From assembly GCA_018894435.1 (NCBI GenBank), contig JAHIPI010000087.1, forward strand, positions 1-37,859: a DNA stretch of 37,859 nt, read 5' to 3'. The notes under the pieces are model-generated. The model saw nothing but the letters and a program-made list of their open reading frames with translations, was not told the origin of the DNA and did no database searches. Numbering within the stretch: position 1 is the first letter of the stretch; every line of letters starts with the position of its first letter. Made by a program: the position numbers and the translations under genes. The DNA comes from Candidatus Omnitrophota bacterium. Lineage in GTDB: Bacteria > Omnitrophota > Gorgyraeia > JAHIPI01. Positions 1-37,859 of this stretch are shown piece by piece.

Positions 1-274
1 AAGATGAAGTACCGTTTTTTATGTACGGGTCTAACTGAAGAGCAGTGGGTGTGTCAGTGTCAAGAGCGCCGGTCTCCATAGACCAGTGTTCCTTAGCGGC
101 CACTATCCTTTGTAAATTGGTTGTACATTGATCGCGATAGGCATTGTTTCTTATTTTTGCGAAATTGGGCAAAGCAATGGCGCAGAGTATGCCTATTATT
201 ATGGCCACGACCATTATTTCTACTATCGTAAAGCCATGATTACGCTTTGGCGTCGGTCTCCGCACATTTTTCAT
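1..274 (-). CDS. Type IV pilin / type II pseudopilin-like protein (partial, C-terminus beyond left edge)
   Basis: The gene is read from an ATG at 274 on the minus strand and is cut by the window edge after 91 codons. The protein starts MKNVRRPTPKRNHG and continues FTIVEIMVVAIIIGILCAIA, the classic prepilin peptidase site (G14|F15) with glutamate at mature position 5 and a hydrophobic helix of about 20 residues. The following alpha-1 region (AYRDQCTTNLQRIVAAKEHW) is typical of short pseudopilins. AAAGGA lies a few bases upstream of the ATG. The start lies 35 bases inside the 3' end of porB. Family knowledge: such proteins are processed and methylated at the inner membrane and polymerise into pili or pseudopili. 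pilT and ExeA/GspB-like genes elsewhere in the window fit. Whether it is a major pilin or a minor pseudopilin cannot be seen. Confidence 0.88.
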   Translation of the reverse strand, partial: MKNVRRPTPKRNHGFTIVEIMVVAIIIGILCAIALPNFAKIRNNAYRDQCTTNLQRIVAAKEHWSMETGALDTDTPTALQLDPYIKNGTSS

Positions 275-1148
275 CCGAAGTCCTTTCTTTCTTTAAAAGA
301 AGACCCCATTCCTCGTCAATATTTTTCTGTATTAGGCCCATCGCGTCACTATTAAGATGTTTGAACCTGCCTTGTAAGTTAAGATATTCGCGCACATCCG
401 TTTTTTTATTTGGTTTTTTTACAGTATACCGGCTGTTCTCCACTTCATAAAGGGGAAATACGCATGCTTCAAAAGAGAGCTTCGCAAGTTTTATCGTAAG
501 CTGGGATGAAAACTTCCATCCGGCCGGACAGGGAGATATTATTTGTATAAATTTAGGCCCTTTTATGCTCTTGGCCTTTTTTAATTTTGCGATAAAATCT
601 TCCGGGAAGGCGATATTGGCAGTTGCCGTATAGGGTATTTTATGGGCCACCATTATCTCTACCATGTTTTTTTTCGGCCCTGTTTTAAAATTTTTTGCGG
701 GCGTAGTGGTTGTCCATGCGCCGTAAGGGGTTGATGAGCTTCGCTGTATGCCGGTATTCATATATGCTTCATTGTCATAGCATACATATATGATGTCCTC
801 TCCCCTTTCCACTGCCCCTGATAATGCTTGTATGCCGATGTCCATAGTTCCGCCATCACCTGCCCACGCCAATACTGAAACGTTATCTATCCCTTTTATA
901 TCCAATGCTGCCCTTACACCGGAAGCGGTAGAACCTGCGGTTTCAAAAGCTGTATGAAATAAAGGCACGCCTGCTGCCGAATACGGAAAAGGCCCGTCTA
1001 TTATAGACCAGCAGCAAGCCGGGATTACGACGATAGTCTCCCTTCCCAGGGCCTTTAAAGCGTACCGGAAGGCCAACGTTGCTCCGCAACCCTGGCAGGC
1101 GACGTGGCCTGATGACATGATCTCTATTTCCGGAATCGTCAATTTCAT
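240..1148 (-). CDS. porB: Pyruvate:ferredoxin oxidoreductase-type beta subunit
   Basis: This is the thiamine diphosphate-binding beta subunit of a 2-oxoacid:ferredoxin oxidoreductase, which oxidatively decarboxylates pyruvate (or a related 2-oxoacid) to acyl-CoA and CO2 and reduces ferredoxin in the cytoplasm. The N-terminal GHVACQGCGATLAFRYALKA supplies the first CxxC cysteines of the Fe-S site. The GDGGTMDIGIQALSGA ... YDNEAYMNTG stretch is the TPP/Mg motif, followed by the pyruvate-type TPYGAWTTTTPA segment. Its 302 residues are normal for PorB. The start overlaps the end of porA by 4 bases, so the two are probably translationally coupled. It is the last por gene; the pilin-like gene begins inside its 3' end. 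Pyruvate is the most likely substrate, but another 2-oxoacid is possible. Confidence 0.93.
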   Translation of the reverse strand: MKLTIPEIEIMSSGHVACQGCGATLAFRYALKALGRETIVVIPACCWSIIDGPFPYSAAGVPLFHTAFETAGSTASGVRAALDIKGIDNVSVLAWAGDGGTMDIGIQALSGAVERGEDIIYVCYDNEAYMNTGIQRSSSTPYGAWTTTTPAKNFKTGPKKNMVEIMVAHKIPYTATANIAFPEDFIAKLKKAKSIKGPKFIQIISPCPAGWKFSSQLTIKLAKLSFEACVFPLYEVENSRYTVKKPNKKTDVREYLNLQGRFKHLNSDAMGLIQKNIDEEWGLLLKKERTSDEKCAETDAKA

Positions 1149-2296
1149 ATTTTGGCTCCCACCCAGGTAAATTCGTTATTACGAGCCATTTTTGGCATAC
1201 TTTCCGCGATTTTTATTATTTCATCTATTGTTACGTCCCTTCCACCAAGCCCGGCTATGAATCCGTATATTGGCGGACGAGCGCTCTCCCTATAAAGGGC
1301 AGATTTGACTTCCTGGAAGAATATGCCTTCGCTGCCAAATGAAATGTCCCTGTCTATTACCCCCGCTGATTTTGCTCTTTTAATAATCTTTCTTACTTCA
1401 TTTTTTGGAAATGGTCTAAAGGTGCGGATTCTAAGAAGCCCCACCTTCTTATTTTTTTCCCTCATCAGGTCTACGGCCTCTTTAGCCGTTTGCGACATAG
1501 CACCGGCGGTAATCAGTATCTCATCGGCATCCTCGGTCTTATATTCATCAATTAGGCCGTATCGCCGGCCCGTAATTGCGGCATACTCTTTCCCCGTTTC
1601 GCTTATTACCCCTAATGCATCTTCCATTGAAGACTGTATCTTATAGCGCAGCTCATAATACCACTCCGGACTCGTGAGGCCTCCAAAGGTATGAGGTTCA
1701 TTTATATCGAGCTTATATTTAGGGTCATATTTTGGCAGGAATTTATCTATAGACTTTTGCTCAGGCAGATCTACGACTTCGCTTGTGTGAGAGTGATAAA
1801 ATGCATCCAGGCAGATCATTCCGGGAAGAGACACTTTTTCGCAGATCTTAAATGCCTGTATAACGGTATCTAGGATCTCCTGATTATTTTCACAGTAAAA
1901 CTGGAGCCATCCCGTATCTCTTTGGGAGAGGCTGTCGGTCTGCTCACTCCATATATTCCATGGCGGACCAAGAGTTCTATTTATATTGGCCATGACTATG
2001 GGCACCCGCGCGCCGGTTGCCCAGTGAAGCATTTCATGCATAAGCGCCAGCCCTTGCGAAGAAGTAGCCGTAAAGGCGCGCGCGCCGGTTACCGATGCGC
2101 CTATGCATGCGGCCATCGCGGAATGCTCGGACTCAACTTTTATAAATTTGGCGGCGAGCTCACCATCTGAAACGATCTCCGAAAGTTTTTCTACCACTTC
2201 CGTTTGAGGTGTTATGGGATACGCCGCTATTACCTCAACGCGCGCTAGTTTTGCGCCAAAAGATACTGCGTGATTGCCTGTTATTACCTTTTTCAT
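1145..2296 (-). CDS. porA: Pyruvate:ferredoxin oxidoreductase-type alpha subunit
   Basis: This is the alpha subunit of the four-subunit oxidoreductase. The N-terminal pyrimidine-binding domain is seen in AYPITPQTEVVEKLSEIV and KVESEHSAMAACIGASVTGA (the catalytic Glu region), followed by TATSSQGLALMHEMLHWATG. The later half is the transketolase-C-like domain (EILITAGAMSQTAKEAVDLM ... VGLLRIRTFRPFP). The 383 residues match archaeal and thermophile-type PorA. It starts 19 bases after porD and overlaps porB by 4 bases, giving the order porG-porD-porA-porB. The separate subunits, rather than one fused PFOR polypeptide, are the form common in archaea and deep-branching anaerobes and suggest an anaerobic, ferredoxin-based metabolism. 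Confidence 0.93.
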   Translation of the reverse strand: MKKVITGNHAVSFGAKLARVEVIAAYPITPQTEVVEKLSEIVSDGELAAKFIKVESEHSAMAACIGASVTGARAFTATSSQGLALMHEMLHWATGARVPIVMANINRTLGPPWNIWSEQTDSLSQRDTGWLQFYCENNQEILDTVIQAFKICEKVSLPGMICLDAFYHSHTSEVVDLPEQKSIDKFLPKYDPKYKLDINEPHTFGGLTSPEWYYELRYKIQSSMEDALGVISETGKEYAAITGRRYGLIDEYKTEDADEILITAGAMSQTAKEAVDLMREKNKKVGLLRIRTFRPFPKNEVRKIIKRAKSAGVIDRDISFGSEGIFFQEVKSALYRESARPPIYGFIAGLGGRDVTIDEIIKIAESMPKMARNNEFTWVGAKI

Positions 2297-2315
2297 TTAT
2301 TTCCGTCGTAAAAAG

Positions 2316-2645
2316 TTATTTCTTTTCTTCTTGTAATTCGATTGCCTTTACCGGGCATTCTTCAGCGCAGATAGCGCAGCCCTTACAGTAATCAAGCGCT
2401 ATTTGCGGTTTTTCGCTTACAATCCTAATAGCGGCATCGGGGCAGAATTTCCAGCATATCATGCATGATATGCATTTCTGGTAATCGATCACCGGCCTTA
2501 TAGAACGCCATTTACCGGTTTTATTATACATGGTGCTAGCTAAAGATATAGCCGCAGGCGGCAGATCGCTCTCCCTCTGGAATGTTATATACTTAACATC
2601 ATCCTTTTTATTGCGCAGCTTTTTCGTAGGCTTCTTTTGCGGCAT
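2316..2645 (-). CDS. porD: Pyruvate:ferredoxin oxidoreductase-type delta subunit (2x[4Fe-4S] ferredoxin)
   Basis: This small electron-transfer subunit has two CxxCxxCxxxC clusters, CISCMICWKFCP and CKGCAICAEECP, that pass electrons from the TPP site to soluble ferredoxin. The LPPAAIS ... GKWRSIRPVID segment before the first cluster is the usual PorD N-terminal region. The start is uncertain. The ORF extends to an ATG at 2675, which would overlap porG by 68 bases. The ATG at 2645 (MPQKKPTKKL) overlaps porG by 38 bases and is used here. A strong AAAAAGGATGATG sits just after the porG stop, but no in-frame start codon follows it, so a less usual start near residue VKYITF or a base error cannot be excluded. 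Confidence 0.88.
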   Translation of the reverse strand: MPQKKPTKKLRNKKDDVKYITFQRESDLPPAAISLASTMYNKTGKWRSIRPVIDYQKCISCMICWKFCPDAAIRIVSEKPQIALDYCKGCAICAEECPVKAIELQEEKK

Positions 2646-3162
2646 CTTGATTGTCCCTTGACTTGACCGAAACATTCTCGCCGATAGCTTCCAATAAAGA
2701 CGAGAGGCCGATTTCTTTTGTAAATTTAGAAAAAGCGCCCAATACGGCAGTATTTACTATGGGCGCCGCTTCCGTACCAAGTTTATGGCCGGTGGCTATT
2801 TTTGCCGCATCAAAGGTGTAGGTATTGTATTTTTTTGCAAATATAAAATTACCTTTAGGGGATTTTGAGTTTATTATAATGCTTCCTCCCGCCTTCAACC
2901 CTTTCGTTGTATCGATACTTTCGATAAGAGTCGGATCAAGTATTACGACATAATCTGCTTCTGTAATGGGAGATCTTTTTCTTATAATGACGTCACTTAT
3001 TCTTGTGTAAGCTGTTACCGGGGCGCCGCGCCGCTCTACACCGAAAAACGGAAATGATTGCACGTATTTGCCTTCCTTGAAAGCCGCTACAGCAAGGAGT
3101 CTCGAGGCTATTACGGCACCCTGGCCGCCTCTGCCGTAAAATATTATCTCTTTCATTTCCAT
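2608..3162 (-). CDS. porG: Pyruvate:ferredoxin oxidoreductase-type gamma subunit
   Basis: This is the gamma subunit (POR/KOR family). The N-terminus has the hallmark FYGRGGQGAVIASRLLAVAA, followed by FPFFGVERRGAPVTAYTRIS and the DYVVILDPTL segment. The 184 residues are the usual length. It is the first gene of porGDAB on the minus strand and begins 8 bases after the stop of the TPR protein gene, so por transcription may continue from the upstream ParA/TPR unit; no promoter was seen in the short gap. In the family, the gamma subunit forms part of the CoA-binding and core structure of the complex. Confidence 0.93.
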   Translation of the reverse strand: MEMKEIIFYGRGGQGAVIASRLLAVAAFKEGKYVQSFPFFGVERRGAPVTAYTRISDVIIRKRSPITEADYVVILDPTLIESIDTTKGLKAGGSIIINSKSPKGNFIFAKKYNTYTFDAAKIATGHKLGTEAAPIVNTAVLGAFSKFTKEIGLSSLLEAIGENVSVKSRDNQDAAKEAYEKAAQ

Positions 3163-3170
3163 GCCCCTTG

Positions 3171-3824
3171 TTATGGCGTCGGTTTCAGCAACCTATTGAT
3201 CTCGTACAGCGTATTCAGGACTTCAGTGTCGTCCGGCGCTATTTTGATTAATTTTTCGTAGACTACCTTGGCTTTGCCCAGAGCGTCTTCCTTTAGATAG
3301 GCGCTACCGCACATCTTATAATATTCAATCAATTTTGCCTTGTAATCTGCGGAAAGCGGCTGAAAGGCAGAAAGCTTATCGCACTCATCTTCCATGTCAC
3401 CCCACTTCTCTTCGCTTTTGAAAGTCTCGATATTGCTTAGTACGTATCTTATGCTGCTCTCAATATCGCTTTTATGCGACACGACAGTAATCTCTTCGAG
3501 GTATGCCTTGGCTTTTTCGGCAAGCGGACTCCTGGGATATTGGTCTATGAACTTCTCGAAGGTTTCCCGGGCATTAAAGTAATCTTTATTCTCATAATAA
3601 AACTCGGCTATCTTAAAGAGGGCTTCATCGGCCCATCTGCTATTAGGGTAATTTCGCGTTATTGTAAAAAACCTAAATACCGCAAAATCCCTCTTACCTC
3701 CTTTTTCCAGATCAAGCCCTTCTTTATATAAGATATCGGCCTGGTCCGCCCATAGAAACTGAGGGGCAAATATTATGGCGACAACTAAACAATAACCTAA
3801 AAGTAAACAGAGTTTTTTACACAT
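3171..3824 (-). CDS. TPR (BamD/YbgF-like) exported protein
   Basis: A signal peptide (CKKLCLLLGYCLVVAIIFAP ... WAD) is followed by tetratricopeptide-like repeats: ADILYKEGLDLEKGGKRDFA, FRFFTITRNYPNSRWADEAL, IAEFYYENKDYFNARETFEK and FIDQYPRSPLAEKAKAYLEE. The pattern of paired helices with YPxSxxAxxA matches outer-membrane-lipoprotein BamD and YbgF repeats, which act as protein-protein scaffolds in the periplasm. No lipobox cysteine is evident at the predicted cleavage site. The ORF opens at 3869, but the ATG at 3824 begins exactly at the signal peptide and is preferred. The gene follows the ParA-CBM48 gene closely and may share its transcript. The specific role is unknown. Confidence 0.75.
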   Translation of the reverse strand: MCKKLCLLLGYCLVVAIIFAPQFLWADQADILYKEGLDLEKGGKRDFAVFRFFTITRNYPNSRWADEALFKIAEFYYENKDYFNARETFEKFIDQYPRSPLAEKAKAYLEEITVVSHKSDIESSIRYVLSNIETFKSEEKWGDMEDECDKLSAFQPLSADYKAKLIEYYKMCGSAYLKEDALGKAKVVYEKLIKIAPDDTEVLNTLYEINRLLKPTP

Positions 3825-3872
3825 TTTCTTTTTCGGGAAAATTATATATAACGGCACGAGGAAAGACATATT

Positions 3873-4961
3873 CTATATGACTGAGAGTATGGAATCAGCG
3901 CCGCCGAAATTATTTGTGGTAGTCCGCGAATTATTTGGATCCTGGCGCCACTCGCCATCCACTATAAATTTATATTTGTAATTTCCGGGTCTAAGCGCTA
4001 TCTTCTTTTCCCATATACCATCTGGCATTTGTTCCAAGCGACTGGAACCGTCAGCTCGCCATCCATTAAAATCTCCCACCAGGTAGACGTTTTTAGCCTC
4101 GGGTACCGATATTGAAAATGCCTGCACCTTCAAGGTATCCCGCATCCTTGCCATAAAACCCTCGGCTTCTTTATAGAAATCATCTAAAAATAATTTTCTG
4201 CTGTCTATGATTACTTCTTCTGCCAGTGCCAGGTAATCTTCCGCGCCCGCAGCGTGCTTATTTAATTTGAGAGCCGGCACCCCGCGTTCGGCGGCCTCTC
4301 GGAGAGTCACATTTACGCGAATGATAGTGCCATGAAGATTATCTTTAAAGTATCTTTTTATTTCCTGCAGCATCTTCTTGGCATAGTTTGTGCGCTTATC
4401 ATACATGCACACGAGCCCCTTTACCCTGGGGGAGCGCTGCAATTTTAACTGTATAAGCTCAACCATATTTATCAATTTCCCTACGCCCATCAGGGATAAT
4501 GAGCAGCATTGAACCGGCACTAAGAGCTCATGCGCAGCCCTAAGCGCATTAAATGTGAGAAAGCCAAGGCTGGGAGGGCAGTCAATTATTACAAAATCAT
4601 AGCTGGTTTCAAGCGAATCCAGCGCCTTATATATTATTGATATGGCATCCTCTTCACTCCTCAGCTCCTGTTCTATTGTGCTCAATAGAATATGGCCTGG
4701 CGCCAGATCGAAATTTTCCCAAAGATGCAGGATGACTTCGGATAGCCGTTTGCGCCTTATATCATTCGTCGTAAAGACATTGTATACAGAGCGCTCGATC
4801 TGATCCGTCTTTATACCCAAACCGCAAGAGGCATGCGATTGAGGGTCCAGGTCTAGCGCGAGGACCTTGTAACCCTTACTAGCAAGAGAAGAAGCTAGAT
4901 TGATAGTCGTGGTGGTTTTGCCACATCCGCCTTTTTGATTTGCTATAGCTATTACTCTCAT
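3873..4961 (-). CDS. ParA/Soj-family ATPase fused to a CBM48/AMPK-beta-type glycogen-binding domain
   Basis: Residues 1-260 are a ParA-type P-loop ATPase: MRVIAIANQKGGCGKTTTTI is the deviant Walker A (K10, K15), LALDLDPQ is the switch region and DFVIIDCPPSLGFLTFNALR is Walker B. The last 85 residues form an early-set/CBM48 domain (VYLVGDFNGW, DGIWEKKIALRPGNYKYKFI, VDGEWRQDP), the fold that binds glycogen or starch in AMPK-beta and glycogen-branching enzymes. ParA ATPases position chromosomes, chemoreceptors or other cargo; the fusion suggests a carbohydrate-linked or protein-docking cargo (inference). The ORF opens upstream at a TTG overlapping the Shine-Dalgarno; the ATG at 4961 with TTGGAGGAAAAC is chosen. 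No parB is nearby. The gene directly follows the 296-residue membrane protein gene. Confidence 0.9.
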   Translation of the reverse strand: MRVIAIANQKGGCGKTTTTINLASSLASKGYKVLALDLDPQSHASCGLGIKTDQIERSVYNVFTTNDIRRKRLSEVILHLWENFDLAPGHILLSTIEQELRSEEDAISIIYKALDSLETSYDFVIIDCPPSLGFLTFNALRAAHELLVPVQCCSLSLMGVGKLINMVELIQLKLQRSPRVKGLVCMYDKRTNYAKKMLQEIKRYFKDNLHGTIIRVNVTLREAAERGVPALKLNKHAAGAEDYLALAEEVIIDSRKLFLDDFYKEAEGFMARMRDTLKVQAFSISVPEAKNVYLVGDFNGWRADGSSRLEQMPDGIWEKKIALRPGNYKYKFIVDGEWRQDPNNSRTTTNNFGGADSILSVI

Positions 4962-4973
4962 GTTTTCCTCCAA

Positions 4974-5864
4974 TCATTTGCTCGCTATTTTCATATTTTT
5001 TATATAGATACAAGTACCGGGTTCGTTCGCAGTAGTCTGCGTCCCAAACTCAAATCCGATATGCTTAATTCGCTTTGTATTATAATGGCCCTTCAGGTTA
5101 TTGAGAGGTATTGATACAAATTGCCATTCCGAATTCATGTTTTTGTTAAAAATCATATTTTGGGCCTGTGGAATGTATGAATTATTATCCGCATCGCGCA
5201 ATATAACCTGCAGGCTTTCACGCCCGATTGAACCCTTTACGAAAAAATCAAGAGAGCTCATAGTGAGGTCGGCCGGGCTTATTAAATCAAATCCGGCACT
5301 GGCCCAGGCTGCTGTGCCGTCGTTTATTAAACATATCCCGTCTTTTAGTATTCGACTATCCTTTAACGCGCCGCCGTAAAAACCGAGCCTCTTTATCGCC
5401 CGCTCATTTATCTCGCCATTTACTATGAAGAAACTTGTTAAAGGAGAAAGGGCAACCGGCTCAACCGGTGGCGGTAGGATTTTTTTCGCAGGCACCTCTT
5501 TAATTGCTTCGGGCGCGGCTTTGGCCGTTTCTCCGCCCAGAAACTCAATCTTAATATTGATTTTCCCGCGATAAGCTATATTGATAAGTAAAAGCAGGAC
5601 AGCCAAGAGGGATATCAGCCATGGAAATAGTCGCATAAACGCGTAGCTCGGATTAGATGCCTTGCGCGGGGGCATGATGATCGTTTCTTCCTTTTTGTTT
5701 TTTGACGGCGTATTGAGCGGGTTTAGAATGTAAGTATTGGCGAGATGTTCCTTCGTTTTAGTATCAAAATTTTCGGTTATGATTTTAGGGGAAAAAAAAT
5801 CCTCGTATCCTTTTTTTTCGGCGTTTCTTTTTCTATAGGTTAAAAGGTCTACTATCTTACTCAA
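4974..5864 (-). CDS. Single-pass membrane protein with periplasmic beta-sandwich (carbohydrate-binding-like) domain
   Basis: No named family is recognised with certainty. Residues 1-78 are charged and cytoplasmic. One transmembrane helix lies at about 79-97 (LFPWLISLLAVLLLLINIAY). A Pro/Ala linker (KKILPPPVEPVALSP) follows, then a C-terminal domain of about 150 residues whose FDLISPADLTMSSLDFFVKG ... EWQFVSIPLNNLKGHYNTKR ... HIGFEFGT ... CIYIKNMKI pattern resembles galactose-binding/CBM-like beta sandwiches (as in CBM11/CIA30 proteins). The start is TTG, preceded by GAGGGAAGAG. It is first after the 5894-5922 promoter and is followed 12 bases later by the ParA-CBM48 gene, so it may be that ATPase's membrane partner (inference). 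Confidence 0.7.
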   Translation of the reverse strand: MSKIVDLLTYRKRNAEKKGYEDFFSPKIITENFDTKTKEHLANTYILNPLNTPSKNKKEETIIMPPRKASNPSYAFMRLFPWLISLLAVLLLLINIAYRGKINIKIEFLGGETAKAAPEAIKEVPAKKILPPPVEPVALSPLTSFFIVNGEINERAIKRLGFYGGALKDSRILKDGICLINDGTAAWASAGFDLISPADLTMSSLDFFVKGSIGRESLQVILRDADNNSYIPQAQNMIFNKNMNSEWQFVSIPLNNLKGHYNTKRIKHIGFEFGTQTTANEPGTCIYIKNMKIASK

Positions 5865-5893
5865 CTCTTCCCTCTTTGGTTGCCATTAGTATG

Positions 5894-5922
5894 ATTATAC
5901 CATAAAAGTTAAAATATGACAA
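5894..5922 (-). promoter_or_regulatory. Sigma-70-type promoter for the membrane protein / ParA-CBM48 unit
   Basis: On the minus strand, -35 TTGTCA (5922-5917), a 17-base spacer and a perfect -10 TATAAT (5899-5894) with extended TGG just upstream. It lies about 30 bases before the TTG start at 5864. It probably drives the membrane protein, ParA-CBM48, TPR and perhaps por genes. Confidence 0.8.
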
Positions 5923-5933
5923 ATAAGAAGTTA

Positions 5934-5951
5934 GACAAACAAGGGTTTGCC
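5934..5951 (-). terminator. Possible weak intrinsic terminator after the M23 peptidase gene
   Basis: The minus strand reads GGCAAAC CCTT GUUUGUC, a 7-bp stem with one G-U pair, followed by a broken T-rich tract (TAACTTCTTATTT). It lies between the M23 stop and the next promoter, where a terminator is expected, but the U-tract is weak. Confidence 0.35.
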
Positions 5952-5960
5952 ATAAAAGCG

Positions 5961-6446
5961 CTAGTCTATAAATAAAAGCGGATCGACACACTTACCCTTC
6001 TGCCTTATTTCAAAATGCAAATGCGGCTGAATGCCTTTATATTTGGCATTTCCGGTTTTTCCGACATATCCTATTGCCTTGCCCTGGCGCACTCTTTTAT
6101 TGTTCTTTATAATTATTCGCGAAAGATGGCCATACAAGGTAGCCGAACCGTCAGAATGGCGTATTATTACGTATTTACCCATGCCGTTTTTGACAAAACC
6201 CACCTTCGCGATGCCGCTTTTCGATGCGATTACTTTAGTATTTAAGGGCGCGGAAATATCAATGCCCTTGTGGCTCCTTCCTCCTCTTCGCGGAGCGCCA
6301 AAATGGCCGTCACCGCGAGCGTCTTTTCTTATGAGCGGCTTTCCGTGAGATTTAATAGGCGATATAAATTCTTCGGCGCACCAACCAGAACAATAAATCC
6401 AACCGATCATTGCTATTAAGAATATTCCGAGTAACGACTTTTTCAT
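5961..6446 (-). CDS. M23-family metallopeptidase (LytM-like murein endopeptidase), secreted
   Basis: A signal peptide (MKKSLLGIFLIAMIGWIYCS, then GWCA) precedes a compact M23 domain. Zinc and catalytic residues are visible: SHKGIDISAP gives His59 and Asp63, YGHLS gives His107, and QPHLHFEIR gives His142 and His144. The order FGAPR, GRSHKG, GKYVIIRHSDG, YGHL, GYVGKTG, HLHFE is the full LytM core, so activity is likely. At 161 residues it is a minimal enzyme without LysM or coiled-coil domains. It cleaves peptidoglycan cross-link peptides in the periplasm (family knowledge). Its ATG overlaps the channel gene stop by 4 bases, so it is translated as part of the STAS-PilZ/PilZ/channel operon. Confidence 0.9.
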   Translation of the reverse strand: MKKSLLGIFLIAMIGWIYCSGWCAEEFISPIKSHGKPLIRKDARGDGHFGAPRRGGRSHKGIDISAPLNTKVIASKSGIAKVGFVKNGMGKYVIIRHSDGSATLYGHLSRIIIKNNKRVRQGKAIGYVGKTGNAKYKGIQPHLHFEIRQKGKCVDPLLFID

Positions 6447-7501
6447 CTTGCGGAATATCTTCTTGAAAGAGTAAACACAAAAAGTCCTATCATAAATGCA
6501 CCGATAAAAGCCTCAGATCCGGCAAGCAGCCGATACCATACATTTTCTTTCGGTATCATATCGCCGTACCCCAAGGTGGTGAACGTGACTATGCTATAAT
6601 AGATATAATCACCTATAGTAAAATTTGCATGATCAGCGTATGAAGGCGTGATTGTTTGCAGCGAAAAGTATATCAGGCCGTAAAGCAGTATAATAGCCAG
6701 CGAAGACAATATTACGCGGTTCGGTTTTTCTCCGTATCCGCATAGTATTCCCATGAGGGCAAGCGGTATATAAGATATGCTTCTGTTTTTTAAAAGCCAC
6801 TTTTGTTCCATGGCCTTCTCCTTAAAGGAGGCCCAGCTCGCATCTTTATACCTGCCGTTTGCCAAAAAATACCGCTTAAGATCGCGGTAAGATTCCTCCG
6901 AAGACAATATACCTCTTTCGTCTATTTTTTCAGTAGGTTTGGTGACAATGCCTTGTGCGCTTCTTGCAAAATTCTGCATAGTAAGGGATTTTGCGCCAGT
7001 TATCTCAGTATGCCATAAACGGGATGAATAAAGCCGGCATTGCCATAAATCCGCGTATTCTAGGTAAGCTTCGGTGATATTGGCGCGCGATAAATCGGCA
7101 TGCCACAATCGCGTCTTTTTAAGATTTGCCTGAGTCAGGTCGCTATTTTCCAAATTAACGCCTGTCAAATCCGCGCCTTCCATGTTACAGCCGATAAGAT
7201 TGGCGTTATTCATGTCGGAATGAAAAAAGTTCGCGTTTTTAAAATCAGATTGCGACAGGTCCGCATTATTCAATTTTGCCTTCATTAATTCGGCGTTCGG
7301 AATTATAACTTTTCTAAGTATGAAACCTTCCCCATCCCCTCCCCCGTCAAAGAAGTCTTTCAAGCGCTCCATATACTGCGCTTTGTCGACAGTGTGATTC
7401 CAGCAGAAGCGGGAAAGGCTTACCGCTTTTTCCTTGCACGAATTTTCGGTGCAGCGGATCTCATTGCCTACTACGCTGATCGTCTTATTGGGATTGGCCA
7501 T
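6443..7501 (-). CDS. Pentapeptide-repeat protein fused to a two-TM potassium-channel pore
   Basis: Three parts are visible. Residues 17-36 hold C-x4-C-x10-C-x2-H (CTENSCKEKAVSLSRFCWNH), a possible zinc site. Residues about 68-165 are tandem pentapeptide repeats (ADLSQ, ANFFH, ANLIG, ADLTG, SDLTQ, ANLKK, ADLSR, ADLWQ), which fold as a right-handed beta helix. Residues about 265-348 are a pore module: TM1 (VILSSLAIILLYGLIYF), the selectivity filter TTLGYGD at 308-314 and TM2 (LAGSEAFIGAFMIGLFVFTL). TLGYGD predicts K+ selectivity. The gene abuts the PilZ gene upstream and overlaps M23 downstream. A c-di-GMP-linked ion response is a hypothesis only. Confidence 0.9.
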   Translation of the reverse strand: MANPNKTISVVGNEIRCTENSCKEKAVSLSRFCWNHTVDKAQYMERLKDFFDGGGDGEGFILRKVIIPNAELMKAKLNNADLSQSDFKNANFFHSDMNNANLIGCNMEGADLTGVNLENSDLTQANLKKTRLWHADLSRANITEAYLEYADLWQCRLYSSRLWHTEITGAKSLTMQNFARSAQGIVTKPTEKIDERGILSSEESYRDLKRYFLANGRYKDASWASFKEKAMEQKWLLKNRSISYIPLALMGILCGYGEKPNRVILSSLAIILLYGLIYFSLQTITPSYADHANFTIGDYIYYSIVTFTTLGYGDMIPKENVWYRLLAGSEAFIGAFMIGLFVFTLSRRYSAR

Positions 7502-7894
7502 TTAAGATTTTATTGTGGGGCATTCTTTGTTTAGTTTTTGCACCATCCGGTCGCACAATTGCAGCAAAAACCGGTTTTCATCATCGTTGTATATCTCTAA
7601 AATTTTTATACCAGCCTTAAGCTTGTCGCCTGCCTTATTAGCCTTTTGCTCAATACCGCTTACCCAGATTATTTCTCCTATCATTGTAAACGGTTTGCTA
7701 TTCTTTAACCCTATCACGATTTCCAGTTTGGTGCCATTTTTGATATTATCATTGTGCTGAAAAATAAGACCAAGTCCCTCAGGGCTTATATTATTACATT
7801 CCGCGGGTTCTTTACTTTTATCTTTATGCCCTATAATACGGTACGTTACACTTGCTTCTATGTTCAATCTGGCATACTTTCTTCTCTCTATCAC
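7502..7894 (-). CDS. PilZ-domain protein (c-di-GMP receptor)
   Basis: A single-domain PilZ protein of 130 residues. MIERRKYARLNI carries the RxxxR motif (RKYAR) and CNNISPEGLGLIF the NxSxxG motif, the two elements that bind intercalated c-di-GMP. The IGEIIWVSG ... AGIKILEI segment is the usual PilZ beta-barrel end. A C-terminal helix (ENRFLLQLCDRMVQKLN) follows. It lies between the STAS-PilZ gene (16-base gap) and the K+ channel gene (adjacent), so all are probably co-transcribed. The output partner is not visible; the channel is the nearest candidate by position. Confidence 0.88.
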   Translation of the reverse strand: MIERRKYARLNIEASVTYRIIGHKDKSKEPAECNNISPEGLGLIFQHNDNIKNGTKLEIVIGLKNSKPFTMIGEIIWVSGIEQKANKAGDKLKAGIKILEIYNDDENRFLLQLCDRMVQKLNKECPTIKS

Positions 7895-7910
7895 TATTAC
7901 CCCGAGTTAT

Positions 7911-8621
7911 TTAATCGTTGGTACTGCGACTGGTTATATGCCGATTTATAAAAACGACTATTTTGTCCTGAACCTTTTTCGCCATATCTTTAAAATAGAT
8001 CCCCATACCGGGATACGATTGAATCTGCAGGCTTTTGTCAGCCAGCCATATTATTATACCCTCAGCGTCAATTATTTCGCCGCTAAGGAGATTTAGCCTC
8101 AGTGCTACTTTTGTGCCTAATGGCAGGACGCTTTTTGCGTGTATAAACAATCCTTCGCCGCTTATATTCAATATTCTCCCTTGGTGCCACACCTTATTAG
8201 GATCTCCCCAAGTGCAAAACTCGGCCTCTGCCTGAATGTCCAGCCTCTTAAAGCGTCTTCGCAGTGTGGTATTATCGACAGGTGATTCATGATAGAAAGT
8301 GTTTACAGCCGACTCCTCGTCTCGATATATTTCGAATATGTTGTCAAGCCTTACCAGCTTAAAAAGCTCTTCTACGTGGAGGGGCACATTGCAGAATTTC
8401 ATCTTCCCCTTATGATTTACTACGTTTTTGTAGGCAATGGCGAGTATCGATATGCCGCTATAATCGACCATGTTTACCTTGTCGAAATTAAGAAGAATAT
8501 CCTTTTTCTTGTTCTTCATAAGCCAGCCAACGGCCTCTATGATTTCAGCGGCGTTGATATCTATTTGGCCGTCTATGTCGATTATGCTTATGTTGTTTGA
8601 CTCTCTTATTCTTATATCCAT
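7911..8621 (-). CDS. STAS-PilZ two-domain protein
   Basis: Residues 1-110 are a STAS (anti-sigma-factor antagonist) domain: ISIIDIDGQIDINAAEIIEA and the phosphorylation loop MVDYSGISILAIAYKN, with Ser55 in the position of the SpoIIAA-type serine. Residues about 120-236 are a PilZ domain: RRRFKRLDIQAEAEF gives RxxxR (R122-R126) and GRILNISGEGLFI gives NxSxxG (152-157). STAS domains take part in partner-switching with serine kinases and anti-sigma factors; PilZ binds c-di-GMP. The fusion suggests that c-di-GMP level modulates a partner switch (inference). No anti-sigma kinase is in the window. The gene is first in its run, just after the terminator at 8650-8696. Confidence 0.87.
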   Translation of the reverse strand: MDIRIRESNNISIIDIDGQIDINAAEIIEAVGWLMKNKKKDILLNFDKVNMVDYSGISILAIAYKNVVNHKGKMKFCNVPLHVEELFKLVRLDNIFEIYRDEESAVNTFYHESPVDNTTLRRRFKRLDIQAEAEFCTWGDPNKVWHQGRILNISGEGLFIHAKSVLPLGTKVALRLNLLSGEIIDAEGIIIWLADKSLQIQSYPGMGIYFKDMAKKVQDKIVVFINRHITSRSTND

Positions 8622-8649
8622 TTATTTATATGAAATATGAAAAGTTAGA

Positions 8650-8696
8650 AAAAAAGCCATACCCGCTGTGCGCACACGCAGCATATGACTTTTTTC
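8650..8696 (-). terminator. Intrinsic terminator after the 76-residue protein gene
   Basis: On the minus strand, AAAAAAGTCATA and TATGGCTTTTTTT form the base of a long hairpin, continued by GCTG/CAGC around a GC-rich loop, and end in seven Ts. It lies 28 bases after the stop at 8724. The A-tract on the other arm makes it potentially bidirectional. Confidence 0.75.
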
Positions 8697-8723
8697 AAGT
8701 AAACTTGTTGCTCTGCAAACGAC

Positions 8724-8954
8724 TTATTTTGTCGCAGATTTGGTTTCGGGATATCGGATCTGCTTCTTCATCGTATCTTCAAATTTCGTCGGAGTCTCTT
8801 TAACGCCCGGCCGTTGTGTGTCGCTTTCAGAATAATGAAAGAAATCTTTTATTGCCTGGAAGAAATATGTTTTTCCCGAGCTTGTGCCGGAGGCCGTGAT
8901 CAGTGCCCCGAATACAAATATTGCGAATATCGCTACTACCATTGCTTTTCTCAT
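8724..8954 (-). CDS. Small exported or membrane-anchored hypothetical protein
   Basis: No family is recognised. The 76-residue product begins with a hydrophobic segment (MRKAMVVAIFAIFVFGALIT) that could be a signal peptide or a single anchor, followed by a polar, charged tail (FFHYSESDTQRPGVKE ... KKQIRYPETKSATK). The reading frame is supported by a strong Shine-Dalgarno (GGGAGGGGGAAAG) before the ATG, a promoter at 9002-9030 and a terminator at 8650-8696, so it is a monocistronic gene with its own signals. The function is unknown. Confidence 0.7.
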   Translation of the reverse strand: MRKAMVVAIFAIFVFGALITASGTSSGKTYFFQAIKDFFHYSESDTQRPGVKETPTKFEDTMKKQIRYPETKSATK

Positions 8955-9001
8955 TCTTTCCCCCTCCCGCGTTTATTACAATCCGTTATACCGTAATAAG
9001 A

Positions 9002-9030
9002 AGTATATATTGTCCCGCAGCAAAAATCAA
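9002..9030 (-). promoter_or_regulatory. Sigma-70-type promoter for the 76-residue protein
   Basis: On the minus strand, -35 TTGATT (9030-9025), a 17-base spacer and -10 TATACT (9007-9002), about 50 bases before the start at 8954. Confidence 0.68.
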
Positions 9031-9070
9031 CTAAAATATAAATAAATCCTGCTTAGCGAAAAAGCGTATT

Positions 9071-9235
9071 TTACGAACCTAGCAATTCGCCCACAATGGC
9101 GCTAAGAGCCTTTCCGTCACACGAGTTTTTCAGCTTTTCCATGGCGGCCTTAAGCATTCTTAAGACAGATGTGCGTAATGCATCTTTTTGCTTCAGAGCT
9201 GCTTTTAAGTCTTCTCCTATTTGTTTGATCAGCAT
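9071..9235 (-). CDS. Short YqeY/GatB-like protein (N-terminal part only)
   Basis: This 54-residue gene reads MLIKQIGEDLKAALKQKDAL RTSVLRMLKAAMEKL and ends ...AIVGELLGS. The first 35 residues match the start of YqeY-family proteins (typically MLxxLxxDLKxAMKxKDxxRLSVLRMLKAA), which are tRNA-amidotransferase GatB C-terminal-like helical domains of about 150 residues. The rest of that family is missing, so this is either a mini-protein or a decayed remnant. GAGG sits 6 bases before the ATG, which supports translation. It lies 26 bases after the HD-GYP gene stop and would be co-transcribed with it. Confidence 0.65.
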   Translation of the reverse strand: MLIKQIGEDLKAALKQKDALRTSVLRMLKAAMEKLKNSCDGKALSAIVGELLGS

Positions 9236-9261
9236 GTCTTGCCTCGATATTATGGCTGCTT

Positions 9262-10176
9262 CTATTTTCCTTTAAAATTGGCCGCGTGAGCCTCTATATT
9301 TATCCGCAAATTGTCCGTCAGGGATAATAGGGCATCTACCACTCTTCCGTCAAACTGCTTATCTTTTTCCATATTGAAGATATCTAATATTTTTTCTCGG
9401 TTTAGAGCATTCCGGTAGGGCCTGTCCGTCGTCATCGCGTCATAGGCATCCGCCACGGCCAATATTCGGGCCTGGAGAGGGATATCCACACCCTTCTTAT
9501 GCAAGTAGCCGGTTCCATCCATGTGTTCGTGGTGGTAATAGATATATGGAATGATATTTTTTAATAGCTTAATGGGGCTTAGGATGCTGGCCCCGATAAG
9601 CGGATGCTGACGGATATGATCATACTCCTCGCGTGTAAGGGGTTCTTTTTTGCGCAGAATATCTTCGCGTATACCGAATTTTCCTATGTCATGAAGTATG
9701 CCCGCTGTCCTTATAAGGGTCTGTTCATTTTTCGGGAACCTCATTTTTTTTGCGATACGTACTGCTATTTCGGCCACGCGTGAAGAATGGCCGTATGTAT
9801 AAGGGTCCCGCGATTCCATTGCCAAGGCAAGAGTGGCTATGGTTCCGAGGTATATAGCGTTTATTTTTTCCGTTAAAGTCCCGATTATATAACCGGAAAT
9901 TATTAAAAAACATCCCCAGAGCAGCACTTTGTTCGTGATAAATTCCACATAATTATCAAAACTCATAAACGCTATTATGCTTACAAAAGCGATAGAGATT
10001 ACTGCGGTAATAACGCCGCCCTTGGCATCATAGGCATATCCGGCAAGAAGCGTTGGCAGGAAGAAAAAATTTATAAATACTTCTTTATCTTCGACAAAGT
10101 AAAATATTAAAAGGCTTGCCAGGCTGATTACGAAGAGTAATATTAGCTTATAATTTGGTTTATTCACTAAGTCCAT
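9262..10176 (-). CDS. Membrane-bound HD-GYP c-di-GMP phosphodiesterase
   Basis: About four transmembrane helices fill residues 10-102, followed by an HD-GYP domain. The metal ligands appear intact: E121 and H130 (MESRDPYTYGHSSRV), H162-D163 (LHDIGKFGI), HP at 191-192, H215-H216 and D243 (VADAYDAMTTDRPYR). The signature loop reads HHEHMDGTGYLH, so the GYP proline is leucine (L225). HD-GYP enzymes hydrolyse c-di-GMP to pGpG or GMP; here the sensor is membrane-embedded. The start at 10176 is only about 10 bases from a -10 element and lacks a clear Shine-Dalgarno, so the mRNA may be nearly leaderless. The short YqeY-like gene follows. Confidence 0.9.
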   Translation of the reverse strand: MDLVNKPNYKLILLFVISLASLLIFYFVEDKEVFINFFFLPTLLAGYAYDAKGGVITAVISIAFVSIIAFMSFDNYVEFITNKVLLWGCFLIISGYIIGTLTEKINAIYLGTIATLALAMESRDPYTYGHSSRVAEIAVRIAKKMRFPKNEQTLIRTAGILHDIGKFGIREDILRKKEPLTREEYDHIRQHPLIGASILSPIKLLKNIIPYIYYHHEHMDGTGYLHKKGVDIPLQARILAVADAYDAMTTDRPYRNALNREKILDIFNMEKDKQFDGRVVDALLSLTDNLRINIEAHAANFKGK

Positions 10177-10185
10177 ATTATGACC

Positions 10186-10191
10186 AGTATA
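10186..10191 (-). promoter_or_regulatory. Candidate -10 element for the membrane HD-GYP gene
   Basis: TATACT with an extended TGG just upstream on the minus strand; the -35 (TTACTC, 18-base spacing) is poor. It lies only about 10 bases from the ATG, implying a leader of a few bases or none. Confidence 0.5.
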
Positions 10192-10231
10192 CCATAAAAA
10201 AACAAAATTGAGTAAAGATTTTATTCAAAAT

Positions 10232-10945
10232 TTACGCGCGCCTTACTTTTAAAACTCTGACTAACCTTGAAATCAGTATGCTGATTTCGAATAATAGGTA
10301 TAAGGGGATGGCAGTGAAGAGCTGGGTAACTACATCGGGCGGCGTCAGAACGGTGGCTATGGCGAATATACCTACAATGATGTATTTTCGCTTAGCGGCG
10401 ATCTTCTCTATTGTGACAAGACCTGCGCTTGTTATAAAAACAATTATTAGGGGAAATTCGAATAATAAGCCGGATAGGATTATCACTATAAAACAAAAAT
10501 TTATGTATTTATTTATCGATATCATCGGCGTTAGGTAATCTCGGGCAAAGCTAAGAAGGAAGCGAATTACGGCAGGAAGCCCGACTATATAACCAAATAG
10601 CACTCCGGCGATAAACAAAAGAAAACTTAAAATTCCATAAATGATTATATATCTTTTTTCGATAGGCCTAAAGGCGCTCCATGTAAATGCCCATATCTGG
10701 TAAATTATATACGGAGAGGCCAAAATAATGCCGGAGACTATTGATATTTTAAGGTACGCAAGAAGGGCCTCGGTAAGCGTCAAAAAAAATACCTGTTCAA
10801 CCGGTTTTATCAAAAGGAGGAGAATTTGCTCCTTGTACAGATAAGAGAATATGCCGGCGGCGCTTATAGCGACGAGGCAGTATATTATGCGTCTTCTGAA
10901 TTCTTCAAGGTGAGTAACAAGTGAAAGGGTTTTTTCATTCATCAA
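10232..10945 (-). CDS. tatC: Sec-independent protein translocase TatC
   Basis: TatC is the polytopic receptor that recognises twin-arginine signal peptides and exports folded proteins. The N-terminus LVTHLEEFRRRIIYCLVAIS has the conserved HLxELRxR motif (here HLEEFRRR). Six hydrophobic segments follow, with the FEFPLIIVF and VLTPPDVVTQLFTAIPLYLL segments characteristic of the C-terminal half. The 237 residues match the family. tatA lies immediately upstream. A likely client in this window is the radical SAM protein at 15682-16884, which has an SRRDFLKK signal. Confidence 0.95.
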   Translation of the reverse strand: MMNEKTLSLVTHLEEFRRRIIYCLVAISAAGIFSYLYKEQILLLLIKPVEQVFFLTLTEALLAYLKISIVSGIILASPYIIYQIWAFTWSAFRPIEKRYIIIYGILSFLLFIAGVLFGYIVGLPAVIRFLLSFARDYLTPMISINKYINFCFIVIILSGLLFEFPLIIVFITSAGLVTIEKIAAKRKYIIVGIFAIATVLTPPDVVTQLFTAIPLYLLFEISILISRLVRVLKVRRA

Positions 10946-10950
10946 CTATA

Positions 10951-11127
10951 TTAATCTTTTTTTGATGGTGTTTTATCCTCTTCTTCCCCCGCCTCTTTCA
11001 TGGCCTTTTTGAATTCGTAAATAGCCTTACCGAGGGACCTGCCGATTTCAGGCAATTTTGAAGCGCCGAAAAGGATAAGGATGATAAGAAGGACTACCAC
11101 TATTTCGCCGAAACCTATATTAGCCAT
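10951..11127 (-). CDS. tatA: Sec-independent protein translocase TatA
   Basis: This 58-residue protein reads MANIGFGEIVVVLLIILILF GASKLPEIGRSLGKAIYEFK and then KAMKEAGEEEDKTPSKKD. It is the TatA/E pore-forming subunit, with one N-terminal transmembrane helix, the FG-x-SKLPEIGRSLGKA amphipathic helix and an acidic/basic tail. GGAGGC precedes the ATG at 11127. The gene ends 5 bases before tatC. Two hairpins (11136-11188) lie between def and this start and could affect its expression. Confidence 0.93.
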   Translation of the reverse strand: MANIGFGEIVVVLLIILILFGASKLPEIGRSLGKAIYEFKKAMKEAGEEEDKTPSKKD

Positions 11128-11135
11128 ACAGCCTC

Positions 11136-11188
11136 CGAATTTTTGTACGCAAAAATTCGTCCTAACCCCGCCGTGGCGGGGGTAGGAC
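11136..11188 (-). repeat. Two tandem palindromes between def and tatA
   Basis: Positions 11159-11188 form a GC-rich inverted repeat of 14-base arms (GTCCTAACCCCGCC, GT, GGCGGGGGTAGGAC on the plus strand) with one mismatch. Positions 11136-11159 form an A/T-rich inverted repeat with 10-base perfect arms and a TACG loop, ending just before the tatA Shine-Dalgarno. On the minus strand the GC hairpin comes first and is followed by GAATTTTT, so it could terminate or attenuate transcription after def. It could also be a dispersed REP-like element. Confidence 0.7.
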
Positions 11189-11195
11189 TACATTA

Positions 11196-11672
11196 CTATT
11201 TGCCGTAGCCGTTCTTTTTTAATATCCGTAGTCTTTTTATGGGGTTAATGTGGTCTATTATGAGCTTGCCTCGCAGATGGTCTATTTCATGCATAATAGC
11301 CCTTGCCAGAAGTCCGGCAGCCTCAAAACTGACTTCCCGACCGTTTTCATTAAGCGCTTTGATCTTTATCTTTTTAGGCCTTTTAACGTTTATATAGATA
11401 CCAGGCACGCTGAGACACCCTTCCTCCATCTCTTCTTTTCCATCCGCCTTAAGGACTGAGGGATTTATTAGGCGTAGAAGCCCTTTGTCTCCTATGTCGA
11501 CTACCATCAATTGCTTATTTATTCCGATTTGGGGCGCGGCCAGGCCTACACCGTGACTGGAATACATCGTTTCCGCCATATTCTCCAGTATCCCCCTCTC
11601 CTCATTTCCTACTACCAATAAAGCGGCTGAGGGTCTTTTTAATATAGGGTTAGGATATCGTAGTATTTCCAT
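11196..11672 (-). CDS. def: Peptide deformylase
   Basis: This enzyme removes the N-formyl group from nascent proteins. All three signature motifs are present: GVGLAAPQIG (41-50), EEGCLSVP with metal ligand Cys86, and HEIDHLRG with His128, Glu129 and His132. The 158 residues are typical. Its start directly abuts the panD stop, so the pair is probably co-transcribed. The gene is followed by the paired hairpins and tatA-tatC. Confidence 0.96.
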   Translation of the reverse strand: MEILRYPNPILKRPSAALLVVGNEERGILENMAETMYSSHGVGLAAPQIGINKQLMVVDIGDKGLLRLINPSVLKADGKEEMEEGCLSVPGIYINVKRPKKIKIKALNENGREVSFEAAGLLARAIMHEIDHLRGKLIIDHINPIKRLRILKKNGYGK

Positions 11673-12020
11673 TTACAGTATCCCATTATTTTTATCTACG
11701 TGAACTACTTTAGGTTTCAAATTTTTTGCTTCATCAGTATCCATAATACCGTAAGATATTATTATTACCGTATCGCCTATGGCGCCCAACCTTGCGGCAG
11801 GGCCGTATAGCGATATTAGGCCCGAACCCGACTTTTCTTCAACGCAATACGTTTCGAATCGTATCCCGTTGTTTATATTAAGGACCTGCACTTTTTCTCC
11901 TGCCAACATATCAGCGGCAGCAAGCAGATCTTTATCTATCCCTATACTGCCCTGGTAATGGAGGTCCTTTTTCGTTATATACGCCTTGTGTATCTTTCCT
12001 TTGCACATAATTCGCAGCAT
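11673..12020 (-). CDS. panD: Aspartate 1-decarboxylase
   Basis: This pyruvoyl-dependent enzyme makes beta-alanine from aspartate for pantothenate and CoA synthesis. The N-terminal [29 protein letters not shown] contains the self-processing site Gly24-Ser25, from which the pyruvoyl group is formed. The [20 protein letters not shown] and [18 protein letters not shown] segments follow the family. The 115 residues are slightly short of the usual 117-127. The start lies 66 bases after the DUF6485 stop. A hairpin (GTTAGACC ... GGTCTGAAC) spans that gap. Confidence 0.95.
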
Positions 12021-12086
12021 GGCGCTTATCTCCCCTTCTTTGCCCCGTTCAGACCTTCAGCCGATACCTAACGTGTTTTATGAGGT

Positions 12087-12293
12087 CTAACGGGACTTTG
12101 CAAGCATAAAGTTTGACGCGGATCTGTTGTATGTCGCTTCCGCCTCTTTTGTAAAAAAGCAGGCCGGTAATTCATTATTTCGTAAATGGTACTGGACACA
12201 TTCGCAGCACATGCCCTTACGCGAACACGGCTCGTAGGTACATATGCATTTCTTAAGATTGATTTCTTTATTTGGGCAATTTTTGGAGTTCAT
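12087..12293 (-). CDS. DUF6485-like small cysteine-rich protein
   Basis: The 68-residue protein has the pattern CPNKEINLKKCICTYEPCSR, KGMCCECVQYHLRNNELPAC and FF, with eight cysteines that could bind a metal or Fe-S cluster. The CxCTYxPCxRKGxCCECxxYHxxxxELPACFF pattern matches my recollection of DUF6485, common in anaerobic bacteria; the function is unknown. The C-terminal tail (ATYNRSASNFMLAKSR) is less conserved in type. It lies 18 bases after the small membrane protein gene. Confidence 0.8.
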   Translation of the reverse strand: MNSKNCPNKEINLKKCICTYEPCSRKGMCCECVQYHLRNNELPACFFTKEAEATYNRSASNFMLAKSR

Positions 12294-12311
12294 CTTCGCA
12301 TTCTAGAGCGT

Positions 12312-12512
12312 TTAATCAAGGCCGGTCAGAGGGGTAAAGAATACATAATAAATCAAAGAACCTGCTATAAGGACGATAGTAGACCATTGGCACAATTTAA
12401 GCCCCATGGCTTTATGCTCAAGGTCTTTTTTTGACAGGAAAAACATGCCAACCCCAAGCATTATGTGCGGAGCGATAATACACCCGCTAAAATACATCCA
12501 TTTTCTTTTCAT
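12312..12512 (-). CDS. Small two-TM membrane protein, unknown
   Basis: The 66-residue product has two hydrophobic stretches, YFSGCIIAPHIMLGVGMFFL and CQWSTIVLIAGSLIYYVFF, joined by a charged loop (SKKDLEHKAMGLK), so it is probably an inner-membrane hairpin. No family is recognised. It is embedded between the BamE-like gene (25-base gap) and the DUF6485-like gene (18-base gap), which supports it as a real gene in the run. Confidence 0.65.
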   Translation of the reverse strand: MKRKWMYFSGCIIAPHIMLGVGMFFLSKKDLEHKAMGLKLCQWSTIVLIAGSLIYYVFFTPLTGLD

Positions 12513-12537
12513 CCGGCCTTACGAATTTATCAAGTAT

Positions 12538-12912
12538 TTAATCTTGTTGTCTAGGGCTGTTTGATATCAAAGTAAGATGATCGCCGTCAAAGTAGAGATA
12601 TTTATTCTTAGAAAGATACCCGGCGTCTATGGAAACGGGAGTTATGCGCCTCGCTTTATATATCCATTCTTCCACTTGAGTTCCGGTTTCGTCCTGCGCT
12701 CCAAGCTTATTTATTATATCCGGCCTCCCCCACTCCTTTATGACCTCTACTTTTGTTGATCCCGTCCTGATCGACTCGGTGCCCAAGGGGTGATTCAGCA
12801 CCTTGCCCGGAACCTCAAAGGGGTTTATCTCGGCGCAGCCGACAGTAAGTACCGCCAATAAAAATAATAAAAAGGCAATATGGTATTTTTTATTTATGAA
12901 GTTCACGCTCAC
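12538..12912 (-). CDS. SmpA/BamE/OmlA-like lipoprotein
   Basis: An N-terminal hydrophobic segment ends in a lipobox-like TVGC, with Cys26 as the likely lipidated residue. The IRTGSTKVEVIKEWGRPDII segment is the BamE/OmlA turn (G-x-T-x-x-x-V-x-x-x-x-G-x-P). The EEWIYKARRI ... KNKYLYFDGDHLTLISN segment completes the small alpha/beta fold. BamE-type proteins stabilise outer-membrane complexes. The start is GTG at 12912 or, better placed for the AAAGGAG Shine-Dalgarno, GTG at 12906. It overlaps the PilZ gene end by 4 bases in the longer version. Confidence 0.78.
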   Translation of the reverse strand: MSVNFINKKYHIAFLLFLLAVLTVGCAEINPFEVPGKVLNHPLGTESIRTGSTKVEVIKEWGRPDIINKLGAQDETGTQVEEWIYKARRITPVSIDAGYLSKNKYLYFDGDHLTLISNSPRQQD

Positions 12913-13307
12913 TCCTTTGCTTTTTTGTTGCGCCCCATTATTTTAGTTTCGTTATAGATGAGGTCGCAGAGATATTTTAAAAAGGTATTCTTGTTATCCT
13001 CTTCTATCTGGGCGAACTCTACCCCCACTTCAAACGGCGCGGCATCTTCGCTGGACATCTTTCTCACCCATACAGCTTTCCCTTTTATGTGCACAGGATT
13101 ATTTGCGCCCGGGATTGTAAGGTTTAGGTCTAGCGCCGAGCCCTCATCGATCTTATGCTCGCTTATAAATCTTAATCCGTCGCACGACAGGTCTTTAGTG
13201 GCAACCCGCATCCTTGTTTGTGAAGGGTTATCTTCGACTATGTATTTTAACTCTATGGGGACTTCAAGGCGGATAAACCGCCTTCGCTCTTCAATGATCC
13301 TTTTCAT
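12909..13307 (-). CDS. PilZ-domain protein (c-di-GMP receptor)
   Basis: A PilZ domain fills this 132-residue protein. EERRRFIRLEVPIELKY holds RxxxR (RRFIR) and ATKDLSCDGLRFI holds DxSxxG. GKAVWVRK ... EVGVEFAQI follows the barrel. The ORF opens at a GTG (13316) inside the Shine-Dalgarno region; the ATG at 13307, preceded by AGAGGTGG, is the natural start. It is first after a strong promoter at 13340-13368 and heads the run down to tatC. Confidence 0.88.
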   Translation of the reverse strand: MKRIIEERRRFIRLEVPIELKYIVEDNPSQTRMRVATKDLSCDGLRFISEHKIDEGSALDLNLTIPGANNPVHIKGKAVWVRKMSSEDAAPFEVGVEFAQIEEDNKNTFLKYLCDLIYNETKIMGRNKKAKE

Positions 13308-13339
13308 AAAGACCACCTCTTTATTTTAATTGCCGTATA

Positions 13340-13368
13340 AGTATATCATACAGTACTAACGTCGTCAA
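13340..13368 (-). promoter_or_regulatory. Sigma-70-type promoter for the PilZ/BamE-like/panD-def run
   Basis: On the minus strand, -35 TTGACG (13368-13363), a 17-base spacer ending in TGA, and -10 TATACT (13345-13340), about 33 bases before the ATG at 13307. The TGATATACTT block is shared with the two promoters at 26562-26638. Confidence 0.82.
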
Positions 13369-13412
13369 GTCCATTATCTAACTTCTTACAGCATAGCGGG
13401 TTAACGAATCAT

Positions 13413-15680
13413 TTATGCCGCATCGTTTCGTATTATAAGCGCGCTGACCAGATTCAATATTCCAACAGCGATTAGGCATTGCAATATGCCCAAAATGGGC
13501 ACAAAAATAGCCGCTAAGAGAAGAGCGCCCGCTACCCCTCCAGCCAAATCCGCGCCGTATAAAACGCCGGAGGTCTTGCCGACATCCGAACCTCCCTTCG
13601 TAATTATCTTACTTGCCAGCGCAAACTGTGCCCCTCCCAAAATGCCCGTTATAAATACAAGCGCGGGAAAGATAAAGAGTGCTCCCGCATTTGCCCAATA
13701 AAAATGCGTATAATTTGACAAGGTTTTAAAAATGGGTATAAGGGAAAATGAAAATAAGCTTAGCGCTATTTTGCTTTTCTTAAGGCTCAGGGAAGAGTTC
13801 TTTATATAATCCATTCTTTTTGATGTTATAAAACTCCCTGCGCCGAGACCCGCCATGAATAATGTCACAATAAGGCCTAATTTATAATACAGATAGCCGT
13901 ACAGGGCTTGAAAGGCCAGCATAATGCTCAGCTCTATTGCCATTTCCGCAAAGCCGGTTGTGACCACGGCAATTATGATGGGCCGATGAGCAGTCTTTTC
14001 TTTTTTTATTCCGAGTAATATTACAACAAAATAGGCAAGAAAGATGAAATACCAAAGGATTTTTTCATTTAATACCTTTAGGAGCGCATTAAAAGTAGGC
14101 TGAAACGATGTTGCCCAGAGGGTCATATCGTAATAATAGGATACCGGTTTAAAGTCTGTGTTTATGCGTAGTTTTTTTGCCCCTCGTATGGTCCTTTCTG
14201 CGTATTCGACCCTTTCGGGTATAAGGCGATTCTCAAGATAGTAGTCACGCACAAAGGTCGTTTTTATCTTGCGCGCATCGAGAGCCTCTTGCAGTGATTT
14301 TGCATCTACGTTTGCGGCACTGCCTCGAAATGCGATGAATTTCATGTTTTCTCCGGGGATTATCTTTACTTCAAACCCGGCGACAACTAATGTTCTATAT
14401 ATAGTACCTAGATATTCCGCGAGTTCCGTGCCGATATAGTTTTCGCCCCCCTCGCAGCCTAATGATAATATGCCGTTTTCCTTGAGTATATTTTTTGCTT
14501 CTGTAAAGAATTCTTTTGTATAGAACCTGTTTACCTGAATAGTATGAGGGGCGGGGACGGCTAATATTATAATGTCATATTTTTTATGCGTGGTTTTTAT
14601 GTAAGAACGGCCGTCACCCCAATGTATTTTTAGAATAGGATTTGAAAGCTCTTCCTGCAACCTCTTGCCTATGGCATTCTTCGCAACTTTTATTAAAACC
14701 GGGTCAAGCTCTACATAATCCACTAGATCCAGATCATATTTGTATAGTTCGCCAAGCGTGCCGTTTAACCCTCCGCCTACCAAAAGAATATTTCGTGGAT
14801 TGGGATGAATCGCCAGGGGATAATGAACGGTTTCTTCAGCTCCACGTGCATCCGGAGAGGTAAAGGTAAATCCGCCGCTTACATAAAAACTGAACTGACC
14901 CCTTTCGGATACAGCCGTAACGTTGCCATAAATAGAATTTTCGGTCTTTATGAGATTAAAAGGCCGCCACATTATAAGCCTGGATAATCTTTCTATTCTC
15001 CTTGGGACTTCAAGCGGCCATGATGCCATATTTAGCGCTAGGAGAAAAACTGCTATATATCTTAAAATAAACACCTTTTTATTTGTCGCATACCGCAAAA
15101 GTAATATCGCAGTTATCAGGATGAAGAAGCTTAAGGCAAAAGCAATATTGAAAGGCGTTAATATTTTTATAAGTATAAGACTCACGAGTGTCCCGCCTAT
15201 TACTGTTCCGGCCGCCTCAAAGAAATAGGCACTTACGGTACTCTTTGCCTTGTCGGAGTGAAATCGGGATATGATCTTTGCGCCTAATGGGAATAAAAAA
15301 CCATACGGCAGGCAGAATAAACTGAGTGCAGCCAGGGAGAGGTAAAATGCGGGGCCGAAACCTATGATTTCGCCGGGCATAAGGGCCATTATATGCTTCA
15401 TTGTTCTGGCTAAAAAAAGCGTAGCCGGAATTGCCAATGCGAGCAATATCAGCATTGCGGCAAAGACTTCTAGTTTATTAATTATTTTATCGGACACTTT
15501 TCCCGAGAGAAAACTTCCGGCTGAAACAAGTAAAAGCCAGCTGGCCAGTATTATTCCTATAGACAGTTCATTACCATAAAATGCGGATAATAGTTCGCGC
15601 AAAAGTATTATTTGCGCGCTTATACTCGCGACCCCCAAGGCTATAAAAGAAGCGGCAATTATTCCGAAAAATCTTTTCAT
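13413..15680 (-). CDS. Multi-TM spermidine-synthase-like (SpeE-fold) membrane protein
   Basis: Three parts are visible: about six transmembrane helices (residues 1-215), a soluble class I methyltransferase/SpeE-like domain (about 225-500) and about six more helices (540-750). The nucleotide-binding motif is NILLVGGGLNGTLGELYKY with VDYVELDP as the acidic ribose-binding residue. The usual SpeE catalytic motif DSTDP is replaced by AVPAP (ILAVPAPHT, 373-380) and GGGDGG by GGGLNG, so classical aminopropyl transfer is doubtful. The soluble domain's side of the membrane is unknown. It lies one base after the radical SAM gene and is last in its operon. Confidence 0.82.
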   Translation of the reverse strand: MKRFFGIIAASFIALGVASISAQIILLRELLSAFYGNELSIGIILASWLLLVSAGSFLSGKVSDKIINKLEVFAAMLILLALAIPATLFLARTMKHIMALMPGEIIGFGPAFYLSLAALSLFCLPYGFLFPLGAKIISRFHSDKAKSTVSAYFFEAAGTVIGGTLVSLILIKILTPFNIAFALSFFILITAILLLRYATNKKVFILRYIAVFLLALNMASWPLEVPRRIERLSRLIMWRPFNLIKTENSIYGNVTAVSERGQFSFYVSGGFTFTSPDARGAEETVHYPLAIHPNPRNILLVGGGLNGTLGELYKYDLDLVDYVELDPVLIKVAKNAIGKRLQEELSNPILKIHWGDGRSYIKTTHKKYDIIILAVPAPHTIQVNRFYTKEFFTEAKNILKENGILSLGCEGGENYIGTELAEYLGTIYRTLVVAGFEVKIIPGENMKFIAFRGSAANVDAKSLQEALDARKIKTTFVRDYYLENRLIPERVEYAERTIRGAKKLRINTDFKPVSYYYDMTLWATSFQPTFNALLKVLNEKILWYFIFLAYFVVILLGIKKEKTAHRPIIIAVVTTGFAEMAIELSIMLAFQALYGYLYYKLGLIVTLFMAGLGAGSFITSKRMDYIKNSSLSLKKSKIALSLFSFSLIPIFKTLSNYTHFYWANAGALFIFPALVFITGILGGAQFALASKIITKGGSDVGKTSGVLYGADLAGGVAGALLLAAIFVPILGILQCLIAVGILNLVSALIIRNDAA

Positions 15681-15681
15681 A

Positions 15682-16884
15682 TTATCCCATTAATTTGGAT
15701 ACGGCAGAATGTGCTGCGCGTGGGTTTTTTTGGTACTTGGGTAGCTCCCAAATGCCGGGTATTTTTTTTGAACAGTATCTACAAGATGAGTTTACTATAT
15801 TGTTTTGCGCTATAAAATAACCCTTTCTTTCAATGAGAAGCCTTTTGCATGACGGGCAGTATGTATTATTGCTTGGATCGTCCGGGATATTTCCTATATA
15901 AACGAAATTTAGACCTACACTCATTGCTGTATCTCTGGCCTCGATCAAGGTTTCGATGGGCGTGGGATAAAGGTTCTTAAGCTTATATGTAGGCCAGAAT
16001 CTTGAAAAATGTAATGGCACATCGCCGCCAAGATTATCTTTTATCCATACACACATCTTCTTTATTGTTCCCATATCATCATTGAGAGTCGGTACCACTA
16101 AATTCGTGATCTCAAGCCATACCCCCTTCCTTTTATATATCAATAATCCCTTGAGGACTGTATCCAGATCCTCTGAGCATATTTCTCCGAGGTACTTTTT
16201 ATCAAATCCCTTAAGGTCTACATTTGCGGCATCAAGATAATTGCATATTTCATCAAGCGGGGCAGCATTTATAAAACCGCCTGTCTTGAATATATTTTTT
16301 ATACCTGCTTTTCTGGCAAGCTTGGCAGTTTCGATAGCGTATTCATAAAAAACCGTGGGTTCAGAATAGGTATAGGCTATAGAAATGGATCCGGAGCGCT
16401 TTGCATTCTCTATGACTGTACTGCACGGAAGTTTTATATTTTCTGTATCTTCGGGCGCCATTTGAGATATCTGCCAGTTTTGGCAGAATTTACATCTGAG
16501 GTTGCATCCTGCGGTAGCAATGCTATAGGCAAGGCTTCCCGGAAGCATGTGGTATATCGGTTTTTTTTCTATCGGGTCCACGTGAACGGCGCACGGCAGT
16601 TCGTAGACAAGGGTTTTAAGTGTGCCGCCCGCGTTTTCTCTGACTTTGCAAAAACTTCGCACGCCATCTTGCAGGATGCATTGCCGTGGGCATAAAAGGC
16701 ATTGGACCGTCTTATCACCCAGCTTTTGGTAAAACATCGCTTCTCTTAAACCGCGCGATTCTCCTATTTTGGCGTGAGCACCTTTTAATCCAAGTATATT
16801 GCCTAAAAAAGGCGCGGCGTAAATCAAAAGGCTCACCCTCGCAAGCTTTTTAAGAAAATCTCGTCTGGAAATATTTTCCGGCAT
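15682..16884 (-). CDS. amrS: AmmeMemoRadiSam-type radical SAM protein with Tat signal
   Basis: The radical SAM motif CNLRCKFC (Cys127, 131, 134) binds a [4Fe-4S] cluster and SAM. An N-terminal cysteine block CLLCPRQCI...SFC (62-79) and a C-terminal CPSC...CRYC pair may bind a further metal or cluster. HVDPIEKKPIYHMLPGSLAY and GCNLRCKFCQNWQISQ are typical of the AmmeMemoRadiSam subfamily, of unknown reaction. Residues 1-38 form a Tat signal: SRRDFLKK, a hydrophobic stretch and an AHA cleavage site. Export of a radical SAM enzyme is odd because SAM and reductant are cytoplasmic; it may remain membrane-anchored. Memo and AMMECR1 partners are not in the window. Confidence 0.85.
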   Translation of the reverse strand: MPENISRRDFLKKLARVSLLIYAAPFLGNILGLKGAHAKIGESRGLREAMFYQKLGDKTVQCLLCPRQCILQDGVRSFCKVRENAGGTLKTLVYELPCAVHVDPIEKKPIYHMLPGSLAYSIATAGCNLRCKFCQNWQISQMAPEDTENIKLPCSTVIENAKRSGSISIAYTYSEPTVFYEYAIETAKLARKAGIKNIFKTGGFINAAPLDEICNYLDAANVDLKGFDKKYLGEICSEDLDTVLKGLLIYKRKGVWLEITNLVVPTLNDDMGTIKKMCVWIKDNLGGDVPLHFSRFWPTYKLKNLYPTPIETLIEARDTAMSVGLNFVYIGNIPDDPSNNTYCPSCKRLLIERKGYFIAQNNIVNSSCRYCSKKIPGIWELPKYQKNPRAAHSAVSKLMG

Positions 16885-16886
16885 AA

Positions 16887-18596
16887 TTATTCTGTTGTGG
16901 CGTTAGTGGCGCTCCCGAGCGGTTCTGTGTCAGCTATTTTAGGTGTTGTTAGATTTTCGTCTAACCATGAAAGGATAGTTTGTGTTACAGCGGGGGCGAC
17001 TTCTATATGTTCTTTTATGTTTCCGGTTTTAACCATTTGTCCTAACAAGTGATCCAAATCGTTAAAATAGGTTGATGTAACGCTATTATTTCCGCTTTTG
17101 GACAGCGCACTTTCTATTTCCTTGGACTCTTCCGGCAGATTTATTCTGTCATTTTTGCCGTGTATGATCAAAACAGGTGCTTTCACTTCTTTAAGTACCT
17201 CAAGCATATCGTAACTGCCGTACGTTTTCACCTTTTTCGTAAATACGCTGCTTGCCTCTATTGTTGTCCAATCCCCCTGGCCCATGGATATCTCTTTAGT
17301 TTGAGATAATGCCTTAACGGCACTCTCAATGTATTGAGGATTATCGCCTATATTATTCTTAATCCAATCGGTTATCTTCTTTGCGTTGTTCTTAAGAGGG
17401 TCCATGGTAGCGCCTGCCGCCAAGAAGACGCATACCCTTATGTCGCTTATTGCGCCGGCCAGATACGCCGCGTAGAACCCCCCTTCTCCATAACCTAGAA
17501 CGCCTATTCTATCTTTATCAACTTCGGGAAGGGACTTCAAGAACTGAACGGCACTTTTTAAATCTTCTATTTCTTCGGCTTGGTCATATGTAGAGAAGAA
17601 CCCCTGGCTCTTACCTACGCCGCGTTTATCAAAACGAAGGACACAATAACCGTTCCGAGCGAGTATACTTGCTATATCTGTAAAAATACCCAAAGCGTTT
17701 TTATCGGACGGCCCCTTATCCCATATAAGTAATAGCGCAGGATACGGTTCTTTTTTTGCAGTAGGAACGGAAAGGGCGCCATTTAAACTAATATCCCCGC
17801 TTTTAAAAACAAGTTCTTTTTCAGCGTAAAGATCGCTCTCATTTACGTACTCTTCAACCGGAATGGACTCTCTACTTACGGATAACACCGCCTTAAAGCC
17901 GCATTTTGGTATTTTTATCATTAAGATATTTCGAAAAGCGCTAGTGATCCAGACCGATGCGAGATCCCCGTTTTCTAGCTCAAAAATCAGATTCTCGCAC
18001 TTTACCTTCTTATCATTGATAGTTATTATATCTTTTCCTATGGCGGTAATAGAGACTACTGCCGGCACGGGCGGTAAGTCCGGCGATATTATAGCCATAG
18101 TGTTAAAAAATTGCTCGCCGCGCTTTTTGAAATTGTATCTTCTTGCTAGCGGCGCATAAGTAACGACCGCTTTTTTATTAAAAATGGTAAAATTGCCTCT
18201 TACGCTCATCCGGTCAAGGCAGGTAAAGGCAGCATTTGAAATACCAAGAAATGAGACGGCATCGCCTAAATTTCTTATATACGCGGTGCTTTTTGCTCCG
18301 TTTTCCGTAATCTCTTCATTGTAGTCTATAAATTCTTTGCCATTTGCGCTAAATCTGATTTTTTGGGTCTTTTTCCGGGAAAGCATACTGCGCGGGAATT
18401 CGACAAGCGATTTATATATCAACTTATTTTCGATTAAGTATCTGTCGATCTTTTCATATCCGCTTGGCACATTATCGTAATAAATCGCATAGAGAAATGT
18501 CTGGCGCCCCTGCCGGTCAATATAGAAAAAAGACAGCACTAAAAGTAGTACCGACATAATCGTTATTATGGCAAGGTACAGGTAGATCTTTTTCAT
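16887..18596 (-). CDS. Alpha/beta-hydrolase-fold protein with a missing nucleophile serine
   Basis: A membrane anchor (IYLYLAIITIMSVLLLVLSF) and an unrecognised N-terminal region (about 30-255) precede an alpha/beta-hydrolase domain (about 260-560). RFDKRGVGKSQG is the oxyanion strand. The nucleophile elbow GxSxG reads G368-Y-G370-E-G372, so Ser is replaced by Gly; the base sequence GGT TAT GGA GAA GGG confirms this. The acid (Asp483 in HGKNDRIN) and His516 (NDLDHLLGQ) remain. It is probably a pseudo-enzyme or a binding protein, or uses another residue. It sits between DUF4416 and the radical SAM gene in the same operon. Confidence 0.83.
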   Translation of the reverse strand: MKKIYLYLAIITIMSVLLLVLSFFYIDRQGRQTFLYAIYYDNVPSGYEKIDRYLIENKLIYKSLVEFPRSMLSRKKTQKIRFSANGKEFIDYNEEITENGAKSTAYIRNLGDAVSFLGISNAAFTCLDRMSVRGNFTIFNKKAVVTYAPLARRYNFKKRGEQFFNTMAIISPDLPPVPAVVSITAIGKDIITINDKKVKCENLIFELENGDLASVWITSAFRNILMIKIPKCGFKAVLSVSRESIPVEEYVNESDLYAEKELVFKSGDISLNGALSVPTAKKEPYPALLLIWDKGPSDKNALGIFTDIASILARNGYCVLRFDKRGVGKSQGFFSTYDQAEEIEDLKSAVQFLKSLPEVDKDRIGVLGYGEGGFYAAYLAGAISDIRVCVFLAAGATMDPLKNNAKKITDWIKNNIGDNPQYIESAVKALSQTKEISMGQGDWTTIEASSVFTKKVKTYGSYDMLEVLKEVKAPVLIIHGKNDRINLPEESKEIESALSKSGNNSVTSTYFNDLDHLLGQMVKTGNIKEHIEVAPAVTQTILSWLDENLTTPKIADTEPLGSATNATTE

Positions 18597-18619
18597 GCAC
18601 GATCCGTAAATTTAAAGCG

Positions 18620-19150
18620 CTATATCTTTAGACTTTCACGGTAGATATGGCGCGCGTTATTAAAAAACATTATACACTCTTCTCTTTTATAATCCGGATA
18701 TGTTGTTTCCAGGGGCCCAAAACTTCCCCCTTGAAATTTGAGAGTTACCTCCGCATAGATCCCATGCCCGAGATATATGCGATGTCCGTAATCCTTGGTG
18801 GTAAGTAGTATTAGTTTGCTTTCGGTTATGTAGCCCGGATCTATGTTTACGAGCCGCTTACCCGCCCTTGATAACACCTTTTCCGTCCTATTGGTTTCTA
18901 TCTTTAAATTATAAATATTTTCCGGACTGACAAGCCGCTTAATACCTATAAATTTTCTCTTTAATCCATCTCCGAGCTCTTCTTGGTAGTAGTCAGTGCT
19001 GCAAAAATCAAGTACGTCGCTTTCCGAGTCTACGGGCCCCCACTTCTTTACCGCAGTTCGGATGGCCGTCTTTAATACACCGGCATCGTTGAATATAAAC
19101 CCTATAATCAATTTTACTTTTTTATGCGGAGCGGACTTGCCCATATTCAC
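18620..19150 (-). CDS. DUF4416 protein
   Basis: The 176-residue product has the conserved DUF4416 elements: VKLIIGFIFNDAG near the start, LDFCSTDYYQEELGDGLKRK, NIDPGYITESKLILLTTKDY and GHRIYLGHGIYAEVTLKFQG with PLETTYPDYK. The family is widespread in anaerobes and its function is unknown. The start overlaps the upstream PilZ gene by 4 bases. It is followed after a 23-base gap by the hydrolase-like gene, so all belong to one transcript started at 19655-19683. Confidence 0.88.
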   Translation of the reverse strand: MNMGKSAPHKKVKLIIGFIFNDAGVLKTAIRTAVKKWGPVDSESDVLDFCSTDYYQEELGDGLKRKFIGIKRLVSPENIYNLKIETNRTEKVLSRAGKRLVNIDPGYITESKLILLTTKDYGHRIYLGHGIYAEVTLKFQGGSFGPLETTYPDYKREECIMFFNNARHIYRESLKI

Positions 19151-19626
19151 GTAGATATTTTTTCTATATATGAAACTAATCTGGCGCTGCCATCGGGCTC
19201 TATATTTACAAATTGCACCCCGGTCTCGAATATCCTTTTCCCGTCAACATCTCTCTCATCAAAAGCACCGCTCGTCCATACTACTTTTCCATCAGCGATA
19301 ATGGGACCCTTTTTATCGGGAATGCTAAATTCCAATAATAGAAGAGTCCCTTCGGTAAGTTTTTCGGTTACAACAAGCCGAACACCCTTTTGAGAGATAT
19401 CTTTTATAGCGCCGTTGAGTTTTAGGTGTAATTTTTTTTCGATACTATACCGGACGGCCAATTCAGTGTTTACGCGCATGGCCTTTCGCCTTTCTTTCCC
19501 GTCCCAGTACTCTCTGACTATGCCTTTGGGGACACCGGCTTTCCTCGACCCCATCTCCTCAATAAAGAGCGCCGCTAATGATAAAATAAGTACTATTATG
19601 ATTATAAGCTGTATTGATAAAAGCAT
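19147..19626 (-). CDS. Membrane-anchored PilZ-domain protein
   Basis: An N-terminal transmembrane helix (LLSIQLIIIIVLILSLAALF) is followed by a PilZ domain. ERRKAMRVNTELAVRY holds RxxxR (RKAMR) and GAIKDISQKGVRLVV holds DxSxxG. The remaining strands (LLLEFSIPDKKGPIIADGKV, TGVQFVNIEP) complete the barrel. Such a protein would read c-di-GMP at the membrane face. GGAGGCA precedes the ATG, and a strong promoter lies just upstream. It is the first gene of the run that includes DUF4416, the hydrolase-like, radical SAM and SpeE-like genes. Confidence 0.87.
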   Translation of the reverse strand: MLLSIQLIIIIVLILSLAALFIEEMGSRKAGVPKGIVREYWDGKERRKAMRVNTELAVRYSIEKKLHLKLNGAIKDISQKGVRLVVTEKLTEGTLLLLEFSIPDKKGPIIADGKVVWTSGAFDERDVDGKRIFETGVQFVNIEPDGSARLVSYIEKIST

Positions 19627-19654
19627 CTATTGCCTCCAGGGATATGTTTTTATT

Positions 19655-19683
19655 ATTATACCCTGGTATGTTGGGATTTTCAA
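19655..19683 (-). promoter_or_regulatory. Sigma-70-type promoter for the PilZ/DUF4416/radical SAM operon
   Basis: On the minus strand, -35 TTGAAA (19683-19678), a 17-base spacer and a perfect -10 TATAAT (19660-19655). A dyad CCAGGG ... CCCTGG flanks the -10 and reaches the Shine-Dalgarno, so an operator is possible. Confidence 0.8.
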
Positions 19684-19735
19684 GATAATCTTAGGGGGGA
19701 AGATAAAGGTATTTTACTAGAGACTTACGCGGTCG

Positions 19736-21280
19736 CTATTTCTTAAATATGCCAAGGAAGGCGGATCCTATATTAGAATCGAACTGCTTCCCTAGATTTT
19801 TTTCAATCTCCACCATGGCCTCATCTATTTTTAAGCCCTTTCTATACGGCCTTTTGCTTGTCATCGCGTCAAAGGCATCGGCAACAGCAAGTATTCGCGA
19901 AAGGACGGGGATTTCTTTGCCCTTTAATCTATCTGGGTAGCCTTTGCCGTCATATCGCTCATGATGATGGCGGATGACCGAAAAACATTTTTCAAGAAAT
20001 TTGACCGAGCGTACCATTTCTACGCCTTTTACCGGATGCGTTTCTACCTCTGCCATTTCTAAGGGTGTCAATGGGCCCGGTTTTTGAAGTATGGAATCGG
20101 GGATTGCTATTTTACCTATATCGTGCAGTTTTCCGGAATATGCGAGAACATCCAAAGCCCTTTTTCCTAGATTTAATTCTTTGGCTATTTTAAGAGCATA
20201 ATTTGTGACCCTTTCAGAATGGCCGGATGTATACGGATCTTTTGCTTCCACAGCATTTACCAGCGCAGCAATTGTGCTGTAATAACTTAATTGTATCTTT
20301 TTATGCAGCTTGGCGTTGTTTAATGCTATCGCGGCATGGATTGCGAAAGTTGAGATGAGATTTATCTCGGAGGCGGTGAATGATTTGACATCCCGGGAAT
20401 ATGCGGCAATAGTTCCCAGTATATTATTCTTGAAAGCTATGGGTACTACGAGTAGAGACCGTATCCCTTCTTTTATGCATTCCTGTAAATGCTTTACGCG
20501 ATTATCGCAAGAAATATCCGCTATGGCTATGGGCACACCGCTTTTTGCCGCTATTCCCGAGATGCCCTCACCTATCTTTAAGGATTCGGTATTTTCCACA
20601 AAAGTACCGCTTAATCCGGAAGCTGCCTCTAAGATGAGCTTGGATCGCGTTTCGTCGAAGACTCTTACTATGCATCCGGATACATTTAAAAAATTAGGTA
20701 CCGTATTAACGATAGTTTGCAATACTTCATTTATCTCAAGGCTTGAGACTAGCCGGTTGCCCAGCTCGAAAATAGTTCTTAGCTCTTCATCGGCCAACCT
20801 TAATTCATTCGCCCGCTCGTTTGCCAGGTTCTTCAGAATTTTGTTCATTTTTCTTGTGTTGGCGTTTAATCTACGGGTCTCAACTTCATTTTTTCTTTTT
20901 TCGGTAATGTCTATTACCAATTCAAGCACCTTATCTGCTTCGCCGAAAGGGTTGAGTATGGGTGAGGCAGCAATCCTGAAGTACCTCTTTTCGCCGTTCA
21001 AATAAACCGTTCGTAAATTGCTTATATGAGTCTTCTTATCGCGAAAAGATTTGATTACGGGGCAGCCGATGCATATATGGTCGCGTTTTTCAAAGGTCTC
21101 GTAGCATTTCTTACCTACAATTTCTTTGCATGGGGCAAACCATGATTCCTGTACCTTGTTTATCCATAAGATATCCATATCCTTGTTTAATACGCACAAA
21201 CCGGCGTTTAGAACATCTAACAATTCCGGGCTTGCCTTGTCTGGTAAATTGATTTGAGGTTGCGTATTTAACATTTGCAT
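19736..21280 (-). CDS. PAS-GAF-HD-GYP c-di-GMP phosphodiesterase
   Basis: Domain order is PAS (about 20-135), a short coiled linker, GAF (about 185-325) and HD-GYP (about 330-512). The HD-GYP motifs are complete: VEAKDPYTSGHSERV, LHDIGKIAIP, HPVKG, HHHERYDGKGYPD and LAVADAFDAMTSKRPYR, so hydrolysis of c-di-GMP is expected. The PAS domain has KKCYETF ... CIGCP cysteines, found in several PAS proteins and possibly redox- or metal-linked. The Shine-Dalgarno is weak (AGAATAAAA). A strong promoter and a candidate c-di-GMP-I riboswitch precede the gene, suggesting feedback by its own substrate. Confidence 0.92.
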   Translation of the reverse strand: MQMLNTQPQINLPDKASPELLDVLNAGLCVLNKDMDILWINKVQESWFAPCKEIVGKKCYETFEKRDHICIGCPVIKSFRDKKTHISNLRTVYLNGEKRYFRIAASPILNPFGEADKVLELVIDITEKRKNEVETRRLNANTRKMNKILKNLANERANELRLADEELRTIFELGNRLVSSLEINEVLQTIVNTVPNFLNVSGCIVRVFDETRSKLILEAASGLSGTFVENTESLKIGEGISGIAAKSGVPIAIADISCDNRVKHLQECIKEGIRSLLVVPIAFKNNILGTIAAYSRDVKSFTASEINLISTFAIHAAIALNNAKLHKKIQLSYYSTIAALVNAVEAKDPYTSGHSERVTNYALKIAKELNLGKRALDVLAYSGKLHDIGKIAIPDSILQKPGPLTPLEMAEVETHPVKGVEMVRSVKFLEKCFSVIRHHHERYDGKGYPDRLKGKEIPVLSRILAVADAFDAMTSKRPYRKGLKIDEAMVEIEKNLGKQFDSNIGSAFLGIFKK

Positions 21281-21313
21281 TTTTATTCTTATAACAGGTT
21301 AGGGAATATTAAA

Positions 21314-21425
21314 GCCGACCTACCAATATAAACTAAATATATAGGCAGCTCGGCCATCTTTGATCTTATCTTTGGTGCAAAGCCATGTGTCCCTTCAAAG
21401 ACTCCGAAGCTTTGCTAACAACTAT
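21314..21425 (-). promoter_or_regulatory. Candidate c-di-GMP-I (GEMM-I) riboswitch with expression platform
   Basis: The leader between the promoter and the HD-GYP gene folds as a GEMM-I-like aptamer (21341-21425). It has AUAG/CUAU and AGC/GCU pairing for the basal stem, the conserved AGCAAA, a CUUC/GAAG hairpin, GGGAC, a second hairpin CUUUG/CAAAG and the closing AUGGCCGAGCUGCC. The same GCUGCC pairs alternatively with GGUAGGUCGGC (21324-21314), a terminator-like stem followed by TTTAATATT. The GNRA tetraloop and the exact GCAAAGCC block are not matched, so the class call is moderate. Confidence 0.55.
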
Positions 21426-21470
21426 AATAAACTATTTACTATCTTAACTCTTATGTGGGGTAACACCTAA

Positions 21471-21499
21471 ACTATACCTTACAACATTGTCGCTGTCAA
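21471..21499 (-). promoter_or_regulatory. Sigma-70-type promoter for the HD-GYP riboswitch leader
   Basis: On the minus strand, a perfect -35 TTGACA (21499-21494), a 17-base spacer and -10 TATAGT (21476-21471), giving an untranslated leader of roughly 180 bases. Confidence 0.82.
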
Positions 21500-21521
21500 G
21501 GATGTGGGGCTAAAAATTACC

Positions 21522-21935
21522 TTATTTTATTGCTTCGCCTTCCACCTCTTTTACTACAAGCGGATAGCGTACCTTCAAATCTCCGTTTAAAAGGACTTCC
21601 ACCGCGTATTCTCCGGCAGTGTCGAATTTTAAGTTATTAAAACGCGCTATAATTCTGTGTTTCGCCTTTAAGTCCTGGAGGGAAAAGGCAGTTTCCTTGT
21701 CCTCTGCGAGCAAGCGGCCGTCCTTCGCCACTATTCTGCTTCTCTGGCGGAAATTTCCTAGCCCGCTCGTCCAGCAGTTCATTATGAATAATGCGGGGTG
21801 TATGGCGGGAAATTTGCGCGCTCCTATTGTTTCAAAAAGTCCGATCAGTATAAACTTGCCATTATCTTCCCTGCGGACATCATCGCACAATACCGAAAAT
21901 AAGAGCGTCGGTATGATCGTTTCCTCATTTACCAT
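21522..21935 (-). CDS. DUF6941-like conserved hypothetical protein
   Basis: The 137-residue soluble protein starts MVNEETIIPTLLFSVLCDDV RREDNGKFILIGLFETIGAR. The CDDVR ... NGKxxLIGxF pattern resembles DUF6941; this identification is from memory and moderate. The rest is predicted beta-rich (RSRIVAKDGRLLAEDKETAF, GEYAVEVLLNGDLKVRYPLV). No catalytic motif is visible. GGAGA precedes the ATG. It lies 16 bases after the DAK2 gene, so it is the last gene of that run. Confidence 0.65.
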   Translation of the reverse strand: MVNEETIIPTLLFSVLCDDVRREDNGKFILIGLFETIGARKFPAIHPALFIMNCWTSGLGNFRQRSRIVAKDGRLLAEDKETAFSLQDLKAKHRIIARFNNLKFDTAGEYAVEVLLNGDLKVRYPLVVKEVEGEAIK

Positions 21936-21951
21936 TTTATCTTCTCCGGTT

Positions 21952-22917
21952 TCATATTACGTCTTTTGTGTGAATTTTCGACAAAAAATACTTTTGCTCG
22001 TCTATAAGGTCATCTACTCTGATCATGGTAGACCTGCCAAATCTGGCCGATCTGTCAAAGACTTTTCTGGGATCGGTTGTCCGGATGAGAACTTTTACCG
22101 TCTCCCCGCCTTCATAAGCAATGAGAACAGGGCTGCCTATATCTGAAAGCGATTTTTTTATTTCCTGCACAGGAAGCGTCACATTATTTATTAAAAATTC
22201 TACAGTATATAATACGCCTTTTATTAAGATATCCTCCGGCACATTAAAGCTAGGCCATTCTGACTTGGCTCGTTCTAGCGGCTCATCCATGGTATATCTG
22301 TATATGCCTTCCAGAAAATAGAAAAACCCGGTAGCGCCGGCATCGTTTATGCCTATTTTTGAAAGAAGGGCGTTCTTTTCGGCCTCCTCCCCCAAAGCGC
22401 TTAGGGCTGTATTATAAATTAGCGTTACTATATCCGCCAATGTTTGATTCCCCGCGGGGATACCGGATAACTTCTGATTTATTGCCCCGCATATATCGCA
22501 TATGCCTCCGGGCAGCGGATCGGATATTTCAATGCTGGCCTTTAGGCATCCTCTATTGACAGCATCTATTATGTCGCTTATTGATGCGACATCCTTATCC
22601 TGCGGGGCATTCGCAAGGCCTATCAGGAAATTTGCAAGGATAATGCCCGAAGAACCGTGCGCGCCGGCCAATGCCCCCCTAGCGCACTGTGCGGCCTGGT
22701 TTCCAATGTGCTGGTCGTCATTCATTTCGGATAGCGCAGATAAAAGCGTTTTTTGAATATTATCACCGGTATCGCCATTAGGCACAGGCAGGATATTTAT
22801 GAAATTTACCAGATCCTTGTTCAGGGATAACTGTTTTATGCCGTAGCTGAAGGCAGCCCTAAACTGATTTCCATCTAAGGTATACGAATCTTTCGATTTT
22901 TTAATTTGAGGTAACAT
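21952..22917 (-). CDS. DAK2/FakA-like kinase-family protein lacking the C-terminal domain
   Basis: Residues 1-205 are a DhaL/DAK2 nucleotide-binding domain: INILPVPNGDTGDNIQKTL carries the Mg-ATP-binding DGDTG-type motif (here NGDTG) and GALAGAHGSSGIILANFL matches GARGNSGVIL. Residues about 230-315 resemble the FakA middle domain (VLYTVEFLINN ... KKSLSDIGSPVLIAYEGGET, VKVLIRTTDPRKVF, IDEQ). The roughly 220-residue C-terminal domain of full-length fatty acid kinase A (about 550 residues) is absent, and no FakB/DegV gene is near. It may phosphorylate a fatty acid or another small substrate, or be a variant. Confidence 0.82.
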   Translation of the reverse strand: MLPQIKKSKDSYTLDGNQFRAAFSYGIKQLSLNKDLVNFINILPVPNGDTGDNIQKTLLSALSEMNDDQHIGNQAAQCARGALAGAHGSSGIILANFLIGLANAPQDKDVASISDIIDAVNRGCLKASIEISDPLPGGICDICGAINQKLSGIPAGNQTLADIVTLIYNTALSALGEEAEKNALLSKIGINDAGATGFFYFLEGIYRYTMDEPLERAKSEWPSFNVPEDILIKGVLYTVEFLINNVTLPVQEIKKSLSDIGSPVLIAYEGGETVKVLIRTTDPRKVFDRSARFGRSTMIRVDDLIDEQKYFLSKIHTKDVI

Positions 22918-22935
22918 AGGCTTTTATGGATATTT

Positions 22936-23292
22936 TCAGTTTTGCGTTATTACTTTTTTGATATGCTTTAGGATCGTATTTTTAGCCTTTTCGGTGATAT
23001 CGTCGAAGAAGATGGCCGTCTCGTAGAACGTCTTATTCTGCGCGGCAGTGGGAACGGTCCGCACCACAGTACCGCTGCATTCCACTTTACTGTTTTTTCC
23101 GTCTGTATCCGGTATAAGGAGGGTTATCCTTACCTTAGACATAAGCGGCATGGGCTTGTCGGTGGTAAAATACGTGCCGGAAGCGCTTATGTTTTTCGTT
23201 TCTACTACCATACCGCTGTCGCCTTCTATTATTTTTATAGGCAATCTCTCTTCTATGCGCGGTGTTTGCCGTTTTTCGTTAGGTCTTTCCAT
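22936..23292 (-). CDS. PilZ-domain protein (c-di-GMP receptor)
   Basis: A 118-residue single-domain PilZ protein. NEKRQTPRIEERLPIKIIEG holds RxxxR (RQTPR) and VVETKNISASGTYF holds NxSxxG. The strands KVRITLLIPDTDGKNSKVEC and YETAIFFDDITEKAKNTILK complete the fold. It is separated from the DAK2 gene by 18 bases and from the DUF362 gene upstream by 64 bases with no clear promoter, so it is probably part of the 22-25 kb run. No effector partner is visible. Confidence 0.87.
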   Translation of the reverse strand: MERPNEKRQTPRIEERLPIKIIEGDSGMVVETKNISASGTYFTTDKPMPLMSKVRITLLIPDTDGKNSKVECSGTVVRTVPTAAQNKTFYETAIFFDDITEKAKNTILKHIKKVITQN

Positions 23293-23356
23293 TTGTAACT
23301 CTCTTTCTTTTTAACCGGGCGGCCAATTAAATTACCTTTTGCCGCTCACAAGAACC

Positions 23357-24430
23357 TCACTCTACGATCTCAAGTTGGTAGTTAGTGCTGCCCAACCCCA
23401 TCTCTTCGGCATGCCTTAGTTGATCCGCCCAGCCTATATCCGGGTAACCTTTTTTAAACACGTCCTCCCCGTTTTCCTTAAGAATCTCATCAACCGATGC
23501 TTTGTCTAGCGAAACAGGATCCGCGGATGCCATAATACCAATATCCCCGCAGATGGGAGGCTCACCCTTAGCCATGCAGTCGCAGTCTTTCGTGATATGA
23601 TTGAGAAAATTTATATAATAAGTATTTTTGGCCCCGATGCTTTTTACTACGCCGAGGGCATATTCGACCATCTTTTCCTGCAAGTTTTTTATATTCTCGC
23701 TCCATTTTATCGCGATGGCGCCTATTTTGCAAGCAACAGTGCATTCGCCGCAGCCTATGCATTTATTTTGGATTATAATGGCTTTTTTATCCTCCATAAT
23801 GATCGCATCCGCGGAACACCATTTTATACACGCGGCGCATCCCGAGCACTTATCTTTGGAGATCTCGGGTAAAACGTTAGAATGCTGCTCAAGTTTTCCG
23901 GCTCGCGAGGCACAGCCCATGCCAAGATTCTTTATAGTGGCCCCGAATCCGGTTTGCATGTGCCCGGTCATATGAGAGAGGCATAAAAGAAAATCGGCAT
24001 GCACTATATCCGAGGCGATCTTCACATCTTTTAAATGCCGCCCGTTTATATCTACGGATTTGTAATTTCTTCCGGAAAGTCCGTCCGCTATTATTACTGG
24101 TATTCCTATATTTGCCAGGGTAAACTTGTGCTCTTCAGCCAGTTTTATATGGTCTACGGCGTTTGACCTTCTTCCTATATAAAGAGTGTTGGTATCTGTT
24201 ATAAAAACACGCTGCGACCTTTTCTTAAGGGCCTCTGCAATAGGCTTTACTATCTCAGGTTTTACATAGCCCCTATTGCCCTCTTCCCCGAAATGTATTT
24301 TTATGCCTACGAGGTCATTCTCTTGTATTAAACCCAGAAAAGGTGCTTTTAGAAATACTTTTAGGGCTTTTTCTGAAACGGAGCCCAGGTCTTCGCGCTT
24401 TTTAAATTTTATATAATAGACTTTGTTCAT
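23357..24430 (-). CDS. DUF362 protein with two [4Fe-4S] ferredoxin clusters
   Basis: Residues 1-175 and 285-340 are DUF362 (VGIKIHFGEEGNRGYVKPEI, DTNTLYIGRRSNAVDH, TGHMQTGFGATIKNLGMGCA and DPVSLDKASVDEIL). Inserted are two CxxCxxCxxxC clusters, CSGCAACIKWCS and CIGCGECTVACK. The GMGCASRAGKLEQHS segment is typical of the family. Proteins of this type are common in anaerobes and thought to be electron carriers or reductases of unknown substrate. The gene is followed by PilZ and preceded, 17 bases away, by DUF523. Confidence 0.9.
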   Translation of the reverse strand: MNKVYYIKFKKREDLGSVSEKALKVFLKAPFLGLIQENDLVGIKIHFGEEGNRGYVKPEIVKPIAEALKKRSQRVFITDTNTLYIGRRSNAVDHIKLAEEHKFTLANIGIPVIIADGLSGRNYKSVDINGRHLKDVKIASDIVHADFLLCLSHMTGHMQTGFGATIKNLGMGCASRAGKLEQHSNVLPEISKDKCSGCAACIKWCSADAIIMEDKKAIIIQNKCIGCGECTVACKIGAIAIKWSENIKNLQEKMVEYALGVVKSIGAKNTYYINFLNHITKDCDCMAKGEPPICGDIGIMASADPVSLDKASVDEILKENGEDVFKKGYPDIGWADQLRHAEEMGLGSTNYQLEIVE

Positions 24431-24447
24431 CGTATTTTAATATTTTA

Positions 24448-24909
24448 CTATACAGGAGAGGTATTTTCAAAGGTAATTTCATCTATGACCTCTATGCCGT
24501 TCATCTTGAGGAGCGCGCAGGTTACGCCGTCTCCTTTTATTAATCGGCCCGTGAAGGTCCCGTCATATATCTGGCCGCATCCGCAAGCCGGGCTCTTGGA
24601 TTTTAGAACGGCTTTCTTTATGTTATGCTTCTTTGCTATTGATAACACTATTTCCGCGCCTCTCAAAAAGGCTTTTGTTATATCTTTCCCGCTCTCGCTC
24701 ATTACCCTGCACTTGCCGGCTATGACATCTTCGCCGCTTGAGCCTTTTATTTCATTACGTTCCCGCGGGACGGATAGACCGCCAAGTAATTCCGGACATA
24801 CCGGTATGGCCCGATTATTTTTAACAAGATCGCGCATATTCTCATTTACTTTGACTACACCGTCATAGGATGGGTTATGGCCGTTTAGACAGCCGCTTAT
24901 AAGTATCAT
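24448..24909 (-). CDS. DUF523 protein
   Basis: The 153-residue protein has the DUF523 plan: ILISGCLNGHNPSYDG near the N-terminus, then PVCPELLGGLSVPRERNEIK, and AVLKSKSPACGCGQIYDGTF with TGRLIKGDGVTCALLKMNGI. The second cysteine of the usual CLxGxxCRYDG motif is replaced (NPSYDG). The conserved cysteines suggest metal or cluster binding, but the function is unknown. The start overlaps the end of the FAH-family gene by 4 bases. Confidence 0.87.
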   Translation of the reverse strand: MILISGCLNGHNPSYDGVVKVNENMRDLVKNNRAIPVCPELLGGLSVPRERNEIKGSSGEDVIAGKCRVMSESGKDITKAFLRGAEIVLSIAKKHNIKKAVLKSKSPACGCGQIYDGTFTGRLIKGDGVTCALLKMNGIEVIDEITFENTSPV

Positions 24910-25664
24910 CTTTTCGCCACACGGTTGACCAGAGAACCTATTTTTTCTATTTTTATTTCTACTTCATCGCCCGGATTCATTGGCCCTATTCCACCAGGCG
25001 TTCCGGTTGCGATTATATCGCCCGGTTCAAGAGTCATTACTTCCGAGATAAATTCTATAAGCCGCTCGCAGTTAAAGATCATTTGAGAAGTATTAGACGA
25101 TTGCTTAACCGTGCCATTAAGGCGAGCTTCGATCTCGAGAGAAGATGTATCGATGTCGGTAACTATATGCGGACCGATTGGGCAGAATGTGTCGAAAGAT
25201 TTTGCCCTCGTCCATTGGCCGTCTTTCTTTTGCAGGTCTCTTGCCGTAACATCATTCAGGCATGTATAGCCGAATATGTAATCACGGGCATTTTTGCAGG
25301 AAATATCGCGTCCGCTCCTTTTCATAACTATAGCCAATTCGGCTTCGTAATCCACTTGCGCGGATACGGGAGGGTAATATATTGGTTCGCCGGGTCCTAT
25401 TATGGCAGTAGGGGCTTTTAAGAATATTAGCGGCTCTTTGGGAGGAGCTGCTTTTAACTCTTCAGCGTGGTCAACGTAATTTAGTCCTACTGCTATTATT
25501 TTGGAAGGGGCTACGGGGGCGATCAACCTTACATCGCCCATTCTTACGCCATGCTTTAATGATGTGAGTTTCTGGAAGGGGCTTTCTTCAATCGGTATGA
25601 TACTATCGTTTTCGATAATCCCCTCATAGATAACCCCACTATACTCAAAGCGTACATATTTCAT
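24906..25664 (-). CDS. Fumarylacetoacetate hydrolase-family protein
   Basis: FAH-superfamily enzymes cleave or hydrate acylpyruvates or related 2-oxoacids using a divalent metal. The metal ligands are visible: DYEAELAIVM gives E107 and E109, and DVTARDLQ begins with D138. KIIAVGLNYVDHAEELKAAP and LEPGDIIATGTPGGIGPMNP are family hallmarks. The 252 residues correspond to the single-domain type (fumarylpyruvate hydrolase or oxaloacetate decarboxylase-like). The exact substrate cannot be told. The start has no good Shine-Dalgarno and is preceded by an 18-base palindrome (25671-25688). Confidence 0.9.
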   Translation of the reverse strand: MKYVRFEYSGVIYEGIIENDSIIPIEESPFQKLTSLKHGVRMGDVRLIAPVAPSKIIAVGLNYVDHAEELKAAPPKEPLIFLKAPTAIIGPGEPIYYPPVSAQVDYEAELAIVMKRSGRDISCKNARDYIFGYTCLNDVTARDLQKKDGQWTRAKSFDTFCPIGPHIVTDIDTSSLEIEARLNGTVKQSSNTSQMIFNCERLIEFISEVMTLEPGDIIATGTPGGIGPMNPGDEVEIKIEKIGSLVNRVAKR

Positions 25665-25670
25665 ATCGTT

Positions 25671-25688
25671 TAATAACGGGCGTTATTA
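25671..25688. repeat. Short perfect palindrome between the zinc-finger and FAH genes
   Basis: TAATAACG GG CGTTATTA is an 8-base perfect dyad in the 26-base intergenic gap. It has no following T-tract, so a terminator is unlikely; an operator or mRNA hairpin is possible. Confidence 0.45.
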
Positions 25689-25690
25689 TC

Positions 25691-26050
25691 TTAAGCGGAC
25701 GGATTTTCCGGGCCAGCTGCCGGTTCTTGAGTTCCTGCTTCTTTTGCCTTAGCTTCGGCGGCCTTTGCCTTTATTTCCGCATCGAACTTTTCCCAGCATC
25801 GCTTGTTGCAGAAATACTTACCGTTTCTATAGTGCCACAGCTTATGCTTGAAGGCCTTGTTACACGCTGCGCAGTTTGTAGGGCGCTCTTTCTCTTTTTG
25901 CTCTGCCGGCTTGGCCTCAGGGGCACTGACCGCAACTTTTTCAGGTGTCGGCTCCGCAGGTTTTACGGCTTCCGCTTTGGGCGTTTCTTCCGCTTTGGTC
26001 TCTTTCTCCGCTTCCTTCTTCACTTCATTATCTTTTATTTCTTCTGACAT
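25691..26050 (-). CDS. Ala/Glu/Lys-rich protein with a TRASH-like zinc finger
   Basis: Residues 1-58 are low-complexity, rich in Lys, Glu, Ala and Pro (KEAEKETKAEETPKAEAVKP). Residues about 60-85 form a C-x2-C-x17-C-x3-C finger (CAACNKAFKH ... YRNGKYFCNKRCW), similar to but slightly shorter than TRASH fingers (C-x2-C-x19-22-C-x3-C). The C-terminal tail is again charged and Ala-rich. It could bind a metal ion or nucleic acid; the role is unknown. It has its own promoter (26076-26104) and Shine-Dalgarno (AGGAGAT). Confidence 0.75.
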   Translation of the reverse strand: MSEEIKDNEVKKEAEKETKAEETPKAEAVKPAEPTPEKVAVSAPEAKPAEQKEKERPTNCAACNKAFKHKLWHYRNGKYFCNKRCWEKFDAEIKAKAAEAKAKEAGTQEPAAGPENPSA

Positions 26051-26075
26051 ACTTGATCTCCTCTCGTAAGGGAGT

Positions 26076-26104
26076 ATTATATATCAGACAGTATATTATG
26101 GCAA
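26076..26104 (-). promoter_or_regulatory. Sigma-70-type promoter for the zinc-finger protein gene
   Basis: On the minus strand, -35 TTGCCA (26104-26099), a 17-base spacer and a perfect -10 TATAAT (26081-26076). It begins immediately after the terminator at 26109-26146. Confidence 0.8.
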
Positions 26105-26108
26105 GAAA

Positions 26109-26146
26109 AAAATATAGGGCAACCAAGAACGGCTGCCCTATATTTT
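26109..26146 (-). terminator. Intrinsic terminator after the TIGR04073-like gene
   Basis: A 16-bp stem with one wobble (AAAATATAGGGCAGCC ... GGTTGCCCTATATTTT) and a 6-base loop is followed on the minus strand by further Ts. It lies about 20 bases after the stop at 26167 and insulates it from the next gene. Confidence 0.88.
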
Positions 26147-26166
26147 ATTTTATCTGAAAGTTGAAA

Positions 26167-26490
26167 TTATTGTTCGGAAAATACAAACTCAGGTTCTAAT
26201 ACTGGTCCATAGTCTTCCGGTATAGGGAACGGGAACGTTACCACCTCATAAATACCGGCGCCCGTCCTGACTATCGTCATTCCTATGCCTTTTGCTAAGC
26301 CTATGGTCAGTCCTGCTAGCGGATTGTCTTCTACACTGGTGTCATATATGTTTTTAGGCAATTCTATCCAGCCAGTCAGAATATTCGCCAAGCCTCTTCC
26401 GAGCTTCTTGGCAGGATCCTGCGCGTAGCTAACCGTAGCTACTGCGAGCACCATAACCATAACTAACGCTATTACTAAACCTTTCTTCAT
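26167..26490 (-). CDS. Exosortase-system-associated protein, TIGR04073-like
   Basis: A signal peptide (MKKGLVIALVMVMVLAVATV SYA) precedes an 84-residue mature part: KKLGRGLANILTGWIELPKN, then IGLAKGIGMTIVRTGAGIYE VVTFPFPIP and YGPVLEPEFVF. This is the TIGR04073 pattern, first noted in genomes with exosortase systems. The function is unknown and no exosortase lies in the window. The gene is a single unit with a strong promoter, strong Shine-Dalgarno (GGAGGGGGGTGA) and terminator, suggesting high expression. It diverges from the ExeA-like gene. Confidence 0.88.
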   Translation of the reverse strand: MKKGLVIALVMVMVLAVATVSYAQDPAKKLGRGLANILTGWIELPKNIYDTSVEDNPLAGLTIGLAKGIGMTIVRTGAGIYEVVTFPFPIPEDYGPVLEPEFVFSEQ

Positions 26491-26561
26491 TCTGTGTCAC
26501 CCCCCTCCATTTTTGGTATACTATCGATATATAAATCCAACTATATCCATAGGTTGTAAGA

Positions 26562-26590
26562 AGTATATCATATGATTTTTGCTTTGTCAA
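26562..26590 (-). promoter_or_regulatory. Strong sigma-70-type promoter for the TIGR04073-like gene
   Basis: On the minus strand, a perfect -35 TTGACA (26590-26585), a 17-base spacer ending in TGA (extended -10) and -10 TATACT (26567-26562). Confidence 0.88.
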
Positions 26591-26609
26591 GCGTTTTTCG
26601 TGTTCTCCC

Positions 26610-26638
26610 TTTACAAAGAGGCTGTTTAGTGATATACT
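26610..26638 (+). promoter_or_regulatory. Sigma-70-type promoter for the ExeA/GspB-like pair
   Basis: -35 TTTACA (26610-26615), a 17-base spacer ending in TGA (extended -10) and -10 TATACT (26633-26638), 28 bases before the ATG. Its -35 is 19 bases from that of the divergent promoter. Confidence 0.82.
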
Positions 26639-26665
26639 TTATAATAATAAAATGAAGATAATACT

Positions 26666-27481
26666 ATGTATTTAGATTATTACAGACTCAGCGAAAGACC
26701 TTTCAATGTTACAAGCGATCCCGCCTTTTTGTATCTCAGCAAAAGGCACAAGGAAGCTTTTACGCATCTCATTTACGGCATAAAAGAGAGAAAAGGGTTT
26801 CTTGAAATAACCGGGGAGGTGGGCACTGGCAAGACTACCTTATGCCGCGCCCTTCTGAACCAGCTGGATCCGCAAACGAAGGCCGCCTTCATCTTCAATT
26901 CTGACCTATCCGAGCTTCAGGTGCTTCAGGCGATAGCGGATGATCTGAATATAAATGTCGAGCGCAGGACAAAAATGGAATTATTCGCCAAACTTAATCT
27001 TTTTTTAATACACCAATTGCGCGCAGGCAATAATGTCGTCCTTATTCTTGACGAGGCCCAAAACCTGAAGGCGCGTACGCTCGAACAGTTGCGTATGCTT
27101 TCCAATCTAGAAACGGACAAGGAAAAATTATTTCAGATAATACTCGTGGGACAGCCGGAATTAAGAGAAAAACTCAATTCACCGAATCTTCGGCAGTTGA
27201 GGCAGCGGATAAGCGTCCGGTACCATATTTTGCCGCTTGAACAAAACGAAATCACCGACTATGTAAACCACAGATTATCGATAGCCGGATCTGACGGGAC
27301 GCTTAAATTCACCGAAGATGCCATAGAGAAGATTTACGAATATTCGGGCGGAATACCCCGCCTCATCAATATAGTCTGCGACAAATCGCTTCTTTTGGGA
27401 TTTGTCCTGGAGCGTTACGAAATAAACGGAAATATTATAGAAAAAAGCATAGAAGAAATAGAAGGAAGGATAGCCGTATGA
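26666..27481 (+). CDS. ExeA-like AAA ATPase (type II secretion/pilus assembly)
   Basis: The protein starts MYLDYYRLSERPFNVTSDPA FLYLSKRHKEA, the ExeA/GspA family beginning. It has Walker A GEVGTGKTT (50-58) and Walker B VVLILDEAQNL (125-133). The ETDKEKLFQIILVGQPELRE and RQRISVRYHILPLEQNEITD YVNHRL segments are also typical. There is no C-terminal peptidoglycan-binding domain, so it is the short form (271 residues). Together with GspB, such ATPases help place secretins across peptidoglycan (family knowledge). Its stop overlaps the next gene start by 4 bases. Confidence 0.92.
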   Translation: MYLDYYRLSERPFNVTSDPAFLYLSKRHKEAFTHLIYGIKERKGFLEITGEVGTGKTTLCRALLNQLDPQTKAAFIFNSDLSELQVLQAIADDLNINVERRTKMELFAKLNLFLIHQLRAGNNVVLILDEAQNLKARTLEQLRMLSNLETDKEKLFQIILVGQPELREKLNSPNLRQLRQRISVRYHILPLEQNEITDYVNHRLSIAGSDGTLKFTEDAIEKIYEYSGGIPRLINIVCDKSLLLGFVLERYEINGNIIEKSIEEIEGRIAV

Positions 27482-28122
27482 GCATAATTACTGAAGCCCT
27501 GAAAAAAGCGGAAATGGAACGCAATAGCAGCATAAATTCAAAAGAATACCTAAACAAAGCTTTAGGTCCGCGAGTAGATATGTCGTCCCACAGAAAAGAA
27601 GCGCCGGTGAGTAGCGGCATAGATGATGCTCCAACTATCTCCGGCAGGACCGCTGATCAGCCTGCGGGTAAGATCGATTGGCGCATAAGCCGCCCTGTTA
27701 TTATCTCGGGCATATTGATAATAGGCGCGATCATATTTTTATCGGCTATGAATGTATTTATCATTTCTTTCGTAGACACCGAAGCAGTTCAATCGCCGCA
27801 ACTCACAAAGTCTGGAAAGGATTACATTGAGGTCGAAACTTATACCAAGGCGATGTATCCTGATCTGATAGCTCTTGAGCGGGAACCCACTATTTTTAAG
27901 AGATTGGGCAGGGCGCTGAAGGGTATCACGCCGAAAGATGAATTTATATCAAATTTCGAATTAAACGGAATAATTTATGATGCCGACAACTCCTGGGCTA
28001 TTATAAACAACCAAATGGTGAAAATAGGCGATATCTTAAGCGGCGCCAAGATACTCTCGATCTCGCCGCAAAAAGTAGTACTTTTATATAAAGAGGAGAT
28101 GTTCAATCTGAGCGCGAGGTAA
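27478..28122 (+). CDS. GspB/ExeB-like secretion protein
   Basis: A single-pass membrane protein. The N-terminus MSIITEALKKAEMERN is typical of GspB/PulB-type proteins next to ExeA. One transmembrane helix is at 73-97 (PVIISGILIIGAIIFLSAMN). The C-terminal FELNGIIYDADNSWAIINNQ, MVKIGDILSGAKILSISPQK and VVLLYKEEMFNL form the small beta domain shared with GspC/PilP-like proteins. It would anchor the ATPase at the inner membrane and act in the periplasm. It ends 4 bases before the convergent GNAT gene end, with no terminator between them. Confidence 0.86.
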   Translation: MSIITEALKKAEMERNSSINSKEYLNKALGPRVDMSSHRKEAPVSSGIDDAPTISGRTADQPAGKIDWRISRPVIISGILIIGAIIFLSAMNVFIISFVDTEAVQSPQLTKSGKDYIEVETYTKAMYPDLIALEREPTIFKRLGRALKGITPKDEFISNFELNGIIYDADNSWAIINNQMVKIGDILSGAKILSISPQKVVLLYKEEMFNLSAR

Positions 28123-28126
28123 CTGC

Positions 28127-28582
28127 TTAAAGGTCTAGCACAAATTTATATATTCGAAAACCACCGAGATCTATCTTTTCCGCTTCCTTGAAACCGTTCT
28201 TCTTTAAGAGATTTATTGCCTGCGCCATTCTCCCTGTAGCCCTGAAGACCACCTGTTTAAAATGGTTCTTTCGGCAATGATTAAGCGCCCTTGAGAGGAG
28301 CAGCGAACCGTAGCCTTTTCTCCGGCATGAAGGTTTTATGAACAGCCTTCTAAGCAGAGCCGTATCCTTTGAATCTTCTTTTACGCCCACGGTGCCTATA
28401 ATATCATCGTCCGACTCGATTACAAAAAAGACATCCTTTCGCCCGCCGTATGTATCACTTATGCTTGAAATGTCGCTATTTTCATACACGCTTTTATCGA
28501 ACGGGTATTCTTTTGTCAGGATTGATACTATCAGGTTCTTTACGTCCGCACTATCCTTGGTATCAAATTTTCTTACCTGCAT
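28127..28582 (-). CDS. GNAT-family N-acetyltransferase
   Basis: The 151-residue single-domain protein has the GNAT core. Motif A is LLRRLFIKPSCRRKGYGSLL, which contains the acetyl-CoA loop R-x-x-G-x-G/A, and motif B is GRMAQAINLLKKNGFKEAEK. FFVIESDDDIIGTVGVKEDS precedes them. The acceptor substrate cannot be deduced. It is the last gene of the 28-37 kb minus-strand run, 15 bases after aroB, and is convergent with the GspB-like gene. Confidence 0.88.
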   Translation of the reverse strand: MQVRKFDTKDSADVKNLIVSILTKEYPFDKSVYENSDISSISDTYGGRKDVFFVIESDDDIIGTVGVKEDSKDTALLRRLFIKPSCRRKGYGSLLLSRALNHCRKNHFKQVVFRATGRMAQAINLLKKNGFKEAEKIDLGGFRIYKFVLDL

Positions 28583-28597
28583 TTTTCATCTCCTCTT

Positions 28598-29689
28598 TTA
28601 TACAATGAGCTCCCGCACAGATTCTTCAATAATATTTTCGGATATGTTTTTAACAACGGCTACCTTACCGATTCGGACGGGCAGCACGAACGCATTGACG
28701 CCTTCGGTGAATTTTTTATCGTGCAGCTCGGCATCCATGATTTTTTTTAATTTGATATTCTTTATTTTTGTCGGAAGCCCGGCTCGCGAAACAAGGCTAT
28801 TTATGGACGAGGCATCCTTTTCTGACAGCATACCGAGTTTATTGGATATATTTGCCGCAGCGAGCATTCCTATAGCCACGGCTTCCCCGTGATTATACAG
28901 GCCCGTGTAACCGGAAGCGCTTTCTATGGCATGGCCTATGGTATGTCCGTAATTTAATGCTGCCCTTACCCCTTTTACGTCCTTCTCGTCCTTACTTACG
29001 ATCTTAGCTTTTATCGCGCAGCATTTCTTAATGGTATATTCCATCTTAGTCTTATTTAATCTTATTATTGAGTCGATATTCTCGCTTAAGAAATTGAAAA
29101 ACGAACGGCTGTCTATGACGGAATATTTTATTATCTCGGAGAGGCCGCATTTTATCTCGCGCTTGGGCAGGCTTTTCAGAGATGAGGTATCAGAGATTAC
29201 GATGGACGGCTGATAAAAAGCACCCACCATGTTTTTGGCAAATGGCGCATCTATGGCTACCTTGCCGCCTATTGATGAATCGACCTGCGCTAATAACGTC
29301 GTCGGTATTTCAATAAGGGGCACACCGCGCCTATAGACCGCCGCCACGAAACCGGCCAGGTCCCCGACAACACCGCCGCCGAACGCTATTATAAAAGGCT
29401 TCTTGCCCTTATCGGCATGCGCTATTTTATTTATCAAACTGAAAAATGTCTTAGGGGATTTACTGGTTTCAGAGTCGGGCACCATCTCAGTGTGAACGCT
29501 TATGCCGTTTTTTTTGAGCGATTCCCGCAAGGTGCGTCCGTACAGGCGGTTTATTTTGGGGTTCGTTATTATTACGGCGTTATCGCCTATGTTCAAGCGT
29601 GAGATATATAAGCCGCTTTTCTTGAGGATACCGTGGCCTATTTTTATCTTATAGCTGTTACGCCCCAGATTAACCTTTATCTCTTTCAT
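28598..29689 (-). CDS. aroB: 3-dehydroquinate synthase
   Basis: AroB catalyses the second step of the shikimate pathway (DAHP to 3-dehydroquinate), using NAD and zinc. FGGGVVGDLAGFVAAVYRRG is the NAD-binding loop. VPLIEIPTTLLAQVDSSIGG KVAID and KNMVGAFYQP follow. ALNYGHTIGHAIE and YNHGEAVAIGM carry the zinc histidines. The 363 residues match the family. It overlaps the end of nnrE by 20 bases. No other shikimate gene is in the window. Confidence 0.96.
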   Translation of the reverse strand: MKEIKVNLGRNSYKIKIGHGILKKSGLYISRLNIGDNAVIITNPKINRLYGRTLRESLKKNGISVHTEMVPDSETSKSPKTFFSLINKIAHADKGKKPFIIAFGGGVVGDLAGFVAAVYRRGVPLIEIPTTLLAQVDSSIGGKVAIDAPFAKNMVGAFYQPSIVISDTSSLKSLPKREIKCGLSEIIKYSVIDSRSFFNFLSENIDSIIRLNKTKMEYTIKKCCAIKAKIVSKDEKDVKGVRAALNYGHTIGHAIESASGYTGLYNHGEAVAIGMLAAANISNKLGMLSEKDASSINSLVSRAGLPTKIKNIKLKKIMDAELHDKKFTEGVNAFVLPVRIGKVAVVKNISENIIEESVRELIV

Positions 29690-30365
29690 ATCCCTTCTCG
29701 AGTTCTATGGCCTTCTCCAGTAACTCCTGAGGGAAGCCTATGTTTACTACCTCAATGGAACCTGTATGGGATGGGCCATCCCCTGTATAGAAACCCTTTT
29801 TGGGTAATCCAAAACTTAATGTATATAGGGCCGTTACCGCCACAGGCTCAGCCTTGCCATTATCCGCATTTAAGCCGGAAGGCACATCTACCGCCAGAAC
29901 CGGCAGCCGGGCAGAATTTATGAGGTCTATTACCTTTTTCAAGATGCCCTTGATAGGGCCGCGAAATCCTGTTCCGGTCAAAGCGTCTATTACAAGCGAA
30001 TAATTAAAACTGTCATTAAGGCGCTCAACATCCTCTTCCGAAATAAGTTCCTTTACATTTTTTATCTTAAGGAGTAATTTTAGGTTAATCGCCGCCTCAT
30101 TTTTTACGTCTTCTTTTTTTCCCAGGAGGTATAGGTCTGCCCGAAGGCCGTCCGTTATTAATTTTCTCGCGGCTACTAATCCGTCGCCGCCGTTATTTCC
30201 CCTACCGCAAAAGACAGCAATATTTTTTCCTTCTACGCGCTCTATTTCTTTTGCCTTTACCGCGACGGCAGAACCCGCGTTTTCCATAAGCTCAAGCGTC
30301 GATATGCCGCTTGCGGCAGCCATTATGTCCAGTTGGCGCATAGTTTCTGAGCTTACAGCTGTCAT
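29670..30365 (-). CDS. nnrE: NAD(P)H-hydrate epimerase (YjeF N-terminal domain only)
   Basis: This enzyme repairs damaged NADHX/NADPHX by epimerisation. Visible motifs are ENAGSAVA, FCGRGNNGGDGLVAARKL, VIDALTGTGFRGPIKG and LAVDVPSGLNADNG. The 231 residues cover only the epimerase; the dehydratase domain (NnrD), often fused in bacteria, is absent here and may be encoded elsewhere. It overlaps the small basic protein gene by 4 bases and aroB by 20 bases. Confidence 0.92.
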   Translation of the reverse strand: MTAVSSETMRQLDIMAAASGISTLELMENAGSAVAVKAKEIERVEGKNIAVFCGRGNNGGDGLVAARKLITDGLRADLYLLGKKEDVKNEAAINLKLLLKIKNVKELISEEDVERLNDSFNYSLVIDALTGTGFRGPIKGILKKVIDLINSARLPVLAVDVPSGLNADNGKAEPVAVTALYTLSFGLPKKGFYTGDGPSHTGSIEVVNIGFPQELLEKAIELEKGYERDKG

Positions 30366-30766
30366 TTTACTTTACTGCCGGGCTTTACCGGCTTGTCGGG
30401 CTTGGATGCTCCCCTTGCCTCTTCCTTGCCCACTGCGGGCTTTGCTGCTGCGCCCTTTACCGCCGCGCCCTTTGCTAGAGCCGTAGCGCCTTTGGCAGCT
30501 GCCTCGCTTTTTCCTGCCTGCGGAGCGGCTGCGCCTTGAGCGCCTTCTGCAGTCTGAGCGCCTTCGGCACCTTCAGCGGCGGCCTCAACAGCCTTTTCCT
30601 TCTTTATCTTGACTCGAAGCAGCTTGATCTTTTCAAGGCCGTATACGGAATCGCTTTCAGACCATTTATCTTTTCCTGAAAGAAATTTAAGGCGTTCGTG
30701 GCGCTTCCACACCGACCTGTGTGCCTTTTCCTTACCTTTTGATTTTAAACTAGGATGTTGCGACAT
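30362..30766 (-). CDS. Small basic protein (TIGR04137-like) with a long Ala/Gly/Lys-rich tail
   Basis: From the ATG at 30766, with a perfect Shine-Dalgarno (AGGAGGAAAG), the first 65 residues read MSQHPSLKSKGKEKAHRSVW KRHERLKFLSGKDKW..DSVYGLEKIKLLRVKIKKEKA. This matches the small basic protein family known from Chlamydiae and Verrucomicrobia. The following 70 residues are almost only A, G, K, E and P (AEGAEGAQTAEGAQ, AKGAAVKGAAAK), like histone H1- or AlgP-type tails. Family members usually end near residue 65, so the tail is unusual. The longer reading to 30856 is rejected because it lacks a ribosome site. RNA or DNA binding is likely, by charge. Confidence 0.88.
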   Translation of the reverse strand: MSQHPSLKSKGKEKAHRSVWKRHERLKFLSGKDKWSESDSVYGLEKIKLLRVKIKKEKAVEAAAEGAEGAQTAEGAQGAAAPQAGKSEAAAKGATALAKGAAVKGAAAKPAVGKEEARGASKPDKPVKPGSKVK

Positions 30767-30785
30767 CTTTCCTCCTTGTCTTACG

Positions 30786-31355
30786 TTAATTACCTGTTTT
30801 GCGGATATACGAATCCGGATATTTTTGCTTGATGTTCCTAAGATCTTTACTGGCATCTGCCTGCGTAGCGTATCTGCCTATGCATACCTGATGCCAACTG
30901 CCCGAAGATATAAGAAAAGCCTCATATCCGGCCGCACTTAAACGCGCTACTTCCTTTTGGGTATCTTCGATTTTTTTAAGGGCCATGACCTGTATGGTAT
31001 ATGGCCCGGAAATTTTTTCACTTACCGGGGAAGCGTTTACGCTCGGAGTTCTTTTTACCTCACCCGCCGACACAGGTTCTTTTATTTCCGCTTTAGATGG
31101 GTAAGCAGCCGGTGCCGGTATGCGCATCTCTTTCGCGGTCAGTCGCTTACCTTTTTCAACACCCATTGAAAAAAAGAGCGCTAAAAGCATGATTAAAACT
31201 ATGGAAAATAGAACCAGGTTTTCCCATGAAATGGTTAAGACCATCTTTTTTCCAAGCGTAAAGTCCTTTTTGAAATACGCGAATTTTCCGCCTCCGGAGG
31301 GCTTAAACTCCGGGAAAAGTTCTCCCTGGTCTTGTTTTGTGTAATTTTCTCCCAT
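30786..31355 (-). CDS. SPOR-domain membrane protein
   Basis: A cytoplasmic N-terminus (about 1-42) and one transmembrane helix (LVLFSIVLIMLLALFFSMGV) precede a proline-containing linker. A C-terminal SPOR domain follows (about 113-185: YTIQVMALKKIEDTQKEVAR, LSAAGYEAFLISSGSWHQVC and IGRYATQADASKDLRNIKQK). SPOR domains bind denuded glycan strands of peptidoglycan at division sites (family knowledge). The protein is probably a cell-envelope or division factor in the periplasm. It ends 19 bases before the small basic protein start. Confidence 0.9.
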   Translation of the reverse strand: MGENYTKQDQGELFPEFKPSGGGKFAYFKKDFTLGKKMVLTISWENLVLFSIVLIMLLALFFSMGVEKGKRLTAKEMRIPAPAAYPSKAEIKEPVSAGEVKRTPSVNASPVSEKISGPYTIQVMALKKIEDTQKEVARLSAAGYEAFLISSGSWHQVCIGRYATQADASKDLRNIKQKYPDSYIRKTGN

Positions 31356-31359
31356 AAGG

Positions 31360-32073
31360 CTATCTGAGCTTCAAGATTCCTTTCCGTATATTCAACTTAA
31401 ATGTTTCGCTGTCTATAGAGAGAAAAGGCCTTGCGTAATTACCCCTGGCCTTCAGCGTTATGCCCATCCAGCCGTTCGCCTCTTCAGTCAGTAAGGTCGT
31501 CTTCACTATATCCGGCACGTTGCTTGTGACCGAGCTCGAGAATGAAAAATGTAATTTGCAGTTTAAATCACCTTCTTTGCTTACCCACCCTTCTCCTCGT
31601 ATTTTCATATCATCTGTCGCGGCCGCAATATTCTTCATATACACAACATTTTTTTGAAAATTCAATATGCCTTCAATGCATTCGAATCTGGCATCGGGCA
31701 TTTTTGGGATAGTGAGCATGCTGGAGACCGAAGTAAGGAGGCCGATATCCTGCCGAACCACGACATTTCTTACCTTAAAAGATACTTCGCCACTCTGCAG
31801 TAAAAGAGCCGACAGATTGTAGTTGATATTCAGGTCTTCGGCTGTACCCATCATACCGCTTCCATCTGAAATGGATACTCCCCCCAAGAAGATATTTCCG
31901 GGTATCCATATTTTAGACGCTTTAAAGTCGAGCTTTTTCGAAAACTTTTTTTCTAAAGGCGAGAGGATAAGCCGGTTAATGCTATTGAACCGTATGGGTA
32001 TAAGCAAAATAACACAAATTATCAAAACCGATATTACGAATACCCTTAATAGATTCTTTCGCGATGTAATCAT
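31360..32073 (-). CDS. AsmA/GspN-like membrane-anchored protein
   Basis: An N-terminal anchor (LLRVFVISVLIICVILLIPI) is followed by a beta-rich periplasmic domain: LDFKASKIWIPGNIFLGGVS, EDLNINYNLSALLLQSGEVS, MKIRGEGWVSKEGDLNCKLH and SIDSETFKLNIRKGILKL. This repeat pattern is typical of AsmA-like and GspN proteins of the outer-membrane or type II secretion machinery. The match is by pattern only, with no catalytic motif. It lies between the degenerate HD-GYP gene (8-base gap) and the SPOR gene (4-base gap). Confidence 0.65.
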   Translation of the reverse strand: MITSRKNLLRVFVISVLIICVILLIPIRFNSINRLILSPLEKKFSKKLDFKASKIWIPGNIFLGGVSISDGSGMMGTAEDLNINYNLSALLLQSGEVSFKVRNVVVRQDIGLLTSVSSMLTIPKMPDARFECIEGILNFQKNVVYMKNIAAATDDMKIRGEGWVSKEGDLNCKLHFSFSSSVTSNVPDIVKTTLLTEEANGWMGITLKARGNYARPFLSIDSETFKLNIRKGILKLR

Positions 32074-32081
32074 TTTGTATT

Positions 32082-33566
32082 TTACCTGTTCTTTTTCAGT
32101 AAGCCGACAATCGATTTCTCTCCGATTATTTTTAAAAACGCCTTTACCGCTCTGGGGTCAAACTGCGTCCCCGAGCTTTTCTTTATTTCGGATATCGCCT
32201 TTTCAATATCCACCTTCTGCCGGTAGGGGCGTTTTGTAATCATCGCATTAAATGCCCCCGCAAGTGCCATTATTCTTGATCCAAGCGGTATATTATCGCC
32301 TTTTAGCCCATCAGGATATCCTGAGCCGTCATAATTTTCGTGATGGTGCAATATTAGCGGGATGACCGGTTTTAAAAAACTCAAGTGTTTTATTATTTTC
32401 ACGCTTTTTTTAGGGTGCTTTTTTATAATATCATATTCCTTGCCCGTTAATTTCGCGCTCTTAGTAAGTATTTTATCGGAGAATCCTATCTGCCCGGCGT
32501 CATGCAGCAGGGCGGCATAATGCAGGTTTCGTAATTCGTCCGAACCGAGCTGCATCTCTTTTCCCATGGCGAGGATTATCTTTATGAAAGACTCCTTGGG
32601 CCTGTAACTTCCGCCCGTACGCGTTGCCAGAGTAGTAGCCAGCGATTTTATGCTTCCGAGCGTTATATCTTTCTGCTCTTTATACAGCTTGGCATTTTTA
32701 ACAGCTATTACGGCCTGCTCGGAAAGAGTTGCCAGTATTTCCTTGTCAAATATATTGAAGGGCGCATTATCTACTCGGCACATTACGCATATCGCTCCCA
32801 TGACATCCTCGTCGGTTAAAGGCGCGCAGAGCATCTTTTTTGTCATTACAAGTTTCCCCTTGCGCAGAACATCCCGCTTTATAATTCTTGCATAATGGCC
32901 GCGGTATAAACCAGATCCTTTTTTCCCGTTATTACCCGCTGAAATATGTACAATAGTGGGTTTCTTATTGCCGTTTGCGAGCAATATGCAGCATCGCTCC
33001 GCTTTCAGTATTTGCAGCGAAAGGCGCGCTATCTTAGGCAGCAGTTCTTCTAAGTTTAATGTTGAACTTAAGATGCGGTGTATGGTATGGACAGTGGACA
33101 GGGCAATGGCCCTTGGTCTTACTGCTTCGTAAAGCTTTGCAAGCTCGACTTCCTTCTGGAATTCTCTTATAAGCCCCTCCATAAAATTAGAGAATAGCGC
33201 TATTATGTCATCTCTTATCTTGTTTTGGGAGTGGCATATTCCGATATATCCATAAATCTTGTCGCCTTGGATCACGGGTACGCATATACCGTTTTTGGAA
33301 TTTGCGCAGCCGAAACGCACAGGTTTTTTAGATCTCCTCGTCTTATTCAGCAGATTGCGGAACCTTCTCAGGCAGGCATCAGTTACGGCCTCACCTTTCC
33401 GGCAAAAGTACGGTTTGACCTTATCTACACCGGTTATGGCTGCTTTATCGGTCTCCTCCGCCATCCACCATACCGAATCTTTTAAAAGCGCTTTAAGTAC
33501 AGACGCCTCCTTCTTAAAGCCTTCGCTTTTTACTAGCTGTGAAAGTAAGTCTTTAGTATTTTCCAT
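32082..33566 (-). CDS. PocR/GAF sensor protein with degenerate HD-GYP domain
   Basis: Residues about 30-140 resemble a PocR-type sensory domain (CLRRFRNLL, FGCANSKNGICVPVIQGDKI, YGYIGICHS). Residues about 155-295 are GAF and 305-490 an HD-GYP domain. The signature HHHENYDGSGYPDGLKG is intact, but several metal positions are altered. The E and H of the usual EAKDPYTSGHS are lost (ATRTGGSYRPKES), HDIGK is HDAGQ (355-359), and VADAFDAM is LAGAFNAM (D to G436 and N440). It probably binds rather than hydrolyses c-di-GMP, or is inactive. It directly follows pilT, so motility control is plausible. Confidence 0.9.
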   Translation of the reverse strand: MENTKDLLSQLVKSEGFKKEASVLKALLKDSVWWMAEETDKAAITGVDKVKPYFCRKGEAVTDACLRRFRNLLNKTRRSKKPVRFGCANSKNGICVPVIQGDKIYGYIGICHSQNKIRDDIIALFSNFMEGLIREFQKEVELAKLYEAVRPRAIALSTVHTIHRILSSTLNLEELLPKIARLSLQILKAERCCILLANGNKKPTIVHISAGNNGKKGSGLYRGHYARIIKRDVLRKGKLVMTKKMLCAPLTDEDVMGAICVMCRVDNAPFNIFDKEILATLSEQAVIAVKNAKLYKEQKDITLGSIKSLATTLATRTGGSYRPKESFIKIILAMGKEMQLGSDELRNLHYAALLHDAGQIGFSDKILTKSAKLTGKEYDIIKKHPKKSVKIIKHLSFLKPVIPLILHHHENYDGSGYPDGLKGDNIPLGSRIMALAGAFNAMITKRPYRQKVDIEKAISEIKKSSGTQFDPRAVKAFLKIIGEKSIVGLLKKNR

Positions 33567-34661
33567 CTATCCTAATATCCCCTTATCTTCGTCCAGATAT
33601 ATTCCTTTTAGGTTTATCTTTAGCGCTTCCGGATTACTAGATTTTGAAAGCGCCTCCTCTTTTGTCACTAAATTCTTTTTGTATAAAGTTGCGAGTGCCA
33701 TGTTGAATGTGCACATCCCTTCTTCACCGTGTTGGAGCAATTTGATTATCTCCTTTACCCTGTTTTCGCGGATCAATTTTGACGCAATAGGCGTAATCGC
33801 AAGTATTTCTACGGCCGGTATCAGGCCTACTTCTTCCCCTCCGAGCTTTTTAAGCAGGCGCTGGCATGTTATCGCTTTTAAGTTGTTGGCTAATTGCATC
33901 CTTATCTGTTCTCTTTCGTGATGGGGGAAAAAGTCTAGTATTCTCGTGATGGCCTGCATAGTATCTTCCGCATGGAACGAGCTCAATACCACGTGGCCCG
34001 ATTCCGCTGCCGATATGGACGTCATAACGCTTTCGGCATCTCTCATCTCGCCTATTACTATGATATCGGGGTCCTGGCGTAGTATGTGCCTGAGCGCCGC
34101 GTGAAACGATTCCGTATCTACGCCTATTTCGCGTTGATTGATTACGGATTTTTTATCCCCATGTATATATTCGATGGGATTTTCGAGCGTCATTACATGC
34201 TTGTTCTTATTGCTATTTATGTAATCTATAATGCTTGCAAGCGTTGTACTTTTTCCTGTAGAGCTTGCTCCTGTTATGAGAATTATACCACGTTCAAACA
34301 TGGCGATCTTTTCAAAAATCGGCGGCAAATTCAACTCTGCAAATGTCGGTATTTTGTCTTTTATCCGCCGCATGACTATGCCGGATTCGCCTCGCTGCCT
34401 GAATATATTTACCCGGAACCGCCCGATGTTATCCGCTAAGTACGCATAGTCGATCTCGTTTTTTTGTTCAAACTCATGGCGCTGGGTTTCGGTAGTGATT
34501 TGCGAAATGATATTTTCCATGTCCTCTTTGGTAAATTTTCCGCACCTATCCTCAGGGATAAGCCGTTTGTTTATCCGATATATAGGCCCGCTGCCCACTT
34601 TAAGATGTATGTCCGAGGCATTCTTTTCGATCATAGCCTTTAATAAATCAGATATGTTCAT
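33567..34661 (-). CDS. pilT: Twitching motility / pilus retraction ATPase PilT
   Basis: A hexameric secretion-type ATPase: Walker A is GASSTGKST (131-139), and the Asp-box/Walker B region is QDPDIIVIGEMRDAESVMTS. The FRVNIFRQRGESGIVMRRI and HVVLSSFHAEDTMQAITRIL segments match. The N-terminus NISDLLKAMIEKNASDIHLK is the PilT family form. PilT depolymerises type IV pili for twitching. The 364 residues are typical. It directly precedes the degenerate HD-GYP gene on the transcript, and the pilin-like gene lies at the left edge of the window. PilB and PilC are outside. Confidence 0.95.
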   Translation of the reverse strand: MNISDLLKAMIEKNASDIHLKVGSGPIYRINKRLIPEDRCGKFTKEDMENIISQITTETQRHEFEQKNEIDYAYLADNIGRFRVNIFRQRGESGIVMRRIKDKIPTFAELNLPPIFEKIAMFERGIILITGASSTGKSTTLASIIDYINSNKNKHVMTLENPIEYIHGDKKSVINQREIGVDTESFHAALRHILRQDPDIIVIGEMRDAESVMTSISAAESGHVVLSSFHAEDTMQAITRILDFFPHHEREQIRMQLANNLKAITCQRLLKKLGGEEVGLIPAVEILAITPIASKLIRENRVKEIIKLLQHGEEGMCTFNMALATLYKKNLVTKEEALSKSSNPEALKINLKGIYLDEDKGILG

Positions 34662-34664
34662 CTT

Positions 34665-35819
34665 CTATACCCGTTCATATGGTTCGAAGAATTTTTTATA
34701 CTCGTCAAGCGCATAGCGATCGGTCATGCCGGCTATATAATCGCAGATAACGCGATAAGCCCCTTCTTTCTTCAGCCTTTTTTGAAATTTGGGCGGAAGC
34801 TGCTGCGGCTTAGTCAGGTATACACGAAACAGGTCCTTTATAAACCTTATTGCCTTATCCGACATCCTTACTATTCTATAGTGTTGATAAAGATTGTTCA
34901 TTAGAAATTGGCGAAGCGGTTTCCTTTTTTTGAACATCTCATTACTAAAGCATATGACTTTTTTGTTAAGACGCTTTACATCGCCGCTGCTTTTAATATT
35001 TTTTCTTTTAATATTCTTTTCGCTCTCGCTTATTGAATCAGTAACCTGGCTGTCTATAAGTTTTCTTATTATCTGGTATTTACTTTTTTCCTCGGATAAC
35101 CCTTTATATTTTAAGGCTATTGCCGCGTGAGCTTCGCTCCACAGATCGATTTTTTGCAAGTCGGCTTTATCTATCATGCCGCTCGTTATTCCGTCGTCAA
35201 GGTCATGATTGTCATAAGCTATTTCATCCGCCATATCCACTGCCTGTGTCTCCAGGATGGGAAGCGACTTTCCGCCAAGCTCTGCCGCCTGGGAGGGGTG
35301 ATCAAATAGAGTGGAGTGCTTCGCTATTCCCTCCCTTACCTCCCAGCTTAAATTAAGCCCCGGAAATTCCGGATATTGCTCTTCGAGCAGGTCTACAACG
35401 CGCAACCCCTGGGCATTGTGCTCGAATCCGCCATGCCTTTTCATAAGCTCTCTCAGGGCATCTTCGCCCGCATGGCCAAATGGAGTGTGTCCCAAGTCAT
35501 GCGCCAATGCTATTGCCTCAGTCAGGTCTTCGTTTAGGCAGAGTGCCCTCGCTATAGATTTTGCTATTTGCGCCACCTCCAGGGTATGAGTAAGGCGCGT
35601 CCTGTAATAATCGCCCTCATGATTCACAAATACTTGCGTCTTGTATTCCAGCCTTCTGAAGGCGGTCGAATATATTATCCTGTCCTTATCTCTTTGATAC
35701 GCGCTTCTGTAATCGTGTTCTTTTTCTTTATAGACTCGCCCCCTCGTTTCAGCGCTTTTCATCGCATATGGGGCTAGAATCCGATACTCTCTTTTTTCTA
35801 TTTGCGTTCTTGTCAGCAT
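34665..35819 (-). CDS. dgt: dGTP triphosphohydrolase-like HD protein
   Basis: This HD-superfamily enzyme splits dGTP or other dNTPs into deoxynucleoside and triphosphate. RRLEYKTQVFVNHEGDYYRT RLTHTLEVAQIA carries the first His, EAIALAHDLGHTPFGHAGED the HD pair, and HNAQGLRVVDLLE with DMADEIAYDNHDLDDG the later metal ligands. The 384 residues suggest the shorter bacterial dNTPase type. The start overlaps the end of the thymidylate synthase gene by 7 bases, linking nucleotide pool genes. Confidence 0.92.
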   Translation of the reverse strand: MLTRTQIEKREYRILAPYAMKSAETRGRVYKEKEHDYRSAYQRDKDRIIYSTAFRRLEYKTQVFVNHEGDYYRTRLTHTLEVAQIAKSIARALCLNEDLTEAIALAHDLGHTPFGHAGEDALRELMKRHGGFEHNAQGLRVVDLLEEQYPEFPGLNLSWEVREGIAKHSTLFDHPSQAAELGGKSLPILETQAVDMADEIAYDNHDLDDGITSGMIDKADLQKIDLWSEAHAAIALKYKGLSEEKSKYQIIRKLIDSQVTDSISESEKNIKRKNIKSSGDVKRLNKKVICFSNEMFKKRKPLRQFLMNNLYQHYRIVRMSDKAIRFIKDLFRVYLTKPQQLPPKFQKRLKKEGAYRVICDYIAGMTDRYALDEYKKFFEPYERV

Positions 35820-36655
35820 CTTTGTTTCGCTTTGCTTTCTTTTTCCGCTTCTATTTTTTTTCTGGCGTCCTCGAAAAATGGCTCTGCAAATTCCGTATTC
35901 CAGGTTCTCTCCTCAAAGCTTCTGGTCTTTGAGGTCTCGAGAAACTTCTTAAAGTCTTCATAGTAGGAGCCGTAAATGTGGAAGCTGTCGCTTATGTCTA
36001 CGTAACGGCCTACGCCTATTTTTTCGCCGCATCGTGAGGATATCTCGTCCGATACTATTTTTTGGAGGTCCGTAAGAGCAAACATATTCATAAAAGATGC
36101 TTTAAACGCGTCCCTGCTTCTCCAGTGGCTGTTCATGTTTAATATCTTTTTCCCGTCGATCCCGGCGCTTATCCTGAACCATAGCCGCTGTAGACAAGGA
36201 GGGTCATCCGCCTTTCCGTCAAGATCGACATTCCATGTGATTGCCTGCCCCCTGCGGGAATAAGGAACTTCGGATAATTTTTTTATTATTAAATCTATTT
36301 GATTCGTGCGTCCGATTCCCCCCTCATAATCGAACAGCCTTTTATGATAAGTATAAGTCCACTTGCCTTCCCGAGGGCTTATCCAGTGGTCATGTATGCC
36401 CAAAACGACCTCCTGCCGGTACACCTCAAGGTCCTCAAGGCCGCCTGGAAAGGCGCGGTGTATACGCGGTTCGGCCATGGGAAATTTCACTACTATTATC
36501 ATTGTGCAGTCTTTGCTGGGCGGATCTTTTGGTTTGTCGTACTCTGTCTTTATGTCTTCGCCCTTTTCCCATGCCGCGAGAACTGCCTCTTCCCATGCAA
36601 GTGGAAGATTTTCGGCCTCCACGGTTAATATCGGTATGCCGTAATTATTTATCAT
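35813..36655 (-). CDS. Archaeal-type thymidylate synthase family protein
   Basis: The 280-residue protein has the ThyA fold signatures RSRDAFKASFMN (179-190) and SDSFHIYG (222-229). The catalytic cysteine is Cys154 in DDPPCLQRLWF, where most bacterial ThyA have PPCH. The TWNVDLDGKADDPPCLQ and GGIGRTNQIDLIIKKLSEVP segments fit the archaeal-type TS family (as in methanogens). The likely reaction is dUMP to dTMP with methylene-folate-like cofactor. Its start overlaps the phosphodiesterase stop by 4 bases and dgt follows, a sensible dNTP set. Confidence 0.82.
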   Translation of the reverse strand: MINNYGIPILTVEAENLPLAWEEAVLAAWEKGEDIKTEYDKPKDPPSKDCTMIIVVKFPMAEPRIHRAFPGGLEDLEVYRQEVVLGIHDHWISPREGKWTYTYHKRLFDYEGGIGRTNQIDLIIKKLSEVPYSRRGQAITWNVDLDGKADDPPCLQRLWFRISAGIDGKKILNMNSHWRSRDAFKASFMNMFALTDLQKIVSDEISSRCGEKIGVGRYVDISDSFHIYGSYYEDFKKFLETSKTRSFEERTWNTEFAEPFFEDARKKIEAEKESKAKQRC

Positions 36656-37137
36656 TTTATTTTTATTATTTCCCCTTTTATGCCGTCTGCTATCGTAAGC
36701 ATGCCGTAAGACTTATATTTTGCAAAGATCTTATCCGTAGGGCTTCCGGGATTAAAAAATAGGATCCCGTCTTTTATTTCATTTACGGGCGAGTGAGAGT
36801 GGCCAAATACGATAACATCCACTTTTTCCGAAAACTCATCTTTTACATAATTTATCAGATTTGCGGGAGGGCCGTAGCCGTGAACCAGCCCTATAGAGAA
36901 TCCCTTAACTTTTATTATTTCTTTTTCGCCGAGTAACTTGCGTAACTCGGGCCCATCCATATTGCCGTATACCGCTTTCGTTTTAGCCAATTTTTCTAAT
37001 TCTCTCAACACGCTCATTTCTACCAGGTCTCCGGCATGGAGTATCAGGTCCGCACCCTTAAATGCGCTTAATATTTCTGCGGGGATATTGGGACATGCCC
37101 TCGGTATATGCGTATCGGATAATACCCCTATCCTCAT
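36652..37137 (-). CDS. MJ0936/YfcE-type metallophosphoesterase
   Basis: A 161-residue calcineurin-like phosphodiesterase. Metal motifs are visible in order: GVLSDTHIPR (Asp8, His10), LILHAGDLVE, AVYGNMDGPE and VIVFGHSHSPVNE. The usual GNCD is GNMD. Family members hydrolyse phosphodiesters, including cyclic or dinucleotide substrates, but the natural substrate cannot be read from sequence. The start overlaps the upstream ATPase-like gene by 4 bases, and its stop overlaps the thymidylate synthase start by 4 bases. Confidence 0.93.
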   Translation of the reverse strand: MRIGVLSDTHIPRACPNIPAEILSAFKGADLILHAGDLVEMSVLRELEKLAKTKAVYGNMDGPELRKLLGEKEIIKVKGFSIGLVHGYGPPANLINYVKDEFSEKVDVIVFGHSHSPVNEIKDGILFFNPGSPTDKIFAKYKSYGMLTIADGIKGEIIKIK

Positions 37138-37859
37138 AATTTATCCACCCTCACTACTTTCTCCTTGCCGAATAGATCAAATAAATTATTTACGGCCTCG
37201 AGATTCCATAACCATATTTTCATTTCTTTAGCCAGTATCTTCGCGTTGATGTCTATCTCTTTGAAATGCATAAAGATGCGGCGCTTGAGGAGTGGTTTAT
37301 ATTTCATGGAATCCCGCACAAAATCGACGATGTCATTCTCCTCCACTTTATCCTTGAATATGCAAGCAAGGTAAAGCTTATTGTTTACATATCCGGCGAC
37401 CCACTTTTTCGCACCATTTTCTATTATCTCTACCTTATCGAAACGAACCAGCCGGTGCTTCTTAGAATCTATCTCAATAAGTTCATTATTGAAAGATTCC
37501 AGAAGCATCTTTGCCCGTGTAGCTACATCAAGTTTTGAATTATTTACGAAATTTTGTATCATGTTCAACGCGTCGTCACGAAAATTCTTCGCCTTCTCGG
37601 ATATGTTATCCACAAGAGTAACTCTACGCTTGTGATAAACTTTAGTAAGCCAGAACCGGAGCATCTTATCGTAGAAGGCGTAAGTATTGCCTGAGGTGTA
37701 TATCAGGTTTTTATCGATCAAAAGTTTTATGTGACGGGACACCTCTTTATTATTACAGCCGGTTCGCCCCACAATCTCTTTATTTTTATAAAATCCATAA
37801 GATATAGCGATGAGCGTCTCGCGCGCTTCTTCATACTTGGCCTCTATCACGTCCTGCAA
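37134..37859 (-). CDS. C-terminal part of an archaeal-type AAA ATPase (partial at right edge)
   Basis: The reading frame is open to the window edge; the apparent first codon (TTG) is not a real start. About 240 residues are visible: a winged-helix-like segment (YGFYKNKEIVGRTGCNNKEV, SRHIKLLIDKNLIYTSGNTY), the FYDKMLRFWLTKVYHKRR segment seen after archaeal-type ATPase domains, and a mixed C-terminal region (LASxx...WLWNLEAVNNLFDLFG). The nucleotide-binding domain must lie beyond the edge. The family call is from pattern and is moderate. Confidence 0.6.
   Translation of the reverse strand: MQDVIEAKYEEARETLIAISYGFYKNKEIVGRTGCNNKEVSRHIKLLIDKNLIYTSGNTYAFYDKMLRFWLTKVYHKRRVTLVDNISEKAKNFRDDALNMIQNFVNNSKLDVATRAKMLLESFNNELIEIDSKKHRLVRFDKVEIIENGAKKWVAGYVNNKLYLACIFKDKVEENDIVDFVRDSMKYKPLLKRRIFMHFKEIDINAKILAKEMKIWLWNLEAVNNLFDLFGKEKVVRVDKL

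Follow-up and report, generated by a model that had tools for sequence, protein, structure and literature searches.

The window analysed here, a stretch of 37,859 nucleotides from a Candidatus Omnitrophota genome, carries on its minus strand a leader of about 190 bases that very probably descends from a GEMM-I riboswitch, with a promoter at its start and a gene for a PAS-GAF-HD-GYP phosphodiesterase after it. The reading that we prefer for its present state, which we consider probable, is that of a diverged and partly decayed GEMM-I (GGC-like) riboswitch with ligand binding lost or weakened. The homology is argued for by the aptamer and the terminator in the leader of the orthologous gene, by the score of two conserved blocks relative to shuffled sequences, and by the pairing of the aptamer 3' strand with a downstream arm. 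It is noted that the leader is built like a c-di-GMP-I riboswitch and is not to be filed as a member of that family, because the tested defining features fail. The preliminary description had proposed a c-di-GMP-I riboswitch controlling the phosphodiesterase gene. The GEMM-I lead and the target gene hold up, aided by the orthologue's leader, while a working c-di-GMP-I riboswitch does not, the Rfam threshold being unmet and several ligand-pocket and tertiary features being absent.

Results

Gene, promoter and synteny

The features are collected in Table 1. The gene had been described as intact and is so, with PAS_4, GAF and HD_5 domains and with both catalytic motifs present, HD..GK (HD at 386) and HHExxDGxGYP in the form HHERYDGKGYP (439). 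The strong promoter said to stand ahead of the leader is also there, at a level of match for which 1.1 sites per region are expected by chance. In the sister genus G001, the HD-GYP gene has an orthologue by computation, with 52% protein identity and the shared gene order PilZ-DUF6941-leader-HD-GYP, and an almost identical promoter, TTGACA-17-TATACT, lies at the same place in the orthologous leader. The DUF6941 neighbour was also sought in G002, where only a weak match (28% identity) was found, and in G003, where there was none, so that no third leader was obtained. Around another 28 HD-GYP homologues from the class, no GEMM-I was found at E up to 1 in the fetched flanks. When the HD-GYP protein was compared with the genome contigs, one match was returned, to an unrelated clostridial HD-GYP.

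It is also observed that genes related to c-di-GMP are plentiful in the window (9262-10176, 19147-19626, 22936-23292, 32082-33566 and 33567-34661), which encodes two more HD-GYP/NosR-type model matches, two PilZ proteins and a PilT ATPase adjoining one HD-GYP gene.

Table 1. Positions of the leader elements and flanking genes in the window
Feature	Position	Strand	Basis
PAS-GAF-HD-GYP phosphodiesterase gene	19736..21280	minus	Pfam PAS_4, GAF_2, HD_5 (HD_5 E 5.8e-45)
Terminator-like hairpin GGCCGAGCUGCCUAUAUA...UAUAUUGGUAGGUCGGCU, then weak U tract UUUAAUAUU	21305..21355	minus	duplex energy, folding
Closing GCC strand with C92 equivalent (21345 or 21344)	21344..21346	minus	R1, block scoring
P3 helix AGCU.U.CGG.A.GUCUUUGA / UCAAAGAU.GG.CCG.AGCU, 31-base loop insert 21394-21364	21347..21411	minus	R1, folding
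Competing hairpin GCAAAGCU...GGCUUUGC burying the A47 element	21377..21415	minus	minimum-energy fold with the terminator-like hairpin in place
GCAAAG element with A47 equivalent (first A, 21413)	21410..21415	minus	R1 alignment
Eroded P2 arm: AU-rich hairpin (21442-21420) on a stem of GUUAA with UUAGC (21418-21414)	21414..21448	minus	minimum-energy fold of 21464-21341
Promoter TTGACA-17-TATAGT	21471..21499	minus	11/12 consensus matches
DUF6941 gene (the leader is the gap between it and the HD-GYP gene)	21935..21522	minus	

The orthologous leader

The comparison of leaders rests on the one orthologous leader of G001 (L004:1235-1347). Its best family is RF03167 (c-di-GMP-I-GGC), with 33.3 bits (E 2.5e-6 across 4227 families), below the cut-off of 59, and it scores 28.4 bits with R1, a clade model that we built from 32 GEMM-I aptamers, 30 of relatives and two of the window's own genome. 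It retains the GCAA tetraloop, G20, A47, C92 and the C44-G83 pair, the Vc2 numbering on these sequences being our own mapping via the Rfam consensus. An extra pair of small hairpins is inserted in or beside P2. Its terminator, a CCGAGC...GCUCGG hairpin followed by U8, reuses the aptamer 3' strand; the U tract in the window's leader is weaker than this U8. A nucleotide search for related leaders in the 99 relatives gave short chance matches only and no similarity to the orthologous leader.

Family tests and chance resemblance

In a search of the whole window against Rfam, no family reached its gathering score, RF03167 (cut-off 59 bits) included. Under permissive settings RF01051 aligns with the leader over its full length, but with 14.2 bits it stays below the gathering score of 35; the E-value of 2.2 over 4227 families corresponds to about 5e-4 for RF01051 alone on 291 bases. 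The Rfam matches of the leader to PK-PYVV, mir-4680 and alpha_tmRNA at E up to 10 are at chance level.

With filters off, R1 ranks the site 21450..21341 first in the window, at 17.6 bits (E 0.016 in 37.9 kb), the next best scoring 10.9. R1 scores of 16-18 bits also arise by chance within coding genes of these genomes, and in the whole-genome R1 search the site was not among the scored candidates; the R1 score alone is not convincing genome-wide. Weak R1 matches at L091, L093 and L098 (G000, G001) lie within coding genes and are ascribed to chance. By two-block consensus scoring the leader obtains 31.9, the second-best stretch of the window 24.7, and 5000 dinucleotide shuffles a mean of 0.8 (sd 4.5) and a maximum of 20.9, none of them reaching the leader's score. 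Moreover, the odds of riboswitch ancestry are raised by the location, because the leader of the syntenic orthologue is a near-complete GEMM-I.

GEMM-I aptamers are present in 87 of the 99 relatives, often several per genome, and the window's own genome has two full-scoring ones (68.1 and 66.4 bits). Some further observations on the clade may be recorded here. G090 and G025 hold about 20 copies per genome, and closely spaced copies on the same strand (G012:C45:15052-15151 with 15315-15414; G020:C27:38641-38715 with 38823-38899) are possible tandem riboswitches. Other GEMM-I leaders of the family (L002:1501-1700 and L048:1501-1700) have a separate terminator CCUAUUCUUUU...AAAGAAUAGG ending in a U run; the terminator loop of L002 contains GGCAGC, able to pair with the aptamer GUUGCC, which suggests the opposite (OFF) logic.

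Register and aptamer parts kept and lost

The motifs AGCAAA, GGGAC and AUGGCCGAGCUGCC, named in the preliminary description, are all present on the minus strand. Their supposed right order and spacing, with AGCAAA first and GGGAC as the end of P2, is rejected, because R1 and the folding both make GCAAAGC the second element; the RF01051 alignment in that register has broken pairs at its 14.2 bits. In the corrected register given by computation, the role of second conserved element falls to AGCAAAGC, the "AGCAAA" being part of the GCAAAGC that carries A47. In the R1 alignment, GCAAAGCUUCGG (21415-21404) replaces the second conserved block GCAAAGCCACGG, GGCCGAGCUGCC (21355-21344) takes the place of AGCCGGGCUGCC, and GGGAC and ACAUGGC fall inside the P3 loop insert. 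R2, a model of P3 alone, settles on this register as well, with 10.7 bits (E 1.8), which is not significant window-wide.

In this register the P3 half is well kept. The A47 equivalent is present, the column being A in 32 of 32 clade aptamers, and both C columns of the closing GCC are invariant across the same 32. Of the ten core P3 pairs nine are standard, and in two of the nine, U43-A78 and A48-U72, both bases depart from the pair most often seen in the clade; the conserved bulges are present. The computation also shows which tertiary elements are missing. By folding, P2 has no GNRA tetraloop, as had been conceded beforehand, its loop being AU-rich, and the receptor for the tetraloop is absent from P3, which is continuous, as it also is in the orthologue. 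The C44 position reads A (UUAGCAAAG) while G83 is kept, so that the interhelical C44-G83 pair, called universal among GEMM riboswitches (PMC4744006), is lost, both bases being present in L004. At the G20 position, both the model register and the folding register place an A, while alignment of the leader by sequence to L004 would make it a G. Among the 32 sampled clade aptamers, an A at this position (AAUAGCAAAC) is seen in three, L036, L052 and L059 (aptamers at 1501 onward).

Competing folds

When the region is folded alone, it adopts the two-arm P2/P3 shape at -22.2 kcal/mol, the same as the R1 register without prior input. The capture of the aptamer 3' strand by a downstream arm, put forward in the preliminary description, is borne out: GCCGAGCUGCC pairs with GGUAGGUCGGC (21355..21313) in a duplex of -19.4 kcal/mol, with 0 of 2000 shuffles as good. 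In the orthologue the corresponding arm pairing has -15.9 kcal/mol, a value reached by 7 of 2000 shuffles, and the two leaders have 3' arms of different sequence. The minimum free energy of the window's leader is -40.1 kcal/mol. A simple growing-chain calculation gives pair 21406-21351 of P3 a probability of 0.93 at 21344, 0.82 at 21324 and 0.52 at 21318; by 21314 the value has fallen to about 0, and P3 is replaced by the terminator-like structure (-38 to -40 kcal/mol) together with the hairpin burying A47. The leader has by computation two competing folds, one aptamer-like and one terminator-like.

Discussion

We propose that the HD-GYP phosphodiesterase gene was once under the control of a transcriptional ON-type c-di-GMP-I riboswitch (GEMM-I, GGC-like), from which the leader descends. 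In this original layout, which would be best kept in the sister genus, the bound c-di-GMP would retain the 3' strand of P3 and P1 in the aptamer, and a strand so held could not form the 5' arm of the terminator; with the strand kept from the terminator, high c-di-GMP would therefore switch on its own breakdown. Such a switch, in which c-di-GMP presumably raises the expression of its own phosphodiesterase, would constitute a negative feedback. In the window's genome, what appears to persist is the half with P3 and A47, together with the bistable layout of aptamer and terminator, while the P1/P2 half appears to be eroded, and with this erosion ligand binding has most likely been lost or strongly weakened. 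Tight c-di-GMP binding by the leader is unlikely because the GNRA loop, the receptor, C44 and probably G20 are missing and the U tract is weak. The leader may today be at most a leaky attenuator.

Other explanations should be weighed against this one. It is quite improbable that the leader is an ordinary one, carrying a hairpin of the terminator or attenuator kind but descended from no riboswitch, and resembles GEMM-I by chance: although the Rfam score is sub-threshold, coding DNA yields R1 matches equally high, the R2 hit is weak and the nucleotide search finds no similarity to the orthologous leader, such a leader would have to coincide with a near-complete GEMM-I in the orthologue, outscore every shuffle in the block scoring and be ranked first in the window by the clade structural model. 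A strongly diverged c-di-GMP-I riboswitch that still functions, in which a rebuilt P2 together with P3, A47 and C92 is enough for c-di-GMP to keep the terminator from forming and turn the phosphodiesterase on, is rather unlikely. The loss of C44 and of the GNRA loop, the probable A at G20 and the weak U tract speak against it, as do the Cd1 aptamer mutants C81A and A24-26U, which show no binding (PMC9262584), and the Vc1 mutants, in which the G20-equivalent mutation reduced binding and the A47- and C92-equivalent mutations abolished it (PMC4744006). On the other side, the leader is still bistable and has both arms of the terminator, though in sequences unlike those of the orthologue, P3 pairs survive changes on both sides, the HD-GYP enzyme is intact and two PilZ genes are nearby.

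It is highly improbable that the pocket has been altered to sense a cyclic dinucleotide other than c-di-GMP, for instance 3',3'-cGAMP, with the leader controlling an HD-GYP enzyme that degrades that ligand. The A at the G20 position in the structural register, occurring also in a few clade aptamers, would fit, since a G20A GEMM-I binds 3',3'-cGAMP (PMC6274999), whereas the 5' side can be aligned in more than one register, neither C44 nor the tetraloop is there, and all other aptamers of the family have G20. A working GEMM-I variant of either specificity, c-di-GMP or cGAMP, that has neither the contact between GNRA loop and receptor nor the C44-G83 pair, has a rebuilt P2 and exerts direct feedback on the HD-GYP gene, is in our judgement distinctly unlikely. 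The diverged and partly decayed riboswitch remains our preferred reading.

The comparison with known systems is as follows. Like RF01051 (GEMM-I; Vc2, Cd1), the leader has a P3 with a 1-base 5' bulge and a 2-base 3' bulge, the GCAAAGC with A47 and the closing GCC with C92, and its site lies under a strong promoter; unlike RF01051, it falls short of the 35 bits, lacks the GNRA loop and receptor, has A for C44 and probably A for G20, and has an AU-rich P2. With RF03167 it shares the continuous P3 without the UAA receptor, and RF03167 is the family that best fits the orthologous leader; by contrast, there is no RF03167 report for the window, where RF01051 is the higher of the clan. In the cGAMP riboswitch of Geobacter pilM (GEMM-Ib, transcriptional ON), the aptamer 3' strand, including the C that pairs with the ligand, is the terminator 5' arm, and the two folds are mutually exclusive (PMC9262584). 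The same double use of the strand is seen in the window's leader, whose pocket, unlike the complete pilM aptamer with its known ligand, is incomplete and whose ligand is putative.

Note that reading motifs may give the correct family with the wrong register. Among 47 sampled genes downstream of GEMM-I elsewhere in the clade, inspection of the first 50 residues only gave no obvious HD-GYP. The pair of leaders points to direct c-di-GMP feedback on a phosphodiesterase gene in a GEMM-I-rich clade. With one leader near-complete and the other eroded in sister genera, the pair also amounts to a small natural experiment on the loss or remodelling of a riboswitch whose gene is retained.
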